A DNA stretch of 64,000 bases from Desulfolithobacter dissulfuricans (lineage in GTDB: Bacteria > Desulfobacterota > Desulfobulbia > Desulfobulbales > Desulfobulbaceae): NCBI RefSeq assembly GCF_025998535.1, contig NZ_AP024233.1, positions 2,426,001 to 2,490,000 on the forward strand. Reading direction: 5' to 3'. Both the position numbers and the translations under genes were made by a program. Shown one piece after another: positions 1 to 64,000 of the stretch (positions within the stretch are counted from its first letter, which is position 1; every line of letters starts with the position of its first letter). A model generated the notes under the pieces. That model ran no database searches. It was not told the origin of the DNA and saw only the letters and a program-made list of their open reading frames with translations.

Positions 1-898
1 TGATCTCGTCGTCGGTGATCACGTACATGCCGCGCTCTTCCGGGGTGGTCGGCACATTCTTGACCGGTTCGTCGGCACCCGGATCGTCGTTATAGACCAT
101 CTTGATTTCCTTTGTTCCCACCCGCTTGCCGACAATGGGCCGCTTGCCCTGCTTGAGGGTCGGCTTGAACACATAGTACTCGTCCGGGTTGACCGCACCC
201 TGGACCACGTTTTCACCCAGGCCCCAGGCACCGGTGATGAAAACCGCATCCTCGAAGCCGGACTCGGTGTCGATGGAGAACATGACGCCGGAACTGGCCG
301 CATCGGAGCGGGCCATCTTCTGGACCACGATGGAAAGATAGACATCGAACTGGCCAAAGCCCTTGTCATGCCGATAGGAGATGGCCCGGTTGGTGAAGAG
401 GCTGGCAAAGCAGCGCTTGCAGGCGTCGATCAGGGCCTCGGGGCCGCGGATGTTGAGGTAGGTCTCCTGCTGGCCGGCAAAGGAGGCGTCGGGCAGGTCC
501 TCGGCCGTGGCCGAGGAACGGACAGCCACATCGAGACCTTCGCCGTATTCCTCTTCCATCTTGCGGTAGGAATCGATAATGGCCTGGCGGAGATCATCGG
601 GAAACTCGGCATTGCGAATGATATTCCGAACCTTTTCGCCACGCTCCTGCAGGTTGCGCAGATCGTGGGTATCAAGTCCTTCCAGTGCGTCCCTGATGGC
701 CTGTTCCACACCGGCTTCCTTGAGCAGGTACTGGTACGCATAGGCGGTGATGGCGAACCCGTGGGGTACCTTGACGCCCTTTGAAGTGAGATGCTGGTAC
801 ATCTCTCCCAAGGAGGCGTTCTTTCCGCCAACTATCGGCACATCCTCGATACCGATCTCTTCGAACCAGAGGATAAGTTTTTCGTTCGGTGCTCCCAT
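1..898 (-). CDS. ppsA: Phosphoenolpyruvate synthase, N-terminal part (runs off left edge)
   Basis: First 299 codons of PEP synthase (pyruvate, water dikinase), a cytoplasmic enzyme converting pyruvate and ATP to PEP, AMP and phosphate for gluconeogenesis. The protein begins MGAPNEKLILWFEEIG and shows VGGKNASLGEM near residue 23 and the ATP-binding stretch VRSSATAEDLPDASFAGQ near residue 126, both typical of the N-terminal PEP/pyruvate-binding ATP-grasp domain. The phosphohistidine and PEP-binding domains lie outside the window. The ATG at 898-896 follows a purine-rich Shine-Dalgarno (complement of about 905-915). Divergent from the phosphohexomutase gene. In an autotroph or acetate user it would turn pyruvate into sugars, which fits the mutase next door. 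Pyruvate phosphate dikinase is the main alternative, but the N-terminal motif order favours PEP synthase. Confidence 0.93.
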   Translation of the reverse strand, partial: MGAPNEKLILWFEEIGIEDVPIVGGKNASLGEMYQHLTSKGVKVPHGFAITAYAYQYLLKEAGVEQAIRDALEGLDTHDLRNLQERGEKVRNIIRNAEFPDDLRQAIIDSYRKMEEEYGEGLDVAVRSSATAEDLPDASFAGQQETYLNIRGPEALIDACKRCFASLFTNRAISYRHDKGFGQFDVYLSIVVQKMARSDAASSGVMFSIDTESGFEDAVFITGAWGLGENVVQGAVNPDEYYVFKPTLKQGKRPIVGKRVGTKEIKMVYNDDPGADEPVKNVPTTPEERGMYVITDDEI

Positions 899-1276
899 GT
901 GTTTCTCTCCCTCTCAGATTAAATACATAGATTGTGACTTCAAAAGGACGGCCGGAACGCCTGTCTTTTTTCTATATCCTTCCCTAATTATAAAATTTTT
1001 GCTTTTAGGTCAACCCAAACGTCATAAATCACGTGATTGCACAACCCTGAAAGACGGCCGGCAAATCGCGATTCTCCGCTCATTTATTTGCCATCCGGCA
1101 GGCAAAGGGCTATATTACCCAGCGCGACCAGCGGCCCGAACATGGAGCAGATACCAGACGTACCTTCCGCTGATCGCCTGCGTTCCAACGAAAAACCAGA
1201 GAACCAGGGCCAGATCGAAAGCCGGGACAACCCGCTTCCCGCACCAGTCACCAGCCTTCACAGCCGGGAGAAACAG
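899..1276. other. Divergent intergenic region ppsA / phosphohexomutase
   Basis: Apart from the minus-strand promoter candidate, no gene is supported here. The mutase reading frame stays open upstream to 1037, but the added residues (including an in-frame ATG at 1142) are low-complexity and unlike the family, so they are treated as non-coding leader. Confidence 0.5.
987..1013 (-). promoter_or_regulatory. Candidate sigma70 promoter for ppsA
   Basis: On the minus strand TTGACC (1013-1008) and TATAAT (992-987) are separated by about 15 bases of A/T-rich DNA, some 90 bases before the ppsA ATG. The -10 box is perfect; the spacer is shorter than the usual 16-18. Inference from consensus only. Confidence 0.45.
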
Positions 1277-3049
1277 ATGGATATTTTGCAGACAATTGAC
1301 CGGATCATTGCCACCCATGTCAAACCGGAGCACCGCGAAAGCGACTATTTTGGCGCCATCAGGGAGCTGGTGGCCGGACGCAACCGGGCAGAGGATACGG
1401 AGGAACGGGCCCGGTGGCAGGCAGCCATCGATCGCGTCTACGAGTTCCTGCGCGATGAGATCCTGACCAGCAGGGACAGACCACGCAACCCGGTCACCTT
1501 CGGCACCTCAGGCTGGCGGGGCATCCTGGGCAAGGACCTCAACATCCGTTCGGTGGCCTTTGTCACTGCCGCCATTCTGGAATTGTACCGGGAGGCTGAA
1601 AAAAACGTTGCCCTGCGCGAGGCCCTCGGGGTGGCTGACTTTACCGAGATGCAGGAGCGGGGCTGCGTGGTGGGGTTCGACAACCGGTTTGGCGGCGAAC
1701 TGCTGGCCCTGGCGGCCATGAACGTACTGGCGGCCAACAACATCCGGATTCTGTATGCCGGCGAGGCCACCACCGGCATCCTTTCCGCCTCGGTCCTTGA
1801 GCGCCGGGCTGCCTTTTCCATCAACCTGACTCCGAGCCACAACCCCCTGGAGTATGGCGGTTTCAAGTACAACGGAGCCGATGCCGGCCCGGCCGCACCG
1901 ATCCTGACCAACCGGATCACCGAGCAGGCCCGGCGTATCATCGAAACCGGAAAGAGCGAGTTCATCCCCGACGATCTGGACCTGCAGCGACCGCTGGATC
2001 AGCTGCCCGGGGTCGTCCGGGAAGATGCCCTGGCCAGCTGGCAGAACCTGGTCCGCAGGAACCGGGACCGCCACGGACTGGATTACGAAGCCATTCTCCA
2101 CACCTTTGCCGAAAACCAGGAGGTGGCCGTGGTGGTCGATCCTGTCCACGGTGCAGCCCGCAACTATATCCGGCCGCTTCTGGGCAATCCCGACACCAGT
2201 GTGCCGAAGGCAGACGACCGACTCACGGTCCTGCGCGACACCCCCGACGTAACCTTTGGCGGCATCGCCCCGGAACCGTCGTCGGAAAACATGCAGCCCA
2301 CCATGGAGCTCCTTGGCAGGCGGACAGAACCGTTCAAGGTGGGGGCGGTGATCGATCCGGATGGGGACCGGATCCGGTTCACCGACGGCGAGATCGAGAT
2401 TTCCATGAACCAGTTCGGAGCCATGGCCTACCATTTTCTCCACGAGATCAAGGGCAAACAGGGTATGGTCGCCAAGACCGTTGCCACCAGCAACCTGGCC
2501 AATGCCCTGGCAAAGTCCTTTGGCGAGGAGGTTTTTGAGCCCCGGGTGGGTTTCAAGGAGTTCAAGCCGGTGATCGGCCGGGCCCTGGTGTTCTTTGAAG
2601 AGTCCGACGGTATTTCCATCATCGGTCACACCCCGGAAAAAGACGCCTTTATCGGCCTGCTCCTGGCCCTGGACATGGTGCAGACCAGGAAGCAGAGCCT
2701 GGGGGCCTATCTTAGGGAAATCGAAGCGCGGTTCGGCTCCTATTTTCCGGCCCGGGACGGAGTGGCGGTAACCCTGCAGGGCGAGGAACTGACCCGGGCC
2801 CTGGACCAGCTGAAAAAATATGATGTCGGCACAACCATCCGGGTGGGTGAGGAAGAAAAGAGAATCAGGGAAGTCATTACCATCGACGGACGCAAGATGA
2901 TCTTTGAAGACAATGCCTGGATCATGATCCGACCTTCAGGTACGGAACCCAAGGTTCGTTTCTACGTGGAAGCCAGAAACAGGGCAGAAACGCCACTTCT
3001 TGTCGAAGCGGCAAAATCCATGCTTGCCGAAATCGGTCTGTTGTCATAG
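1277..3049 (+). CDS. Phosphoglucomutase/phosphomannomutase family protein
   Basis: Alpha-D-phosphohexomutase that interconverts hexose 1- and 6-phosphates through a phosphoserine. Starting at the ATG at 1277, preceded by GGGAG at 1265-1269, it has 590 residues. Visible family signatures are the catalytic loop TPSHNP with Ser187, the metal-binding loop DPDGDR at about 360-365, the sugar-binding loop FFEESDGIS, and the C-terminal phosphate-binding loop RPSGTEPKVRF from Arg552. All four canonical loops are intact. The enzyme would supply glucose-1-phosphate or mannose-1-phosphate for glycogen or for the surface polysaccharide genes at 11-18 kb. Substrate choice (glucose or mannose) cannot be read from the sequence. 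The frame is open upstream, but that extension is not family-like. Confidence 0.9.
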   Translation: MDILQTIDRIIATHVKPEHRESDYFGAIRELVAGRNRAEDTEERARWQAAIDRVYEFLRDEILTSRDRPRNPVTFGTSGWRGILGKDLNIRSVAFVTAAILELYREAEKNVALREALGVADFTEMQERGCVVGFDNRFGGELLALAAMNVLAANNIRILYAGEATTGILSASVLERRAAFSINLTPSHNPLEYGGFKYNGADAGPAAPILTNRITEQARRIIETGKSEFIPDDLDLQRPLDQLPGVVREDALASWQNLVRRNRDRHGLDYEAILHTFAENQEVAVVVDPVHGAARNYIRPLLGNPDTSVPKADDRLTVLRDTPDVTFGGIAPEPSSENMQPTMELLGRRTEPFKVGAVIDPDGDRIRFTDGEIEISMNQFGAMAYHFLHEIKGKQGMVAKTVATSNLANALAKSFGEEVFEPRVGFKEFKPVIGRALVFFEESDGISIIGHTPEKDAFIGLLLALDMVQTRKQSLGAYLREIEARFGSYFPARDGVAVTLQGEELTRALDQLKKYDVGTTIRVGEEEKRIREVITIDGRKMIFEDNAWIMIRPSGTEPKVRFYVEARNRAETPLLVEAAKSMLAEIGLLS

Positions 3050-3125
3050 AGTCTCAACGTCTACCCGGTAGGGGCTCCCCTGTGGCCGCCGATGGCGACA
3101 AAGACAAAAACACACTGGCACAAAG

Positions 3126-3140
3126 TACCACTCGGTAGTA
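3126..3140. promoter_or_regulatory. Imperfect inverted repeat upstream of nifU
   Basis: TACCAC-TCG-GTAGTA, a 6+3+6 near-palindrome with one mismatch, lies 65 bases before the nifU start. Fe-S assembly operons are often controlled by Rrf2-family repressors (IscR type) binding short inverted repeats, so this is a possible operator. The match to any known consensus is weak. Confidence 0.25.
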
Positions 3141-3204
3141 TAGTATCAAGAACGATTATCAACTGGAACGCTAACAGCCAAACATTATAAACTGGACATG
3201 AATC

Positions 3205-4041
3205 ATGTGGGAATACACAGATAAAGTACAGGAACATTTCATGAATCCCCGGAATGTCGGGGAAATAGAAGATGCGAACGGTGTCGGCGAGGTGGGCTCC
3301 CTGGCCTGTGGCGATGCCCTGAAACTGACCATCAAGGTGGATGACGATGGCCGGATCGTCGATGCAAAATTCAAGACCTTTGGCTGCGCTTCAGCCATTG
3401 CCTCCTCGTCGGCCCTGACCGAGATGATCAAGGGCATGACCGTGGAAGAGGCGGAAAAGATCACCAACGAAGATATCGCCGAGTTTTTAGGCGGCCTGCC
3501 CAAGGAAAAGATGCACTGCTCGGTCATGGGCCGGGAAGCGCTGGAGGCGGCCATTGCCAACTATCGCGGTGTCCTGCTGCCCATGGCCGAGGGCGAGGTG
3601 GTCTGCGAATGTTTCGGGGTCACGGATATTGAAATACGTAGGGCCATCCAGGAGTCGAACCTGCGCAGCGTGGAGGAGATCACCAACTTCACCAAGGCCG
3701 GCGGAGGCTGTGGCAAATGCGAGGACCGGCTGCGGGAAATCCTCGAGGAGACGGTCAAGGACCTGGCCCCCACCGAGGCCAGGCCCAAAAAAGAAAAGAA
3801 GATGACCACGCTGCAGAAGATCAAGAAGATCGAACAGGTGCTGGAACGGGAAATCAGGCCCACCCTGCGCAAGGATGGCGGTGACATCGAGCTGGTGGAC
3901 GTGGATGGCGATTTTGTCACGGTCTCGCTGCGAGGCGCCTGTGCCGGCTGCCAGTCTTCCCGGACCACCCTGAAGGAATATGTCGAGAAAAAACTGCGTG
4001 AACAGGTCGTGGATACCCTGATCGTCGAGGAGGAGAAATAA
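3205..4041 (+). CDS. nifU: Fe-S cluster assembly scaffold NifU, three-domain form
   Basis: Cytoplasmic scaffold on which Fe-S clusters are built from sulfur delivered by NifS. The 278 residues hold the full NifU layout: an N-terminal IscU-like domain with the three scaffold cysteines C35 (ACGDA), C61 (FGCAS) and C105 (MHCSV); a central [2Fe-2S] domain of the Fer2_BFD type with C134, C136, C169 and C172; and a C-terminal Nfu domain with the CxxC pair C246/C249 (GACAGCQ). The stop overlaps the nifS start by one base (TAATG), indicating translational coupling. In non-diazotrophic anaerobes NifU-NifS serves as the general Fe-S machinery. No nitrogenase gene is in view, so nitrogen fixation should not be inferred from the name. 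Confidence 0.95.
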   Translation: MWEYTDKVQEHFMNPRNVGEIEDANGVGEVGSLACGDALKLTIKVDDDGRIVDAKFKTFGCASAIASSSALTEMIKGMTVEEAEKITNEDIAEFLGGLPKEKMHCSVMGREALEAAIANYRGVLLPMAEGEVVCECFGVTDIEIRRAIQESNLRSVEEITNFTKAGGGCGKCEDRLREILEETVKDLAPTEARPKKEKKMTTLQKIKKIEQVLEREIRPTLRKDGGDIELVDVDGDFVTVSLRGACAGCQSSRTTLKEYVEKKLREQVVDTLIVEEEK

Positions 4042-5231
4042 TGGATTGCGGCAGTGATAAAGTCATCTACATGGATAACAACGCCACCACCAAGATAGCT
4101 CCGGAGGTGGTGGATGCCATGATGCCGTTTCTCACCGACTGTTACGGCAACCCCTCGTCCATGCACACCTTTGGCGGCCAGGTCGGCCGCTACATCGAAG
4201 AGGCGCGCCAGTCGGTGGCCGACCTGATCGGAGCCGAGCCGGAAGAGATCGTCTTCACCAGCTGCGGCACGGAAAGCGACTCCACCGCCATTCTCTCGGC
4301 CCTGCAGACCTTTCCCGACAAACGGCACGTGGTGACCACCCGGGTGGAGCATCCGGCGGTGAAAAATCTCTGCGAGAACCTGGACAACCTCACCGGCCAC
4401 AAACACCGGATCACCAGGCTGCCGGTGGAATCGGACGGTACCCTGGACCTGAAGCGCTACGAAGAGGCCTTGAGCGATGACACGGCCATTGTCTCTGTCA
4501 TGTGGGCCAACAATGAAACCGGGGTCATCTTTCCGGTGGAGGAGATGGCGGCCATGGCCCGGGAACGGGGGATTCTCTTTCATACCGATGCGGTCCAGGC
4601 CGTGGGCAAGATCCCGATCAACATGACCACCAATGCGGTGGACTTCCTGTCCCTGTCCGGCCACAAACTGCACGCGCCCAAAGGCGTGGGGGTTCTCTAC
4701 ATCCGCAAAGGCACCCCGTTCATCCCCTTTCTCAATGGTGGCCACCAGGAGCGGGGCCGCCGGGGCGGCACCGAGAACGTAGCCTCCATCATCGGCCTTG
4801 GCCGGGCCTGCAGTCTGGCAGCGGAAAAGATGGACGAGGAGAACACCCGGGTCCGGGCCCTGCGTGACAAGCTGGAGAAAGGGTTACTGAGTTCCATCCC
4901 CAAATCCCTCCTGAACGGCCACCCGACCCTGCGGCTGCCCAACACCACCAACATCAGCTTCGAGTTCGTCGAGGGTGAGGCGATCCTCCTGCATATGAAC
5001 CGTTATAACATCTGCGCCTCGTCCGGCTCTGCCTGTACCTCGGGCTCGCTGGAGCCGTCCCATGTGCTCCGGGCCATGGGCGTCCCGTTCACCGCGGCCC
5101 ACGGATCCATCCGTTTCAGCCTCTCCATCTACAATACCGAGGAAGAAGTGGATTTTGTTCTGGACAAAATGCCGGGCATCATAGAAAACCTGCGGCAGAT
5201 GTCGCCGTTCTGGAATAACGGTGAGGCGTGA
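4041..5231 (+). CDS. nifS: Cysteine desulfurase NifS
   Basis: Pyridoxal-phosphate enzyme that removes sulfur from L-cysteine as a persulfide and hands it to NifU. 396 residues. The N-terminal YMDNNATTK is diagnostic, Lys209 in LSGHKLHAPKG is the expected PLP Schiff-base lysine, and Cys332 in SSGSACTSG is the persulfide-carrying active-site cysteine on the mobile loop. The ATG shares one base with the nifU stop codon. thyX follows 74 bases downstream on the same strand. The class (NifS/IscS, class I) follows from the SSGSACTSG loop; SufS proteins have a different, shorter loop. Because selenoprotein candidates occur in this window, a role in selenium delivery is conceivable but is inference. 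Confidence 0.95.
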   Translation: MDCGSDKVIYMDNNATTKIAPEVVDAMMPFLTDCYGNPSSMHTFGGQVGRYIEEARQSVADLIGAEPEEIVFTSCGTESDSTAILSALQTFPDKRHVVTTRVEHPAVKNLCENLDNLTGHKHRITRLPVESDGTLDLKRYEEALSDDTAIVSVMWANNETGVIFPVEEMAAMARERGILFHTDAVQAVGKIPINMTTNAVDFLSLSGHKLHAPKGVGVLYIRKGTPFIPFLNGGHQERGRRGGTENVASIIGLGRACSLAAEKMDEENTRVRALRDKLEKGLLSSIPKSLLNGHPTLRLPNTTNISFEFVEGEAILLHMNRYNICASSGSACTSGSLEPSHVLRAMGVPFTAAHGSIRFSLSIYNTEEEVDFVLDKMPGIIENLRQMSPFWNNGEA

Positions 5232-5305
5232 ACAGATACTGCTCGCCACAGATTGCGGATATCCCGACAGTATTCCGGTAAAAAACATAGAACTGGTACC
5301 AGCCC

Positions 5306-6247
5306 ATGAAAGTTATCCCTCCCTCCTTTGAGGTCCTTGATCATCTGGACCGGGAAAGCCTGGCCGTACGCATCGAATTCTGCGGCCGGATCTGCTACAA
5401 GAGCGAAGACAGGATCGACCGGGACTCGGCCATTCCCTTTGTCTCGAAAATGGCCGAACATGGCCACAATTCGGTCCTGGAAATGGGGGTGGTCACCCTG
5501 GATGTACAGTGCTCCGACCAGGAACAGGTGGTGGAACTCTTTCTGACCCAGCCGCGGTACCTGCAGATCGACCGAGACGATACCCGGCTGCTGGTCACCG
5601 GCAGCGTCCGGGCCTTCCGGGAGATGCTCATGTTCCACCCCGACTGCAGGGTGGTCCGGGCCATGACCGCTTATCTTGCTAAACGGCATCCCTATTTTTT
5701 CAGCACCATTATCCCGGAAGACGGCCTGGAGGCAGTGCCGGGGATCACGGTGGCCAAGGTGGAACTGGAGAAGGTGGATCAGCTGGAGCCCGAGCGACTG
5801 GCCCGCCACCGGCACATCGCGGTCAAGTTCATCGTCAACCGGGCCGTGACCCATGAAATCGTCCGCCACCGGCCCTGCTCCTTTCTCCAGGAATCCCAGC
5901 GCTACTGCCGCTACGGGGACGCCAAGTTCGGCAACGAGGTGACCTTCATCGCCCCCATGTTCTATGAAGTCGGTACCACGGAATACAGCCTCTGGGAAAA
6001 GGGTATGCTGGAGACGGAACAACTCTATCTCAAGCTGCTGGAGACCTCCACCCCGCAGGCGGCCCGGACGGTGCTGCCCAATTCCTGCAAAACCGAGCTC
6101 ATTGTCTATGCCAATCTTCAGGAGTGGCGCCACATTTTCAAACTACGGACAAGCAAGGCGGCCGAGCCCTCCATGCGCGAAGTCATGATCCCGCTGGCCG
6201 AGGATTTCCAGCATCGTTTTCCGGCGGTTTTTGCTCCCCGGGGCTAA
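5306..6247 (+). CDS. thyX: Flavin-dependent thymidylate synthase ThyX
   Basis: Makes dTMP from dUMP using methylene-tetrahydrofolate as carbon donor and FAD/NADPH as reductant. The 313-residue protein contains the ThyX signature RHRPCSFLQES (the RHRX7S motif) followed by QRYCRY, which binds dUMP and FAD. It is longer than the 220-250 residues common in the family, with extra sequence before the signature. No strong ribosome-binding site precedes the ATG at 5306, which lies 74 bases after nifS. The folate chemistry links it to fhs just downstream; ThyX organisms usually lack the classical ThyA. Confidence 0.95.
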   Translation: MKVIPPSFEVLDHLDRESLAVRIEFCGRICYKSEDRIDRDSAIPFVSKMAEHGHNSVLEMGVVTLDVQCSDQEQVVELFLTQPRYLQIDRDDTRLLVTGSVRAFREMLMFHPDCRVVRAMTAYLAKRHPYFFSTIIPEDGLEAVPGITVAKVELEKVDQLEPERLARHRHIAVKFIVNRAVTHEIVRHRPCSFLQESQRYCRYGDAKFGNEVTFIAPMFYEVGTTEYSLWEKGMLETEQLYLKLLETSTPQAARTVLPNSCKTELIVYANLQEWRHIFKLRTSKAAEPSMREVMIPLAEDFQHRFPAVFAPRG

Positions 6248-6252
6248 ATCAT

Positions 6253-6295
6253 GATCCCGGTTGAAGGCGACAGCGCCCGGCCTTCAACCGGGATC
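6253..6295 (+). terminator. Stem-loop after thyX
   Basis: A perfect 16-bp stem (6253-6268 with 6280-6295) and 11-base loop begin 6 bases after the thyX stop. There is no uridine tract after it, so it is a strong hairpin that could terminate or stabilise the mRNA 3' end rather than a textbook intrinsic terminator. Confidence 0.6.
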
Positions 6296-6344
6296 ACCCC
6301 TTCAGCGTGACACCTCCCCCCTGGCCCCAACCTTCCATCTATCA

Positions 6345-6382
6345 TTGACACGAAATCACAAACCTGTTAAGTTTGCGTGATT
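6345..6382 (+). promoter_or_regulatory. Candidate fhs promoter with overlapping inverted repeat
   Basis: A perfect TTGACA (6345-6350) lies about 115 bases before fhs, with a poor -10 around 6367-6373. An inverted repeat AATCAC...GTGATT (6354-6359 and 6377-6382, with inner AAAC/GTTT) spans the spacer and -10 region, as a repressor site or an attenuating hairpin would. Confidence 0.4.
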
Positions 6383-6463
6383 ATCCTGTTTTTGCACAGG
6401 CAGCATTCCGGTTGTCTGTGCCATCTTTTCTACCCACCCTAAATATGATTGAAGGAGGACCCT

Positions 6464-8227
6464 ATGGTATTGGATCCCACCAAGCACGCTGACTGGGAAA
6501 TCGCGGAAGAGGCGGAAAGCCGCATGAAAACCGTGTACCAGCTGGCGGAAGAGCTGGGCATGGAAAAAGAGGAACTGCTGCCCCATGGCCACTATGTCGC
6601 CAAGCTGGATTACCGGAAGATTCTCGACCGGCTCAAAGACAAACCGGACGGAAAGTATGTGGATGTGACCGCCATTTCACCGACACCACTTGGTGAGGGC
6701 AAATCCACCTGTGCCATGGGCCTGGTCCAGGGCCTGGGCAAACGCGGCAAATCCGTCATCGGTGCCATCCGCCAGCCTTCCGGCGGCCCGACCATGAACA
6801 TCAAGGGCTCCGCTGCCGGCGGTGGCCTGGCCCAGTGCATTCCGCTGACTCCCTTCTCTCTGGGGTTGACCGGTGACATCAACGCCATCATGAACGCCCA
6901 TAACCTGGGCATGGTGGCCCTCACCTCACGGATGCAGCACGAGGCCAATTACACCGATGAGATCCTGGCCAAGCGTGGTCTCAAGCGCCTCGATATCCAT
7001 CCGAAAAAAGTGGAGTTCGGCTGGATCATCGACTTCTGCGCCCAGGCGCTGCGCAACATCACCATCGGTCTTGGCGGCAAGATGGACGGCTTCACCATGC
7101 AGTCCAAATTCGCCATTGCCGTTTCTTCCGAGATCATGGCCATCCTCTCCATTGCCACCGATCTCAAGGACATGCGGGAGCGGATCGGCAGGATCGTGGT
7201 CGCCTACGACAAGCAGGATCGGCCCATCACCACCGCTGACCTGGAAGTGGACGGCGCCATGACCGCCTGGATGGTGGATGCCATCAACCCCAACCTGATG
7301 CAGACCCTGGAGGGTCAGCCGGTGCTGGTCCATGCCGGTCCCTTTGCCAACATCGCCATTGGTCAGTCCTCTGTTATCGCCGACCGGGTCGGACTGAAGC
7401 TGGCTGACTACAATGTCACCGAATCCGGCTTCGGTGCCGATATCGGGTTCGAGAAGTTCTGGAACCTCAAGTGCCGCTATTCCGGCCTCAAGCCCAACTG
7501 TGCCGTGGTCGTGGCCACCATCCGGGCCCTCAAGTGCCATGGTGGCGCCCCGATTCCGGTCCCCGGCAAACCCATGCCCGAAGAGTACACCAAGGAAAAT
7601 GTCGGCTGGGTTGAAGAAGGCTGCAAGAACCTCCTGCATCATATCGAGACCGTCAAGAAAGCCGGTATCAACCCTGTTGTCTGCATCAATGCCTTCTACA
7701 CTGATACCGACAACGAGATCAAGGCTGTCCGCCGCCTGTGCGAGGCTGCCGGAGCCCGGGTCGCCCTGTCGCGGCACTGGGAGCACGGTGGCGAGGGTGC
7801 GCTGGAGTTTGCCGACGCCGTTGTCGATGCCTGCGAGGAACCCAACGACTTCAAGTTCCTCTACGATCTCGACACCCCGCTTTCCAAGCGGATCGAGCTG
7901 ATCGTCAAGGAGGTTTACGGTGGTGACGGTGTTTCCTATTCGCCGGAAGCGGCTGCCAAGCTCAAGCGCATCGAGGCCGATCCGGACATGAAGGAGATGG
8001 GAACCTGCATGGTCAAGACCCACCTCTCCCTGTCCCACGATCCGAACCTCAAGGGTGTGCCCAAAGGCTGGACCCTGCCGATCCGCGACATCCTCACCTA
8101 CAAGGGTGCGGGTTTTGTGGTTCCGGTGGCCGGTGCCATCAGCCTGATGCCGGGTACAGCATCCGATCCGGCCTACCGCCGCATCGATGTGGATGTGGAC
8201 ACCGGTAGAGTCAAGGGTCTGTTCTAG
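6464..8227 (+). CDS. fhs: Formate--tetrahydrofolate ligase
   Basis: ATP-dependent activation of formate to 10-formyl-tetrahydrofolate, first step of the methyl branch of the Wood-Ljungdahl pathway and source of formyl groups for purines. 587 residues, close to the usual length of about 555 with a slightly longer N-terminus. The nucleotide-binding loop TPLGEGKST sits at residues 74-82 and is followed by the conserved [18 protein letters not shown] region. The ATG at 6464 is set by a perfect AAGGAGG at 6452-6458, so an upstream in-frame TTG is not the start. A strong terminator follows, so the gene is probably monocistronic. CooC at 37.9 kb also points to CO2/CO chemistry, while purN and thyX consume folate one-carbon units. 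Confidence 0.97.
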
Positions 8228-8258
8228 GGCTGCGGCTGAATAGAGATACCCTTTTTAA

Positions 8259-8299
8259 AAAAACGGGTCAAAAGAGCGGGTCTCTTTTGACCCGTTTTT
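8259..8299 (+). terminator. Intrinsic terminator of fhs
   Basis: An 18-bp perfect stem (8259-8276 with 8282-8299) with a 5-base loop begins 31 bases after the fhs stop; the right arm ends in TTTTT and the sequence continues GTTTTTGTTG. The left arm starts in an A-run, so it may work in both directions. Confidence 0.9.
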
Positions 8300-8381
8300 G
8301 TTTTTGTTGTACCATCAGAGGTATTGAAAGCCTGCGAAAAATAATCAGAAAAATAATTTATACGTATTGTTAATCCTGCTC

Positions 8382-10619
8382 ATGGCGCCGGAAAAAACAA
8401 CCGCGACAAAAAAAACCTCGCTCAAGCGGACGGTCAAGGACCAGTCGGGCGCCGGAAAGCTGAAAATCGGTGAACTGCTCAGCAAGGCAGGCTACATCAC
8501 CGCCACCCAGTTCGAGCAGGCCAAGGCCCAGCAGAAGAAAACCGGCAAACTCCTGAGCCGCATCCTCCTCGAATACGGCTATATCGAGGAAGACACGGTT
8601 GTCAACTTCCTCAGCCGACTGCATAACTATCCGGCGGTGGACATTTCCCGTGAACCGCCCTCGCCCGAAGTTATCGACCTCGTCCCCTACGAAACCGCCC
8701 GCCGGTTTATGGCCTTTCCCCTGCGCATGGCCGGCAACACCCTCCAGGTCACTATGGCTGAACCCACCGACACCTCGGCAGTGGAAGCCCTGCAGGACGC
8801 TGTGCATATGGGACTCAATGTCTGCGTTTCCACGGAACGGGACATCATCGAAGCCTACCGCAAGTATTACAAGATCAGTGACGAGGAATATCAGGAGCTT
8901 ATCGGAGAGCAGGAAGAGGGGCAGGAAGAGGAGCAGGTCACTGAAATCGATGACTTCGGCGCCCTGGTTTCCGACGCGGCGGAAGACTTTGAAATAGAGA
9001 GCAGTCAGGAAGATGAGTCGGCCTTTGACCAGTTCTCCGCCTCGGACGCACCGATTATCAAACTGGTCAACGGTATCCTGGTCAAGGCGGTGCAGGAGGG
9101 TGTCAGCGATATCCATATCGAGCCGTTTGAAAAATCCATGCATGTCCGTTACCGCAAGGACGGCTCCCTGTTCAAGTCCATGAACCTGCCCCTGACCATC
9201 AAGAATGCCCTCATCGCCCGGATCAAGATTCTCGCCGACCTCAACATCACCGAACGAAGGGTACCCCAGGACGGCCGGATCAAAATGCGCATGGGGCGCA
9301 ACAAGGCAGTGGATTTCCGGGTTTCAACCCTGCCGCTCCTCCATGGCGAGGGTATTGTCCTGCGTATCCTGGATAAGAGTTCCCTCAATGTGGACCTGAC
9401 CCAGCTCGGCTTTGAGCAGGAGACCTTTGATGCCCTAAAACGATGTCTGAACCGACCCCAGGGACTCCTGCTGGTCACCGGGCCGACCGGTTCCGGCAAG
9501 ACGGTTACCCTCTACTCGGCCCTCAACTCTCTGAACCGGGAAGATATCAAGATACTGACCGCTGAGGATCCGGTGGAATTCAACTTCAAGGGCATCAACC
9601 AGGTCAATGTGAACGCCGAGGTGGGCATGACCTTTGCCGCCGCACTCAAGGCCTTTCTGCGCCAGGATCCCGACATCATCATGGTGGGTGAGATCCGGGA
9701 CCTCGAGACCGCGGAAATCGCCATGAAGGCCGCCATGACCGGTCACCTGGTGTTTTCCACCCTCCATACCAACGATTCACCGGCCACGGTCGGCCGGATG
9801 GTGGACATCGGTATTCCGCCCTACCTGCTGGCCTCGTCGCTGACCATGGTCCTCTCCCAGCGGCTCGCCAGACGGTTGTGCAGTAACTGCAAGGTCCGGG
9901 TCGAACACGACAGGAAAGAGCTGCTCAGCGCCGGCTTCCGGGAAGAGGAACTGGATGATCTGGTCCTTTACGGTCCCAAGGGTTGCCCGGAATGCAACGG
10001 CCTGGGCTACAAGGGCCGGGTGGGTCTTTTCGAGCTCATGGAGGTGACCGACGAGGTGGCCAAGGCCATCAATGCCGAGGTGCCGGAAGAGCAGCTGCGC
10101 AAAATCGCCATCCAGGAGGGTATGGTGCCCCTGCGCGAGGCTGGCCTCCAAAAGGTACGGGAGGGGGTGACCAGCCTCCACGAAGTTCTGCGGCGGACCG
10201 TGGTCCACGAGGAGAGCCTGCCGGCCTACCTGGTCAATCCGGATGTGGAAGAGTACGAAGACGGTGATGTCATCATCCAGGAGGGCAACCAGGACAAGGA
10301 TTTTTTCAAGCTGGTCCGGGGCAAGGTGGCGGTACTGCGCGGAGGCAAGAAGATTGCTGAAATCACCGAGCCGGGAGAATACTTCGGCGAGATGTCCGCC
10401 ATCTCGGGCGAACCCCGTTTTGCCACCATTGTCGCCGCCGGCCGCTGCGTCATCAAGCGCTATCCCGGCGACAAGCTCCAGGAGCTTATTGAAAAATATC
10501 CCGAGGTGGCCCGCCATCTCTTCAAAACTATTGTCAACCGATTGCAGAAAACCGACCGGATCGTGGTCAAACTCGCTGGCGGCGACCGCCAGCGCCCTCA
10601 GGTCATACGCCGGGCCTGA
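8382..10619 (+). CDS. PilB/GspE-type assembly ATPase with C-terminal cyclic-nucleotide-binding domain
   Basis: Hexameric ATPase that powers type IV pilus extension or type II secretion at the inner membrane. From the ATG at 8382 it has 745 residues: an N-terminal MshEN/GspE_N domain (about 27-165), an acidic linker (175-215), then the ATPase core with Walker A GPTGSGKT (367-374), Asp box (EDPVEF), Walker B region IIMVGEIRD, His box (HLVFSTLHTND), and the tetracysteine zinc site C500/C503/C535/C538. Residues about 622-725 form an added cyclic-nucleotide-binding domain with PGEYFGEMS and EPRFATI, matching the phosphate-binding cassette including its Arg. Usual PilB/GspE proteins stop near residue 610. 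No pilin or secretin gene is adjacent. The start is uncertain: no clear ribosome-binding site, and an in-frame TTG exists at 8367. Confidence 0.9.
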   Translation: MAPEKTTATKKTSLKRTVKDQSGAGKLKIGELLSKAGYITATQFEQAKAQQKKTGKLLSRILLEYGYIEEDTVVNFLSRLHNYPAVDISREPPSPEVIDLVPYETARRFMAFPLRMAGNTLQVTMAEPTDTSAVEALQDAVHMGLNVCVSTERDIIEAYRKYYKISDEEYQELIGEQEEGQEEEQVTEIDDFGALVSDAAEDFEIESSQEDESAFDQFSASDAPIIKLVNGILVKAVQEGVSDIHIEPFEKSMHVRYRKDGSLFKSMNLPLTIKNALIARIKILADLNITERRVPQDGRIKMRMGRNKAVDFRVSTLPLLHGEGIVLRILDKSSLNVDLTQLGFEQETFDALKRCLNRPQGLLLVTGPTGSGKTVTLYSALNSLNREDIKILTAEDPVEFNFKGINQVNVNAEVGMTFAAALKAFLRQDPDIIMVGEIRDLETAEIAMKAAMTGHLVFSTLHTNDSPATVGRMVDIGIPPYLLASSLTMVLSQRLARRLCSNCKVRVEHDRKELLSAGFREEELDDLVLYGPKGCPECNGLGYKGRVGLFELMEVTDEVAKAINAEVPEEQLRKIAIQEGMVPLREAGLQKVREGVTSLHEVLRRTVVHEESLPAYLVNPDVEEYEDGDVIIQEGNQDKDFFKLVRGKVAVLRGGKKIAEITEPGEYFGEMSAISGEPRFATIVAAGRCVIKRYPGDKLQELIEKYPEVARHLFKTIVNRLQKTDRIVVKLAGGDRQRPQVIRRA

Positions 10620-10697
10620 GCGGGAGGTGACCGCAGGACAGCGGATGACGCGGCTGGGCGTTGCAGGGGAAAGTTGGTTTGGACACCGCGAAGCGGT

Positions 10698-10849
10698 GGA
10701 ACCAGGGCAAGTCGTCACAGATACCCCATCTTTGCACGGTCGCGCCTATCCGCATAGAGGGGCTATCGGAGTCTCCCTCCGGTCGCTTACCTGCGGACAG
10801 CCACGACTGCACAAATCTGAGGCACCTGTGACAACTTGCATTCTTTCCC
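10698..10849. repeat. Long imperfect inverted repeat (about 58-bp arms)
   Basis: The left arm (10698-10755) and right arm (10791-10848) align as inverted copies; in the inner 47 bp, 34 positions are Watson-Crick. Of the 13 others, 8 become G-U pairs if the minus strand is transcribed and only 1 if the plus strand is. The 35-base loop holds its own hairpin, CGGAG/CTCCG (10767-10781). It lies between the plus-strand secretion ATPase and the minus-strand glycosyltransferase, in the 3' untranslated region of both. No open reading frame fits it. It may be a structured RNA, a bidirectional transcription barrier, or a decayed palindromic element. Confidence 0.6.
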
Positions 10850-10916
10850 TTGAAATATCGGCCTGGTGCTTACCCTGTGATCAGTAACGAACCAGGAACA
10901 GGTAGTTCGCGAAAGA

Positions 10917-12062
10917 TCAGCGGCCCTTTTGTGCCAGCAGGGACTCGTACAGGGCAAGGGTCTGGCTGCACATCCGCTCTACTGTAAAGTTCTTCAGGAC
11001 CTGCTCCCGGCCGGCCCGGCCCAGCTGCTGCCTGAGGGTGCGGTCAGCAAGCAGGGTATGCAGACCCCTGGCCAGGGAGGTGGCGTCCCCGGGCTGGACC
11101 AGCAGGCCTGTTTCTCCCGGTTCAACGGTTTCCATACTGCCGCCGTGGGCAGTGGCAATCACCGGTCGCTCCATGGCCTGGGCCTCGACTACAGTTCGGC
11201 CGAAGGACTCAGGCTCCCGGGAAGCCGAGACCACGATATCGGCCAGCAGCAGGGCTGCGGCCATATCCTGGCAATGATCCACCAACCGAATCCGGCCTGA
11301 CAGACCAAGCTCGCGCAGCTGCTTGCGCAAAGCCACGACATGGTGGGAACTCTCATCGATCGTCCCCACGCACACCGCCTGCCAGTCCTGGTCCCGGAGC
11401 ATGGCCAGAGCGCTGAAAAACACATCGTGTCCTTTAAGCCGGGTCACCCGGGCCGGCAGCAAGATGACCGGACCAGCGTCCGGCCTGATATCCCAGGCAG
11501 AGCGCAGCTCGGCAACCCGTTTTTCTCCCACCTTTCCGGGATCGAACTCGTCGATGTCCACGCCCCGGTGGATGACGACGATTCGCTCCTCTTCCACGTC
11601 ATAGGCCGCCCGGATATGCTCGCCGATGGTGCGGGAAACAGCGATCACCTTTTCTCCCCGGGTCATCACCGCGCTGTAACTGTTGACCGAATAAAAACCA
11701 TGGAAGGTGGTCACCAGGACCGGCCGTTTCTTTGCCGGCAGTGATTTCCAGGCCAGGTATCCCACCCAGGCCGGAAGCCGGGAGCGCAGGTGGAGGATAT
11801 CCACCCGGTGACGGAGAAGGTCCCGGCGCAGCCGCAGGATGGACGGCAGGGCCCTGGGGCTTTTCTCGCCCACAAAAGGATATCGCAGATGGATGCTTCC
11901 CTGGGTCTCCAGCTGCTCCACCAGTCGTCCGCCCTGGGAGATGACCAGAGAACGGTGCCCCGCCTGGACCAGAAACCGACCCAGTTCCAGGGTACCCCGT
12001 TCCACACCGCCGCCTTCGAGCTCCGGCAGCATCTGCACTATGGTAAGCGGTCTGGCCACCAT
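10917..12062 (-). CDS. Glycosyltransferase family 4 (group 1)
   Basis: Cytoplasmic glycosyltransferase with a GT-B fold, 381 residues from the ATG at 12062 (MVARPLTIVQ). It shows the N-terminal glycine loop ELEGGGVERGT typical of GT4 acceptor domains, and in the C-terminal donor domain SREPESFGRTVVEAQAMERPVIAT, here seen in the parts REPESFGRTVVEAQA and PVIATAHGG, the EX7E-type motif that binds the nucleotide sugar. The start is supported by AAGGAG 11 bases upstream and overlaps the end of the ELM1-like gene by 25 bases. Last gene of the minus-strand lipopolysaccharide block; probably a core heptosyl- or hexosyltransferase. Sugar specificity cannot be read. Confidence 0.88.
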   Translation of the reverse strand: MVARPLTIVQMLPELEGGGVERGTLELGRFLVQAGHRSLVISQGGRLVEQLETQGSIHLRYPFVGEKSPRALPSILRLRRDLLRHRVDILHLRSRLPAWVGYLAWKSLPAKKRPVLVTTFHGFYSVNSYSAVMTRGEKVIAVSRTIGEHIRAAYDVEEERIVVIHRGVDIDEFDPGKVGEKRVAELRSAWDIRPDAGPVILLPARVTRLKGHDVFFSALAMLRDQDWQAVCVGTIDESSHHVVALRKQLRELGLSGRIRLVDHCQDMAAALLLADIVVSASREPESFGRTVVEAQAMERPVIATAHGGSMETVEPGETGLLVQPGDATSLARGLHTLLADRTLRQQLGRAGREQVLKNFTVERMCSQTLALYESLLAQKGR

Positions 12063-13012
12063 CGCCGCAGGATCTCCTTTGCACATCGCGATGCTTCGTC
12101 AAGATGGCTGCTCCGGGCGACCATCTCCCTGTCTGTCAGAATGTCCTCATAGGTCTGTACCAGCCGCTCGGCAACCAGGTAGTCGATGGAGTTTCTGAAC
12201 TTGGACTGCTGCTTCTTCCAACGCACCGGCAGGATCCCCACCCGGCAGCTGGCGGAAAGGGCCTCATAGACCATGGACATGGAATCGGCCGTGACCCACA
12301 CGGTTCCATGCTGCTGATACGCCTCCTCGATCCAGCCGGCCGGGGTTTCCTCGACCCGGTAAAAAACCACATTGTCATGATTCTCGGCAATCCGGGCCAG
12401 AAAATCCACGGTCTGTGGGTCGGTCCGTGGGGATGAGGAGATGGTCCAGGAAAAAGAACGGTATCTCTGAATGATGGTTTCCACCATCTGGATGATATCG
12501 AAACTGTCCCAGTAGTGGCTCTTCTCGTCCACCCCGCCGATGAGGATCAGTCCACGATGGTGATCGTGGTGGTCACCGGCAGTGGCAGTACCGGGCGGAC
12601 CTGTGGTCAGGAATATGTTTGCATCCCCGGCCAGGCCGTCATGGCGGGGCACGAAACAGAGATCCATGCCCCGGCGCAACAAAAAATCAGGTGCCATACA
12701 GGTCACCGCCCGGGCCCCGGATCGTCTTTTCAAAAGGAGCATGGGGATGTGGGTGGCCGAACCGGTGCCGATGACCAGATCACACCCCTGGCCGGCAGAC
12801 CGGTAGGGATCTGGCAAGGGAACATGCAGCAGCCGCAGCCAGTTGCCAATTTCGCGGCCAACCCCTCGACACCCCACAGGTACATACTCCACCGCCACGT
12901 CGGTGCACCGCGCCAGGGCGTTGACGATGCCCCTGGTCTGTTTCTCGTGGCCCGGGCGACCATCGACAAAGGCGGTGATTCGCAGGGGATTGTTCTTTGT
13001 TTTTTGTGTCAT
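12038..13012 (-). CDS. ELM1 family (DUF1022) protein
   Basis: 324 residues starting MTQKTKNNPLRITAF. The segment FVDGRPGHEKQTRGIVNAL and the later VTADSMSMVYEA are hallmarks of the bacterial ELM1-like family, named after a plant mitochondrial fission protein but in bacteria found inside lipopolysaccharide and glycosyltransferase clusters. The fold resembles GT-B glycosyltransferases, so a sugar-transfer role is likely, but the reaction is unknown. It sits 31 bases after one glycosyltransferase and overlaps the next, so the three are translated from one mRNA. An in-frame ATG at 13051 would overlap the preceding gene; the chosen start at 13012 begins where family similarity begins. Confidence 0.75.
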   Translation of the reverse strand: MTQKTKNNPLRITAFVDGRPGHEKQTRGIVNALARCTDVAVEYVPVGCRGVGREIGNWLRLLHVPLPDPYRSAGQGCDLVIGTGSATHIPMLLLKRRSGARAVTCMAPDFLLRRGMDLCFVPRHDGLAGDANIFLTTGPPGTATAGDHHDHHRGLILIGGVDEKSHYWDSFDIIQMVETIIQRYRSFSWTISSSPRTDPQTVDFLARIAENHDNVVFYRVEETPAGWIEEAYQQHGTVWVTADSMSMVYEALSASCRVGILPVRWKKQQSKFRNSIDYLVAERLVQTYEDILTDREMVARSSHLDEASRCAKEILRRWWPDRLP

Positions 13013-13043
13013 ACTGTGGCCATTATCCACTAGGCAGACGGAT

Positions 13044-14096
13044 TCAGTCATGGAGTACGACCCGGTCGAGGCTTCGGGCCAGGATGGAACGCAACCGCTC
13101 TTGACTGAAATATGTTTCATAGAGTTGCCTGGTTCTGTGACCTCTCTCGCACAGCTGATGCGGATTCTGGAGCCATCTGCGAACCGTTGCCGCCAGCCCC
13201 TGGTGATCACCGGCCTCCACCCAGCCGATCTCTTCCGCGCCACCAATGGTCCCGTCGTAGGCCGCCGACGTCCTGGTGATCACCGGCCTGGAGATGGCCA
13301 TGGACTGAAACACCTTGTTGGGGATCACCCGGGCGGCCTGGGGGGTATCTCCAAAAATTCCCAGCAGGATATGGGCCCTGGCCATCCGTTTCGGGAGCTC
13401 TGCATAGGGTATCCATGGTTCGAAAGAGACATTGGCAAGCCCGGCCGCCTGCTGGAGCAGCCCGGACCGCAGATCGCCATCGCCAAGAATGGTCCACCGG
13501 GCCGGGAGATCCCGACACAGGGCTGCGGCCTGGATAATGGTCTCGATACCATGAAGACGCAGAAAACTGCCATAAAACAGGATATCGATGCTTTCCTGGT
13601 CTTCGGGCCACTCCATGGGATAAAATAGCTCCTCTTCCGCGCCCACGGGCAGCACCGAAGTCTTCTCCGGCCGCACCCCCAGCTGCTGGACAAAAAAATC
13701 CGCATGGCACCGGGTGTCGGCAAAGACAAGATCCGCCCGCTCAAGAAGGGCGGCCTCCCGTTGGCGCAATTTTTCCGCTGCACTGGAACCGGTCGGATAT
13801 TTTTTCCGCTCCAGGACCGCCTTGGCAAAGGAGGAGATAAAAGGATCGACGACCAGGGGAACCTGCCATTTCCGTGCCCAGAACGAGGCGGAACCGATAT
13901 CGTCATGTCGGAAACAGGGTACCCATATCAGGTCCGGACGTTCGGGCCTGGTCCATAGGGAATGCAGCAGACCGAGCTGGCTGGAAAATGGCCGGAAAAA
14001 ACGGACCTGCCAGCCCAGCTCGGTGAAAAGCCGGACCACGATCCGGTTGCGGGAATAGCCCGGATCTCCCCTTCCCCAGATGAGAACAGTCTTCAT
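13044..14096 (-). CDS. Glycosyltransferase family 4-like protein
   Basis: 350 residues starting MKTVLIWGRGDPGYSRNR. The N-terminal acceptor-type domain is followed by a donor domain with VLPVGAEEELFYP, LFYGSFLRLHGIETII and, towards the end, PNKVFQSMAISRPVITR, the usual positions of the nucleotide-sugar-binding GT4 motif. Its ATG overlaps the stop of the O-antigen ligase gene as ATGA, a mark of translational coupling. No signal peptide or membrane segment is seen. It should add a sugar to lipopolysaccharide core or O-antigen precursor on the cytoplasmic face. The open frame extends upstream into the ligase gene, but that part is not protein-like. Confidence 0.85.
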   Translation of the reverse strand: MKTVLIWGRGDPGYSRNRIVVRLFTELGWQVRFFRPFSSQLGLLHSLWTRPERPDLIWVPCFRHDDIGSASFWARKWQVPLVVDPFISSFAKAVLERKKYPTGSSAAEKLRQREAALLERADLVFADTRCHADFFVQQLGVRPEKTSVLPVGAEEELFYPMEWPEDQESIDILFYGSFLRLHGIETIIQAAALCRDLPARWTILGDGDLRSGLLQQAAGLANVSFEPWIPYAELPKRMARAHILLGIFGDTPQAARVIPNKVFQSMAISRPVITRTSAAYDGTIGGAEEIGWVEAGDHQGLAATVRRWLQNPHQLCERGHRTRQLYETYFSQERLRSILARSLDRVVLHD

Positions 14097-15334
14097 GCCA
14101 TCTGCCGTTCCTGAACGGGCAGGCCGATCAGAACGATAAAAAAGGCCAGCACCGCCTGGTAGGAGGAACCGTAGATATTGAACCCGGTCAGGCCGGAAAT
14201 AAGCAGAACCACCGGCCAGGTCAGCAGACCGGCCCGCCACCAGTGGTAATCTTTTAAGATACTCCGGATACACGAACTGAACAGCCAGAAAAAGGCCAGG
14301 TACCCGGCCAGACCGGTGGCGGCCAGAAGCATCAGGACCAGGTTGTGGGCATGGGTGGCCTCGCTGGCGACAAGCCGGCCAAGGAACCTGTGGTCGGCCA
14401 GAACCCCGCTGGCAGCCGCCACCTCGGTGTATGTTTCCTGGAAACCGGATATCCCGCTTCCCAGAACAGGATACCGGTGCCATACCTGGATGCATACTTT
14501 CCATATATCGAACCGGTGGTAGAGGGAACTGAGCTTTTGGCCCAGTTGCGGGTCATTGCCCAGCAGGAACTGGAGCAGGAAGACAAACACCATCCCACCC
14601 AAGGCCAGGAGCATGGTCAGCACCGGGGTGCGGCGACGGAACGCGTAAAGCATCGCGGCATAGAGCGCCCCCAGTGTGGCTCCGAGCGCCGTTCTCATTC
14701 CCACTTCCCACAGCATCCAGCAGCCGGCAGACACCAGCAGCAGGAGCATGAGCCGGTTCTTCCAGGACAGGGTCCGGTCGAGCAGCGACCAGCAGAAAAA
14801 AAACGGGACAATATACTGCAGAAGCGCCGCCGTCCTATAGCCTTCCTTGAGTTTATGTGCATACCGGGGCCAGTCATTGCCCAGCAGGTCGTGGCCGAGA
14901 TACCGGGCCATGGACAGGTTCAGGAGAATGAGCAGAACACATCCGCCAAGCCCGTACAGAAGCGGCCGGGCAATATCTCTTCGTCCGGAAACATCAAGCA
15001 TGGCCAGAGCGAAGAACGGAAAACGTATCATACCGATGTCATGTGCCCACCCCTTGCCGCCGGGACCGTTCCAGGCAAGACTGACAACGATCACTCCATA
15101 CCAGACGAACCAGGGAAGCACCAGTGAACGGCAACCATCCGTCAACTGCGGCAGTGTGCGTTCCGCAGACATGCGCCCGAGCCAGAGCAGCCCCACAATG
15201 ACCAGCAGGGGCTCGAACACGGCCGAACCCAGAAAAACAGCCGCAGGCAGCAAAGTACCAAGGAAAAGGCAGGCCGTGTCGATTCGGCCGGCAAGGGATG
15301 TTCTGCTGAGGCGATGCGCTGTTGATCCTTCCAT
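14093..15334 (-). CDS. O-antigen ligase family membrane protein
   Basis: Polytopic inner-membrane protein of 413 residues (from MEGSTAHRLS) with about ten to twelve hydrophobic segments and, near residue 310, a large periplasmic-type loop containing HRYPVLGSG and THAHNLVLMLLAATG, typical of Wzy_C/O-antigen ligase proteins. WaaL-type members join O-antigen to lipid A-core in the periplasm; polymerases (Wzy) look similar, so ligase or polymerase is open. The ATG at 15334 has AGGA six bases upstream. An upstream in-frame start at 15376 would enter the palindromic repeat at 15363 and is rejected. First gene of a coupled minus-strand run with the two glycosyltransferases and the ELM1-like gene. 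Confidence 0.85.
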   Translation of the reverse strand: MEGSTAHRLSRTSLAGRIDTACLFLGTLLPAAVFLGSAVFEPLLVIVGLLWLGRMSAERTLPQLTDGCRSLVLPWFVWYGVIVVSLAWNGPGGKGWAHDIGMIRFPFFALAMLDVSGRRDIARPLLYGLGGCVLLILLNLSMARYLGHDLLGNDWPRYAHKLKEGYRTAALLQYIVPFFFCWSLLDRTLSWKNRLMLLLLVSAGCWMLWEVGMRTALGATLGALYAAMLYAFRRRTPVLTMLLALGGMVFVFLLQFLLGNDPQLGQKLSSLYHRFDIWKVCIQVWHRYPVLGSGISGFQETYTEVAAASGVLADHRFLGRLVASEATHAHNLVLMLLAATGLAGYLAFFWLFSSCIRSILKDYHWWRAGLLTWPVVLLISGLTGFNIYGSSYQAVLAFFIVLIGLPVQERQMA

Positions 15335-15362
15335 ATCTGATCCTGGGCTGACAAATACAAAT

Positions 15363-15536
15363 GTGATTACCATCACTGTTCAGCTTTGAAACCGGTATCG
15401 GGCCTGGCTTGTTGCACGGTACGCCATAAACCCGTCCCTGGGGGCTTGACTGTGGCCATCCAAGCCACAGACACCCGTGCAACAAGCAAACCCCGACACC
15501 TTCATCCATCGAAGGCTGCATTTCAGTGGTAATCAG
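15363..15536. repeat. Palindromic MITE-like element, copy 1 (174 bp)
   Basis: Begins GTGATTACCATC and ends GTGGTAATCAG. Outer arms, a middle CTTGTTGCACGG / CCGTGCAACAAG pair and inner hairpins make nearly the whole element one imperfect palindrome. Flanked by AAATACAAAT (15353-15362) and AAATACATAT (15537-15546), 9 of 10 identical, which looks like a target-site duplication. Same family as 36797-36970 (inverted) and 44091-44262. Confidence 0.8.
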
Positions 15537-15591
15537 AAATACATATTATTCCCGCCACTCCGCTTCGCGGTGAACCCGGGTTCCGCGCGGG

Positions 15592-16350
15592 TCACTTCCA
15601 GTAGTCAGCTATCCACCTGGTTGGTTTGACGGTTTTATAGAATTTCTTGTACCAGGGCACATACTGCTGGCCCCAGACCCCCTGGATGGCATCCGGCGGG
15701 TTCGGACTGCCATGGAAGACAATGATCTTCGCGCCCTCCGGTATTTTTGTCGGGGTCATGAAACTGTTCAGGATCCCGCCGGGCATGCAGTGCATTTTGA
15801 AGCTGCGGCACCAGGGATCGGGGAAATAGTCGAAATTACCCTTGCCCAGCTCTCTTGTGATATAGAACTGCTCGGTCACATTGTTTTCCAGGACCTCGTG
15901 TTGCGCTGTCCGGTATTTTTCCAGCAGGTGATGATATTTGCCCTGTTCAAAACAGAAAACCGAGGCCTGCCCAATCAGCCTGCCGGGCTGGGACCAGTTT
16001 TCGATGATGGCAAGCTTGTCGGAATAGCTGAAAAAACAGTCGATATTGTCGACAATGACCACGTCGAGATCAAGGAACAGAATCTTGCCCCGGATATCAT
16101 GAAGATCCCTGTCAAACACGGCGATCTTGCGCCAGGCCAGGCAGGTTTTCAGGTACTTTGGTTCCGGTTCCTTGAAGTCGGGCAGGGGAAAGATCTCCAC
16201 CCCCTCCTCAATACCCTCGGGTCTGTCGGTGAAACAGATGAAGCGGTACGGCAGGGTGATATTCCGCTGCACCATATGATGGAGGATATTGACGTATTCG
16301 GGGCCATACTTGGTTCCCCACTTCATGCAGACAATATTGACGCTGTTCAT
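15592..16350 (-). CDS. DXD-containing glycosyltransferase-like protein
   Basis: 252 residues (MNSVNIVCMKWGTKYG). The LFLDLDVVIVDN segment at about 91-102 supplies a DXD motif (residues 94-96) that in GT-A glycosyltransferases holds the metal and nucleotide sugar; KIAVFDRDL and the N-terminal CMKWGTKYG also fit sequences annotated as glycosyltransferases in polysaccharide loci. No membrane segment is seen. It lies between msbA (upstream on the same strand) and the ligase block, separated from the latter by the palindromic element, so it may be transcribed with msbA. Exact sugar and linkage unknown. Confidence 0.7.
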   Translation of the reverse strand: MNSVNIVCMKWGTKYGPEYVNILHHMVQRNITLPYRFICFTDRPEGIEEGVEIFPLPDFKEPEPKYLKTCLAWRKIAVFDRDLHDIRGKILFLDLDVVIVDNIDCFFSYSDKLAIIENWSQPGRLIGQASVFCFEQGKYHHLLEKYRTAQHEVLENNVTEQFYITRELGKGNFDYFPDPWCRSFKMHCMPGGILNSFMTPTKIPEGAKIIVFHGSPNPPDAIQGVWGQQYVPWYKKFYKTVKPTRWIADYWK

Positions 16351-16438
16351 CGGTTACCGTCACTTATATTCTGTATACCTTTGCTAAAGACGCTCTACTT
16401 CCCTGGTTTTGCAATCGTCATTTCAGGACAGGACTCGC

Positions 16439-18166
16439 TCACTTGTACTGCATCCGGTGGAGCAGCTCATACTCTCCCCGGAGTTCCAGCAGGTCTTCAT
16501 GACTGCCCTCCTCGACGATCCGGCCATCCTTGATGACAATGATACGGTCGGCATTGACAATGGTCGAGAGGCGATGGGCAATGACCACCGTGGTCCGGTT
16601 CTTCATCAGGTTTTCCAGGGCCCGCTGAACATCGCGCTCCGATTCCGTGTCCAGAGCCGAGGTGGCCTCGTCCAGAATGAGGATGGGGGCATTCTTCAAA
16701 ATGGCCCGGGCAATGGAGATGCGCTGACGCTCGCCGCCGGAGAGCCGCATGCCGCTCTCGCCGATCACGGTATCAAACCCGTCGGGAAAATTTTCGATGA
16801 ATTCCAGGGCATGGGCGGCCCGGGCCGCCTCCCGGATCTCCTCCTCACTCCGGTCCAGATCACCATAGGCAATGTTGTTGCGAATGGTATCGTTAAACAG
16901 GATGGTCTGCTGGGTGACCATGGATATCTGGTTTCGGAGCGACTGGAGGGTCACGTCACGGATATCAAGCCCGTCGATGAGAATTCTTCCCTCCGTAACC
17001 TCGAAGAAGCGGGGAATCAGGTTGGTAAGCGTGGTTTTGCCGCTGCCGCTGGGGCCGACAATGGCCAGCACCTCGCCTTTTTTTATCTCCAGGTGGATAT
17101 CGTGGAGGACCTTGTTTTCCGAGTCATATTCAAAAGAGACATGATCAAATGTAATGGCCCTGCGAAACTCCGGCAGCACCGTCGCCCCCGTTCTGTCGGC
17201 GATTTCCGGCCTGACATCCAGAAGCGAAAACACCCGGGAGGCGGCCGCCATGCCCTGCTGGATGGTGGAGTTGATCTTGCTCACACCCTTGACCGGATCA
17301 TAGGCCATGATCAGGGCAGTGAGAAAGGAAAAAAAGGCCCCGGGGGTGGCATTGCCGCTGATCACCTCGCTTCCGCCAAACCAGATGATAAGCGCAATGG
17401 CGATGCCGCCGATGAACTCCATGAGCGGGTGCTGCAGGCTGCGCAGCTTGGCGTCCTGGATAATGACATTGAACAGACGGTACACCTGGTCGCGGAACCG
17501 TTTCCCCTCATACTCCTCCATACCGAAGGCCTTGACAATCCGGTTGCCGGTGATGGTCTCATGGAGGATATTGGACATTCTGGCGGTCTCTTCCTGGGAA
17601 CGTATGGAAAGGCGCCGGAAAAGGCGGCCGAAGAAGACCACCGAGGAAAAGGCCAGCGGCAGGATCAGCAGGGAAAAAAGCGCCAGTTTCCAGTTCATGT
17701 AAAAGATGACCCCAAGCAGGATAATCACCTGAAAGAAATCCCGCAGGATACTGACCATGGCGTTGGACACCGCGCCCTGCATCAGATTGACATCCGAGAT
17801 GACCCGGGAAATCAGGGTGCCGGTGGGCATGGACTGGAAAAAGGAGAGGGGCTGGGTGTGGACGTGTTCAAAGATCCTTATCCGCAGATCGCGGATTATG
17901 GACTGTCCCACCTGCTCCAGGAGAAAATTGTAGAGATAGTAAAACCCTCCTTTGAGAAAAAAAATCGCGACCACGGCAAAGGGGAGCAGATCCAGGTAGA
18001 CCTGATTGCGTTCAATGAAGATCTTGTCCAGCAGGTCGCGCACGAGGTAGGCCTGAGAGCCGGTGAAGACCGCCACCAGGATCATGGCGATCATGGCGAC
18101 AACAAGCTTGTTTTTATAGGGCTTGATAACGTCGTAGAGACGTCTGAGAATTTCTTTGTTTGTCAT
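16439..18166 (-). CDS. msbA: Lipid A/LPS flippase MsbA-type ABC transporter
   Basis: Homodimeric inner-membrane ABC exporter that flips lipid A-core to the periplasmic leaflet. 575 residues, the standard half-transporter length: six membrane segments in about residues 15-300, then an ATPase domain with Walker A GPSGSGKTT, Q-loop region VTQQTILF, signature LSGGERQRI, Walker B ILILDEATSALD and the switch histidine in AHRLST. All ATPase motifs are intact. The position next to glycosyltransferases and an O-antigen ligase supports the lipopolysaccharide role over a drug exporter. Upstream on the same strand is the U32 protein gene, with a 42-base gap. Confidence 0.9.
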   Translation of the reverse strand: MTNKEILRRLYDVIKPYKNKLVVAMIAMILVAVFTGSQAYLVRDLLDKIFIERNQVYLDLLPFAVVAIFFLKGGFYYLYNFLLEQVGQSIIRDLRIRIFEHVHTQPLSFFQSMPTGTLISRVISDVNLMQGAVSNAMVSILRDFFQVIILLGVIFYMNWKLALFSLLILPLAFSSVVFFGRLFRRLSIRSQEETARMSNILHETITGNRIVKAFGMEEYEGKRFRDQVYRLFNVIIQDAKLRSLQHPLMEFIGGIAIALIIWFGGSEVISGNATPGAFFSFLTALIMAYDPVKGVSKINSTIQQGMAAASRVFSLLDVRPEIADRTGATVLPEFRRAITFDHVSFEYDSENKVLHDIHLEIKKGEVLAIVGPSGSGKTTLTNLIPRFFEVTEGRILIDGLDIRDVTLQSLRNQISMVTQQTILFNDTIRNNIAYGDLDRSEEEIREAARAAHALEFIENFPDGFDTVIGESGMRLSGGERQRISIARAILKNAPILILDEATSALDTESERDVQRALENLMKNRTTVVIAHRLSTIVNADRIIVIKDGRIVEEGSHEDLLELRGEYELLHRMQYK

Positions 18167-18208
18167 TTTTTGAACATTACACGTAAAACCTTATGCAGGG
18201 GGGCGCAC

Positions 18209-20446
18209 CTACAGTAAATGGCCGGTGAAATTGCCGCTCAGGGTCGGCTCCATTCGTCCGGTGCCCCGCAGCAGGGTGGCAAAACGGGTTATTTCCCGGT
18301 TGATGGCGCCGCCTGACAGGTCGGCCAGCAGGTAGTCCACCCCCGCTTCCCGCAGCTCGCCCAGCCAGGGCAGCAGGGAAAAGGGCTGAACCGAACGGGT
18401 CACGGTGAGGCCGTCCTGCTGTTCAACCCGGAACCGCTCGTCCATGGGACTTATGCATTGCTGGCCATAGCGAAAATGATCACCATCCAGCCGGGCGGTG
18501 AAAAGCGGAGGCCGGCCATACACTTCCATACCGATACGGACGTTGCCGGGCCCGCTTTTCCTCGCCGCCAGGGCCCGACGAAAATGGACCAGGGCCGCGG
18601 CCATGTTGGCATGATCGGTTTCCAGGGAAAACAGAATGTTCCGCAATCCCAGCTCGGCCATGGCCTGGAGCGCGGCCGAGTTGAGCATGTTAAGCGTATA
18701 GGAACCCGAGAATTTGAGCTGCTCACGGATCTCCTCCGGAAACAGACCCAACTGGGCCACGTGACCAAGCTGAAAACGGGTAAACCCCTCCCGCAGCAGA
18801 TGCTGGACACTCTCCCCATACCACGCCAGTGCATCTTCCATGATGACGGGCGGCAACTCCCAGACAAGCCGACTCTGCGGCTTGCGCAACCGGGCAGTTT
18901 TTTTCAGAAAGTCGATATTTTCCCTGGTCAGGGGTACCAGGATCCGGACCGGCCGGACCGGAAATCGCTGACCCGCATCCCGCAGATGGGCCACCCGGAT
19001 CCACCAGACCTGACCTTTTTTCATACTCTTTTTCCGCCGCTTTTCCCGGTGCTCCCGGGTGCGGGCCCCTTGAGCCGGTTTTTTGTTTTTCTCCACAGCC
19101 CACTGAAGCACCTCCACTATCTCCTCAACCGCAGGTCGGTCCGGTTTTGGCACCGCACCTCCGGCCAGCCGGTACCTGCCCGCGGATCCGGAGGAGCGCA
19201 ACCGTCGTTCCACATCCACCCGGAAGAGGCTGCCCCGGAAACCGCTGTCACTCTTCATTCCCAGGTCCTGGTCGAGAACAAAACGAACCAGCTGGCCCGA
19301 ACCGGCCCGGCGAACGGTTTTCTGGCCCAGACGCATGGTCCGGACCGTGAAGCTCTTGCGTTCCCCGGACTGTTCGTGGTGCAGCCGCAGCCGTTCACCG
19401 GCTCGAACCGGTTCCAGGAGCCGGGCCGTCAGAATGGTGCCCTGGCGACCGGGGCGCAGCGCTTCCAGGCGCTGAACCCTGGCGACCAGTTTGCCGGTAT
19501 TGCCAGACAGGGCCGGGGTCACAGCCTGCTTCGGTTTGGCGGCAAGAAAAAATCCGGGCGAGCGACGCCGGCCCATGGCCTCGTCGAGCAGCCCATGGGC
19601 CTCTTTGAGCACCCGCTGCCGCTCGGATTCGGCCTGGTCCAGGCTGTCGATGACCAGGCGATAGGCCCGCACGGTCTTGCGCACGTATTCGGCCGATTTC
19701 ATCCGCCCCTCGATTTTCAGGCTGGCCACGCCGGCCCGGCGCATCTGCGGCAGCAGATCGATACCACAGAGATCGTTCATGGAAAAGAGATAACCGCCCC
19801 CTTTTTTCTTCTTGCGTCCCTCCTGCCAGCCGTAGCGCCGACGGCAGGGCTGGACGCACTGACCGCGCAGGCTGGATTTTCCGCCATGGAGGCTGGAAAA
19901 AAGACAGAGCCCGGAAAAGGAAAAACACATGGCCCCGTGGATAAAGATTTCAAGCTCTGCTCCGCTCACCCGGCCGATCCGCCTGATCTCGTCCAGGGTA
20001 AGCTCCCGGGCCAGGACCACCCGGGAAAAGCCGAGATCGCGCAGGTAGGCGGCGGTCATGGAGTTATGCACCGACATGAGGGTCGAGGCATGCAGGGGTA
20101 TCTGCGGAAAAAACCGCTGGGCCAACCAGGCAAGGCCGAGATCCTGGACGATGAGCGCATCCGGACGCAGCTGGGCGAAAAGCGACAGGGCCTCCACCGC
20201 CTCCTGCAGTTCATCCTCTCGGACCAGGCTGTTCATGGCAATATGTACATGGCGTCCCCGGTCATGGGCGGCCTGTATCATACCGCCGACCTCGGCAAAG
20301 GAAAAATCCTTTGCCAGGGCCCGGGCATTTAAACCAGGCGCGCCGATATAGACCGCGTCAGCGCCCTCTTCCAGGGCGGCCTCAAAGCTGGCAATACTGC
20401 CGGCCGGAGCCAGCAGCTCTATTTTTTTCAATGGTGTTTGACTCAC
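18209..20446 (-). CDS. U32 family protein (RlhA-like RNA hydroxylation enzyme)
   Basis: 745 residues. The N-terminal half starts KIELLAPAGSIASFEAALEEGADAVYIG, seen here as ELLAPAGS and GADAVYIG, followed by the family signature EIFIHGAMCFSFSGLC and HGGKSSLRGQCVQPCRR, with the cysteines that in U32 proteins hold an Fe-S cluster. The family was once called collagenase-like peptidase; the E. coli members RlhA, TrhP and UbiU/V work in prephenate-dependent RNA hydroxylation or O2-independent ubiquinone synthesis. The long two-part architecture resembles RlhA (23S rRNA C2501 hydroxylation), an assignment by inference. It is 17 bases downstream of the histidine kinase gene, at the end of the purine/pyrR operon. 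Confidence 0.75.
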   Translation of the reverse strand: MSQTPLKKIELLAPAGSIASFEAALEEGADAVYIGAPGLNARALAKDFSFAEVGGMIQAAHDRGRHVHIAMNSLVREDELQEAVEALSLFAQLRPDALIVQDLGLAWLAQRFFPQIPLHASTLMSVHNSMTAAYLRDLGFSRVVLARELTLDEIRRIGRVSGAELEIFIHGAMCFSFSGLCLFSSLHGGKSSLRGQCVQPCRRRYGWQEGRKKKKGGGYLFSMNDLCGIDLLPQMRRAGVASLKIEGRMKSAEYVRKTVRAYRLVIDSLDQAESERQRVLKEAHGLLDEAMGRRRSPGFFLAAKPKQAVTPALSGNTGKLVARVQRLEALRPGRQGTILTARLLEPVRAGERLRLHHEQSGERKSFTVRTMRLGQKTVRRAGSGQLVRFVLDQDLGMKSDSGFRGSLFRVDVERRLRSSGSAGRYRLAGGAVPKPDRPAVEEIVEVLQWAVEKNKKPAQGARTREHREKRRKKSMKKGQVWWIRVAHLRDAGQRFPVRPVRILVPLTRENIDFLKKTARLRKPQSRLVWELPPVIMEDALAWYGESVQHLLREGFTRFQLGHVAQLGLFPEEIREQLKFSGSYTLNMLNSAALQAMAELGLRNILFSLETDHANMAAALVHFRRALAARKSGPGNVRIGMEVYGRPPLFTARLDGDHFRYGQQCISPMDERFRVEQQDGLTVTRSVQPFSLLPWLGELREAGVDYLLADLSGGAINREITRFATLLRGTGRMEPTLSGNFTGHLL

Positions 20447-20463
20447 TGATTATAGTTGGGAAA

Positions 20464-21948
20464 TCAACGGACAGCGTCAACCAGGTCCGTTGGCGGTATG
20501 GTGGATGGGACAGGCAGGATAAAATAAAAATTATTTCCCTCGGGAGTGGGTTCATATCCCACGGTGCCGCCATGCAGCTCGATGACATGACGGATAAAGG
20601 AGAGTCCGTGTCCGGTACCGGGAATACCCTTGCTGTCCCGACCGCGCATGCCATCCTGGAACAGTCTCTTTTGCTCGTCCTCGGGCAGGTGGGGACCGGT
20701 GGTAAAAACATTGAATTTGATGCCCTTCTTGCCCGGTTCGGGAAAATCATCGACCAGTTCCCGCCCATAGGCCATGGCCTTCCTGGGGTGTCCCTCGTGG
20801 TTCACCACCTCCCGGGTATACTTTGCCGCATTGGAAAACAGATTGGCATAGACCTGGGCCAGCAGCCCCACATCCACCAGGACCTGAAATTCCTCCTCAA
20901 GCATGTTGCGTGGTTTTTCCACCGTCACCCTGGCCGCCCTCAACCGGGAAGCATAATGCTCCAGCTGCGGACCGATGATCTCCTTTTCCACGAAACAGCG
21001 CCGGGGCCGCAGGACCAGGTGCCCCCGTTCAAAATGCTCCCGACGGAACAGACTCTCAAGGAACAGGCTGATGTTGGCGTGGTGCTTTACCAGCTCCTGC
21101 TGACAGGCAAGAAAATCACGTTTCACCCGGTCACAGTGCGCAAGCCACCGCTCACAGGCCTCCTCGTCCACCGCTTTGCTGCCGGTCCCGTCGCAGGCCA
21201 GCCGGCGGCCCTCGTCCTTGAGATCATCCAGTTCACCGATCCTCTTGCGCAGCTGGTTGAACAGGTGGCGGAAATACATGTTGGGCACAATGACATTGTG
21301 CTCGATATCCATGACCAGAGTGTTGATGAACTTAAGATGATCGATATTCTGCAGAGCGATCAGCCGGTTATGAAGATTGAACCCGATCCTGTTGGTGTAT
21401 TTCTGAAAAAAAAACCGGTCAGACTCGTCCATGCGTGCCAGTGGTTTCACCTCGTACATGCCGAGAATCCGGCTCCAGCCGCCAGCCCCGCCCGAATCAC
21501 CCCAGAGCGAAGTCTGGCGTTGACCATTGCCGCCATTGACGTCCAGGACATCTTCCGAGCGGCCCAACGGCACCTTGGCATAGATTGGGATCAGGTAAGA
21601 ATCACTGGTCTCGTACGGGATGGATGAGAGATGGATCGGCTCCCGGGCCGGTTCGGGCGGTTTGAGGACACCGCGCCGGGAATCGCAGACCAGTTCCAGG
21701 CGGGAACTGGAGTCACTTATCAGGTACAACCGGCTGACAAACCCGGTCATCTTCAGCGGAACCGCGACGCAGATCCGGTAAAAGTCATCCAGAGAATCGA
21801 ATTCCTGGGCCAGGTCGAAAAAGGCCTTGAGAAAGTCGTTATAACGGCTGCTGAAGTTGTACCTGTCGTAGCTGGCGGATTTTTCCTCTACTCGGCGACA
21901 GATACGCTCGAACTCACGCAGGGAGGATGATTTCTTTCCGGCAGCCAC
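20464..21948 (-). CDS. Soluble sensor histidine kinase
   Basis: 494 residues without membrane segments. Residues 30-200 look like a divergent GAF-type sensor region. His217 in DIEHNVIVPN occupies the position of the phosphoacceptor H-box (H followed by a hydrophobic stretch and P). The C-terminal HATPase domain is recognisable by the N box VYANLFSNAAKYT and the G boxes GRDSKGIPGTGHGLSFI, ending HGGTVGYEPTPEGNNFYF. The phosphoacceptor is atypical, so it may act in a phosphorelay or only as an ATP-binding regulator. No response regulator is adjacent. It starts 9 bases after pyrR, which ties it to nucleotide-metabolism genes for unknown reasons. Confidence 0.75.
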   Translation of the reverse strand: MAAGKKSSSLREFERICRRVEEKSASYDRYNFSSRYNDFLKAFFDLAQEFDSLDDFYRICVAVPLKMTGFVSRLYLISDSSSRLELVCDSRRGVLKPPEPAREPIHLSSIPYETSDSYLIPIYAKVPLGRSEDVLDVNGGNGQRQTSLWGDSGGAGGWSRILGMYEVKPLARMDESDRFFFQKYTNRIGFNLHNRLIALQNIDHLKFINTLVMDIEHNVIVPNMYFRHLFNQLRKRIGELDDLKDEGRRLACDGTGSKAVDEEACERWLAHCDRVKRDFLACQQELVKHHANISLFLESLFRREHFERGHLVLRPRRCFVEKEIIGPQLEHYASRLRAARVTVEKPRNMLEEEFQVLVDVGLLAQVYANLFSNAAKYTREVVNHEGHPRKAMAYGRELVDDFPEPGKKGIKFNVFTTGPHLPEDEQKRLFQDGMRGRDSKGIPGTGHGLSFIRHVIELHGGTVGYEPTPEGNNFYFILPVPSTIPPTDLVDAVR

Positions 21949-21957
21949 AAATATATC

Positions 21958-22494
21958 TCACACTCCGTGCACAACCACTTCGTCGCGATCCGCTTTTTCC
22001 CTGAGCAGCACATCCACCCGCTCGCCCGGTTCCACCCGAACCTCCATGCCCACGTAATCGGGCTGGATGGGCAGCTCCCGTCCTCCGCGATCCACGAGCA
22101 CGGCCAGCTGGATCGTATCCGGCCGACCATAGTCCATGATCGCGTCCATGGCCGCGCGGATGGTCCGGCCGGTGAAAATAACATCGTCAACCAGAATAAC
22201 CCGACGGTTATCCACCAGAAAACCGATGTCGGTCTTGCGGACAATGGGATTTTGCGAGATCAGGCTCCAGTCATCCCGGTACAGGGTGATGTCCAGGCTG
22301 CCCAGTGGCAGATCCCCCTCTTCCATGGCGGTGATCTTTTCATGGATTCTCCGGGCCAGAAACACGCCTCCGGTGTGGATGCCGATGATCGCCAGCTGCT
22401 CCAGACCGTGGTTGCGTTCCAGGAGTTCCATGGAAATCCGGTCCAGGCTCCGGTCGATATCCCGAGCCGTCATGATGGAGCGTGTGCCGTTCAT
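21958..22494 (-). CDS. pyrR: PyrR family uracil phosphoribosyltransferase/regulator
   Basis: 178 residues beginning MNGTRSIMTARDIDRSL. The PRPP-binding loop VILVDDVIFTGRTIR is a clear type I phosphoribosyltransferase motif, and the surrounding LDITLYRDDW and VEPGERVDVLL are typical of PyrR. In Bacillus it binds pyr mRNA to cause attenuation and has uracil phosphoribosyltransferase activity; in proteobacteria the regulatory role is often unproven. The ATG overlaps the purN stop as ATGA. No pyr biosynthetic gene or PyrR-binding leader is visible in the window, so salvage activity is the safer inference. Confidence 0.9.
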   Translation of the reverse strand: MNGTRSIMTARDIDRSLDRISMELLERNHGLEQLAIIGIHTGGVFLARRIHEKITAMEEGDLPLGSLDITLYRDDWSLISQNPIVRKTDIGFLVDNRRVILVDDVIFTGRTIRAAMDAIMDYGRPDTIQLAVLVDRGGRELPIQPDYVGMEVRVEPGERVDVLLREKADRDEVVVHGV

Positions 22495-23072
22495 GCCTTC
22501 ACCCTGTTCCAGAAATAATCCACCCCTTTTTCGTCCACCAGATTGATGGCCTCGGGAAAGGCCTCGCATTCCCTGGCAAACACCTTGGCCGCGATATCGT
22601 CCGGGGTGTCGTCGTCATCAAGCGATACGCATTTCTGCACGACGATAGGGCCCTCGTCGTAGACCTCGTTGGCAAAATGCACAGTGCAGCCACTGACCTT
22701 GCATCCCCGGGCCTTGACCGCCTCGTGGACGTGATGGCCGTAATAGCCGTCGCCACAGAATGAGGGAATGAGCGAGGGATGGATATTGAGCACGTTTTTC
22801 CTGAGATGGTCCGGCGGGATATAGAGTTTCAAGTACCCGGCCAGGGCGATCAGGTCGATATCATAGCGGGCCAGAATTTCGTTGATCGCCTCGTTGTCCG
22901 GAGCGTGAAAGGCTGGGTAGCCATACTTCCTGGCCTTTTCCAGGCCAAGCGCATCTGCCACATTGGAGACAACCACCTGGATTTCGGCCCGCAGAGTCCC
23001 ATCCTGAATCCGCTCATGGAAATTATCCAGGGTCCTGCCGCTACCGGAGAGCAGCACTGCCATTTTCTGCAT
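22491..23072 (-). CDS. purN: Phosphoribosylglycinamide formyltransferase PurN
   Basis: Transfers a formyl group from 10-formyl-tetrahydrofolate (made by Fhs) to GAR in purine synthesis. 193 residues from the ATG at 23072 (MQKMAVLLSGSGRTL). It carries the phosphate loop SGSGRTLDNF, the catalytic NIHPSLIPSF (Asn and His of the active site) and HFANEVYDEGPIV with the catalytic Asp. Length is standard. The stop overlaps the pyrR start by four bases. Upstream on the strand lie the repeat 23181-23374 and the IMP cyclohydrolase gene, so one purine operon has been split by an inserted repeat. Confidence 0.93.
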   Translation of the reverse strand: MQKMAVLLSGSGRTLDNFHERIQDGTLRAEIQVVVSNVADALGLEKARKYGYPAFHAPDNEAINEILARYDIDLIALAGYLKLYIPPDHLRKNVLNIHPSLIPSFCGDGYYGHHVHEAVKARGCKVSGCTVHFANEVYDEGPIVVQKCVSLDDDDTPDDIAAKVFARECEAFPEAINLVDEKGVDYFWNRVKA

Positions 23073-23180
23073 GTTCGCAAAATCTCCCTTGTCAATACTG
23101 ACCAACGACCTGGTTCCTGGAAAGGGTGGTACGGAAAGCACCCCATAACCACCTCCCTTAAGCCGGAACCGGTTACCTGT

Positions 23181-23374
23181 CAGGCCGTTGAAAACCTGCT
23201 GCGCTTGCTAGTGCCTGTCCAGAAATGGTATTTTCGCCCGGTCTCTGCGTTATGCTCAAAAAATAATGCTCGGAATATTACACATATGCCTGCGCTTATT
23301 TTTTTCGCATTCCTTGATCTCGAACAAAAATCCTCATTTCTGGCCAGGCACTCGCTACGTTTTTAAAACGGTCT
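23181..23374. repeat. Second MITE-like family, copy 1
   Basis: Begins CAGGCCGTTGAAAAC and ends ACTCGCTACGTTTTTAAAACGGTCTG, whose outer ends are imperfect inverted repeats. The same ends and the ACTCGCTACGTTTTT block recur at 56401-56568. It fills the gap between purN and the IMP cyclohydrolase gene, so it must be transcribed through if the operon is intact. Confidence 0.65.
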
Positions 23375-23375
23375 G

Positions 23376-23996
23376 CTATTCCCCTGAAAAATAGGGATTC
23401 GTCTCAACGTCAACCTGCTCCAGCCAGCGGGCGATGGCTGTGTCGTAACTGGAGGTCAGCTGGAACACCTTGACCGCCAGCTTGAAGCGAGTCTTCAGGG
23501 TGGTGTTGCCGGTGGCCCTGATCTCGGAGAGCACCTGAGCATAGTCGGCGGGATCGACGATCACGGTCACATCCCGAAAGTTCTTGGCCGAGGCGCGCAG
23601 CAGTGTCGGGCCGCCGATGTCGATGTTTTCAATGGCATCGGCCAGGGTGCAGTCGGGATCGGCCACGGTCTTTTCAAAAGCGTAGAGGTTCACGGCAACG
23701 ATATCAATGGGTTTGATCCCATGCTCGGCGCACTGCTTCTGGTGCTCGGGGTTGTCACGCTGATAAAGGATACCGCCGTGTACCAGGGGATGGAGGGTCT
23801 TGACCCGTCCGTCGAGCATCTCGGGAAAACCGGTGAATTCAGACACATCAGTCACAGAAATACCACTGTCCCGCATCTTTTTGGCCGTGCCACCGGTGGA
23901 GAGGATCTCCACACCCAGTTCGGTCAGCTCCCTGGCAAAATCTTCAATGCCCGATTTGTCCGTCAGGCTGATCAACGCGCGTTCTACCTTCTTCAT
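23376..23996 (-). CDS. purH: Stand-alone IMP cyclohydrolase domain of PurH
   Basis: 206 residues corresponding only to the N-terminal MGS-like IMP cyclohydrolase half of the bifunctional PurH; the C-terminal AICAR transformylase (about 300 residues) is absent. The sequence is clear: [19 protein letters not shown] (first 15 typical residues), [31 protein letters not shown] and [17 protein letters not shown]. The frame ends cleanly at a stop 2 bases from the repeat at 23181-23374, so either the lineage has split the two activities or the repeat insertion truncated the gene. The protein tail (TNPYFSGE) looks natural. The transformylase would have to be elsewhere in the genome. Confidence 0.85.
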
Positions 23997-24017
23997 GGTT
24001 GTATAACTCCTCTTCTC

Positions 24018-24416
24018 CTAATCCTTTCGTAGAAATTGCCGAATCCGCCGCCGTTCCCGCTTGTCGGGACGTTTGGCGGGCCTGGCAGCAGGCGCCCGGA
24101 TGAGTCGGCGCTCTTCGCGCTCCTGTTCCCGACGCTCGAGAGATTCCGGTGTTTCCTCGTACAGGGTCCGGGCGACACTGGCCGGTCCCCGGCGGCCGCT
24201 CAAACCCAGGATATCGACCGTGAACTCAAGCTCACCCCGGCGGATCACCAGCCGGTCACCCACGGCCACCGTCCGGGCCGGCTTGACCCGCTGACCGTTG
24301 AGATGAACGTGACCGCCGCTCACGGCCTTTGCGGCCAGTGATCTGGTCTTGAAAAAGCGGGCGGCCCAGAGCCATTTATCGATCCGTACCTTCTCTTTAT
24401 CTGTTTCCCTTTTCAC
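24018..24416 (-). CDS. hslR: S4-domain RNA-binding protein Hsp15-like
   Basis: 132 residues starting at a GTG (24416) with AGAGGA about six bases upstream. The S4 RNA-binding domain is obvious in VRIDKWLWAARFFKTRS and AAKAVSGGHVHLNGQRVKP, followed by a very basic tail (RRLIRAPAARPAKRPDKRERRRIR). Hsp15 binds free 50S subunits carrying nascent chains and recycles stalled ribosomes. First gene of a minus-strand run continuing with the IMP cyclohydrolase gene 21 bases later. Divergent from folE2. Confidence 0.88.
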   Translation of the reverse strand: MKRETDKEKVRIDKWLWAARFFKTRSLAAKAVSGGHVHLNGQRVKPARTVAVGDRLVIRRGELEFTVDILGLSGRRGPASVARTLYEETPESLERREQEREERRLIRAPAARPAKRPDKRERRRIRQFLRKD

Positions 24417-24543
24417 ACATAATCCTCTGTAAGGTTCCAGAAACAGCAACGTACCATATTTTTTCTGTGGTATCAAACATACCGGACGGGTTCGGTCTGA
24501 AATCCCGGGCCCCGTCACCCGGACAGGCAGAAACAGGGAGGGG

Positions 24544-25344
24544 ATGGTAGTGGATTCAGGTTGTCGTAAAAGAAAAAATGCGGTAAGTCAGGCTCCAGTT
24601 ATGAAACTGCAAAATGTCGGCATAAAAGACTTCACCTGCCCTGTCCGAATCCGGGAGAAGGATGGTACCAGGCAACAGACCGTGGCCACCATCAGCCTCC
24701 AGGCGGCCATGCCACACCGGTTCCGGCAGTCCTGTGTCAGCGTGTTCACCGCGGCCCTGGCCAGGTACCGCAAGGACATGCATGCGAGTATCTTTCCGCA
24801 GCTTCTGGGCGAAGTACGCGATCAGCTCCAGGCCCAGACCGCGGAAATGCGCATGGATTTTCCCTTTTTCATTGCCAAGCGGGCGCCGGTCACCGAGACA
24901 AGCTCTCTCATGGAGTATGACTGCGCCTTCACCGGCCGCACCAACGACAGAAGAGAGGATGAGCTGCTGCTCACGGTCCGGGTGCCTGTGACCACGCTCT
25001 GTCCCTGCTCCAAGGAGATCAGCGAAGCTGGAGCCCATAACCAGCGGGCCGAGGTGACCCTGACCGTGCGGCCGAAAAAATTCATCTGGCTGGAAGAGTT
25101 AATCGAGCTGGTGGAACGATGCGGCTCCTGCGAGCTCTACGCCCTGCTCAAGCGACCGGATGAAAAATATGTGACCGAAGCGGCCTACCACAATCCCATG
25201 TTTGTCGAAGATGTGGTCCGGATGGTCTCCCAGGAAACCATGAAACTGGACGGTATCGACTGGTTTTCCGTCGGGGTGGAAAGTTTCGAATCCATCCACA
25301 AACACAGTGCCTATGCTTATGTGGACTCCGACGACCTGGAGTAA
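24544..25344 (+). CDS. folE2: GTP cyclohydrolase FolE2 (type IB)
   Basis: Converts GTP to 7,8-dihydroneopterin triphosphate, the first step of folate (and queuosine) synthesis. 266 residues. The type IB signature TTLCPCSKEISEAGAHNQR contains the catalytic cysteine region; VGIKDFTCPV and AYAYVDSDD near the ends are also typical. The first ATG at 24544 lies right against AGGGAGG, so a GTG at 24550 may be the true start; the family-like part begins near the ATG at 24601. FolE2 works with Mn or other metals when zinc is short. It supplies folate for Fhs, ThyX and PurN and a precursor for queuosine (queA at 48.8 kb). Confidence 0.93.
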   Translation: MVVDSGCRKRKNAVSQAPVMKLQNVGIKDFTCPVRIREKDGTRQQTVATISLQAAMPHRFRQSCVSVFTAALARYRKDMHASIFPQLLGEVRDQLQAQTAEMRMDFPFFIAKRAPVTETSSLMEYDCAFTGRTNDRREDELLLTVRVPVTTLCPCSKEISEAGAHNQRAEVTLTVRPKKFIWLEELIELVERCGSCELYALLKRPDEKYVTEAAYHNPMFVEDVVRMVSQETMKLDGIDWFSVGVESFESIHKHSAYAYVDSDDLE

Positions 25345-25416
25345 TTCCGGCCAGGGCCGGGAAACAGGGCCCGGTCGGCAAACGATCCCAGGCCCCTTGC
25401 CCCTGGCTTGACCCGT

Positions 25417-26883
25417 CTAGGCCCCTGTCTCCAGTCCTCCCAGGCAGAGATACTTGATTTCCAGGTACTCATCGATGCCGTACTTTGAGCCTTCCCGACC
25501 AATACCCGATTCCTTGATGCCGCCAAAAGGGGCCGCCTCGCTGGACATGATACCGGTATTGATCCCCACCATGCCATACTCAAGGGCCTCGGCCACCCGC
25601 CAGACCCGTCTCACATCCTGACTGTAAAAATAGGACGCCAGACCATAGGGGGTATCGTTGGCCATGGCCACGGCTTCCTCCTCGGTATCAAAGGCAAAGA
25701 GCGGCGCCACCGGACCAAAGGTCTCCTCGTGGAAGATCCGCATCTCCGGCGTCACATCAAGGAGAATGGTGGGCTCGAAGAAAAAACCATTGCCCTGAAT
25801 CCGTTTGCCGCCGCAGGCGATCCGGGCGCCCTTCTCCACTGCGTCCCGAATCTGTTCCTCAACCTTCATCACCGCACCCAGATCGATGAGCGGGCCCTGG
25901 TTGACCTGCTCATCAAAGCCATTGCCCACCCGGAGCTGCTCCTGGACCGCAGTGACCAGCTTTTCGGCAAAAGGTTCGTAGACTCCGCGCTGAACAAGCA
26001 GCCGGTTGGCGCACACGCAGGTCTGACCAGAGTTGCGATATTTCGAGGCCATGGCTCCGGCCACGGCCGCATCCAGGTCCGCGTCATCAAAGACCAGAAA
26101 CGGCGCATGGCCGCCAAGCTCGAGCGATATCTTCTTGACCGTGGAGGCACAGGCCTGCATCAGCATCTTGCCCACCTCGGTGGAGCCGGTGAAGCTGAGT
26201 TTACGGACCGTGGGATTGTCCGTCATCTCGGCGCCGATTTCCCGGGCCGGGCCGGTGAGAACGTTGAACACCCCGGGCGGGATACCGGCCTCCTCGGCCA
26301 GCCTGGCCAGGGCCAGGGCGGAAAAGGGTGTCTCGGCCGCCGGCTTGACTACCACCGTACAGCCAGTGGCCAGGGCCGGCGCCACCTTGCGGGTGATCAT
26401 GGCTGAGGGGAAATTCCACGGCGTGATGGCCGCACAGACCCCCACAGGCTCCTTGAGAACAATGATCCGCTTGTCCCGCTGGCCCATGGGAATGGTGTCG
26501 CCGTAGACCCGCTTGGCCTCTTCGGCGAACCATTCCACATACGAGGCCCCGTACAGGACCTCGCCCACCGCTTCGGCCAGCGGTTTACCCTGTTCCGTGG
26601 TCATGATGGTGGCCAGGTCATCCTGGCTCTCGACGATCAGGTCATACCAGCGCCGGAGAATGCGGGCCCGTTCTTTGGCTGCCTGCTGACGCCAGAGTCG
26701 CCAGGCCTTCTCCGCCAGGTCAATGGCCTGGGATGTCTCTTTCCGGCCCAGGGCCGGAACCTGGCCGATACACTCGCCGGTGGCGGGATTATGCACCTCA
26801 ATGACGCTGCCATCCTCGGCATCAACCCACTTACCGCCGATATAACACTGCTGTCTGAAAAGTTCCGGTTTTTTTAAATTCAT
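25417..26883 (-). CDS. gabD: NAD(P)-dependent aldehyde dehydrogenase, succinate-semialdehyde type
   Basis: 488 residues of the ALDH superfamily. The cofactor site TPWNFPSAMITRKVAPAL, the general-base Glu in LELGGHAPFLVF and the nucleophilic Cys in GQTCVCANR are present, as is TFGPVAPLF near the C-terminus. The CVCANR context and length match succinate-semialdehyde/glutarate-semialdehyde dehydrogenases (GabD), but no GABA transaminase is nearby, so the physiological aldehyde is uncertain. Convergent with folE2 and divergent from the PilZ gene; monocistronic by spacing. Confidence 0.85.
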   Translation of the reverse strand: MNLKKPELFRQQCYIGGKWVDAEDGSVIEVHNPATGECIGQVPALGRKETSQAIDLAEKAWRLWRQQAAKERARILRRWYDLIVESQDDLATIMTTEQGKPLAEAVGEVLYGASYVEWFAEEAKRVYGDTIPMGQRDKRIIVLKEPVGVCAAITPWNFPSAMITRKVAPALATGCTVVVKPAAETPFSALALARLAEEAGIPPGVFNVLTGPAREIGAEMTDNPTVRKLSFTGSTEVGKMLMQACASTVKKISLELGGHAPFLVFDDADLDAAVAGAMASKYRNSGQTCVCANRLLVQRGVYEPFAEKLVTAVQEQLRVGNGFDEQVNQGPLIDLGAVMKVEEQIRDAVEKGARIACGGKRIQGNGFFFEPTILLDVTPEMRIFHEETFGPVAPLFAFDTEEEAVAMANDTPYGLASYFYSQDVRRVWRVAEALEYGMVGINTGIMSSEAAPFGGIKESGIGREGSKYGIDEYLEIKYLCLGGLETGA

Positions 26884-27138
26884 CGGTAATCCCTGTTATT
26901 CTTCCCACACCGCCGGCCAGCTGTTACTGACCGCGGACCTGTTATTTTAATTTGTGAGAGCAGGTAAATGTGGTACTCTTTAAAGAAGAAAGACTCTTTT
27001 TCCTGCCGTCAGCCCGACTCCAGAGGAGATCCGGTTGCCGCAATTAAAGGTACGGAACCGTTCATGGTACCATTTCATGACACCTTTTCAAGCTTTGCGT
27101 GAGCAAGCGAGCAGGCCAGCCCGGAGATTCGCCCTTTC

Positions 27139-27552
27139 ATGAATACAGATCTGCGCCGATCAAAACGGGACAGCGTCTACCTTCCCATCTCCGTGTCGGC
27201 ACAGGACGGCATCAGCGGCGGCCAGCTGGCCGGGCCGTTTTCCGGCCGGATCATCGACATCTCGCTCCACGGCGCCTGTCTGCTCATGACCCAGGTCATG
27301 CGTGGTTCCTACCATGTCTTTCACACCACCCGGGAAAACGATTCCTCCCTCCTGCTGCTCCATATCGATATTCCACCGGAAATCATCGACCTGGCCCTGC
27401 CGGCCCGACCTGTATGGCTGGACATTTTCCGCCAGGATCAGATCCGTGCCTTCAAGATGGGGGTCGAATTTCTGACCAGTCCGGACGGGGAACAGATGAA
27501 ACGTCTGCAGCGGATAATGCAGCAGTACCGGCGGGATTCCGACATGTGGTAG
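27139..27552 (+). CDS. PilZ domain c-di-GMP-binding protein
   Basis: 137 residues made almost entirely of one PilZ domain. The N-terminal RRSKRD supplies the RxxxR arginines and DISLHGACL the D/NxSxxG motif, so the c-di-GMP-binding residues are present. Such single-domain proteins adjust motility, pilus function or polysaccharide output. No strong ribosome-binding site is visible. It ends 14 bases from the convergent end of the adenylate cyclase gene, placing two cyclic-nucleotide signalling genes tail to tail. Confidence 0.85.
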   Translation: MNTDLRRSKRDSVYLPISVSAQDGISGGQLAGPFSGRIIDISLHGACLLMTQVMRGSYHVFHTTRENDSSLLLLHIDIPPEIIDLALPARPVWLDIFRQDQIRAFKMGVEFLTSPDGEQMKRLQRIMQQYRRDSDMW

Positions 27553-27566
27553 CCCCTGCCTGTCAG

Positions 27567-29120
27567 CTACCTGGCAGAGACCCTGTCTCCATGGACCGCG
27601 TAGACACCAATCTCCTGATCCACTCCCCGCAGCCTGAGGGCGCCGGCATGTTCCACCGCCACGTGGGGCTCGATTTCCCGGCGAACGATGTCGGTGACAT
27701 AGACCTGGCAGGCCGTTGATTCGGCAGCCAGGCGCTGGGCGATGTTCACCTGGCTGCCGATAACCGTGTAGTCAAGGCGGCGGGACGACCCCACATTGCC
27801 CAGGAACATCTCACCCCGGGTGATACCGATCCCCAGGTCCACGTTATCGAATTCCGAACAGCGGCTGGCCCACTGCGCCCGCAGACCACCAAAACGGCTC
27901 CTGATGGCCAGCGCGGTTCGCACCGCGCTCAGACAGGCGTTCTCCAGAAGGATCGGAGCCCCGAAGACCGCCAGGACCGCGTCTCCCATGAACTTGTCAA
28001 CGGTTCCCCGGTGCTGAAAGATAGCATCGGTGAAAATCTGGAAAAAAGCATTGAGAAAGGAGCGCAGCTCGGTCAGTTCCATGTGCTGCACCAGGGCGGT
28101 GAAATTCCTGATATCGGCAAACAGCACCGTGACGTCACGAATCTCGCCCAGATCAAGCAGGTTGGAATCAGTGGCAAGGAGAAGATCGGCCACCTCCGGC
28201 GCCACGTACTGCTCAAAGAGGGTGCGCATCCGGATCTTTTCCGCCATGATCCGGGTGGCACGGACATTCTCCAGGGCCATGGTGGCCTGGCTGCAGATAA
28301 CGGCCAGCATCTCGATATCCGCTTCGGTGTAGGGGGTGCCACTCTCGGTTCGGCTGATGTTGAGCACCCCCAGTACCCGGTCCCGCACCTTGAGGGGAAA
28401 AGAAATGGCGGCGACGATGTCTGGCCGCTTGAGGAGCGGGGCAAAAATCGAGTCGTTCTGGTTTTCCCGGTTGAGAAGCACAGGCCGGCCCCGGGCATAG
28501 ACCCAGCCGGCGATCTGATCTCCAGGCAGGATACGGATGGAACGGGCCAGAACCTCATCCATGCCCCGGCAGGCGGCGATCCGCAGGCAGGCCTCTTCCT
28601 CGTCAAAGAGCATGACCGAAATCTGGGCCGCGCCGGTCTGTTCCACCACCACGTTGAGCAGGGAATCGAGCACATCCTCTTCGCTGGCAGACTGAAGAAA
28701 CTTCTCCCCCAGACTGTACAGGGGTACCAGGGTCCGCAACCGGGTGTTTTCCTCCTGCAGCCGAACCAGGGCCATGGCCCGTTCCACCTGGGCCCGCAAC
28801 TGCTCTCCGCGCACCGGTGTCTCAATGATCCCCGAGAAACCGGCATCCAGGGCCCGGCGCAGCAATCCCTCGCCCACTGGGTTGCCAATCAGCAGTCCGC
28901 TCAGATGGGGATGCTCGGTCCGGGTTGCCCCAAACCAGTCGATCCCTGAAGTGGCATCGAGTTCTGCCTCGACAAGGGCCAGGTAGATATCTTTCTGCTC
29001 ACAGAGCAGCGTGGCCTCCCGGGCATCATGACACGGGGTCACCGCATATCCGTCCAGGGATTCGAGAAGGAGACCGGTGTCGGTGCCAGCTGCGGTCAGC
29101 AGCAGAATATCTGATTGCAT
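27567..29120 (-). CDS. Class III adenylate cyclase with receiver-like and GAF domains
   Basis: About 517 residues from MQSDILLLTAAG. Residues 1-120 resemble a response-regulator receiver domain, then a short coiled segment, a GAF domain (about 150-300, ending QATMALENVRA), and a C-terminal cyclase domain. The cyclase keeps both metal aspartates (LFADIRNFT and DKFMGDAVLAVFG), the adenine-selecting Lys in VDKFMGD, the Thr of DYTVIG characteristic of class IIIb enzymes, and the catalytic Asn/Arg in QVNIAQRL, so ATP-to-cAMP activity is predicted. A cytosolic product could act on the cyclic-nucleotide domain of the PilB-like ATPase at 8.4 kb. An extra in-frame start exists at 29138. Confidence 0.88.
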   Translation of the reverse strand: MQSDILLLTAAGTDTGLLLESLDGYAVTPCHDAREATLLCEQKDIYLALVEAELDATSGIDWFGATRTEHPHLSGLLIGNPVGEGLLRRALDAGFSGIIETPVRGEQLRAQVERAMALVRLQEENTRLRTLVPLYSLGEKFLQSASEEDVLDSLLNVVVEQTGAAQISVMLFDEEEACLRIAACRGMDEVLARSIRILPGDQIAGWVYARGRPVLLNRENQNDSIFAPLLKRPDIVAAISFPLKVRDRVLGVLNISRTESGTPYTEADIEMLAVICSQATMALENVRATRIMAEKIRMRTLFEQYVAPEVADLLLATDSNLLDLGEIRDVTVLFADIRNFTALVQHMELTELRSFLNAFFQIFTDAIFQHRGTVDKFMGDAVLAVFGAPILLENACLSAVRTALAIRSRFGGLRAQWASRCSEFDNVDLGIGITRGEMFLGNVGSSRRLDYTVIGSQVNIAQRLAAESTACQVYVTDIVRREIEPHVAVEHAGALRLRGVDQEIGVYAVHGDRVSAR

Positions 29121-29249
29121 AAAAACACTCGTGAACACGTAACCATGGTATATTATTTCATCTTACCACCGGGCATGGGGCAAGGCAAGCTGCATGGCCA
29201 TAAGATATCCCTGCTTGACGCCTTTTCCAATCCAGCCCATAATATGGCC

Positions 29250-30596
29250 ATGGCAAAATCCACCCTTACAGACATACCGCTGGCAGAGCGCATGCGGCCG
29301 GGCACCCTGGAGGAATTCGTCGGCCAGGAACACCTGGTCGGGCCGGGACGCCTGCTCCAGCAGCTCTTCGACCAGGGCCGGATTCCCTCCCTGCTCCTCT
29401 GGGGCCCTCCCGGTTCGGGCAAGACAACCCTGGCAACCATTCTCGCCTCCCGGGTCACAGCCGAGTTCATTTTTTTCTCCGCCGTTCTTTCCGGGGTCAA
29501 GGAGATCCGGAAAATCGTTGAGGAGGCCCGAAAACGCCAGGAAGCGGGACAGAGCACCATTCTCTTTGTCGACGAGATCCACCGCTTCAACAAAAGTCAG
29601 CAGGATGCCTTCCTGCCCCATGTGGAAAGCGGGCTGCTCGTCCTCATCGGGGCGACCACCGAGAACCCCTCCTTTCATGTCATCGCCCCCCTGCTCTCCC
29701 GCTGCCAGGTCCTGGTACTCAACCCCCTGGAACCGCAGCATATCAAGATCCTTGTCCAACGGGCACTCAGTGATCCCCGGGGTCTTGGCCACCTCCAGCT
29801 CACCATCGAGGAGGAAGCCCTGGACCTGCTGGCCCGGGCCGCGGACGGCGACTGCCGCCGGGCCCTGAACTGTCTTGAGACAGCGGCCACCCTGGTGAGC
29901 CGGGGAGAGAAGAAGGGCTCCACAACGCAGGCACAGGACAGTATTTCCCTGGAACTGGTGGAGGAGGCCCTGCAGCACCGCGCCCTGCGCTACGATACCG
30001 GCGGCGAGGAACATTACAATCTCATCTCGGCCATGCACAAGAGCCTGCGCGATTCCGACCCGGACGGGGCCATGTACTGGACAGCGCGGATGCTCGAAGC
30101 CGGGGAGGATCCGCTCTACATTGCCCGGCGGCTCATCCGCTTTGCCTCGGAAGATATCGGCAACGCCGATCCCCAGGCCCTGCAGGTTGCCCTCAACTGC
30201 CGGGAAGCCTACCACATGCTGGGCACACCGGAAGGAGAACTGGCACTCCTCCAGGCCGTAGCTTATCTGGCCACCGCACCCAAGAGCAACGCCATCTACC
30301 GGGCCCAGAAACTGCTTAAAAGAGATATCAGAAAAACCGGTTCCCTCCCTGTCCCCATGCATCTTCGCAACGCGCCCACCGGGCTGATGCGCGACCTGGG
30401 ATATGGCAGCGGCTATCAGTATGCCCACGACCGACCGGACGGACTGGTGGACCAGGAACATCTGCCGGACCGGTTACAGGGTACGGTGTACTACGACCCC
30501 AGTAACCGGGGCTACGAGGCCATCATCCGGGACCGGCTGCTGAAATGGCGCAAAATCCTCAAACAACGGGCACAAACCCATGCAAAGAAAAAATAG
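29250..30596 (+). CDS. rarA: Replication-associated recombination protein RarA (MgsA)
   Basis: AAA+ ATPase of the clamp-loader clade that acts at stalled replication forks. 448 residues from the ATG at 29250 (MAKSTLTDIPLAERMRP; ATG 29244 also possible, and neither has a clear Shine-Dalgarno). Walker A GPPGSGKTTL, Walker B ILFVDEIHRFNK, sensor IGATTENPSF and the C-terminal AYLATAPKSNAIYRA are all diagnostic. Upstream frame is open to 29115 without family similarity. The start of the UshA-like selenoprotein gene overlaps its last 17 bases, suggesting co-transcription. Confidence 0.93.
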   Translation: MAKSTLTDIPLAERMRPGTLEEFVGQEHLVGPGRLLQQLFDQGRIPSLLLWGPPGSGKTTLATILASRVTAEFIFFSAVLSGVKEIRKIVEEARKRQEAGQSTILFVDEIHRFNKSQQDAFLPHVESGLLVLIGATTENPSFHVIAPLLSRCQVLVLNPLEPQHIKILVQRALSDPRGLGHLQLTIEEEALDLLARAADGDCRRALNCLETAATLVSRGEKKGSTTQAQDSISLELVEEALQHRALRYDTGGEEHYNLISAMHKSLRDSDPDGAMYWTARMLEAGEDPLYIARRLIRFASEDIGNADPQALQVALNCREAYHMLGTPEGELALLQAVAYLATAPKSNAIYRAQKLLKRDIRKTGSLPVPMHLRNAPTGLMRDLGYGSGYQYAHDRPDGLVDQEHLPDRLQGTVYYDPSNRGYEAIIRDRLLKWRKILKQRAQTHAKKK

Positions 30597-32201
30597 CTGG
30601 CTTCTCCTGCTGTTCACCCTGCTTTCGGCCTGCCTCCTCCCGGTGGCCGGCCACACCCGGCAGGCGGCCGGGGGCAGCTCCTTTTCTTTTACAGCAACGA
30701 CATCCGGGGCGAGACCGAGCCCTGCGGCTGAAAGTCCAAACAACTGGGCGGGCTGTCCAGAAAAAGCTACCAGCTGCAGGCACTGGCAAAACAGAAAAAC
30801 AGGCCTTCGCTGTTCCTGGAAGGCGGCGCCCTGCTCTTTGACAGAACCTGGGTACCGAAACAGCTGCTGGAACCGGGAAAGATCACGGCCAGGGCCATTG
30901 CCCGGACCGAGGTGCTCATGGGCTGCCAGGCAGCGGGCATCGCCCCGCAGGACCTGGCCGCCGGATCCGATTTTCTCCGCACCCTGGAAAAGGAAACCGG
31001 ACTGCGCTGGCTATCGGCCAACCTGGTCGACCCCGGAACCGGCCAGCCGCTCTTCACCCCTTTTCTCATCACCGAAGCCGGGACCCTGCGGATCGGGGTT
31101 GTAGGCCTCAGTGCTCCTCCCCCGGCGACTGTCGAACCGTCAGACGCCTGGCAGGTTGTTGACTGGCGCAAGATCCTGCCACCGCTGGTGCAAACCCTGG
31201 AGAAGGAAACCGACATGATCATCCTGCTCTCCAGCTATCCACCGGCGGAGAATGAAGAGATCGCCCGGAGCTTTGACGCCCTTCACATCCTGCTCCAGGC
31301 CGGACACGGGACCGCCAACATGGCCCCGAAGAACATCAACAACACCCTGATCCTCCAGACCGGCAGCCGCGGCAAGTACCTGGGCATGCTGGAAATCAAC
31401 TGGAACAGCAGTAAAAAATGGGGCCGCAGCCTGAAAGAACTGCTCCGCGAGACCACCCGGCAGCAGGACCGCATCTCCTGGCAGATCGGCAGGCTGAAAA
31501 AACGCTACCCGGCCGACGTTCTGGCGACAAACAGCCGTTACCGGGAACTGGTGCGGCAACTCCGGGAGACAGAAGAAAAACTCAGACAACTGGAGCAGAG
31601 AAAAAAACAGGGAAGGCTGGAATTCTGCAGCTTCACCAACCGGTTCATCGCCCTCAAACCGAATATTCCGCAGGATCCCAGGGTCCAGGAGATCATAGAT
31701 GAGGCCCGGCGGGCCGCCAACCGGTTGAACCGGGAGATCGCCCGGGCCGAACGGCGCCGGCCGGCAGCAAAGATGGCCATCTCAGCCCCGGTCCAGGCCC
31801 TGCGCTCCCTGTCCGGCTGGAAGACCTGCCGCACCTGCCATCCGCAGCAGACATCCTTCTGGCAGCAGACCGGCCATGCCAGGGCCTGGCAGAGCCTGGA
31901 GGAAAAGAACCAGCAGCATAACCCGACCTGTCAGAAGTGCCACGTCACCCTGCCCTCCTACAGCCTGGATCCGCAACTGACAAGGGCAATTCTCGTGCGG
32001 ATGGATTCGGAGCTGAAAAACGTGGGCTGCGAGGCCTGTCACGGCCCGGCCCGGCGCCACGGCAACACTCCGGACCAGTTCAAACCCACCTTGCCCGGGG
32101 AGGCCACCTGCCGGCAGTGCCACCAGGGCGACCATGACGACAACTTTGTCTTTGCCGACAAGATCCAGCGGATCCGCTGCCCGACGACCAAAAATCCATA
32201 G
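30580..32201 (+). pseudogene. UshA-like selenoprotein fused to tetrahaem cytochrome, with in-frame UGA and an apparent frameshift
   Basis: Exported calcineurin-type/5'-nucleotidase-like protein with a C-terminal cytochrome part. The signal peptide MQRKNSWLLLLFTLLSAC is read from ATG 30580, but the body is in another frame: YSNDIRGETEPCG, then TGA (30729-30731), then KSKQLGGLSRKSYQ. A one-base loss in the G5 run at 30670-30674 joins the two; with six Gs the frames fuse. PCG-UGA-K matches the selenocysteine site of UshA-like selenoproteins, and a hairpin follows at a bacterial SECIS distance. From 30912 the frame is open to the end, with a coiled charged region and four CxxCH haem sites (CRTCH, CQKCH, CEACH, CRQCH). 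Either a real frameshift mutation or a homopolymer error; I cannot tell which. Intron A sits 7 bases after the stop. Confidence 0.75.
30744..30760 (+). promoter_or_regulatory. Candidate bacterial SECIS hairpin
   Basis: Twelve bases after the UGA at 30729-30731, CTGGGC (30744-30749) pairs with GTCCAG (30755-30760) around the loop GGGCT: a 6-bp stem with one G-U pair and guanines at the start of the apical loop, about 19 bases from the UGA. Position and loop fit SelB-type elements. Confidence 0.55.
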
Positions 32202-32257
32202 ACCGGACATCGAGTAGGGTGAGGCAAGGTAATTAAGCTTGCCTCATCCCTCTCACA

Positions 32258-32288
32258 GAACCGTACGTACGGGCCTCGTATACGGCTC
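32258..32288 (-). ncRNA. Domain V of group II intron A
   Basis: Minus-strand GAGCCGTATACGAGG then CCCGTACGTACGGTTC is a domain V hairpin, the catalytic core that binds the splicing metal ions. The equivalent positions in the other copies are 50128-50158, 52219-52249 and 54310-54340. Confidence 0.8.
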
Positions 32289-32303
32289 CTGTTTATTTTT
32301 CCT

Positions 32304-33572
32304 TCATACTGAAACAGAAATTCCGGTCTGTACAGATGCGAGGTCAAAGAGCCCCATTTCCCCATGCAGGCAGCTGTTGGGAAGGGCATAATGGCTCAGT
32401 GGACTTGCTGCATTGGCCCAGGAGTTCATCTTGATACTTTTGAACTCTCCTCTATAGCCCAGCTGTCTCAGTCTGCGGTGTAGCCTGCACGGCTTTTTCC
32501 ACAGCTTCAACTGAACAGCACGCAGCCGTCTTCTGATCCACCTCATCAGCCGAGAAAACTCACCCTTGCAGTTCGCTATCCGAAAGTAGTTGGCAAAACC
32601 CCTCAGCAACCGGTTGAGGTCGGCTATCACCTTCTCAAGGTTCACCGGGGAGTTACGCCGGGTCATCGCCTTGACCTTTGCCTTGAAGGCCCTCACCTTG
32701 CCTCGCTGTATTCGGGTCATCACGGAGTGGATACAAACTCCAAGAAATTTAATCCCTTTGAGGCTGTGGCTTATATGGGTCTTTTCCTGGTTGACGGTCA
32801 ACAGCAGTTCTTCTTCAAGATAACGACTGGCCTGGTTCAGTGCATTTTCGGCTGCGCTCTTTGACTGGCACAGGATCAGGATGTCGTCCGCATAGCGGAC
32901 GATGCGGTGGCCACGATTCTTCATAAACTGATCGAAGGAATCAAGGTATACGTTGGCAATCAACGGGCTGATAACTCCGCCCTGCGGACTGCCGACCTCG
33001 CTGGCCTGCCAACCATCTCCTGTCAGAACACCGCTTTTCAAAAACTTCTCCAGCAGACCAAGAATACTTCCATCGCTGACCCGGCGACGGAACGAGGCAA
33101 GGATCAGGTCATGGTTCAACGTGTCGAAGCATTTCGACAGATCCATGTCCACTACCCATTTCCGCTCGTACGTCCGGATGAACATCGTGGCTTTGCTGAT
33201 TGCCTGGTGACAACTCCGACCAGGACGGTAGCCGTAGCTCGACGGATGGAAATCGCGGTCAAATATTGGTTGAAGTATATCCAGCAGGGCCTGCTGTACC
33301 ACACGGTCACGGACTGCAGGTATGCCGAGTAGCCGTTTCCCGCCGTTCGGCTTCGGGATCTCCACCCGTCGCACGGCCAGCGGCTGGTAGCTCTTGTCCT
33401 GCAGTTCCGTCAGGAGATGATCGATATTGGTCGCAAGTGATCCGGCAAAATCATCGATGGACTGGCCGTCTATACCGGCAGCTCCTTTCGAGGATTTCAC
33501 CTTGTAGAATGCCTTGACCAGGTTCTCCCGGCTCAGCATTCGATCATATAGGCTGTACCAGACGTCAACCAT
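32304..33572 (-). CDS. ltrA: Group II intron reverse transcriptase/maturase (copy A)
   Basis: 422 residues (MVDVWYSLYDRML). Reverse-transcriptase blocks are complete: AAGIDGQS near 31, VDMDLSKCFD (141-150), SPQGGVISPLIANVYLD (195-211) and the catalytic YADD at 227-230, followed by a maturase (X) domain with LLRGFANYFRIANC. There is no C-terminal HNH endonuclease, as in class C and some other lineages that insert at replication forks or terminators. The ATG at 33572 has GGACAGGAGC directly upstream. The protein would splice the intron RNA and copy it into new DNA sites. Confidence 0.93.
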   Translation of the reverse strand: MVDVWYSLYDRMLSRENLVKAFYKVKSSKGAAGIDGQSIDDFAGSLATNIDHLLTELQDKSYQPLAVRRVEIPKPNGGKRLLGIPAVRDRVVQQALLDILQPIFDRDFHPSSYGYRPGRSCHQAISKATMFIRTYERKWVVDMDLSKCFDTLNHDLILASFRRRVSDGSILGLLEKFLKSGVLTGDGWQASEVGSPQGGVISPLIANVYLDSFDQFMKNRGHRIVRYADDILILCQSKSAAENALNQASRYLEEELLLTVNQEKTHISHSLKGIKFLGVCIHSVMTRIQRGKVRAFKAKVKAMTRRNSPVNLEKVIADLNRLLRGFANYFRIANCKGEFSRLMRWIRRRLRAVQLKLWKKPCRLHRRLRQLGYRGEFKSIKMNSWANAASPLSHYALPNSCLHGEMGLFDLASVQTGISVSV

Positions 33573-34300
33573 GCTCCTGTCCTGCGTTTCCCTTCCTCTA
33601 TTTCCACGTGGAGACTTCGGTTCTTCAATGGGCGCGACCGCTTTCTATCCTCATGGGCAATATACGATCAACACTCCCATCTACTCCGATGAACGGCCAA
33701 AATCGGCAGAGGACCTGTCACGGCATACCGCCGATAGCGTGCCCCGTCCCGTCGGACGGCTTGTGTTCAGTCTGCCAGGTGTCCATAGATTCCGGAAAAC
33801 CTTCAAATAAACTTCATCCCTTCGCAACAGATATGGCTTTTGGCTCATAACTGCCCCCAACGAACCAGGCCGTTGGGTCATCCCGGTTTTATCCTCCACA
33901 CTGTTACCAGGCTTCACAGGCCGGAATTTCATCACTACTACGGAATCATCTGCCACCTCACACCGCTTCGATCCGCCTTGGATTTCTCCTTGTGCTTCTC
34001 TTTTTCCGCTTAATGCGGAAACAGTGCAAGGCTTCCCCGGTTAAGGCGAACTCCCTGTGAGCGACCACATCCTCAATCACGTATCAGGACTGACCAGGTA
34101 TCGGGCTTCGCGCTATTTAGGACGCTTACCCTCCTGATACGCCGAATCAGGTTCGCTTGCGCTATGTGCCGCTCACTTCCTATCGCTTCCTTCAGACCCT
34201 GCCGTTACCAGCAACGCCCTTACGATTCGGATTGTCTTCCCCCTGGTCAGGGTGACGCCTGCTTAACACAGGCTGGGTTTGCCCGCCATGCCGGGCAAAC

Positions 34301-34334
34301 AAAAAAAGGGGGATGGCCCGAGCCATCCCCCTTT
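34301..34334 (-). terminator. Terminator of ppaC and insertion target of intron A
   Basis: GGGGGATGGC (34308-34317) pairs perfectly with GCCATCCCCC (34322-34331), extended by AAA/TTT, and on the minus strand is followed by seven T residues. Intron A begins at the very next base, so the terminator is the intron's 5' exon. Confidence 0.92.
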
Positions 34335-34359
34335 CTTATTCCGCAGTTTGTCCGGGGAG

Positions 34360-35283
34360 TTAGCAGCCGAATGCCTTCTGCAGGTTCGGAATGGTCTGCT
34401 TCTTACGGCTCATCATGCCCTCGATCCACATGGAATCGCCTTCGAGCTTGGTGCCGAAAGCCTTCTCAATCAGGGCCGGATCATCGGAAACGACCAGCAG
34501 GTCGGTCCCTTCCTTCACGACATCGGTGAGCATCAGCAGGATGGTGTGGTGTCCGCCGGCCGCTTTCTGCTCCTTCATGGCATTGAGCAGGTCTTCGCGG
34601 ATATCAGCAACCTGATCCAGGGTGGCAAGCTCCAGCTGACCACAGCCGACCTTGTTGCCGTTCATGTCAAAGTCCTTGTAGTCACGGTTGAGCAGGTCCT
34701 TGGCCGGAACGCCCTCAACACCACTCTTGGCCTTGAGCATATCCATGAACAGGCCGTCGGTATCCTCGACACCGGCGATCTTTTTGAGCTCTTCCACGGC
34801 CTGCTTGTCTTCATCGGTGCAGGTGGGCGACTTGAAGTTAACCGTATCGGACAGGATGGCAGCCAGCATCAGACCGGCAACCTTGGGATCAATGGCGACC
34901 CCTTCGATGTTGTAGAGCTGGGTCAGAACAGTGCCGGTGCAGCCCACGGGCTTGACGCAGCAGAAAATCGGATTATTGGTGGTTACATCACCGATCTTGT
35001 GATGGTCGACAATGGCAACAACCTCTCCGTCGCCGAGGTTGTCCGGGGCCTGGGCCAGATCGCTGTGATCAACCAGAGCGACCTTCTTGCCGGCGGCATC
35101 GGTCATGGTCTCGGGAACGGCAACACCGAAACGTTCGAGTACGACCACGGTTTCGGGGTTCAGCTCGCCCTGAACAACGGGAATGAAATCCTCACCCTTG
35201 GCCTTCATCAACTCGGCATAGGCAATGGCAGCGGTGACAGAGTCCGTATCCGGATTTTTGTGACCTACGACATAGACAGACAT
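34360..35283 (-). CDS. ppaC: Manganese-dependent inorganic pyrophosphatase (family II)
   Basis: DHH-family enzyme that hydrolyses pyrophosphate, important in sulfate reducers because sulfate activation releases PPi. 307 residues. Metal-ligand motifs are visible: GHKNPDTDSV at the N-terminus, VDHSD and IVDHHKIGD in the middle, and SRKKQTIPNL in the C-terminal DHHA2 domain. The ATG at 35283 is preceded by a perfect AAGGAGG. No CBS domains are inserted, so this is the simple unregulated form. It has its own promoter candidate and terminator. Confidence 0.95.
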   Translation of the reverse strand: MSVYVVGHKNPDTDSVTAAIAYAELMKAKGEDFIPVVQGELNPETVVVLERFGVAVPETMTDAAGKKVALVDHSDLAQAPDNLGDGEVVAIVDHHKIGDVTTNNPIFCCVKPVGCTGTVLTQLYNIEGVAIDPKVAGLMLAAILSDTVNFKSPTCTDEDKQAVEELKKIAGVEDTDGLFMDMLKAKSGVEGVPAKDLLNRDYKDFDMNGNKVGCGQLELATLDQVADIREDLLNAMKEQKAAGGHHTILLMLTDVVKEGTDLLVVSDDPALIEKAFGTKLEGDSMWIEGMMSRKKQTIPNLQKAFGC

Positions 35284-35712
35284 GGTAAAATCCTCCTTCG
35301 TTCGATGAATTAGTGTGTACGCAAAACGTAAAAATGACCTCCAGACATGCTGCCACTTCTCTGAATGAGAATTCATTATATGACAACATAAAACAGGTGA
35401 ATCTTAGTCCTTTCCAGATGCAGCGTCAAGGGGAAAAAGGTTAGAATCCCGTTAAGATAAACCGCATCAAACAGACACATAATTAATTGTGAACCAGGAA
35501 AAGATCTGTCCGCCAATCCGGAGATCGATTTCCCCGTGCCCCTGGCGCAGCGGCTGTCAACCCGCCATTGCGGTCGCCTGTACCTGCAGGGGCCTGAAGG
35601 GTGATTTTTTTCCTTTTCCCTTCTTGGCCGGGATTTGCTACATTAGGGCGTAGCAGCACCTTGTATACTTTCTCCTGAATCCCGTTCAGGTCCCCATCGT
35701 TTCAGGTATCCC
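35284..35712. other. Intergenic region ppaC / unknown membrane-anchored gene
   Basis: Apart from the ppaC promoter candidate I see no gene, repeat or terminator. The stretch 35400-35700 is of normal composition and has no open frame with a ribosome-binding site. Confidence 0.4.
35375..35380 (-). promoter_or_regulatory. Candidate -10 box of the ppaC promoter
   Basis: A perfect minus-strand TATAAT, 92 bases before the ppaC ATG. A TTCACC about 15 bases upstream is a weak -35. The adjoining AATGAGAATTCATT (35364-35377) is partly palindromic and could bind a regulator; no consensus is matched well. Confidence 0.4.
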
Positions 35713-36696
35713 ATGAGCGAAACCGAACCCGGAAAACAGAAGTCCTCCCGCCGGAAAAAATCCTCCCCATGGCCGATCATCTGGCTTGGTTGTCTTCTCC
35801 TGGCCGGACTTGCTGTCGCTCTTGGCTGGTACCTGATCAGGGAACAGAAAACCGCCACCCTGGTGGCGCGGCTCGAAGAACCTCTGGAAACACCCCCTGT
35901 GGAACAGGTACCAGAGCCACCTTCCCCGAAAACCCTGACAGTGCCGGAACCCCCGGCACCTGCCCTGGAATCCGGAGCGGCGCCACAACCACCCCGAACA
36001 GGGGAAGAAAAAATACAGATCCAGCCATCTCCAGCCGTCGAACTCCCGCCGCCAGCCCCTGTTCTGACAAAAGAGGAGCAGGAGTGCAGGGAACTTGCCC
36101 TGAGGCTGCACGATTTCTTCACCAGCCTGGACGAGAAGGAGTACATCAGGGAATTCCAGCTTGGCAAACCCTCCCAGGAGTATTTCCGCGCCCTGGCAGA
36201 CAAGCTGCTCGACAATCCACCGGTGGTCTCCCGGGAATATGACGACCTCTACACCATGCTCAAGAACATGGCCCATTTCTTCCGGATCATCGGCAAAAAC
36301 AACATCCTCCTTCTCAAGGCCATCTTTGACCGCGAAGGAGACCGGGTGGAAGACGTGGCCGCGGATCTCTACCGCTGGGCGACCCTCCAGTGCGAAAGCG
36401 ACCGGTTCTCCTTTGTCCTGCCCCTGGACAAGCTCTATGAGTATGCCGGTTTTTTCCTCAACACCATCGGCGGGCGTTCCTATCTCTTCCGGCGCGACTC
36501 GCAGCTGCGGCTGCTGGTGAACTACTACTCCACCCTGATCATCGACTGGGCTAACCGGGAAGATGCCAACCGCTACGGCCTTGACATCCGGCAGATCCTG
36601 CCCCAGCTGATCCAGGAAATCGAAACCAGTAACCAGCTGGTGTACAAGGAGAGGTATCTCGACAGGCTCTATGAGCTCCTGGAACAGTACCAGTAA
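35713..36696 (+). CDS. Membrane-anchored protein with proline-rich linker, unknown function
   Basis: 327 residues that I do not recognise. After a basic N-terminus (KQKSSRRKKSS) there is one hydrophobic segment at about 19-42, so the protein is anchored in the inner membrane with its bulk in the periplasm. Residues 55-120 are rich in Pro and Glu (PPVEQVPEPPSP and similar), a flexible spacer. The C-terminal 200 residues are helical and charged (LRLHDFFTSLDEKEYI, KNMAHFFRIIGKNNILLLKAIFD) without cysteines or known motifs. The layout resembles TonB-like or periplasm-spanning adaptor proteins, but no TonB C-terminal motif is seen. No close neighbour on the same strand. Confidence 0.7.
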   Translation: MSETEPGKQKSSRRKKSSPWPIIWLGCLLLAGLAVALGWYLIREQKTATLVARLEEPLETPPVEQVPEPPSPKTLTVPEPPAPALESGAAPQPPRTGEEKIQIQPSPAVELPPPAPVLTKEEQECRELALRLHDFFTSLDEKEYIREFQLGKPSQEYFRALADKLLDNPPVVSREYDDLYTMLKNMAHFFRIIGKNNILLLKAIFDREGDRVEDVAADLYRWATLQCESDRFSFVLPLDKLYEYAGFFLNTIGGRSYLFRRDSQLRLLVNYYSTLIIDWANREDANRYGLDIRQILPQLIQEIETSNQLVYKERYLDRLYELLEQYQ

Positions 36697-36796
36697 GGAA
36701 GAACACAGGGAGATTACTGTCCGGTAGAGAAGCCGGTGGTCCGGGCGCGGACAGGAGATGAAGACGGGACAGGGAGTACAGAAACCAAAAGAAAAT

Positions 36797-36970
36797 CTGA
36801 TTACCACTGAAATTCAGCCACCGATGAATGAAGGTGTCGGGGCTTGCTTGTTGCACGGGTGTCTGTGGCCTGGATGGCCACAGTCAAGCCCCCAGGGACG
36901 GGTTTATGGCGTCCCGTAAAACAAGCGAGGCCCGGCACCGGTTTCAATGCTGAAGATTGATGGTAATCAC
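36797..36970. repeat. Palindromic MITE-like element, copy 2 (174 bp, inverted relative to copies 1 and 3)
   Basis: Begins CTGATTACCACTG and ends GATGGTAATCAC. Contains the same central GGGACGGG...CCCGT block and TGTGGCC/GGCCACA hairpin as the other copies. Flanks AAAAGAAAAT (36787-36796) and AAAAGAAAAA (36971-36980) are 9 of 10 identical. Lies against the terminator of the BAX-inhibitor-1 gene. Confidence 0.8.
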
Positions 36971-36975
36971 AAAAG

Positions 36976-37003
36976 AAAAAGGCCGGGAATTCCCGGCCTT
37001 TTT
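36976..37003 (-). terminator. Terminator of the BAX-inhibitor-1 gene
   Basis: A perfect 28-base palindrome, AAAAAGGCCGGGAA with its mirror TTCCCGGCCTTTTT, ending in T5 on both strands, so it can act in both directions. Lies 72 bases after the minus-strand gene. Confidence 0.85.
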
Positions 37004-37075
37004 CCTGTATATGGCTCTGCTGACTGGCTGGTCAGCGAGCCAGCCAGTCAGTAGGAATAGAGTCGGAGACCAATT

Positions 37076-37795
37076 TCAGTCCCTGCTGCTGCCGAAAAAG
37101 CGAAGCAGCATGAGAAAGAGATTGATGAAGTCAAGATACAGGGCCAGGGCGCCGATGATGGCCCCCTTGCGGATGGCCGACTCGCCCTGCTCCATAATGC
37201 CCTGTTCGCCCATCAGCTTGATCTTCTGCACATCCCAGGCCGTCAGACCGACAAAGACCAGGACCCCGATGACCGAAATGGTCCAGTAAAGGCTGGAGCT
37301 GTTCAGGAAGATATTGACGATAGAGGCCAGAATGATACCGATCAGGCCCATGAACAGAAACGACCCCATGCCCGAAAGGTCCCGTCTGGTGACCATTCCG
37401 TAAACCGCCATGGCCCCGAACATGCCGGCGGTGATCAGAAAGGTCCCGCCGATGGAGGCCCGGGTGTAGGCCAGGAAGATGGTGGACAGGGTCAGGCCGT
37501 TGAGCACCGAATAGCCCAGAAAGAGCCCGGTGGCGGTCGTGGCCTGGATCTTGTCGATCCGGGCGGAAAGGAAGAAGACCAGTCCCAGTTCCGCGAGCAG
37601 CAGTATCATAAACAGGGGTGTGCCGATAATGGACATGGCCAGCCCGGACTGGGCGGTGAAAAACGCCACCAGGCCGGTCAGGCCGAGGCCGATGGCCATC
37701 CAGTTGAAGACCTTGGCCAAAAATATGGTCGAGGCCTCCTGCCGCGCTTGCGCTACAGTTATTGTGCTGGTACCGTACTGCGTATCAGTTTGCAT
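37076..37795 (-). CDS. BAX inhibitor-1/YccA family membrane protein
   Basis: 239 residues with seven hydrophobic segments covering about residues 28-235 and a short polar N-terminus (MQTDTQYGTSTIT). The segment GYSVLNGLTLSTIFL and the C-terminal ALYLDFINLFLMLLRFFGSSRD are signatures of the YccA/YbhL branch, seen as YLDFINLFLMLLRFFG. Members act as pH-gated calcium leak channels or interact with FtsH-type membrane quality control; the substrate here is unknown. Divergent from cooC with a 111-base intergenic region. Confidence 0.92.
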   Translation of the reverse strand: MQTDTQYGTSTITVAQARQEASTIFLAKVFNWMAIGLGLTGLVAFFTAQSGLAMSIIGTPLFMILLLAELGLVFFLSARIDKIQATTATGLFLGYSVLNGLTLSTIFLAYTRASIGGTFLITAGMFGAMAVYGMVTRRDLSGMGSFLFMGLIGIILASIVNIFLNSSSLYWTISVIGVLVFVGLTAWDVQKIKLMGEQGIMEQGESAIRKGAIIGALALYLDFINLFLMLLRFFGSSRD

Positions 37796-37906
37796 GGTGA
37801 ATAAGCTCCTTAAATGTACACATCGTTTTGTTGCAGGAATATTACACTCTGTGGAACTATTTTAACCACTCCTGCACGAAAGGCAACAAACAGTTTCAGG
37901 TGACGC

Positions 37907-38683
37907 ATGAAGATAGCTATCAGCGGTAAGGGCGGAGTCGGCAAAACAACCATCATGGCCCTGCTGGCCCGGGAATTGCGCCGGACCGGACGGGAGGTTC
38001 TGATCATCGATGCCGATCCGAGCCCGCATATGGCCGAGACCCTCGGCATCAGGGACATTGAGCGGGCCCGGCCCATTGCCGACATGACAAAACTGCTGGC
38101 CGAGCGGGCCGGCAAGACCCCTGGTTCCCCCTTCTACCAGCTCAATCCCCAGGTGGACGACCTGCTCAGGGATTTCATGATTGAACAGGACGGATTAAAG
38201 CTCATGGTGCTTGGCGCCGTGCAGACCGCCGAAGGCGGCTGCGCCTGTCCGGAAAACCATGTTCTGCGCAAGATGCTCAAGAAGCTGCTGCTGACCGCCA
38301 ACCAGGCCGTGCTCCTGGACATGGAGGCCGGGGTGGAGCATCTGGGTCGGGGCACGGTGGCCGGCGCTGACCAGCTGCTCATCGTGGTGATCCCGTCCCG
38401 CTCCAGCATCCGCACGGCCCTCAAAATCCGCAAGCTGGCCGAGGATGTCCAGATTCCGCGGATCTCCTTTGTCGGCAACCTGGTCCGGGACGAAGAAGAT
38501 AAAACCTTCCTGCGCCAGGGGTTGGGCGAGGAACCGGTGGCCTTTTTCCCCGATGCCGCCGCCATCCGCCGGGCGGAAAGGGCCGAGAAGCCGATCATCG
38601 ATATCGAAGACGAACTGGACAGGGCTCCGCAGCAGCTCCTCGAGGCCATCCTCAATGGTTGCGGAGAATCAGGCGACGTGTGA
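37907..38683 (+). CDS. cooC: CO dehydrogenase maturation ATPase CooC
   Basis: MinD/NifH-type ATPase that inserts nickel into carbon monoxide dehydrogenase. 258 residues. Deviant Walker A GKGGVGKTT at residues 7-15, switch region VLIIDADPSPHMAETLG, and the CxC metal-binding pair in GGCACPEN, the feature that separates CooC from ordinary ParA/MinD proteins. No CODH structural gene is in the window, but fhs supports a Wood-Ljungdahl context, so CODH/acetyl-CoA synthase should be encoded elsewhere. Confidence 0.9.
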   Translation: MKIAISGKGGVGKTTIMALLARELRRTGREVLIIDADPSPHMAETLGIRDIERARPIADMTKLLAERAGKTPGSPFYQLNPQVDDLLRDFMIEQDGLKLMVLGAVQTAEGGCACPENHVLRKMLKKLLLTANQAVLLDMEAGVEHLGRGTVAGADQLLIVVIPSRSSIRTALKIRKLAEDVQIPRISFVGNLVRDEEDKTFLRQGLGEEPVAFFPDAAAIRRAERAEKPIIDIEDELDRAPQQLLEAILNGCGESGDV

Positions 38684-38731
38684 CTCCACCCTGCCCCCGC
38701 GTCCTCAGGGAAAAGAGGTCCTGCCCCTCCA

Positions 38732-39478
38732 TCAGGTCTTGCCGGGATCGTTTTCCTGCCAGCAGCCGTCCCTTAAAATCTGGTGCGGTTTGAAGGAGGC
38801 CTTGTAGCGCATGGCCTGGACCTGTTCTATCCAATAGCCGAGATAGAGGGTGGTGATGCGGTGACTGCGACAGAAATCGATCAGGTAGAGGATATTGAAG
38901 GTGCCTGGACTGCGCCGGCTTTCCTCGGGATCAAAGTAGAAATAGACTGCGTTAAGCCACTGATCCGAGGCATCGACAACGGCCACGCCGAGAAGGCGGT
39001 CACCGATCCGGTAGCGGATCTCGAAACAACGGGTCAGCGAAGTGAGAAAAAATCCGGAGTAGTAGCTCTGCCCGTCACTCCTGCCGTCGGGAAAACGGAC
39101 CTGGAGGAAACGGTCCAGCAGGGCCAGGTTCTCCGCGCTCATGGTCAGCGGTGCCACCCCGGCGGCCACATCCTGGTTCTTTTTCCACACCCGTTTCTGG
39201 TTCCGGTTGGGCCGAAACAGGAGCGGGTCCAGACGGATGGGCACGCAGCTGCTGCAACCTGGACAGCGCATGCAGTACATGCAGTTACCGTTGCGGCGGA
39301 AACCGTTTTCCAGGAAACGGCCCATGGTTGCATCGTCAAGGGGACCGAACAGGGCCTGATGGTATACCGCCTGATGCTCGAGTCCGTACGGGCAGCGTGT
39401 GGAGATATCGACGAAATACCTCTCCAGTTCCGCACCGATTCCCGTGTTGCGGCTGCCTGTATTTTCCCGAACCGTCAT
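38732..39478 (-). CDS. bpt: Aspartate/glutamate leucyltransferase, ATE/Bpt family
   Basis: Aminoacyl-tRNA-protein transferase of the N-end rule pathway, adding Leu (bacterial Bpt) to N-terminal Asp/Glu so that ClpS-ClpAP degrades the protein. 248 residues from the ATG at 39478. The Cys-rich N-terminal region CMYCMRCPGCSSCVPIRLD, CPYGLEHQAVY, and the C-terminal LYLGYWIEQVQAMRYKASFKP, here given in part as LGYWI and MRYKASFKP, are typical. It follows gdhA on the same strand after a 117-base gap that contains a strong hairpin, so read-through expression may be limited. Confidence 0.88.
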   Translation of the reverse strand: MTVRENTGSRNTGIGAELERYFVDISTRCPYGLEHQAVYHQALFGPLDDATMGRFLENGFRRNGNCMYCMRCPGCSSCVPIRLDPLLFRPNRNQKRVWKKNQDVAAGVAPLTMSAENLALLDRFLQVRFPDGRSDGQSYYSGFFLTSLTRCFEIRYRIGDRLLGVAVVDASDQWLNAVYFYFDPEESRRSPGTFNILYLIDFCRSHRITTLYLGYWIEQVQAMRYKASFKPHQILRDGCWQENDPGKT

Positions 39479-39551
39479 GCCTCTTTTCCCATCGCCCCGG
39501 GAGGGCAACGCACAGCCTGGGACGAAAATATGATTCACGATCAAAAGATTT

Positions 39552-39588
39552 CAGGCGATGGTATCGCTTAAGGGGATACCATCGCCTG
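39552..39588 (-). terminator. Stem-loop between gdhA and bpt
   Basis: A perfect 14-bp stem (39552-39565 with 39575-39588), loop of 9, directly after gdhA. On the minus strand it is followed by AAATCTTTTG, only weakly T-rich, so it may be a leaky terminator or an mRNA-stabilising hairpin. Confidence 0.6.
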
Positions 39589-39595
39589 CGCCCGT

Positions 39596-40945
39596 CTAAA
39601 CCAGCCCCTGGTCCAGCATGGCATTGACCACCTTGGTGAAGCCGGCGATATTGGCTCCGGCCAGGTAGTTTTCCTTCATGCCGTACTCCTCGGACGCGTG
39701 GAGACAGGTCCGGTGAATGGAGTGCATGATCTGCCGCAGCCGGCTATCCACCTCTTCCCTGGGCCAGCCCAGCCGCATGGAGTTCTGGGCCATCTCCAGC
39801 CCGGACACCGCGACGCCGCCGGCATTGGCCGCCTTGCCCGGACCGTACATCACGTTGTTGTCGAGAAAGACATCGATGGCCCCGGGAGTGGACGGCATGT
39901 TGGCCCCCTCGCTGACCAGGGTCACCCCGTTGTTGACCAGGTTCTGGGCATCACGCTCGCACAGTTCATTTTCTGTCGCACAGGGCATGGCGCAGTCAGC
40001 CTTGTGACTCCAGAGCGGATTATGGTCAAGGGAGGGATCATGTTCAGTATACACAGCCTGGGGATATTTCTCCACGTATTCACGAATCCGGCCCCGGCGG
40101 ATGTTTTTCAGCTGCTTGACAAAGGCCAGCTTGTCCGCATCGATCCCTTCTTCATCATAGATATACCCCGAAGAATCGGACATGGTCACCACCCTGCCCC
40201 CCATCTCCAGGATCTTTTCCGTGGTGTACTGGGCCACATTGCCTGATCCTGAAACCAGACAGGTCCTGCCCTCCAGGGTCTGGCCCCGCTCCTGGAGCAT
40301 TTCCGAAGCAAAATAGACCACCCCGTAGCCAGTGGCCTCGGGCCGGATCAGGCTGCCACCCCAAGCCAGGCTCTTGCCGGTCAAAACCCCGGTAAACTCG
40401 TTGGAAAGTTTTTTATACATTCCGAACAGGTAGCCAATCTCCCGGGCCCCGACCCCGATATCACCGGCCGGAATATCGGTGTTGGGGCCGATATGGCGGA
40501 ACAACTCGGCCATGAAGGCCTGGCAGAAACGCATGACCTCGCCGTCCGAGCGACCCTTGGGGTTGAAATCCGAGCCCCCCTTGCCGCCCCCCATGTTGAG
40601 GGTGGTCAGCGAGTTTTTGAAGACCTGCTCAAAGGCAAGGAACTTGATGATGGACAGGGTCACGGAGGGATGAAAGCGGAGCCCACCCTTGTAGGGACCG
40701 ATAGCGCTGTTCATCTCCACCCGGAACCCCCGGTTGACATGGACCTGTCCCTGATCATCCATCCAGGGGACCCGAAACATGATAACCCGTTCCGGCTCGG
40801 TGATCCGGTCGACCACCGCCTGTTTTCGATATTCCGGGTTTCGTTCCAGTACGGGACGAACACTTTCCAGCACCTCCTGTACAGCCTGATGGAATTCAAG
40901 CTCATGGACATCGCACTGGTAGACCCGTGGTTTTACCTCATCCAT
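39596..40945 (-). CDS. gdhA: NADP-type glutamate dehydrogenase
   Basis: Reductive amination of 2-oxoglutarate, a main ammonium assimilation route. 449 residues, the size of the small hexameric enzymes. Substrate-site motifs are clear: GPYKGGLRFHPSV and LNMGGGKGGSDFNPKG with the catalytic lysines, PAGDIGVGAREIGYLFG, and the nucleotide loop VSGSGNVAQYT. The start overlaps the end of the upstream receiver/PEP-binding gene by 8 bases (ATGGATGA), which implies coupled translation and perhaps regulation by that protein. Confidence 0.95.
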   Translation of the reverse strand: MDEVKPRVYQCDVHELEFHQAVQEVLESVRPVLERNPEYRKQAVVDRITEPERVIMFRVPWMDDQGQVHVNRGFRVEMNSAIGPYKGGLRFHPSVTLSIIKFLAFEQVFKNSLTTLNMGGGKGGSDFNPKGRSDGEVMRFCQAFMAELFRHIGPNTDIPAGDIGVGAREIGYLFGMYKKLSNEFTGVLTGKSLAWGGSLIRPEATGYGVVYFASEMLQERGQTLEGRTCLVSGSGNVAQYTTEKILEMGGRVVTMSDSSGYIYDEEGIDADKLAFVKQLKNIRRGRIREYVEKYPQAVYTEHDPSLDHNPLWSHKADCAMPCATENELCERDAQNLVNNGVTLVSEGANMPSTPGAIDVFLDNNVMYGPGKAANAGGVAVSGLEMAQNSMRLGWPREEVDSRLRQIMHSIHRTCLHASEEYGMKENYLAGANIAGFTKVVNAMLDQGLV

Positions 40946-43937
40946 TGTTTTCTCCTTGTGTCATATTATCACCTGCAGCAAGTACCACCGCCCTGGCGCT
41001 ACGCCCGTCCACTTTCAACTCAAAAGGCGCAGCGGCGCGAACGTGACGTACATAGCCGGTTTCCCGTACAGTCTCGAGCCCGTGGATCCAGGTCCAGTCG
41101 ACACCCCCCTGTTCTCCCGCCTTCCCACCGGCGCAGTCACTGTTCTCCACCATCAGATAGGGAATACCAAGGGACGTGATGTTCTGAAAAAAATGGGACC
41201 CCTGGGACGGTTCGGCCTGAAGGCCGCAGCCCTGGAGTTCGACAATGATCCCGACCCCGGAGATGTCCCCCCAGAGGACCGGAATACCCAGCCAGGGATC
41301 GGCGGTCCCCCAGCGTCCCGGCCCGATCAGCAGGTAGGGACGCTGCTCCCGGTGCAGCTCCCGGTTGATACGGCCAACTTCTGCGGCGATCTCCCTGGTG
41401 GCGGCGGCATCGAACTTCTCAGGGATCACGTAGACGATATCTGCAATGCCGGTGTAGAGACCATGCCCCAGGGCCTGGGACGAGCGGAGTATTGCCTCCT
41501 TCCATTCCCGGTCGGATATCTGCACTCGACGGCTCTCGCCGGTGGTGACAATGGGACGGATCTGGAGAAAATAGAACACGCTTCTGGCCGGGTCTTCGTC
41601 CAGGTCCACGGCAAATTCTATTTCCACCTCGCAGCCCATGCCCTCACGGCCAAAGGCGAGCAGTTCCCTGAGAATTTTCGGCAGCGGATAATGACCGTAC
41701 TTGAGAATGGAGGCAAAGGTCAGGACCTTGGGACCGGGGAGATCGGCGTCCCGGATACGGTGTTCGTCCGGGAAATAGGTGGACGAGAGGATGCGGACCG
41801 GAAATTCATCGGCAGCCTCATCGATACTGCGGCGAACCAGATTATTCCTGCGCAGGGAGAACAGGGCATTACGGGAACAGTCCAGGCTGTAGAACCAGGT
41901 CTGGCCGTTCTGCAGCATGTCGTCCACGGTGGAAAACTGGGGCAGGTGTTCAGGCCAGGCCGGGGAAAAGCGCAGACACCGTTCGCCCTCGACAACGGTC
42001 TTGCCGAACCCGAGCGCCACGTGGACGATACCGTCCTCGGGGCGCATGGGCGCTATCGGATAGTAGTTGAAGGACTGGGCCACGCCGGAGATGGCGGGAT
42101 AGTAGTAATCACCATAGCGGCGGCCGGCTACCTGCTGGATAATGACCGCCATGGAATCCTTGCGGGTCTGGCCGATGGAGCGGGAAAAGGCCCGCGGTCC
42201 CTCGAACCAGGTGGAGGCGTAGACCAGCTTGACCGCCCGCACCAGCTGACGCAGCCGCTCTTCGAAATCCTCACTGTCGTTGATCAGCATGAAGGTATTG
42301 TAGAGCCCGGCATAGGGACGGAACTGCGCATCCTCAAGCATGCTCGACGAACGGACCGACAGGGGATAATGGATCCGGGCAAGCCAGGCCCGCAGATCTT
42401 CCTCAAGCCAGTCGGGCAACCTGGCCTGGAGGAACTGCTCTGCCACCAGCGAGTCATCGGGTTCGTCGGGCGGTGAGAGGCGATTGATCCGGACGAAATC
42501 GTCAAAACCGTCGTTGGTTATGACGCAGGTCTGGGGAATGGTCACCGGCATGGCGGCCAGGGCCGATTTCTGGTGAATAGCCTGCTGGAGTTCCGAGGCG
42601 ACAAAGGCGATCCCCCGGGCCTTGCCGCCCATGGAACCGTGACCTATGCGGACGAAATCGGTGATATCCGGGTCAAAACCGTTGCGGGAAAACTGGGCTA
42701 CCACCCCTTTCTGGCGCAGTTTACGCAGGGCATGGACCTTGGAGACCAGGTCCTCGCGCAGATCTTCCCCGTTCTCGATCCCGGAAAAATGGTGTTTATG
42801 CAGCCTGGATGCCAGGGCGATCTCGGCCCGGGCCATGACCCAGTTGGAAAAATGGTTATGGGCCGCATGGTAGCGCAGCGAAGCTTCGGGCACCGTGCGG
42901 AGCATGTTTTCAAACTGGCGCAGGGACGAGGCCCGGCCCAGTACCGTTCCGTCGGGCATGCGGAAGACAAAGTCGCCAAACCCCAGATAGGTGAGGAAAA
43001 AATTATGAATTTCCTCACGCAGATTGCTGGAACTCTTACTGATAAACCCGGCCGGGATCATGCGGGCCAGGGCATTGTTTTTCTCTTCGGTACTGAGCAT
43101 GAGAAGAGCCAGGTCCTTCATCTCCCGGCGCAGGATACGAACCAGCTCGAACCCGGCTCCGTCGGTCAGCTTCCCGCCCATGGGGAAACGGACATCGGAG
43201 ATAACGGCAAAGATGTAGGGTCGGTAGCGGACAAAGAGCTCCATGGCCTCTTCGAACGAGGAGGCGCACAGGATCTTGGGCCGGGCCCGCATCTTCAGGA
43301 GCCGATGCTGTTCGTTGAGACCTTCGGCCAGGACCGACTGGGTCTGAAGGACCACCTCGTTATAGAGAATGGGCAGGATGGTGGAACGGTGCAGCGGGGA
43401 ATCTTCGACCAGGAGGATGATACGGACCATGGCTCTCCTGGTGTCATAATCCACGTTCACCCGGTCCTCGGTATTCTTGATGATGGCCAGCAGCAGGTCG
43501 GAATCACAGCACCAGACATAGGTGTTATCGATGGCTGAGTCATTACCGTTCATGCCGCCGGGCAGGGTATCGCGTACCGAATGGGCCAGGAGGATAACCG
43601 GCAACTCGGGATGGTGTTTCTTGACCTGGTCACCGAAACTGTAGCCATCCATGCCGCCGAGATGGGGCATGGTCACCACCAGGTCGAAACGGTCGGACTC
43701 CAGCAGTTTCAGGGCCTGTTCACCGGTGGGGACCCGGGTGATGCGGGGCGGCTCGCTCAGGTTGAGCCCGTGGTATTCGTTGATGATCCGCGAGGCCAGG
43801 CTGCCGTCCTCTTCCATGATGTAGGCATCATAGGGGCTGGAGACCAGCAGGATCTCCCGCACCTTAAACGCCATCAGTTCATGGTAGATCTTGAAATGCG
43901 GATCAAATCCGCTGATATACTGACCACCTGACACCAT
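40938..43937 (-). CDS. Receiver-domain protein with PEP synthase-like N-terminal (ATP-grasp) domain
   Basis: 999 residues, cytoplasmic. Residues about 25-150 and 170-315 are two response-regulator receiver-like domains: the first ends in MPHLGGMDGY, the second has LLVEDSP at its acidic pocket and AVISDVRFPMGG at the phosphorylation site. From about residue 430 a PEP/pyruvate-binding ATP-grasp domain follows, with GSMGGKARGIAFVAS, YPLSVRSSSMLEDAQ and YAGLYNTFM, the same motifs as PEP synthase, but the phosphohistidine and PEP domains are missing. The C-terminal third (LIGPGRWGTADPWLGIP) is a conserved region of unknown role. It is unlikely to make PEP; a sensory or ATP/phosphate-transfer role is inferred. 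Translationally coupled to gdhA. Confidence 0.8.
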   Translation of the reverse strand: MVSGGQYISGFDPHFKIYHELMAFKVREILLVSSPYDAYIMEEDGSLASRIINEYHGLNLSEPPRITRVPTGEQALKLLESDRFDLVVTMPHLGGMDGYSFGDQVKKHHPELPVILLAHSVRDTLPGGMNGNDSAIDNTYVWCCDSDLLLAIIKNTEDRVNVDYDTRRAMVRIILLVEDSPLHRSTILPILYNEVVLQTQSVLAEGLNEQHRLLKMRARPKILCASSFEEAMELFVRYRPYIFAVISDVRFPMGGKLTDGAGFELVRILRREMKDLALLMLSTEEKNNALARMIPAGFISKSSSNLREEIHNFFLTYLGFGDFVFRMPDGTVLGRASSLRQFENMLRTVPEASLRYHAAHNHFSNWVMARAEIALASRLHKHHFSGIENGEDLREDLVSKVHALRKLRQKGVVAQFSRNGFDPDITDFVRIGHGSMGGKARGIAFVASELQQAIHQKSALAAMPVTIPQTCVITNDGFDDFVRINRLSPPDEPDDSLVAEQFLQARLPDWLEEDLRAWLARIHYPLSVRSSSMLEDAQFRPYAGLYNTFMLINDSEDFEERLRQLVRAVKLVYASTWFEGPRAFSRSIGQTRKDSMAVIIQQVAGRRYGDYYYPAISGVAQSFNYYPIAPMRPEDGIVHVALGFGKTVVEGERCLRFSPAWPEHLPQFSTVDDMLQNGQTWFYSLDCSRNALFSLRRNNLVRRSIDEAADEFPVRILSSTYFPDEHRIRDADLPGPKVLTFASILKYGHYPLPKILRELLAFGREGMGCEVEIEFAVDLDEDPARSVFYFLQIRPIVTTGESRRVQISDREWKEAILRSSQALGHGLYTGIADIVYVIPEKFDAAATREIAAEVGRINRELHREQRPYLLIGPGRWGTADPWLGIPVLWGDISGVGIIVELQGCGLQAEPSQGSHFFQNITSLGIPYLMVENSDCAGGKAGEQGGVDWTWIHGLETVRETGYVRHVRAAAPFELKVDGRSARAVVLAAGDNMTQGENNG

Positions 43938-44090
43938 TATATCCTTACCCCGGGGAGTAAAAAATCAACCTGTCCCCGACCCCCGACGGGCTCCTGACAT
44001 TCTCTTACTACAGCCCATTTGCATCTGTCGAACGTTTTTCAACCGGATCCATATTTTTCTCTTTCCGCAACAGCCGTTACAAATGAAAAT

Positions 44091-44262
44091 GTGATTACCA
44101 TCAATCTTCAGCATTGAAACCGGTGTCGGTCTCTCTTGTTTCACGGGACGCCATAAACCCGTCCCTGGGGGCTTGACTGTGGCCATCCAGGCCACAGACA
44201 CCCGTGCAACAAGCGAGGCCGACACCTTCATCCATCGAAGGCTGAATTTCAGTGGTAATCAG
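44091..44262. repeat. Palindromic MITE-like element, copy 3 (172 bp)
   Basis: Best preserved copy. GTGATTACCATC...GTGGTAATCAG ends; arms of about 57-62 bp pair imperfectly over their whole length, including GGTGTCGG / CCGACACC and CTTGTTTCACGGG / CCCGTGCAACAAG. The centre holds GGGACG/CGTCCC (44145-44165) and TGTGGCC/GGCCACA (44178-44196) hairpins. Flanks AAATGAAAAT (44081-44090) and AAATAAAAAT (44263-44272). Confidence 0.85.
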
Positions 44263-44272
44263 AAATAAAAAT

Positions 44273-44437
44273 GTGATTATCACCTGAGCTCAGCTGTCAC
44301 CCAGCTGAGGAGTAACATCGCTTCTTCTCTCTACCTGTAGAAAAAATTGATTGCTCAGAGATACGCTCTTACAAGTAACTCTTTCCAGGGCAGAGCGGCG
44401 ATATTCCTTCTTCAGGCTGAGTTCCAGTGGTCATCAA
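44273..44437. repeat. Decayed relative of the palindromic element
   Basis: Starts GTGATTATCACC directly after the right flank of copy 3 and ends GCTGAGTTCCAGTGGTCATCA; only the terminal 20-25 bases resemble copies 1-3, the interior is different. It is followed by AAATGAAAAT (44438-44447), identical to the left flank of copy 3. Confidence 0.55.
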
Positions 44438-44650
44438 AAATGAAAATGAGATTTTTTCCTTGATCCGGGAAGCGAAATAGAGAATGATTATTATATCCTG
44501 TTTTGAATCACCACGGATCCTGTCCGTTGACATATTTTGCATTATCAGCATGTCCTATAAAACATCCCGAACAACCGAAAGGAGGTGAGAAACAGTAATA
44601 TCGCGGGAGCCTGAACAGAAGACAAATATGGAAAATTCAGGAGGAGAGAT

Positions 44651-45871
44651 ATGCGAAATGCATTGCAACGGACCCTGCTGCTGCTTCTTTGTGCCTGTGT
44701 GGTGATCTGGGCCCAAAATGCACCGGCAAAAGAAGCACAGACCATTGACGAACTGGTCGCCATGTTCGATGATTCAAAATGCGCTCAGTGCCACGAAGAG
44801 ATCTATGCCCAGTGGCAGTCGTCCTGGCATGCGCAGGCCGTGGTTTCATCACTCAAGGGCATGCGCAACTTCATCGCCATCGGCCTGGCCAAAGAATGGA
44901 AAACCAAACCCAGCAAGGCCCAGCTTCTCAAATGTCTTGACTGCCATGCTCCGGCAGTGAACTATGCCTCGGAAAAACTGGCTGTGGAGATCAGCCAGCT
45001 CATCGTGACCGCCTTTGAGAAAAAGGACAGCCCGGCCGGCAAAAAGGCCCGGACCCAGCTGGCCAAACTCAAGGTCGGCTGCCTTTCCTGCCACAACATA
45101 AAAGCCACTGCCGTGACCCGTGGCCTGCACGGACCGCCGATCAAGGGTGCCATCTACGGGCCCGAAGGTGTTTTGGCCGAGGACGACGACGGACATGACT
45201 CCATCGAGACAGTGGACATGAGCCGATCGGCCTTCTGCATGCAGTGTCATGGCCGGTACAAGGCGCCGGACGGCGAGACCATCCAGTGCAACACCCTTTC
45301 CGGCAGTTACCAGAACACCTACATCAGCCAGGGTGGCAGCCGCAGCTGTCAGGACTGCCACATGAAAAATGGTCATACCTTCCCGGGCGGCCATGACCTC
45401 GACACCGTCAAGGAGGGGCTCTCCTTTGACGTGGAGGTCACCCCCTACCAGCACCTGCCCGGCAAGATCAAGGGCGTCAAGGACAATAAGGCCTGGGTAC
45501 CCAGCGTGGTGGTAACCGCGAAAATAACCAACAATACCGGTCATCGCGTCCCCGACGGCTGACTCTGGTCCGGCAAAGTGGTCCTGGAAGTGATCGCAAA
45601 GGATGCAGAGGGCAAGGAACTGTTCAAGGCTGACAAGACGTGGTTTGAAATCGGCGTGGACCTGGATCGCGACATGCGTTACGGGGCATGGCAGATCAAG
45701 GAGATAATCGACCTGACCCTGCCACCCATGGAAACCCAGAAGGAACGGTACCTCATCCACTTTGACACCGATACCGAGGAAGTGCTCCTGGAAGCCCGAC
45801 TCTGGTACTATATCAGTGGCGGCAAGGGCGACGTGATCTATTCTCAGACCAGGAAACTGGTTTTTGACTGA
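44651..45871 (+). CDS. Exported pentahaem c-type cytochrome with in-frame UGA (possible selenocysteine 304)
   Basis: 406 codons if the TGA at 45560-45562 is read through. A signal peptide (MRNALQRTLLLLLCACVVIW) is followed by five CxxCH haem sites: CAQCH (44-48), CLDCH (95-99), CLSCH (144-148), CMQCH (196-200) and CQDCH (233-237), as in cytochrome c554-like proteins. The frame remains open for 103 codons after the TGA and continues the domain: TNNTGHRVPDG-UGA-LWSGKVVLEV, an all-beta segment with no internal start that looks required. The sequence after the UGA can form a 5-bp stem (TCCGG/CTGGA) with a 10-base loop. Selenocysteine insertion is plausible because another UGA gene lies at 30.7 kb; a nonsense mutation is the alternative. 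AGGAGGAGAG precedes the ATG. Periplasmic electron transfer is inferred. Confidence 0.75.
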
Positions 45872-45900
45872 TTTTTAAAAAAAGACACGCCTACGACCGG

Positions 45901-45929
45901 AGCGGGCCTGCGGGCCCGCTTTTCTTTTG
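45901..45929 (+). terminator. Intrinsic terminator of the pentahaem cytochrome gene
   Basis: AGCGGGCC and GGCCCGCT form an 8-bp perfect stem with a TGCG loop, followed by TTTCTTTTG. Lies 29 bases after the stop. Confidence 0.9.
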
Positions 45930-45944
45930 CCGGCCCGGATACCG

Positions 45945-47024
45945 CTACGAGAGACCCTTGAGTTCGTCCGGGGTATTGACGTTGCGCCAGCAGGAATGCA
46001 GGGCTGGCGGCGGCGAGGGGGTGACAATCCCGGGCACTCCGGCGAGCATGCTGATCCGCAGCGAGCCGCCCAGGGCGAGTTCCTCAAGGAGCGGCCGGCA
46101 GCGGAAATCATAGAGGGCCAACAGCGGCTCCACCCGGCCGTCCTGTTCGAGATCCGGCAGGATGGCCCGGGTACCCGGGCACCGCTGATCAAGCAGCCAC
46201 TGCAGGGCCTCGGGCCGGATAGCGGGTTGATCGCAGGCCGTGATGAGCCAGGAGACCGCCGGCTGCCAGCGCAGCACCGACAGCACCCCGGCTAACGGCC
46301 CTGCCAGTCCCGGAGCGTCCGGGATCCTGGGAAGATGAGCAAGGGACTGCGGCAGGTCGCCGCGGCCCGAGATGACCACCTGGTCAACACACTTTTCCAG
46401 CAGCCAGACTGTCCTCTCCACCCAGGTCGCGCCATCCTTTTTTATAAGATGCTTGGGCTGTCCCATGCGACTGCTGCGACCTCCGATCAGAACGCAGCCC
46501 CAGACCGGCGGCCGTCGCCACTGGCTTGCCAGCCAGCCGTCGATCCACTTCAGCACCCGCTCCGGGGTGGCCTGCTCCCGGTCAAGGGTTTCCAGGATAC
46601 GCCCTCTGTTCCTGGCCGGTGGAGCTCCGGTCTCTCCGGAGAGCCACAGTTTCGGAACCTCGGTGGTCCCGTGCCCCTCCACCAGGACAAGATCATAACG
46701 CAGGCAGAGCCGCCGGAGCAGCCCGTGGAGATCGCCGGCCGAGTGGATCCGGCAGAAACTGAGGTCTCCCAGGACCCAGACATCGGCCCCGGCCTGGAAA
46801 AACCGGTCACTGTCCTTACCAGGCCTGTCCACCTGAACCTTGATGGCATCGTGCTTGAGCACAACCAGCTGTAGTCCCCGGGCCAGCAGCGACGGGATCA
46901 GCGCCTCGATCAGGGTGGTCTTACCCGAGCCGGAACTGCCGCATATCCCCAACACCGGCAACTGGTCCAGGGACATCCCGACGTTGTTCTGCCTGCGCCT
47001 GTCGTCTGTCTGCAACACACTCAT
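45945..47024 (-). CDS. MobB-MobA fusion, molybdenum cofactor guanylyltransferase
   Basis: 359 residues combining two proteins of bis-MGD synthesis. The N-terminal MobB half has the P-loop GSSGSGKTTLIEAL and LVLVEGHGT; the C-terminal MobA half has the GTP-binding LIGGRSSRMGQPKHL and later ITACDQPAIRPE, attaching GMP to molybdopterin. Fusion order is MobB then MobA. Its ATG overlaps the mqnD stop as ATGA. The cofactor serves molybdo/tungsto-enzymes such as formate dehydrogenase, which are often also selenoproteins, a link to Fhs and the UGA genes that is inference. Confidence 0.9.
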   Translation of the reverse strand: MSVLQTDDRRRQNNVGMSLDQLPVLGICGSSGSGKTTLIEALIPSLLARGLQLVVLKHDAIKVQVDRPGKDSDRFFQAGADVWVLGDLSFCRIHSAGDLHGLLRRLCLRYDLVLVEGHGTTEVPKLWLSGETGAPPARNRGRILETLDREQATPERVLKWIDGWLASQWRRPPVWGCVLIGGRSSRMGQPKHLIKKDGATWVERTVWLLEKCVDQVVISGRGDLPQSLAHLPRIPDAPGLAGPLAGVLSVLRWQPAVSWLITACDQPAIRPEALQWLLDQRCPGTRAILPDLEQDGRVEPLLALYDFRCRPLLEELALGGSLRISMLAGVPGIVTPSPPPALHSCWRNVNTPDELKGLS

Positions 47025-47866
47025 CGGCTTCTCCAGGGCGGAACCGGTGTGTCCGGAAACAGGCCGATCCTTCGGCCCCGCCGGAGCAGCTCCTCGACCG
47101 CCTCCCTGCCCTCTTCTCCCATCTCCACCGAAAAATCATTGACATAGAGCCCGATATGGCTCCTGATCACCTGGTCATCGAGTTCCCGGGCATGTTCCTT
47201 TATATAATCGCGGCACCGGTCCCCATGGGTCCGGGCCCAGAGGACACTTTGCCGGATCCCGTCCTCCACCGCGGCAAGCACCTCTTCGGGCAGGCTCCTG
47301 CGGGCAGCGATACAGCCAAGGGGTACCGGCAGCCCGGTTTCCTCTTCCCACCAGGCCCCGAGATCCTGGACACAGTAGAGACCGTGCTCAACATAGGTGA
47401 ACCGGCTTTCATGGATAATCACCCCGGCGTCCAGCCGACCTTGGCTGACCTGCTCCATGATCCGGTCAAATCGCAGGACCTCAAGCCGGTGGCATTCCGG
47501 AGCAAAGAGGCGCAGGAGCAGAGCCGCGGTGGTGTACTCGCCGGGAATACCGATACGCCACTCTTTCCCGGGCCGGCCGGGCCCGGGCGAGGAGGTCACC
47601 AGCAGCGGGCCGCAGCCACGGCCCAGGGCGGCCCCGGAATCGAGCATGACATAGTCACCGAGCACATGGCCCAGGGCATGGAATGAGAGCTTGGTCACAT
47701 CCAGTTTCGCCGCCATGGCCCAGCGGTTCAGGGTTTCCACATCCTCCAGCCGGGGTTCTGAAAACCGGCAGCCGCCAAGCGGAATGAGACCATGGACCAG
47801 ACCATAAAATATAAAGGTGTCGTTGGGACAGGGAGAATAACCAATGGACAGGGTATGAGAACTCAC
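47021..47866 (-). CDS. mqnD: 1,4-dihydroxy-6-naphthoate synthase MqnD
   Basis: Converts cyclic de-hypoxanthine futalosine to 1,4-dihydroxy-6-naphthoate in the futalosine route to menaquinone. 281 residues with a periplasmic-binding-protein-like fold. Visible family features: SIGYSPCPNDTFIFYGLVHG (first 18 characteristic), DVTKLSFHALGHVL, IGIPGEYTTAALLL and VIIHESRFTY. It overlaps mobB-mobA by four bases and follows mqnB by 114 bases on the same strand. Menaquinone is the expected quinone of an anaerobic respirer. Confidence 0.93.
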   Translation of the reverse strand: MSSHTLSIGYSPCPNDTFIFYGLVHGLIPLGGCRFSEPRLEDVETLNRWAMAAKLDVTKLSFHALGHVLGDYVMLDSGAALGRGCGPLLVTSSPGPGRPGKEWRIGIPGEYTTAALLLRLFAPECHRLEVLRFDRIMEQVSQGRLDAGVIIHESRFTYVEHGLYCVQDLGAWWEEETGLPVPLGCIAARRSLPEEVLAAVEDGIRQSVLWARTHGDRCRDYIKEHARELDDQVIRSHIGLYVNDFSVEMGEEGREAVEELLRRGRRIGLFPDTPVPPWRSR

Positions 47867-47980
47867 GGATGCGGTTCGCCGGGTTGTCCCCAGCTGGTGT
47901 TGCCAGTTGAGGAAACAGTGTATACGTTATATCGCCTGCATTACCTGCCAGACCTGTGCGGGCTGCAAGCGACCGTCACT

Positions 47981-48679
47981 TCACTTGCCTTCAGGCGGTG
48001 GAGCGCACTGGATGCCGGAGGCGGTGCCCAGGGCGGATGCGATATCCGCTGCCGCCCGCCCGGCCCGTTCACAGGCCTCGGCCAGCTTCCAGTTATCACG
48101 ATTCCGGTCTTCCACCATGTTGCTGATGCAGCGGATTTCCAGACAGGGCAGGCCGAACTCCTCACAGACCCGGGCCACGGCCGCCCCTTCCATGTTTTCG
48201 CACAGACCGTCATACTGCCGAGCCAGGAGAGCGCCGCGGGCGGCGGTGCCACTGGCACAGGAGACCGTGACAAAGGTTCCCGTATACCACGACTGGCCAC
48301 CATGCTCCAATATTTTCTCGGCCTTCGCGAGCAGGGCCGGATCGAGCCGGAAGCTATCGGCCACCACCAGTCCGGCCGCCCCGAACCGTTCGACCCGGTC
48401 CTCCAGGCAGATTCCAAGATCACCGAGGACCTCGCTCCGGGCCAGGCAGAGGTCAAGGAGCCCGGGCTGTGCCAGGTACGGCCGCCCCATATAGGCCCCG
48501 GCCACCCCGAAATTGATCACCCCCTGGACATCGTCCTGGTGGTGGAGGAAAGAGGTGAGCTTAAGAGCGGTCTCCACCACCCCGATGCCGCTGACCAGGC
48601 GGGCCACCGGCGCATCTGCCTGCCAGGCGGCAGCAAAAGCGTCCATCTCAAAAGAGGTTGCGGCACAGACCAGATACAT
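47981..48679 (-). CDS. mqnB: Futalosine hydrolase MqnB
   Basis: Nucleosidase that removes hypoxanthine from futalosine, the step before MqnC/MqnD. 232 residues of the MTA/SAH nucleosidase superfamily: VSGIGVVETALKLT near the N-terminus, FGVAGAYMG, and the active-site region YDGLCENMEGAAVARVCEE with the catalytic Glu and Met-Glu pair. Directly upstream of mqnD on the same strand; mqnA/C/E are not in the window. Divergent from queA. Confidence 0.9.
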   Translation of the reverse strand: MYLVCAATSFEMDAFAAAWQADAPVARLVSGIGVVETALKLTSFLHHQDDVQGVINFGVAGAYMGRPYLAQPGLLDLCLARSEVLGDLGICLEDRVERFGAAGLVVADSFRLDPALLAKAEKILEHGGQSWYTGTFVTVSCASGTAARGALLARQYDGLCENMEGAAVARVCEEFGLPCLEIRCISNMVEDRNRDNWKLAEACERAGRAAADIASALGTASGIQCAPPPEGK

Positions 48680-48747
48680 TGATTAAAGTGTTTTTCAGCC
48701 CGGAACAAGTTGACGGGAAAGCTATTTTCTCCATGCAATTTCGGCCA

Positions 48748-48765
48748 GTGTAAAGTAGCTTACAC
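48748..48765. promoter_or_regulatory. Palindrome in the mqnB/queA divergent region
   Basis: GTGTAA-AGTAGC-TTACAC, a 6+6+6 perfect inverted repeat, midway between the two divergent starts. Placement suits an operator controlling one or both genes; no regulator is identified. Confidence 0.3.
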
Positions 48766-48809
48766 GCCTTTGCAAGAAATTCAGCCCGTTCACGAAAGCC
48801 AGAGAAACC

Positions 48810-49919
48810 ATGCAACCCCAGTTTCGTCTCAGTTCCTATGATTACGACCTGCCGCCCGAGCGTATAGCCCAGCATCCGGCCGCCCGGCGGGATCAGTCCC
48901 GGCTCCTTGTCCTGCACTGCCCGGACGGCAGGACAGAACACACCCGGTTTGAAGCCATCGGCAGCTACCTGCGGCCGGGCGACCTGCTGGTGGTCAACAA
49001 TACAAAAGTCTTCCCTGCCCGACTCCTGGGACACAAGGAAACCGGCGGCAAGGTGGAAATGCTCCTGCTCCATTATCCGCGCTTTCCGGATTGCGATACG
49101 TCAGCGCAGTCGATCACCATCGAAGCCGAGGCCATGGCTCTGGTCAAGAGCTCGCGGCGTCCCCGGCCGGACACTCTTCTTATCTTTGGCGACCAGCTCC
49201 AGGCCAGGGTTCTCTCCCTGCACGACAACGGCAAGGTCAAGGTCAGCCTCCGCCTTCACCTTGAGGCAGGGCAGGATCCGGAGGAGGTGCTGGCCTCCTG
49301 CGGTCAGATACCGCTGCCACCCTATATCCACCGTCCAAAAGGCACCACCCCTGAAGACACCCACCGCTACCAGACCAGGTATGCCGAACGCACCGGCTCG
49401 GTGGCCGCGCCCACGGCCGGGCTGCACTTCAGCGACAGGCTTTTAAAGGAGCTCCTGGCGGCAGGGGTCTCCATGGCCACGGTCACTCTCCATGTGGGAT
49501 ACGGCACCTTTGCGCCAGTACGAAGTGAGGACATCCGTGAACACCAGATCCATGCCGAATACGTGGAGGTCTCCGCTGACACCGCGGCGGCGGTGAACCG
49601 GACCAGGGATGAGGGCGGAAGGATATGGGCCGTGGGAACGACCAGTGTGCGGACCCTGGAATTTGCCGCCGCAGCCAGCGGCCGGGTCGAGCCCATCCAG
49701 GGGTTGTGCCAGCTATATATCTATCCCGGCTTCCGATTCCAGGTGGTGGACAACCTGGTCACCAATTTTCACCTGCCCCGCTCGTCGCTCCTTTTCCTGG
49801 TGGCTGCCCTGGCCGGACGGGAACAGATACTTGAGGCCTACAACGAAGCGGTGGAAAAGGAGTATCGCTTTTTCAGCTACGGCGATGCCATGGCCATCAT
49901 AACCAGAGCTTTGCCCTGA
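48810..49919 (+). CDS. queA: S-adenosylmethionine:tRNA ribosyltransferase-isomerase QueA
   Basis: Transfers the ribosyl part of SAM to preQ1-modified tRNA, making epoxyqueuosine at wobble position 34. 369 residues. Characteristic blocks are YDLPPERIAQHPAARRDQSR (given here as DLPPERIAQHP), VVNNTKVFPARL, PTAGLHFS, VTLHVGYGTFAPV, WAVGTTSVRTLE and NFHLPRSSLLFLV. FolE2 at 24.5 kb makes the shared precursor. Three group II introns follow 159 bases downstream in the opposite orientation. Confidence 0.95.
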   Translation: MQPQFRLSSYDYDLPPERIAQHPAARRDQSRLLVLHCPDGRTEHTRFEAIGSYLRPGDLLVVNNTKVFPARLLGHKETGGKVEMLLLHYPRFPDCDTSAQSITIEAEAMALVKSSRRPRPDTLLIFGDQLQARVLSLHDNGKVKVSLRLHLEAGQDPEEVLASCGQIPLPPYIHRPKGTTPEDTHRYQTRYAERTGSVAAPTAGLHFSDRLLKELLAAGVSMATVTLHVGYGTFAPVRSEDIREHQIHAEYVEVSADTAAAVNRTRDEGGRIWAVGTTSVRTLEFAAAASGRVEPIQGLCQLYIYPGFRFQVVDNLVTNFHLPRSSLLFLVAALAGREQILEAYNEAVEKEYRFFSYGDAMAIITRALP

Positions 49920-50078
49920 GGATCCCACCGGAATTTCTGACGAAAACAAACCAGCATAGCTGGACAAAACCTGCCACCCACAACGAAGCATGAAAGTTGG
50001 TCACTCGGAGTCCCGCATGGCTCGCTTACCGGGCATGGGTGGATTCGAACTCTGCCGGAGACTCTTTCATATAAAGAA

Positions 50079-52169
50079 ATCGAGTAGGGTGAGGCAAGTT
50101 AATTACGCTTGCCTCATCCCTCTCACAGAACCGTACGTACGGGTCTCGTATACGGCTCCTGTTTATTTTCCTTCATATTGAAACAGAGATTCCAGTAGAT
50201 ACAGCACCAAGATCAAAGAGACCCAAGCCCCGGTGTAAATATCCGTTGGGCAGGGCATAATGGCTCAAAGGACTTGCCGCATTGGCCCAGGAGTTCATTT
50301 TGATCGCATCAAACTTCCCCCTGTATCCAAGCTGCCTCAGCCTGCGGTGAAGCCGATTGGGCTTCTTCCACAATTTCAGCTGGATGGCTCGCAGTCTTCT
50401 CCGAATCCATCTCATCAGCCTTGAAAATTCTCCTGTGCAGTTCGCTATCCGGAAGTAGTTGGCAAATCCCCTCAAGAGCGGATTGAGATCTGCAATCACT
50501 TTCTCAAGATTCACCGGGGAATTACGCCGGGTCATTGCCTTGACCTTTGCCTTGAAAGACTTAATCTTGCCTCGCTGGATTTGCGTATACTGAGAGCATA
50601 CGGATACTCCCAGAAAGTTTACGCCCCGACTGCTGTGGCAGATATGGGTCTTTTCACGGTTGACAGTCAGCAGCAATTCTCCTTCAAGATAGTGCCGTGC
50701 CTGCTCAAGAGCATTCTCGGCCGCTTTCTTTGATTGGCACAGAATCAGGATATCGTCCGCATAGCGGACTATTCGGTGGCCACGATTCTTCATGAATTGA
50801 TCAAAAGAATCGAGATACACATTGGCTATCAGAGGGCTGATCACGCCGCCCTGTGGACTGCCGATCTCGCTAGCCGTAAATCCCGAATCCGTCATTACAC
50901 CGCTCTTCAGAAACTTCTCCAGGAGACCGAGGATACTCCCGTCCCTGATCCGGCGACGAAAGGCGCTGAGGATGAGATCATGGTCCAAGGTGTCAAAGCA
51001 TTTGGACAGATCCATATCAACTACCCACTTTCGATCGTAGTCACGGATAAACATCGTCGCCTTGGATATCGCCTGATGACAACTGCGGCCTGGGCGATAG
51101 CCATAGCTCGACGGGTGGAAATCCCGATCGAATATCGGCTGGAGAATGTCGAGCAGTGCCTGCTGCACTACACGGTCACGGACTGCTGGAATACCGAGCA
51201 ACCGAACTCCTCCGGTTGGCTTGGGTATCTCTACCCGGCGCACGGCCAGTGGCTGGTAACTCTTTTCCCACAGTTCCTTCAGGAGACAGTCGATGTTGGC
51301 TTCGGCTGATGCGGCAAAGTCCTTGATGGACTGGCCGTCTATTCCGGCAGCTCCCTTCGCAGACCTCACCTTCCCAAACGCCTTGTGCAGAGCGTCCCTG
51401 CTCAGCATCCGGTCATACAGACTGTACCAAACGTCAACCATGCTCCTGTCCTGCGTCCCCATCCCTCCACTTCTGCCTGGAATCCCCGGGTCTTCACCCA
51501 AATGAGAGCGCCTTCTATCCCAATGGGCAATGTACGCTCAACTGTTCAGGTTACTCCGATGAACGGCCAAAATCAGCAGACGGCCTCTCACAGCATACCG
51601 CCGAAAATGTGCCCCGCCCCGTCGGGCAGCTTGTGTTCTGACTCCAGACCTCCATGATCTTCAGGGAACCTTCAAATAAACTTCATCCCTTCGCAACTGA
51701 TACCGCTTTTGGCAAATACCAGCCCCTGTCAAACAACGCTGACAGGTCATCCCGGTTTTATCCTCCACGCTGTTACCAGGCTTCTCCGGCCGGGATTTCA
51801 TCACTACTACGGAATCATCTGCCACCTCCCACCGCTTCGGTAGGCCTTGGATCTCTCCTTGAACCTTCCTTAACTCTCGTACTGCAAGTACGCTAGGAGG
51901 CTTCCCCGGTTAAGGCGAACTCCCGGTGAGCAATCCCATCCTCAATCACGCCAAAGGTCTGACCAGGTATCGGGCTTCACGCTATTGTGCACGCTTACCC
52001 ACCTATGACGCCGAATCAGGTTCACTTACGCTATGTACCGCTCACTTCCTATCGCTTCCTTCAGACCCTGCCGTTGCCAGCAACGCCCTTGCGATTCGGA
52101 TTGTCTTCCCCCTGGTCGGGGTGACGCCTGCGTTCCGCAGGCTGGGTTTGCCCGCCATGCCGGGCAAAC
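50079..52169 (-). mobile_element. Group II intron, copy B (2,091 bp; last of the tandem triplet)
   Basis: Starts GTTTGCCCGGCATGG at 52169 (abutting copy C without a single spacer base) and ends CCCTACTCGAT at 50079, followed by the true 3' exon TTCTTTATATG. Contains the structured 5' region (51442-52169), the reverse-transcriptase gene, domain V (50128-50158) and domain VI. Encoded protein identical to that of copy C. Confidence 0.92.
50173..51441 (-). CDS. ltrA: Group II intron reverse transcriptase/maturase (copy B)
   Basis: 422 residues from the ATG at 51441, which follows GGACAGGAGC exactly as in copy A; the frame is open 20 codons further upstream (to 51501), with an alternative ATG right behind GGAGGG. 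Complete reverse-transcriptase domain with YADD, SPQGGVISPL and a maturase domain; no endonuclease domain. Clearly diverged from copy A (for example SRDALHKAF in place of SRENLVKAF) but otherwise alignable end to end. Confidence 0.93.
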   Translation of the reverse strand: MVDVWYSLYDRMLSRDALHKAFGKVRSAKGAAGIDGQSIKDFAASAEANIDCLLKELWEKSYQPLAVRRVEIPKPTGGVRLLGIPAVRDRVVQQALLDILQPIFDRDFHPSSYGYRPGRSCHQAISKATMFIRDYDRKWVVDMDLSKCFDTLDHDLILSAFRRRIRDGSILGLLEKFLKSGVMTDSGFTASEIGSPQGGVISPLIANVYLDSFDQFMKNRGHRIVRYADDILILCQSKKAAENALEQARHYLEGELLLTVNREKTHICHSSRGVNFLGVSVCSQYTQIQRGKIKSFKAKVKAMTRRNSPVNLEKVIADLNPLLRGFANYFRIANCTGEFSRLMRWIRRRLRAIQLKLWKKPNRLHRRLRQLGYRGKFDAIKMNSWANAASPLSHYALPNGYLHRGLGLFDLGAVSTGISVSI

Positions 52170-54260
52170 ATCGAGTAGGGTGAGGCAAGTTAATTACGCT
52201 TGCCTCATCCCTCTCACAGAACCGTACGTACGGGTCTCGTATACGGCTCCTGTTTATTTTCCTTCATATTGAAACAGAGATTCCAGTAGATACAGCACCA
52301 AGATCAAAGAGACCCAAGCCCCGGTGTAAATATCCGTTGGGCAGGGCATAATGGCTCAAAGGACTTGCCGCATTGGCCCAGGAGTTCATTTTGATCGCAT
52401 CAAACTTCCCCCTGTATCCAAGCTGCCTCAGCCTGCGGTGAAGCCGATTGGGCTTCTTCCACAATTTCAGCTGGATGGCTCGCAGTCTTCTCCGAATCCA
52501 TCTCATCAGCCTTGAAAATTCTCCTGTGCAGTTCGCTATCCGGAAGTAGTTGGCAAATCCCCTCAAGAGCGGATTGAGATCTGCAATCACTTTCTCAAGA
52601 TTCACCGGGGAATTACGCCGGGTCATTGCCTTGACCTTTGCCTTGAAAGACTTAATCTTGCCTCGCTGGATTTGCGTATACTGAGAGCATACGGATACTC
52701 CCAGAAAGTTTACGCCCCGACTGCTGTGGCAGATATGGGTCTTTTCACGGTTGACAGTCAGCAGCAATTCTCCTTCAAGATAGTGCCGTGCCTGCTCAAG
52801 AGCATTCTCGGCCGCTTTCTTTGATTGGCACAGAATCAGGATATCGTCCGCATAGCGGACTATTCGGTGGCCACGATTCTTCATGAATTGATCAAAAGAA
52901 TCGAGATACACATTGGCTATCAGAGGGCTGATCACGCCGCCCTGTGGACTGCCGATCTCGCTAGCCGTAAATCCCGAATCCGTCATTACACCGCTCTTCA
53001 GAAACTTCTCCAGGAGACCGAGGATACTCCCGTCCCTGATCCGGCGACGAAAGGCGCTGAGGATGAGATCATGGTCCAAGGTGTCAAAGCATTTGGACAG
53101 ATCCATATCAACTACCCACTTTCGATCGTAGTCACGGATAAACATCGTCGCCTTGGATATCGCCTGATGACAACTGCGGCCTGGGCGATAGCCATAGCTC
53201 GACGGGTGGAAATCCCGATCGAATATCGGCTGGAGAATGTCGAGCAGTGCCTGCTGCACTACACGGTCACGGACTGCTGGAATACCGAGCAACCGAACTC
53301 CTCCGGTTGGCTTGGGTATCTCTACCCGGCGCACGGCCAGTGGCTGGTAACTCTTTTCCCACAGTTCCTTCAGGAGACAGTCGATGTTGGCTTCGGCTGA
53401 TGCGGCAAAGTCCTTGATGGACTGGCCGTCTATTCCGGCAGCTCCCTTCGCAGACCTCACCTTCCCAAACGCCTTGTGCAGAGCGTCCCTGCTCAGCATC
53501 CGGTCATACAGACTGTACCAAACGTCAACCATGCTCCTGTCCTGCGTCCCCATCCCTCCACTTCTGCCTGGAATCCCCGGGTCTTCACCCAAATGAGAGC
53601 GCCTTCTATCCCAATGGGCAATGTACGCTCAACTGTTCAGGTTACTCCGATGAACGGCCAAAATCAGCAGACGGCCTCTCACAGCATACCGCCGAAAATG
53701 TGCCCCGCCCCGTCGGGCAGCTTGTGTTCTGACTCCAGACCTCCATGATCTTCAGGGAACCTTCAAATAAACTTCATCCCTTCGCAACTGATACCGCTTT
53801 TGGCAAATACCAGCCCCTGTCAAACAACGCTGACAGGTCATCCCGGTTTTATCCTCCACGCTGTTACCAGGCTTCTCCGGCCGGGATTTCATCACTACTA
53901 CGGAATCATCTGCCACCTCCCACCGCTTCGGTAGGCCTTGGATCTCTCCTTGAACCTTCCTTAACTCTCGTACTGCAAGTACGCTAGGAGGCTTCCCCGG
54001 TTAAGGCGAACTCCCGGTGAGCAATCCCATCCTCAATCACGCCAAAGGTCTGACCAGGTATCGGGCTTCACGCTATTGTGCACGCTTACCCACCTATGAC
54101 GCCGAATCAGGTTCACTTACGCTATGTACCGCTCACTTCCTATCGCTTCCTTCAGACCCTGCCGTTGCCAGCAACGCCCTTGCGATTCGGATTGTCTTCC
54201 CCCTGGTCGGGGTGACGCCTGCGTTCCGCAGGCTGGGTTTGCCCGCCATGCCGGGCAAAC
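52170..54260 (-). mobile_element. Group II intron, copy C (2,091 bp; middle of the triplet)
   Basis: Same sequence as B as far as I can compare. Both ends join directly to other intron copies, so it has no exon of its own: its 5' base follows the GAT end of copy D, and its GAT end is followed by the GTTTG start of copy B. Confidence 0.92.
52264..53532 (-). CDS. ltrA: Group II intron reverse transcriptase/maturase (copy C)
   Basis: 422 residues, identical in translation to copy B, including the YADD catalytic motif and Gln101 in LDILQPIF. All remarks on start site and domains for copy B apply. Confidence 0.93.
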   Translation of the reverse strand: MVDVWYSLYDRMLSRDALHKAFGKVRSAKGAAGIDGQSIKDFAASAEANIDCLLKELWEKSYQPLAVRRVEIPKPTGGVRLLGIPAVRDRVVQQALLDILQPIFDRDFHPSSYGYRPGRSCHQAISKATMFIRDYDRKWVVDMDLSKCFDTLDHDLILSAFRRRIRDGSILGLLEKFLKSGVMTDSGFTASEIGSPQGGVISPLIANVYLDSFDQFMKNRGHRIVRYADDILILCQSKKAAENALEQARHYLEGELLLTVNREKTHICHSSRGVNFLGVSVCSQYTQIQRGKIKSFKAKVKAMTRRNSPVNLEKVIADLNPLLRGFANYFRIANCTGEFSRLMRWIRRRLRAIQLKLWKKPNRLHRRLRQLGYRGKFDAIKMNSWANAASPLSHYALPNGYLHRGLGLFDLGAVSTGISVSI

Positions 54261-56351
54261 ATCGAGTAGGGTGAGGCAAGTTAATTACGCTTGCCTCATC
54301 CCTCTCACAGAACCGTACGTACGGGTCTCGTATACGGCTCCTGTTTATTTTCCTTCATATTGAAACAGAGATTCCAGTAGATACAGCACCAAGATCAAAG
54401 AGACCCAAGCCCCGGTGTAAATATCCGTTGGGCAGGGCATAATGGCTCAAAGGACTTGCCGCATTGGCCCAGGAGTTCATTTTGATCGCATCAAACTTCC
54501 CCCTGTATCCAAGCTGCCTCAGCCTGCGGTGAAGCCGATTGGGCTTCTTCCACAATTTCAGCTGGATGGCTCGCAGTCTTCTCCGAATCCATCTCATCAG
54601 CCTTGAAAATTCTCCTGTGCAGTTCGCTATCCGGAAGTAGTTGGCAAATCCCCTCAAGAGCGGATTGAGATCTGCAATCACTTTCTCAAGATTCACCGGG
54701 GAATTACGCCGGGTCATTGCCTTGACCTTTGCCTTGAAAGACTTAATCTTGCCTCGCTGGATTTGCGTATACTGAGAGCATACGGATACTCCCAGAAAGT
54801 TTACGCCCCGACTGCTGTGGCAGATATGGGTCTTTTCACGGTTGACAGTCAGCAGCAATTCTCCTTCAAGATAGTGCCGTGCCTGCTCAAGAGCATTCTC
54901 GGCCGCTTTCTTTGATTGGCACAGAATCAGGATATCGTCCGCATAGCGGACTATTCGGTGGCCACGATTCTTCATGAATTGATCAAAAGAATCGAGATAC
55001 ACATTGGCTATCAGAGGGCTGATCACGCCGCCCTGTGGACTGCCGATCTCGCTAGCCGTAAATCCCGAATCCGTCATTACACCGCTCTTCAGAAACTTCT
55101 CCAGGAGACCGAGGATACTCCCGTCCCTGATCCGGCGACGAAAGGCGCTGAGGATGAGATCATGGTCCAAGGTGTCAAAGCATTTGGACAGATCCATATC
55201 AACTACCCACTTTCGATCGTAGTCACGGATAAACATCGTCGCCTTGGATATCGCCTGATGACAACTGCGGCCTGGGCGATAGCCATAGCTCGACGGGTGG
55301 AAATCCCGATCGAATATCGGCAGGAGAATGTCGAGCAGTGCCTGCTGCACTACACGGTCACGGACTGCTGGAATACCGAGCAACCGAACTCCTCCGGTTG
55401 GCTTGGGTATCTCTACCCGGCGCACGGCCAGTGGCTGGTAACTCTTTTCCCACAGTTCCTTCAGGAGACAGTCGATGTTGGCTTCGGCTGATGCGGCAAA
55501 GTCCTTGATGGACTGGCCGTCTATTCCGGCAGCTCCCTTCGCAGACCTCACCTTCCCAAACGCCTTGTGCAGAGCGTCCCTGCTCAGCATCCGGTCATAC
55601 AGACTGTACCAAACGTCAACCATGCTCCTGTCCTGCGTCCCCATCCCTCCACTTCTGCCTGGAATCCCCGGGTCTTCACCCAAATGAGAGCGCCTTCTAT
55701 CCCAATGGGCAATGTACGCTCAACTGTTCAGGTTACTCCGATGAACGGCCAAAATCAGCAGACGGCCTCTCACAGCATACCGCCGAAAATGTGCCCCGCC
55801 CCGTCGGGCAGCTTGTGTTCTGACTCCAGACCTCCATGATCTTCAGGGAACCTTCAAATAAACTTCATCCCTTCGCAACTGATACCGCTTTTGGCAAATA
55901 CCAGCCCCTGTCAAACAACGCTGACAGGTCATCCCGGTTTTATCCTCCACGCTGTTACCAGGCTTCTCCGGCCGGGATTTCATCACTACTACGGAATCAT
56001 CTGCCACCTCCCACCGCTTCGGTAGGCCTTGGATCTCTCCTTGAACCTTCCTTAACTCTCGTACTGCAAGTACGCTAGGAGGCTTCCCCGGTTAAGGCGA
56101 ACTCCCGGTGAGCAATCCCATCCTCAATCACGCCAAAGGTCTGACCAGGTATCGGGCTTCACGCTATTGTGCACGCTTACCCACCTATGACGCCGAATCA
56201 GGTTCACTTACGCTATGTACCGCTCACTTCCTATCGCTTCCTTCAGACCCTGCCGTTGCCAGCAACGCCCTTGCGATTCGGATTGTCTTCCCCCTGGTCG
56301 GGGTGACGCCTGCGTTCCGCAGGCTGGGTTTGCCCGCCATGCCGGGCAAAC
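54261..56351 (-). mobile_element. Group II intron, copy D (2,091 bp; first of the triplet)
   Basis: Its 5' base (56351) follows ...GGTTTTTTTTGT, the T-tract of the fmdB terminator, the expected class C target. Its 3' end at 54261 runs straight into copy C. Differs from B and C by an A instead of T at 55322. Confidence 0.92.
54355..55623 (-). CDS. ltrA: Group II intron reverse transcriptase/maturase (copy D)
   Basis: 422 residues identical to copies B and C except residue 101, Leu instead of Gln (LDILLPIF), caused by the base at 55322. Copy A also has Gln here, so D carries the derived state. The residue lies in the finger region, not in the catalytic YADD, so activity need not be lost. Confidence 0.93.
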   Translation of the reverse strand: MVDVWYSLYDRMLSRDALHKAFGKVRSAKGAAGIDGQSIKDFAASAEANIDCLLKELWEKSYQPLAVRRVEIPKPTGGVRLLGIPAVRDRVVQQALLDILLPIFDRDFHPSSYGYRPGRSCHQAISKATMFIRDYDRKWVVDMDLSKCFDTLDHDLILSAFRRRIRDGSILGLLEKFLKSGVMTDSGFTASEIGSPQGGVISPLIANVYLDSFDQFMKNRGHRIVRYADDILILCQSKKAAENALEQARHYLEGELLLTVNREKTHICHSSRGVNFLGVSVCSQYTQIQRGKIKSFKAKVKAMTRRNSPVNLEKVIADLNPLLRGFANYFRIANCTGEFSRLMRWIRRRLRAIQLKLWKKPNRLHRRLRQLGYRGKFDAIKMNSWANAASPLSHYALPNGYLHRGLGLFDLGAVSTGISVSI

Positions 56352-56353
56352 AC

Positions 56354-56381
56354 AAAAAAAACCTGGCCAAAGCCAGGTTTT
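56354..56381 (-). terminator. Terminator of fmdB and insertion target of the intron triplet
   Basis: AAAACCTGGC and GCCAGGTTTT (56358-56367 and 56372-56381) form a perfect 10-bp stem with a 4-base loop; on the minus strand eight T residues follow, then GT and the first intron base. Confidence 0.9.
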
Positions 56382-56400
56382 GAAAAGAGCAGAGCCTTTA

Positions 56401-56568
56401 ACAGGCCGTTGAAAAACTACTGCGCCGGGTGATACTGCGTCAAAATTCGGTTCAGGTAAGCGAGCCTGCGAGACTCTGAAATGCTCATGTACTTCTATAT
56501 GTACACTGCGCTTTCCCGCCTCAATTTCCTTGGCTCATCTTTACTCGCTACGTTTTTCAACAGCCTGT
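56401..56568. repeat. Second MITE-like family, copy 2
   Basis: Starts ACAGGCCGTTGAAAAAC and ends ACGTTTTTCAACAGCCTGT: inverted terminal repeats of about 18 bp. The right-hand block ACTCGCTACGTTTTT is shared with the copy at 23181-23374. No open frame of interest inside. It lies in the 3' untranslated region of fmdB, before its terminator. Confidence 0.7.
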
Positions 56569-56580
56569 CAAGGAGCGAGG

Positions 56581-56880
56581 TCAGGCGGAGGCGGCTGACG
56601 CAGGGCAGTTCTTGCAGCCCCCGCCGCCCTCCTTGCCGCAGGCCGGGGCAGAGCTCTCCTTTTTCTCGGATGAACCGCCGTTTCTGCCGTTACCATTGGA
56701 AGGACCGGCATAGCCGTCCTTGTACCAGCCACCGCCCTTGAGATGGAATGCGCTCATGGAGACCAGTTTCTTGACGCTGCCGCCGCAGTCCGGACACTCG
56801 GAAAGCGGATCGTCACTGATGCGCTGCTGGACCTCGAACACCTTGTCGCAGGCAGAACATTCATACTCATAGATAGGCAT
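56581..56880 (-). CDS. FmdB/regulatory-type zinc ribbon protein
   Basis: 99 residues starting MPIYEYECSACDKVFEV, the FmdB-family zinc ribbon with two CxxC pairs (CSAC at 8-11 and CPDCGG near 34). The tail has GGGWYKDGYAG, common to the family, followed by a low-complexity Gly/Ser stretch and a Cys-rich end (CGKEGGGGCKNC) that could bind another metal ion. The function of the family is unknown beyond one report of formamidase-operon regulation. GAGAGGTG precedes the ATG. Confidence 0.88.
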   Translation of the reverse strand: MPIYEYECSACDKVFEVQQRISDDPLSECPDCGGSVKKLVSMSAFHLKGGGWYKDGYAGPSNGNGRNGGSSEKKESSAPACGKEGGGGCKNCPASAASA

Positions 56881-57261
56881 TGGAAACACCTCTCAATAAT
56901 AATATTTTCAATAGGATACAGCCTAGCAACCTGTTTCTCCCCAGATACTGACAAGTACCATAATCCTGCCTCATCCCCCTGTCAACCCCTGCCCCTGTTC
57001 CCTTGCAGCTCCAGTGGTGCGCCAGCCTCCCGAACCGGTCTCCACCGGCCCGCGCCGATGCCGTGCTTTTCACCACAGTGAATTTCATCTAATAATTCAG
57101 CGAGATGCGCCGCAGCCCCTATAAAACATCACTGTATTGCATAATTATCTCTTTTTCTCTAATAAAATGTTTGCATTGCCTGAATTTTTACTATATTATC
57201 CCGCAGACGTTTGCAGAGGATGCGTCAGCACCTCAGATATTTACTAAGAGAGGATAAGCAA
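56881..57261. other. Divergent intergenic region fmdB / mucR
   Basis: Holds the mucR promoter candidate near its right end. The pyrimidine-rich stretch 56960-57070 has no gene that I can support, and the rest is A/T-rich without ribosome-binding sites. Confidence 0.4.
57171..57199 (+). promoter_or_regulatory. Candidate mucR promoter
   Basis: TTGCAT (57171-57176) and TATTAT (57194-57199) with a 17-base spacer, 63 bases before the mucR ATG, in A/T-rich DNA. MucR proteins often bind A/T-rich sites in their own promoters, so autoregulation is possible. Confidence 0.5.
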
Positions 57262-57696
57262 ATGACTAAAACACTTGTGGAAATGACTGCTGAAATTATT
57301 CAGTCTCAAATCAGCACCCGGGAGATGAGCACCGACGAAATCAAGGTGGCTCTGAACGAAACCTTCCAGACTTTGAAGGGGTTACAGGAGGCGGAGATCT
57401 CCGGCCAGGACGCAGGCGACGACGAAAACAAGCCGGTCATGGATCCGCGGAAATCTATCCAGCGCAACAAGATTGTCTGCCTTGAGTGCGGCCAGGAGTT
57501 CAAAATGCTTTCGCCAAAGCATCTCAAATCCCATGGTCTCACCTCCAAGGAGTACAGGAAAAAATATGGATTTTCCGCCCGCCAGCCCCTCTGCGCGAAA
57601 TCCCTTTCCGAGCGGCGTTCCAAATCAGGTAAAGAACGCGGCCTGCCGGAGAACTTGAGAAAGGCGATAGCTGCCCGGACTAAAAAGAAAAAATAA
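57262..57696 (+). CDS. MucR/Ros family zinc-finger transcriptional regulator
   Basis: 144 residues. The zinc finger is CLECGQEFKMLSPKHLKSH (about 73-91), followed by GLTSKEYRKKYGF, the MucR/Ros signature. The N-terminal helix region (MTAEIIQSQISTREM) is the oligomerisation part seen in MucR. These are H-NS-like regulators that often control exopolysaccharide and motility genes. The ATG at 57262 has AGAGGA seven bases upstream; an upstream in-frame start at 57211 is not supported by the family. Followed by a strong terminator, so monocistronic. Confidence 0.92.
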   Translation: MTKTLVEMTAEIIQSQISTREMSTDEIKVALNETFQTLKGLQEAEISGQDAGDDENKPVMDPRKSIQRNKIVCLECGQEFKMLSPKHLKSHGLTSKEYRKKYGFSARQPLCAKSLSERRSKSGKERGLPENLRKAIAARTKKKK

Positions 57697-57722
57697 AGAA
57701 GTTCTCCAGTAATACCGTCTTG

Positions 57723-57759
57723 ACGTAAAAAGGTCAGACCTGCTCTGACCTTTTTACGT
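57723..57759 (+). terminator. Terminator of mucR
   Basis: A perfect 16-bp stem (57723-57738 with 57744-57759) around CCTGC. The T5 run lies inside the right arm, paired with A5 in the left arm, so the hairpin is symmetrical and may work both ways. Confidence 0.8.
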
Positions 57760-57839
57760 TACTGTATCAACCCCCATTGTTCTGTCACATAACAGGTACG
57801 CACCTGTTTATCGGGACAGAATTCCAGCATCTTTCCCCC

Positions 57840-58628
57840 ATGATTGGTATATTTGACTCCGGTGTCGGCGGAATGACAGTGGCCCGGGCCATCGAGCAGC
57901 ACTGTCCAGGCCTGCCCCTTATCTACTTTGGTGATATCGCCCGGACCCCCTATGGTTCCAAGAGCCGGAGCACCATCATTGACTATTCACGTCATAACAC
58001 CGAACTGCTCCTGGAACACGGGGCCAGCATCATTGTCATTGCCTGCAACTCGGCGGCCAGCGTGGCCACCGGTGTCCTCAGGGAGCAGTACCCGGTACCG
58101 GTCCTGGACGTGGTCGGCCCGGCGGTGGACCAGGCCGTTCAGGTCAGCAGAAGCGGCCGGATCGGTGTTATCGGCACCCGGGCCACGGTCAGAAGCGGGA
58201 TCTACGAACGGTCTATACAGGCACAGCTCCCTTCGGCCACCGTCCTGAGCCAGCCCTGCCCCCTGCTGGTACCGCTGGTCGAGGAAGGCTGGCTTTCAAG
58301 GCGGGAGACCAAGATGATTCTCCGCCGCTACCTTTATCCCCTGCGCCTCCGACAGATCGACACCCTGGTTCTGGGCTGTACCCATTACCCGCTGCTCAAG
58401 CACCTGATCGGGCCGCGTATCGGCCGGCGGGTTCAGCTCATCGATTCTTCCCTTGCAGTTGCCCAACATTTGCACCATTATCTCCAGGACCATCCGGACC
58501 TGGCCGAGAGGGTGCGCCGGAGCGGGCAACAGAGCCGGTTCCTGGTCTCCGACTGTACCGGAGCGATCCGGCAACTGGCCGGGAAGATCTTCGGCCGCCC
58601 CATAGATCTGGAGACGATCCATGTATAG
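57840..58628 (+). CDS. murI: Glutamate racemase
   Basis: Makes D-glutamate for peptidoglycan. 262 residues from MIGIFDSGVGGMTV. The two catalytic cysteines are in VIACNSAAS and LGCTHYPLL; PYGSKSRSTI is the substrate-loop region (PYGxK). The ATG at 57840 has no strong Shine-Dalgarno; the frame is open upstream, but family similarity starts here. The last 8 bases overlap lolA, making murI the first gene of a plus-strand run. Confidence 0.93.
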   Translation: MIGIFDSGVGGMTVARAIEQHCPGLPLIYFGDIARTPYGSKSRSTIIDYSRHNTELLLEHGASIIVIACNSAASVATGVLREQYPVPVLDVVGPAVDQAVQVSRSGRIGVIGTRATVRSGIYERSIQAQLPSATVLSQPCPLLVPLVEEGWLSRRETKMILRRYLYPLRLRQIDTLVLGCTHYPLLKHLIGPRIGRRVQLIDSSLAVAQHLHHYLQDHPDLAERVRRSGQQSRFLVSDCTGAIRQLAGKIFGRPIDLETIHV

Positions 58629-59313
58629 ATTTTTTTTGCTTCTGCTCCTTGTCGTCGTACCCCTCTCCACCACCGCGCTGGGTGCCCCCTCCACAAAAAA
58701 CGACGCTGTCCGGGACGCCCGGGCCTTGCAGGAGCGCTATCAGCGGTTGACAAGCCTCTGTTTTGATTTCACCCAGATCACCCGGACCGGCGGCCGGGAG
58801 AGGTATGGACGGGGTGAGGCCGTCTTCTTACGCCCGGCCGGCCACAAGAGCGTCATGCGCTGGGACTACCTGCAGCCGGACCGCCAGGTCATTGTCAGTG
58901 ACGGCCAGACCCTCTCCATCTACACGGAAAAGGATAAACAGATGATCGTCACCCCGGCCAGCGCCCTGGAGTCCGACATCACCTATGGTTTTTTCGCCGG
59001 CACCCGGAACCTGCTCGACGACTTCAACGCCCTGCCTCCGGACACCCGGTATGTATCTTCCCTGCCCGGGCCGGCGCTGCGCTCCATCCGCCTGGTGCCC
59101 CGCCGTCCCCATCCGCAGATAAAGGAAGTACAGATATGGTTTGACAGGGATCACCTGATCCACCGGATCATCATCGAGGATCATTTTGACACGGTTACCG
59201 AACTGACCTTCGCCAACATCAGGACCGATGAACTGCGGCCGGACGATACAGAGGCCCTGCAGCAGATCATTCACCTGTCGATCCCGCCCGACACGGAAAT
59301 CATTACCCAGTAA
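58621..59313 (+). CDS. lolA: LolA-like outer-membrane lipoprotein carrier protein
   Basis: 230 residues with a signal peptide (MYRFFLLLLLVVVPLSTTALG). The mature part has LTSLCFDFTQITR, FLRPAGHKSVMRWDYLQPD and QVIVSDGQTLSIYTEKDKQ (the typical parts being MRWDYLQPD and VSDGQTLSIY), the LolA core that chaperones lipoproteins across the periplasm. Length fits LolA (about 200). LolA-like proteins also occur in other envelope tasks, so function by homology only. Overlaps murI by 8 bases and is 5 bases from the radical SAM gene. Confidence 0.85.
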   Translation: MYRFFLLLLLVVVPLSTTALGAPSTKNDAVRDARALQERYQRLTSLCFDFTQITRTGGRERYGRGEAVFLRPAGHKSVMRWDYLQPDRQVIVSDGQTLSIYTEKDKQMIVTPASALESDITYGFFAGTRNLLDDFNALPPDTRYVSSLPGPALRSIRLVPRRPHPQIKEVQIWFDRDHLIHRIIIEDHFDTVTELTFANIRTDELRPDDTEALQQIIHLSIPPDTEIITQ

Positions 59314-59318
59314 AGCCC

Positions 59319-61130
59319 ATGCGCGTGCTGCTTGTCTCCATGCCGTGGGCGATTTTCAACCGCCCATCCATCCAGCTCGGCACTCTCAAGAGTTACCTCC
59401 AGTCCCGGGGGATCGAGTGCGTCACCAGCCACCCCTTCCTCGATGTCGCCCGGCTCATCGGTACCGACAGCTACCGGCTCATCGCTGAAAATTCCTGGGC
59501 CGGGGAAGCGCTCTACTCCGGCCTGCTCTTTCCCGAGCACCGCAGCCAGGCCGAAAAGCTCTTTAACCGGGAAATGCGCGGCTCGCTCCAGGCCGATTTC
59601 CACGCCATCACCCGGCTGCTTGAGCACCAGTTCACCTCCTGGCTCAAGACGCAGGAGCTCGAAGGTTTTGACCTGATCGGTTTCGCGGTCTGCTTCGCCC
59701 AGTTGCCGCCCAGCCTCTACGGTGCGGCCCGCATCAAGGAGATCCACCCCGATATCCCCATTGTTTTCGGAGGCTCCACCTGCACCCCGGCCATCGGCAG
59801 TACTCTTCTCGAGGTCTTCCCCCAGGTGGACCATGTTATCACCGGTGAGGGCGAGCGTCCCCTGGAGGACCTCTGCCGCCTGCTGGCCGGGGAGGAAAAG
59901 GAGGGCCGGGACAATATTCTCAGCCGTGTCAACCTCCCTGCCGATCCGGAAGAGATATCCGCCCTTAAAAACCGGGAGATCAGGGAGCTCGACCAACTGC
60001 CTGTCCCTGATTTCGATGACTACTTCCAGGACCTGCGTCAATCCGGCATGGTCTTCATCCCCACCCTGCCGGTGGAGTTTTCCCGCGGCTGCTGGTGGAA
60101 CAAGTGCACGTTTTGCAACCTGAACCTGCAGTGGTGCGGCTATCGCTGCAAATCGGCCGCCCGCATGGAGGCGGAAATCCAGCATCTCAAGACCAGGTAC
60201 CAGTGCCTGGACTTCACCTTCACCGACAACGCTCTGCCGGTGCGCGAGGCGGATCGGTTTTTCAAATCCATGGTCAGCGGTGGAGACGACCTGCGTTTTT
60301 TTGCCGAGATCCGGGCCATGCAGAAACAAAAGACCTACCACCTCTATCGTCGGGGCGGGCTGGAAAGCGTCCAGGTGGGTATCGAGGCCCTGTCCTCCAC
60401 CCTCCTTAAGCGGATGAAAAAGGGGGTCCGGGTCATGGATAACGTGGCGGCGATGAAATATGCCGCCGCAGCCGGAATGAAGCTGGACGGTAACCTGATC
60501 CTGGAATTTCCCGGCTCCACCGGGGCCGAAGTCCAGGAAACCCTGCGGGTACTTGACGCGGTCCTGCCCTACCGTCCTCTGCAGGCCGCCGGTTTTTTTC
60601 TCGGCCTTGGCAGCCCGGTTTGGGCCAGTCCTGCCGATTACGGAATCAGGGCCATCACCAGTCATCCCAAAAACCGGCTGCTCTATCCGGACAATATCCT
60701 GAACCGGCTGGAAATGCTGATCAAGTCCTACCGCGGTGACCGGCAGGCCCAGAGAAAACAGTGGCAGCCGGTGCGGGACAAAATAGCCCGATGGACCGCC
60801 TTCCATGAAAACCGGGACCCCAGCCGTCCTCCGCTCAGCTGGCGTGACGGGGGCAGTTTCCTGATCATCCGCCAGGAACGACCCGATCCGAAGGAGAAGC
60901 AGAAACAAAAGACCTATCATCACCGGCTGCGGGGCCTGTCACGCCAGATCTATCTGGCCTGCGACCGCCCGGTGACGAGAAAGGAGTTGCTGCACCGTTT
61001 CCAGCAGGTTACAAAAGAGCAACTCACAGCCTTCCTGGACGATCTTGAAAAAAAACAGCTGCTCTTCCGGGAAGATGACACTGTCCTGGCCCTTGCCTTC
61101 AGGGAGCGCGCGGCCAGCAGCCAATCCTGA
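59319..61130 (+). CDS. B12-binding-domain radical SAM protein, RiPP-maturation-like
   Basis: 603 residues. The N-terminal MPWAIFNRPSIQLGTLKSYL (the core being NRPSIQLGTLK) and VFGGSTCTPAIG form a cobalamin-binding-like Rossmann domain; the radical SAM cluster cysteines are C258, C263 and C266 in RGCWWNKCTFC, a CX4CX2C pattern instead of the usual CX3CX2C. RGCWW...CTFC resembles 'ribosomal peptide maturation radical SAM protein 1', which has a longer insert between its cysteines. The last 90 residues (LACDRPVTRKELLHRF ... LLFREDDTVLAL) look like a winged-helix or PqqD-type peptide-recognition domain. No precursor peptide is evident nearby. It is co-transcribed with lolA and a phosphoesterase gene. 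Substrate unknown; C-methylation or another peptide or lipid modification is possible. Confidence 0.8.
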   Translation: MRVLLVSMPWAIFNRPSIQLGTLKSYLQSRGIECVTSHPFLDVARLIGTDSYRLIAENSWAGEALYSGLLFPEHRSQAEKLFNREMRGSLQADFHAITRLLEHQFTSWLKTQELEGFDLIGFAVCFAQLPPSLYGAARIKEIHPDIPIVFGGSTCTPAIGSTLLEVFPQVDHVITGEGERPLEDLCRLLAGEEKEGRDNILSRVNLPADPEEISALKNREIRELDQLPVPDFDDYFQDLRQSGMVFIPTLPVEFSRGCWWNKCTFCNLNLQWCGYRCKSAARMEAEIQHLKTRYQCLDFTFTDNALPVREADRFFKSMVSGGDDLRFFAEIRAMQKQKTYHLYRRGGLESVQVGIEALSSTLLKRMKKGVRVMDNVAAMKYAAAAGMKLDGNLILEFPGSTGAEVQETLRVLDAVLPYRPLQAAGFFLGLGSPVWASPADYGIRAITSHPKNRLLYPDNILNRLEMLIKSYRGDRQAQRKQWQPVRDKIARWTAFHENRDPSRPPLSWRDGGSFLIIRQERPDPKEKQKQKTYHHRLRGLSRQIYLACDRPVTRKELLHRFQQVTKEQLTAFLDDLEKKQLLFREDDTVLALAFRERAASSQS

Positions 61131-61144
61131 GCCATGAACAGACC

Positions 61145-61669
61145 ATGCTGATAGCCATTGTATCTGATTCCCACGACATGATTCCCAACCTGCACCGGGC
61201 GGTCTCGCTTGCCAACCGCGAGGGAGCCGAAATCATGATCCATTGCGGCGACCTGATTTCGCCATTCATGCTTTCCCAGCTCCGTCGGTTCCAGGGGCAG
61301 GTCCATCTCATCTACGGCAACAATGCCGGCGACCAGCATCTCATCTCCTCGCGGTGCCAGACCATGTTCGAGAATATCCGCCACCACGGTGTCCAGGGCG
61401 AAATAGAGGTCGACGGCCTGCGGATCGGTTTTATCCACTACCCGGAAACCGCCATGGGCCTGGCCTGTACCGGAAAATACGACGTGGTCTGCTGCGGGCA
61501 CAACCATGAGTACCGGGTGGAGCGGGTCGGCAACTGCCTGCTGGTCAACCCCGGTGACCTGCTCGGCAAGGACGAGGTTCCCGGATTTATTCTCCTGGAC
61601 ACCGTCACCCTGGAAACCCGGCGCCTGGATGCCGGCGAGCAGCTTGTTTTTGACGACGACCTGCTGTAG
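61145..61669 (+). CDS. YfcE/MJ0936-type metallophosphoesterase
   Basis: 174 residues of the calcineurin-like superfamily: SDSHDM (metal ligands Asp and His), HCGDLI, YGNNAGD, and CGHNHEYRVERVGNCLLVNPGDL with the GHxH-type ligands. YfcE-type enzymes hydrolyse phosphodiesters in vitro; the natural substrate is unknown. It lies 14 bases after the radical SAM gene, so the two may be linked. Ends 250 bases before the S1-domain gene. Confidence 0.88.
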   Translation: MLIAIVSDSHDMIPNLHRAVSLANREGAEIMIHCGDLISPFMLSQLRRFQGQVHLIYGNNAGDQHLISSRCQTMFENIRHHGVQGEIEVDGLRIGFIHYPETAMGLACTGKYDVVCCGHNHEYRVERVGNCLLVNPGDLLGKDEVPGFILLDTVTLETRRLDAGEQLVFDDDLL

Positions 61670-61920
61670 AGTGCCCCTTCCAGACCTTGTCCGGACCAAT
61701 TTACATAAAAGTCTCGTCCCATCCTCCGGGGGGGACAACAGCTTTCATGTTTCGTTGTGCAGGCCGTGGGAGCCTGCATGGGTGTTAGACAGAACCATGG
61801 AAAATGGTTGGAGGCCCGGATGGGCTGAAAGCCGGGAATCCCGACCTGGAAGCCATGTGCAGTTCCGGTCCATGGTTTTCCCATCTCATTTATTTCTTAT
61901 TACAGATTGTGGTACGCATC
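61670..61920 (+). other. Structured 5' region of the S1-domain gene
   Basis: 250 bases without a credible gene but with several local stems, for example TGCAGGC/GCCTGCA and AACCAT/ATGGTT around 61755-61820 and a GC-rich GGCCCGG...CCGGG region. Such a leader could bind the protein (S1-type autoregulation) or act as a riboswitch, but I recognise no known class. A 13-codon ATG frame at 61747 has no proper ribosome-binding site. Confidence 0.35.
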
Positions 61921-63090
61921 ATGAGCGACGAACGTTTTGAAGATCTCTTCCAGGAAAAAACCGTCACCAAGCAGAAACTTTTTCCCGGCGACAAGGTAGA
62001 GGCCGTGGTTGCCGGCACCAGCGGGGAGAATGTCTTTCTCGATGTCGGTGCCAAGAGCGAAGGCGTGATCAGCGCCGCCGAGTTGCGCAACGAGGATGGC
62101 GAGCTCACCGTCAAGCCCGGGGACACCCTGGCGGTCTTTCTCCTGGCCGTGCGCAACGGCGAGATGGTCTTCACCACCCGTATCGGTTCCGGTCAGGCCT
62201 CGGTCCAGGAACTGGAGGATGCCTTTCATTCAGGGATCCCGGTGGAAGGCAGGGTCACCGGCGAGATCAAGGGCGGCTTCCAGGTCACGGTGGCGGGCCA
62301 GCGGGGCTTCTGCCCCTATTCGCAGATGGATATCCGGCGGATCGAGAACCCGGATGAATACGTGGACAAGACTTTCTCTTTCAAGATCATCGAGTTCGGT
62401 AACCGGGGCCGCAATATCATACTCTCGGCCCGGGCGGTCATGGAAGAGGAACGGGCCCGGCAGCGTGAAGCCCTTGAGCAGAGCCTGGAAGAGGGCATGC
62501 AGGTTGAAGGGACGGTGTCGTCCATCCGCGAATTCGGCGCCTTTGTCGATATCGGCGGAGTGGATGGCCTGATCCCGATCTCCGAACTCGCCTGGGGGCA
62601 GGTGGAGCGGGTCGAGGATATACTGGAGCAGGGCCAGAAGGTGCAGGTGGTGGTCAAGAAACTGGACTGGGAGCGCGACCGGATCTCACTGAGCCTCAAG
62701 GAGACCCTGGAAAATCCCTGGGAGCGGGTGGAAGAGAAATATCCCGTCGGCTCGGTGCATGTGGGCCGGGTTTCCAGGCTGGCTAACTTCGGCGCCTTTA
62801 TCTCCCTGGAACCCGGGGTGGACGGACTGCTGCACATCTCCAAGCTGGGAGCCGGACGGCGGATCAACCATCCGCGGGAGGTCCTGGAACCGGGCCAGGA
62901 GATCACGGTCAAGATCGACGGTGTGGAACGGGAAAAACAGCGGATATCCCTGGTTCCGGAGGACTTTACCGACTCAGCCGGGACAGAGAAAAAAGAAAAA
63001 GAGTCCGGCCGGGAACCGTCTTTCCGGCCACAGGCCCCCGGCTCCATGGGGACGCTTGGCGACCTGCTCAAGGCGCAGCTGAAAAAATAG
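61921..63090 (+). CDS. S1 RNA-binding domain protein (ribosomal protein S1-like)
   Basis: 389 residues with four S1-type OB-fold repeats: about 18-85 (GDKVEAVVAGTSGENVFLDVG), 100-175 (FCPYSQMD), 190-265 (EGTVSSIREFGAFVDIGGVDGLIPISEL is its core, shown here as GTVSSIREFGAFVDIGGVDG) and 278-350 (HVGRVSRLANFGAFISLEPG). Acidic N-terminus. True S1 has six repeats, so this may be a shorter paralogue binding mRNA on the ribosome. The start MSDERFEDLF is preferred to an upstream in-frame ATG at 61804, which lies inside the structured leader. Convergent with rlmB, 8 bases apart. Confidence 0.87.
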   Translation: MSDERFEDLFQEKTVTKQKLFPGDKVEAVVAGTSGENVFLDVGAKSEGVISAAELRNEDGELTVKPGDTLAVFLLAVRNGEMVFTTRIGSGQASVQELEDAFHSGIPVEGRVTGEIKGGFQVTVAGQRGFCPYSQMDIRRIENPDEYVDKTFSFKIIEFGNRGRNIILSARAVMEEERARQREALEQSLEEGMQVEGTVSSIREFGAFVDIGGVDGLIPISELAWGQVERVEDILEQGQKVQVVVKKLDWERDRISLSLKETLENPWERVEEKYPVGSVHVGRVSRLANFGAFISLEPGVDGLLHISKLGAGRRINHPREVLEPGQEITVKIDGVEREKQRISLVPEDFTDSAGTEKKEKESGREPSFRPQAPGSMGTLGDLLKAQLKK

Positions 63091-63098
63091 AACCTGGA

Positions 63099-63911
63099 TC
63101 AACCGGCCCCCTCCTGCTGCCGCTTGATCTCGAACATGATGATTCCAGCGGCCACCGAGGCGTTGAGGGAATCGAAATCGCCGGCCATGGGAATGGTGAT
63201 CAGGTGATCGCACTCCTTCCGGACCAGAGGCCGGATTCCCTTGCCCTCGCTGCCGATCACCAGGGCGACCGGGCCGGTGCAGTCGGTCTCATAGATGGAG
63301 CCGGCCTCCGATCCGACCACGGCACCGTAGATCCACAGACCGCGCTCCTTGAGCAGGGCCAGGGTATCGCGCAGGTTACCCACCTGGGCGATCTGCAGAT
63401 GGGTCACGGCACCGGCCGAGGTCCGGGCCACGGTGCCGGACAGGGGCGCGGACCGGTCCCGGGTCAGGATGACCGAACCGAATCCGGCCGCCAGGGCGGA
63501 ACGGAGGATGGAGCCCAGGTTCCTCGGATCCTGGATGGAGTCGAGCACCAGGAGACGGGGCGAACTCTGCTCCTCAAGGGATGCCAGTAATCTCTCCAGC
63601 GGTACCAGGGTCGCCTGGGTCTGCCGGGCCACCACGCCCTGGTGGCGGCAGGACGGGGCAACCCCCAGCCGGTTTCGCTCGACAAAACGGAGTCGAACCC
63701 CCTGGCGTCGGGCCGTCTCGATGATGGCCTGGATCTTCGGCCCGCCCTTGCCCTTGACAACCAGGATCTCCTCGATGTTGCCCGGTGAACGCAGGGCTTC
63801 CTGGACCGCATTGAGTCCCCAGATACGTTCCTGGTCCACCTCCTGGGATTGCTGCTTTCCACCGCCCGGACCGGGCCCGCGCATCTTCTTTGCCGCTTTT
63901 CCTTTTACCAT
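63099..63911 (-). CDS. rlmB: 23S rRNA (guanosine-2'-O)-methyltransferase RlmB (TrmH/SpoU family)
   Basis: 270 residues. Basic Gly-rich N-terminus, then the substrate-binding domain (IWGLNAVQEAL), and the SPOUT methyltransferase domain with the family motifs LDSIQDPRNLGSILRSA (motif 1, Asn and Arg), LVIGSEGKGI (motif 2) and IPMAGDFDSLNASVAAGI (motif 3, shown here in 18 residues), giving the deep trefoil knot that binds SAM. RlmB methylates G2251 of 23S rRNA. The ATG overlaps the preceding stop (TGATG), so it is coupled to the gene running off the right edge. Confidence 0.93.
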   Translation of the reverse strand: MVKGKAAKKMRGPGPGGGKQQSQEVDQERIWGLNAVQEALRSPGNIEEILVVKGKGGPKIQAIIETARRQGVRLRFVERNRLGVAPSCRHQGVVARQTQATLVPLERLLASLEEQSSPRLLVLDSIQDPRNLGSILRSALAAGFGSVILTRDRSAPLSGTVARTSAGAVTHLQIAQVGNLRDTLALLKERGLWIYGAVVGSEAGSIYETDCTGPVALVIGSEGKGIRPLVRKECDHLITIPMAGDFDSLNASVAAGIIMFEIKRQQEGAG

Positions 63912-64000
63912 CAGATGATACCGGGGACCTGGGTCCCGTCTATCCGCCGCCGTCGGCGGCTGCGCTCGGCAATGATAATAGCCCGCAGGCTTTCCACCGC
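63911..64000 (-). CDS. C-terminal end of an unidentified gene upstream of rlmB
   Basis: 29 codons open to the window edge, ending ...IAERSRRRRRIDGTQVPGII and a TGA that overlaps the rlmB start by one base. Too short to identify. The shared stop/start implies an operon with rlmB. Confidence 0.5.
   Translation of the reverse strand, partial: AVESLRAIIIAERSRRRRRIDGTQVPGII

Follow-up and report, generated by a model that had tools for sequence, protein, structure and literature searches.

The window analyzed here is a 64,000-nucleotide stretch of the Desulfolithobacter dissulfuricans genome (3,596,428 bases in one contig), and its forward strand carries a gene for a predicted pentaheme c-type cytochrome interrupted by an in-frame TGA (Table 1). 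The gene opens with ATG 44651 and closes with the TGA at 45869-45871, forming one frame of 406 residues in which codon 304 is itself TGA. As an earlier sequence-only reading of this DNA had described, the internal UGA follows the string TNNTGHRVPDG, five heme sites precede it, and the gene ends in a normal stop; the CXXCH motifs are invariant throughout all 15 aligned sequences. That reading had also counted 103 coherent codons past the UGA with no new start. The coherent frame stands, but it comprises 102 sense codons, and one of the listed open reading frames, 97 residues long, begins at an in-frame GTG at 45578. Of the expression signals proposed for the gene, the strong ribosome-binding site corresponds to a putative AGGAGGA ahead of the ATG, recognized from its letters, and the gene's own terminator to a stem behind the stop, although the region contains three such terminator-like sites against 2.7 in shuffled sequence.

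Table 1. Features of the cytochrome gene and its surroundings (positions within the window)
Feature	Position	Strand	Basis
Pentaheme c-type cytochrome selenoprotein gene, NF040886 (ExtKL/MccSep family), 406 residues	44651..45871	+	Profile match, PDB match, alignment of relatives
Ribosome-binding-site-like AGGAGGA (candidate)	44639..44645	+	Letters only
Region of five CXXCH heme-binding motifs	44780..45361	+	Residues 44-48, 95-99, 144-148, 196-200, 233-237
Cys213 codon, free Cys, candidate partner of Sec304	45287..45289	+	Conservation
In-frame TGA, probably read as selenocysteine, residue 304	45560..45562	+	Conservation; aligned with U325 of MccSep
SECIS-like hairpin (candidate)	45578..45597	+	Stem 45578-45583 with 45592-45597, loop 45584-45591; comparative evidence
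Terminator-like stem-loop, 3' of the gene	45899..45922	+	Stem scan; site number in region not above shuffles

The significance of the long frame beyond the TGA was gauged from all TGA-ended open stretches of at least 200 codons on both strands of the window. At least 100 further codons follow the TGA in 6 of 23 such stretches on the plus strand (this gene included) and in 4 of 29 on the minus strand. With 10 of 52 comparable stretches, the gene among them, behaving in this way, such long open runs are no rarity in the window; the length of the frame past the TGA is weak evidence by itself, and the case rests on homology. GC content by codon position is similar on the two sides, 0.58/0.43/0.73 before the TGA and 0.59/0.31/0.73 after it, the second position being lower after the TGA. 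Near relatives align over their full length through the TGA, which lies at the same codon; judged from these alignments, it is conservation across the TGA that lifts the long frame above chance.

Residue 304 and the downstream hairpin among relatives

Relatives were gathered by a contig scan with the window protein (30 loci), by family searches, which returned members above the cut-off in 40 of 395 genomes of the phylum and 33 of 73 of the family, and from additional material comprising 20 more fetched stretches and searches of four locus genomes. Every sequence was aligned with the window protein, matches with a raw score below 150 were dropped, and repeats were removed by identical DNA around the site. 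Second copies in L071 and L122, which end short of position 304, were dropped as well, and eight entries above the cut-off, with one TGA each (G358, G196, G439, G435, G433, G447, G445 and G450), lie outside the final set. Among the resulting 101 distinct matches, the window copy included, residue 304 is encoded by TGA in 86, by a Cys codon in 10, and by another codon in five (one each of CTG, GTT, ATC, ATG and TCT). The sequence-only reading had taken any residue other than Cys or Sec in homologs as evidence against selenocysteine, and 96 of the 101 carry TGA or Cys.

Three of the five exceptions (L030, L124 and L135) are remote and score under the family cut-off, as does one TGA match (L123), and the other two are sister paralogs. 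The latter, L071 (GTT) and L108 (ATC), each lie beside a second family copy, that of L108 being a Cys copy, and a loss of Sec chemistry following duplication is possible in both. In these two proteins Ile or Val stands instead of Sec after the residues PDS, and the second copy of L071 ends before the site. Within the aligned part, L014 has a TAG and the Cys relative L110 two TAA. In a quick tree of 100 rows (the fragment L019 excluded), the Cys label requires three changes.

The SECIS-like hairpin lies 16-35 nt past the UGA, with GTG 45578 as its first codon, and was evaluated in 85 distinct 48-nt stretches counted from the UGA (one of the 86 duplicates another). In its six-pair stem, which joins positions 19-24 with 33-38, 92.2% of 510 cells are paired; shuffles reach 87.9% and slid versions no more than 65.9%. 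Cells changed on both sides number 20, where shuffles give 3.9 and slid versions no more than 10. Two of five covariation measures do not rise above shuffles: there are 3 pairs with double changes and 10 further pair types, values reached by 153 and 128 of 500 shuffles, respectively. The four inner pairs persist in 83, 85, 78 and 78 of the 86 TGA genes versus 5, 1, 2 and 0 of the 10 Cys genes, in counts that treat related sequences as separate, and the two outer pairs remain intact in either kind of gene; because seven of the ten Cys genes form one clade, this contrast amounts to about three independent groups. In the TGA genes, codon 311 is mostly GTC (65 of 86) and codon 312 mostly CTG (80 of 86), whereas at other sites of these genes the Val and Leu codons are mixed. 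The covariation, the loss of pairs in Cys genes and the bias at codons 311 and 312 together fit a SECIS element. Folding energy after the window's UGA, taken as a single sequence, is no better than that of shuffles (z 0.47 and z 0.72), and an Rfam search of the gene region with E up to 10 returned no SECIS and three sub-threshold unrelated matches.

The genome encodes machinery for selenocysteine incorporation. The matches to selB (380 bits), selA (637), selD (352) and tRNA-Sec (73 bits) all exceed their cut-offs, that for tRNA-Sec being exceeded also in 5 of 14 control genomes, and ARAGORN reports a tRNA-SeC with anticodon tca. By the count of the search, the selD match (L041, genome 2931160-2932086) itself contains one in-frame TGA. 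For D. dissulfuricans GF1 (GCA_025998535.1), 22 known selenoprotein genes are given in Table 2 of a published survey (PMC12013277). The proteome of the strain has been deposited as PXD036606/JPST001840 (PMC9751629); the words cytochrome, multiheme and selenocysteine are absent from the main text of the proteome paper. The proposal that the UGA is read as selenocysteine is strongly supported by the Sec/Cys conservation, the hairpin covariation and the presence of this machinery.

It might instead be supposed that two adjacent genes meet at the TGA, a 303-residue cytochrome ending there and a small gene starting from GTG 45578, like the annotated Geobacter extK and extL. Such an arrangement would account for the 97-residue frame that the GTG begins, and the 2007 paper that predicted the family left a conserved operon open because no SECIS element was found (PMC1914089). 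It is nevertheless very improbable: the short stretch from TGA to GTG, five codons long, shows conservation at the protein level (LWSGK or LWSGQ in most near-clade members), the would-be start is the first codon of the hairpin, the ten relatives with Cys at the site read as a single frame (L110 with its two TAA elsewhere), and base pairing in the hairpin is maintained in TGA genes but largely absent from Cys genes. A sequencing error or a nonsense mutation in a decaying gene has a practically negligible probability, given an identical TGA in 86 of the 101 distinct matches, which come from many genomes.

Family membership and genomic setting

The window protein scores 446.1 bits with the NCBIfam profile NF040886 (multiheme c-type cytochrome (seleno)protein ExtKL), for which the cut-off is 250; residues 14-397 align to positions 16-414 of 423, and the protein has the family's Sec (or Cys) after the GH..PDG motif. 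It also matches the PDB entries 9wt8 and 9wt9 (MccSep and its U325A mutant) with E values of 1e-43 and 5.9e-44, residue 325 aligning with residue 304. The comparison with MccSep (9wt8, 9wt9, 9wta, 9wtb and 9wtc), which covers aligned residues 20-377, was made by name and sequence alone, and a literature search on MccSep returned nothing relevant. Five heme motifs, an aligned TGA and a C-terminal beta domain are common to the window protein and Geobacter GSU2937-2936 (NF040886, cyt_C_like_Sec), and identity to Geomonas family proteins is about 30%. On these sequence comparisons, the gene is almost certainly a member of the ExtKL/MccSep family with Sec at its in-frame UGA.

A predicted model of the protein without heme (mean pLDDT 72.4, moderate) divides into a helical heme part and, starting near residue 257, a beta domain; the C-terminal part is modeled as beta strands, in agreement with the C-terminal beta domain that had been anticipated there. 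The best fold match of the model is the pentaheme cytochrome c552 of Thermochromatium tepidum (5ze8; Z 17.5, rmsd 5.0, 305 residues), which shows 21% identity in the fold match and a sequence E value of 1.6e-10, the best stretch comprising residues 22-102 only. MccSep, which was found by sequence search, is absent among the best 50 matches listed by Foldseek and by VIA-align.

The family was predicted in 2007 from Geobacter GSU2937 and GSU2936, in a study that found neither a SECIS element nor non-Sec homologs (PMC1914089), and it is listed among prokaryotic selenoproteins in reviews (PMC13188914, PMC9312934). ExtKL has been described as a Cytc-like selenoprotein with preliminary hints that it takes part in selenite reduction, and a Geobacter extI mutant has a selenite/tellurite phenotype that does not isolate ExtKL (PMC5877670). 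The TGA between ExtK and ExtL was noted in work that considered extHIJKL a possible electron conduit; this cluster affects Fe(III) and Mn(IV) reduction, and its deletion, which likewise does not isolate ExtKL, left 66.3% of wild-type Fe(III) citrate reduction (PMC6148476). Homologs of ExtKL have been reported in cable bacteria (PMC11976967) and in syntrophic sulfate reducers (PMC10553843). The pentaheme cytochromes of cable bacteria, termed sPHC, are structural homologs of ExtKL with no adjacent porin gene, and the word selenocysteine is absent from the main text of the paper describing them (PMC11976967); an Electrothrix protein (L007) falls within the clade of the window gene.

Selenium in a c-type cytochrome had been put forward as unusual in the sequence-only reading. 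With the NF040886 profile, the PDB entries, the 2007 prediction and the reviews all attesting an established ExtKL/MccSep family, any claim to a first selenium-containing c-type cytochrome falls, and the feature is an already known one, a real and ordinary member of a described bacterial selenoprotein family. Relative to the 2007 prediction (PMC1914089), both a SECIS-like hairpin and non-Sec homologs are seen in the wider set. Modest additions are a clade apart from the Geobacteraceae, a gene located outside the ext operon, and an invariant Cys213.

Whereas Geobacter ExtKL belongs to the ext operon, no cluster of the extHIJKLMNOPQS type surrounds the window gene, which falls in a separate supported clade of the quick tree. 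Its neighbors encode a PPDK_N/response-regulator protein, MobA/MobB, and menaquinone-synthesis, phosphorylase-family and queuosine-synthesis proteins, the functions of which are unrelated. The first of these, at 40938-43937, is a protein of 999 residues combining a response-regulator domain with the N-terminal (ATP-binding) domain of pyruvate phosphate dikinase. Both flanks of this neighborhood recur in 4 of 17 clade loci (L004, L005, L012 and L015), and no other open reading frame of at least 110 codons with at least two CXXCH motifs occurs in the 17 loci within flanks of up to 3 kb a side. In the tree, the window gene groups with Desulfobulbales, Thermodesulfatator and some Nitrospirota, apart from the Geobacteraceae group, the two groups being separated with SH-aLRT values of 96 and 99 (midpoint root for drawing). 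The Thermodesulfatator genome of L013 holds one protein from each of the two clades. When Geomonas ExtM was searched against the D. dissulfuricans genome, it matched a frame of 595 residues (residues 67-351 at 38% and 384-631 at 32%), with further multiheme frames matching more weakly, so the genome may encode an ExtM-like protein at another locus; a Geomonas ExtI query gave no match, an empty answer that is uninformative in a search of this kind.

Elsewhere in the window, positions 50079-56351 hold three near-identical head-to-tail copies of a group II intron with a period of 2091 and no spacer, carrying a reverse transcriptase/maturase open reading frame of 442 residues. Across the genome, the 2091-bp unit is matched 36 times: 15 matches run at about 100% over the full length or all but one base, and 17 others at about 80%. 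Further abutting tandem copies lie at genome positions 2212474-2216655, 3324677-3328855 and 1964996-1971285, with a mixed pair at 309234-313413, and a single copy of the 80% kind occupies 32209-34300 of the window (genome 2458209-2460300).

Possible role of selenocysteine 304

The hydrophobic N-terminus and the heme c motifs suggest that the protein is exported to the periplasm. In the proposed mechanism, SelB and tRNA-Sec would decode UGA 45560 by means of the hairpin just downstream, yielding an exported pentaheme c-type cytochrome whose single selenocysteine is residue 304. The five hemes would form an electron wire, and Sec304, placed in the conserved GH-x-x-PDG-U loop between two C-terminal beta strands and perhaps paired with Cys213, may serve as the redox-active or substrate-binding end of the heme chain. 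Electrons of the periplasmic cytochrome pool would then reduce, or be drawn from, a small selenium or sulfur compound at Sec304.

Besides the heme motifs, no variation occurs among Sec and Cys members at Cys213, His298, Pro301 or Asp302; Cys213 is present in 95 of the 95 that have a residue there, and its pattern of conservation makes it a possible partner of Sec304. The case for the pair is weakened by the presence of Cys213 outside the Sec and Cys members, for it is also retained in both Val/Ile paralogs. Joint gain and loss of Cys213 and Sec/Cys304 was considered, with 20 more remote loci and three earlier ones, and is not clean: among 23 stretches with letters in both columns, none having Sec or Cys at 304, a Cys occupies the 213 column in 7, in 6 of them within a locally gapped, different stretch (a 24th stretch, L146, is gapped at 304).

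A purely structural selenocysteine, acting as a heme ligand or as a Se-S lock to Cys213 in an ordinary wire such as a conduit to outside acceptors, is a tenable but rather doubtful alternative. Residue 304 lies six residues past His298, which is itself present in 101 of 101 rows; Cys replaces Sec at three places in the tree; two paralogs manage with neither; and the effect of the Geobacter extHIJKL cluster on Fe(III) and Mn(IV) reduction (PMC6148476) would suit such a conduit. What speaks for more than structure is the persistence of a costly residue in 86 of 101 matches, which suggests a chemistry less well performed by Cys. The model in which Sec304 forms a catalytic end stands at about an even chance on the sequence evidence, and the fuller account, a Sec cytochrome of the ExtKL/MccSep family with a reactive end at Sec304, is probably the right one.

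A further and unlikely reading is that the window gene belongs to a second, functionally distinct branch of the family, where Sec304 and Cys213, paired at the end of a heme wire, act on sulfur compounds and not on selenite. Such a branch would comprise Sec cytochromes standing alone in Desulfobulbales, in relatives of Thermodesulfatator and in some Nitrospirota, with at least one genome retaining both such a protein and an ExtKL-like one from the other clade. The Sec304-Cys213 pair is a testable idea.
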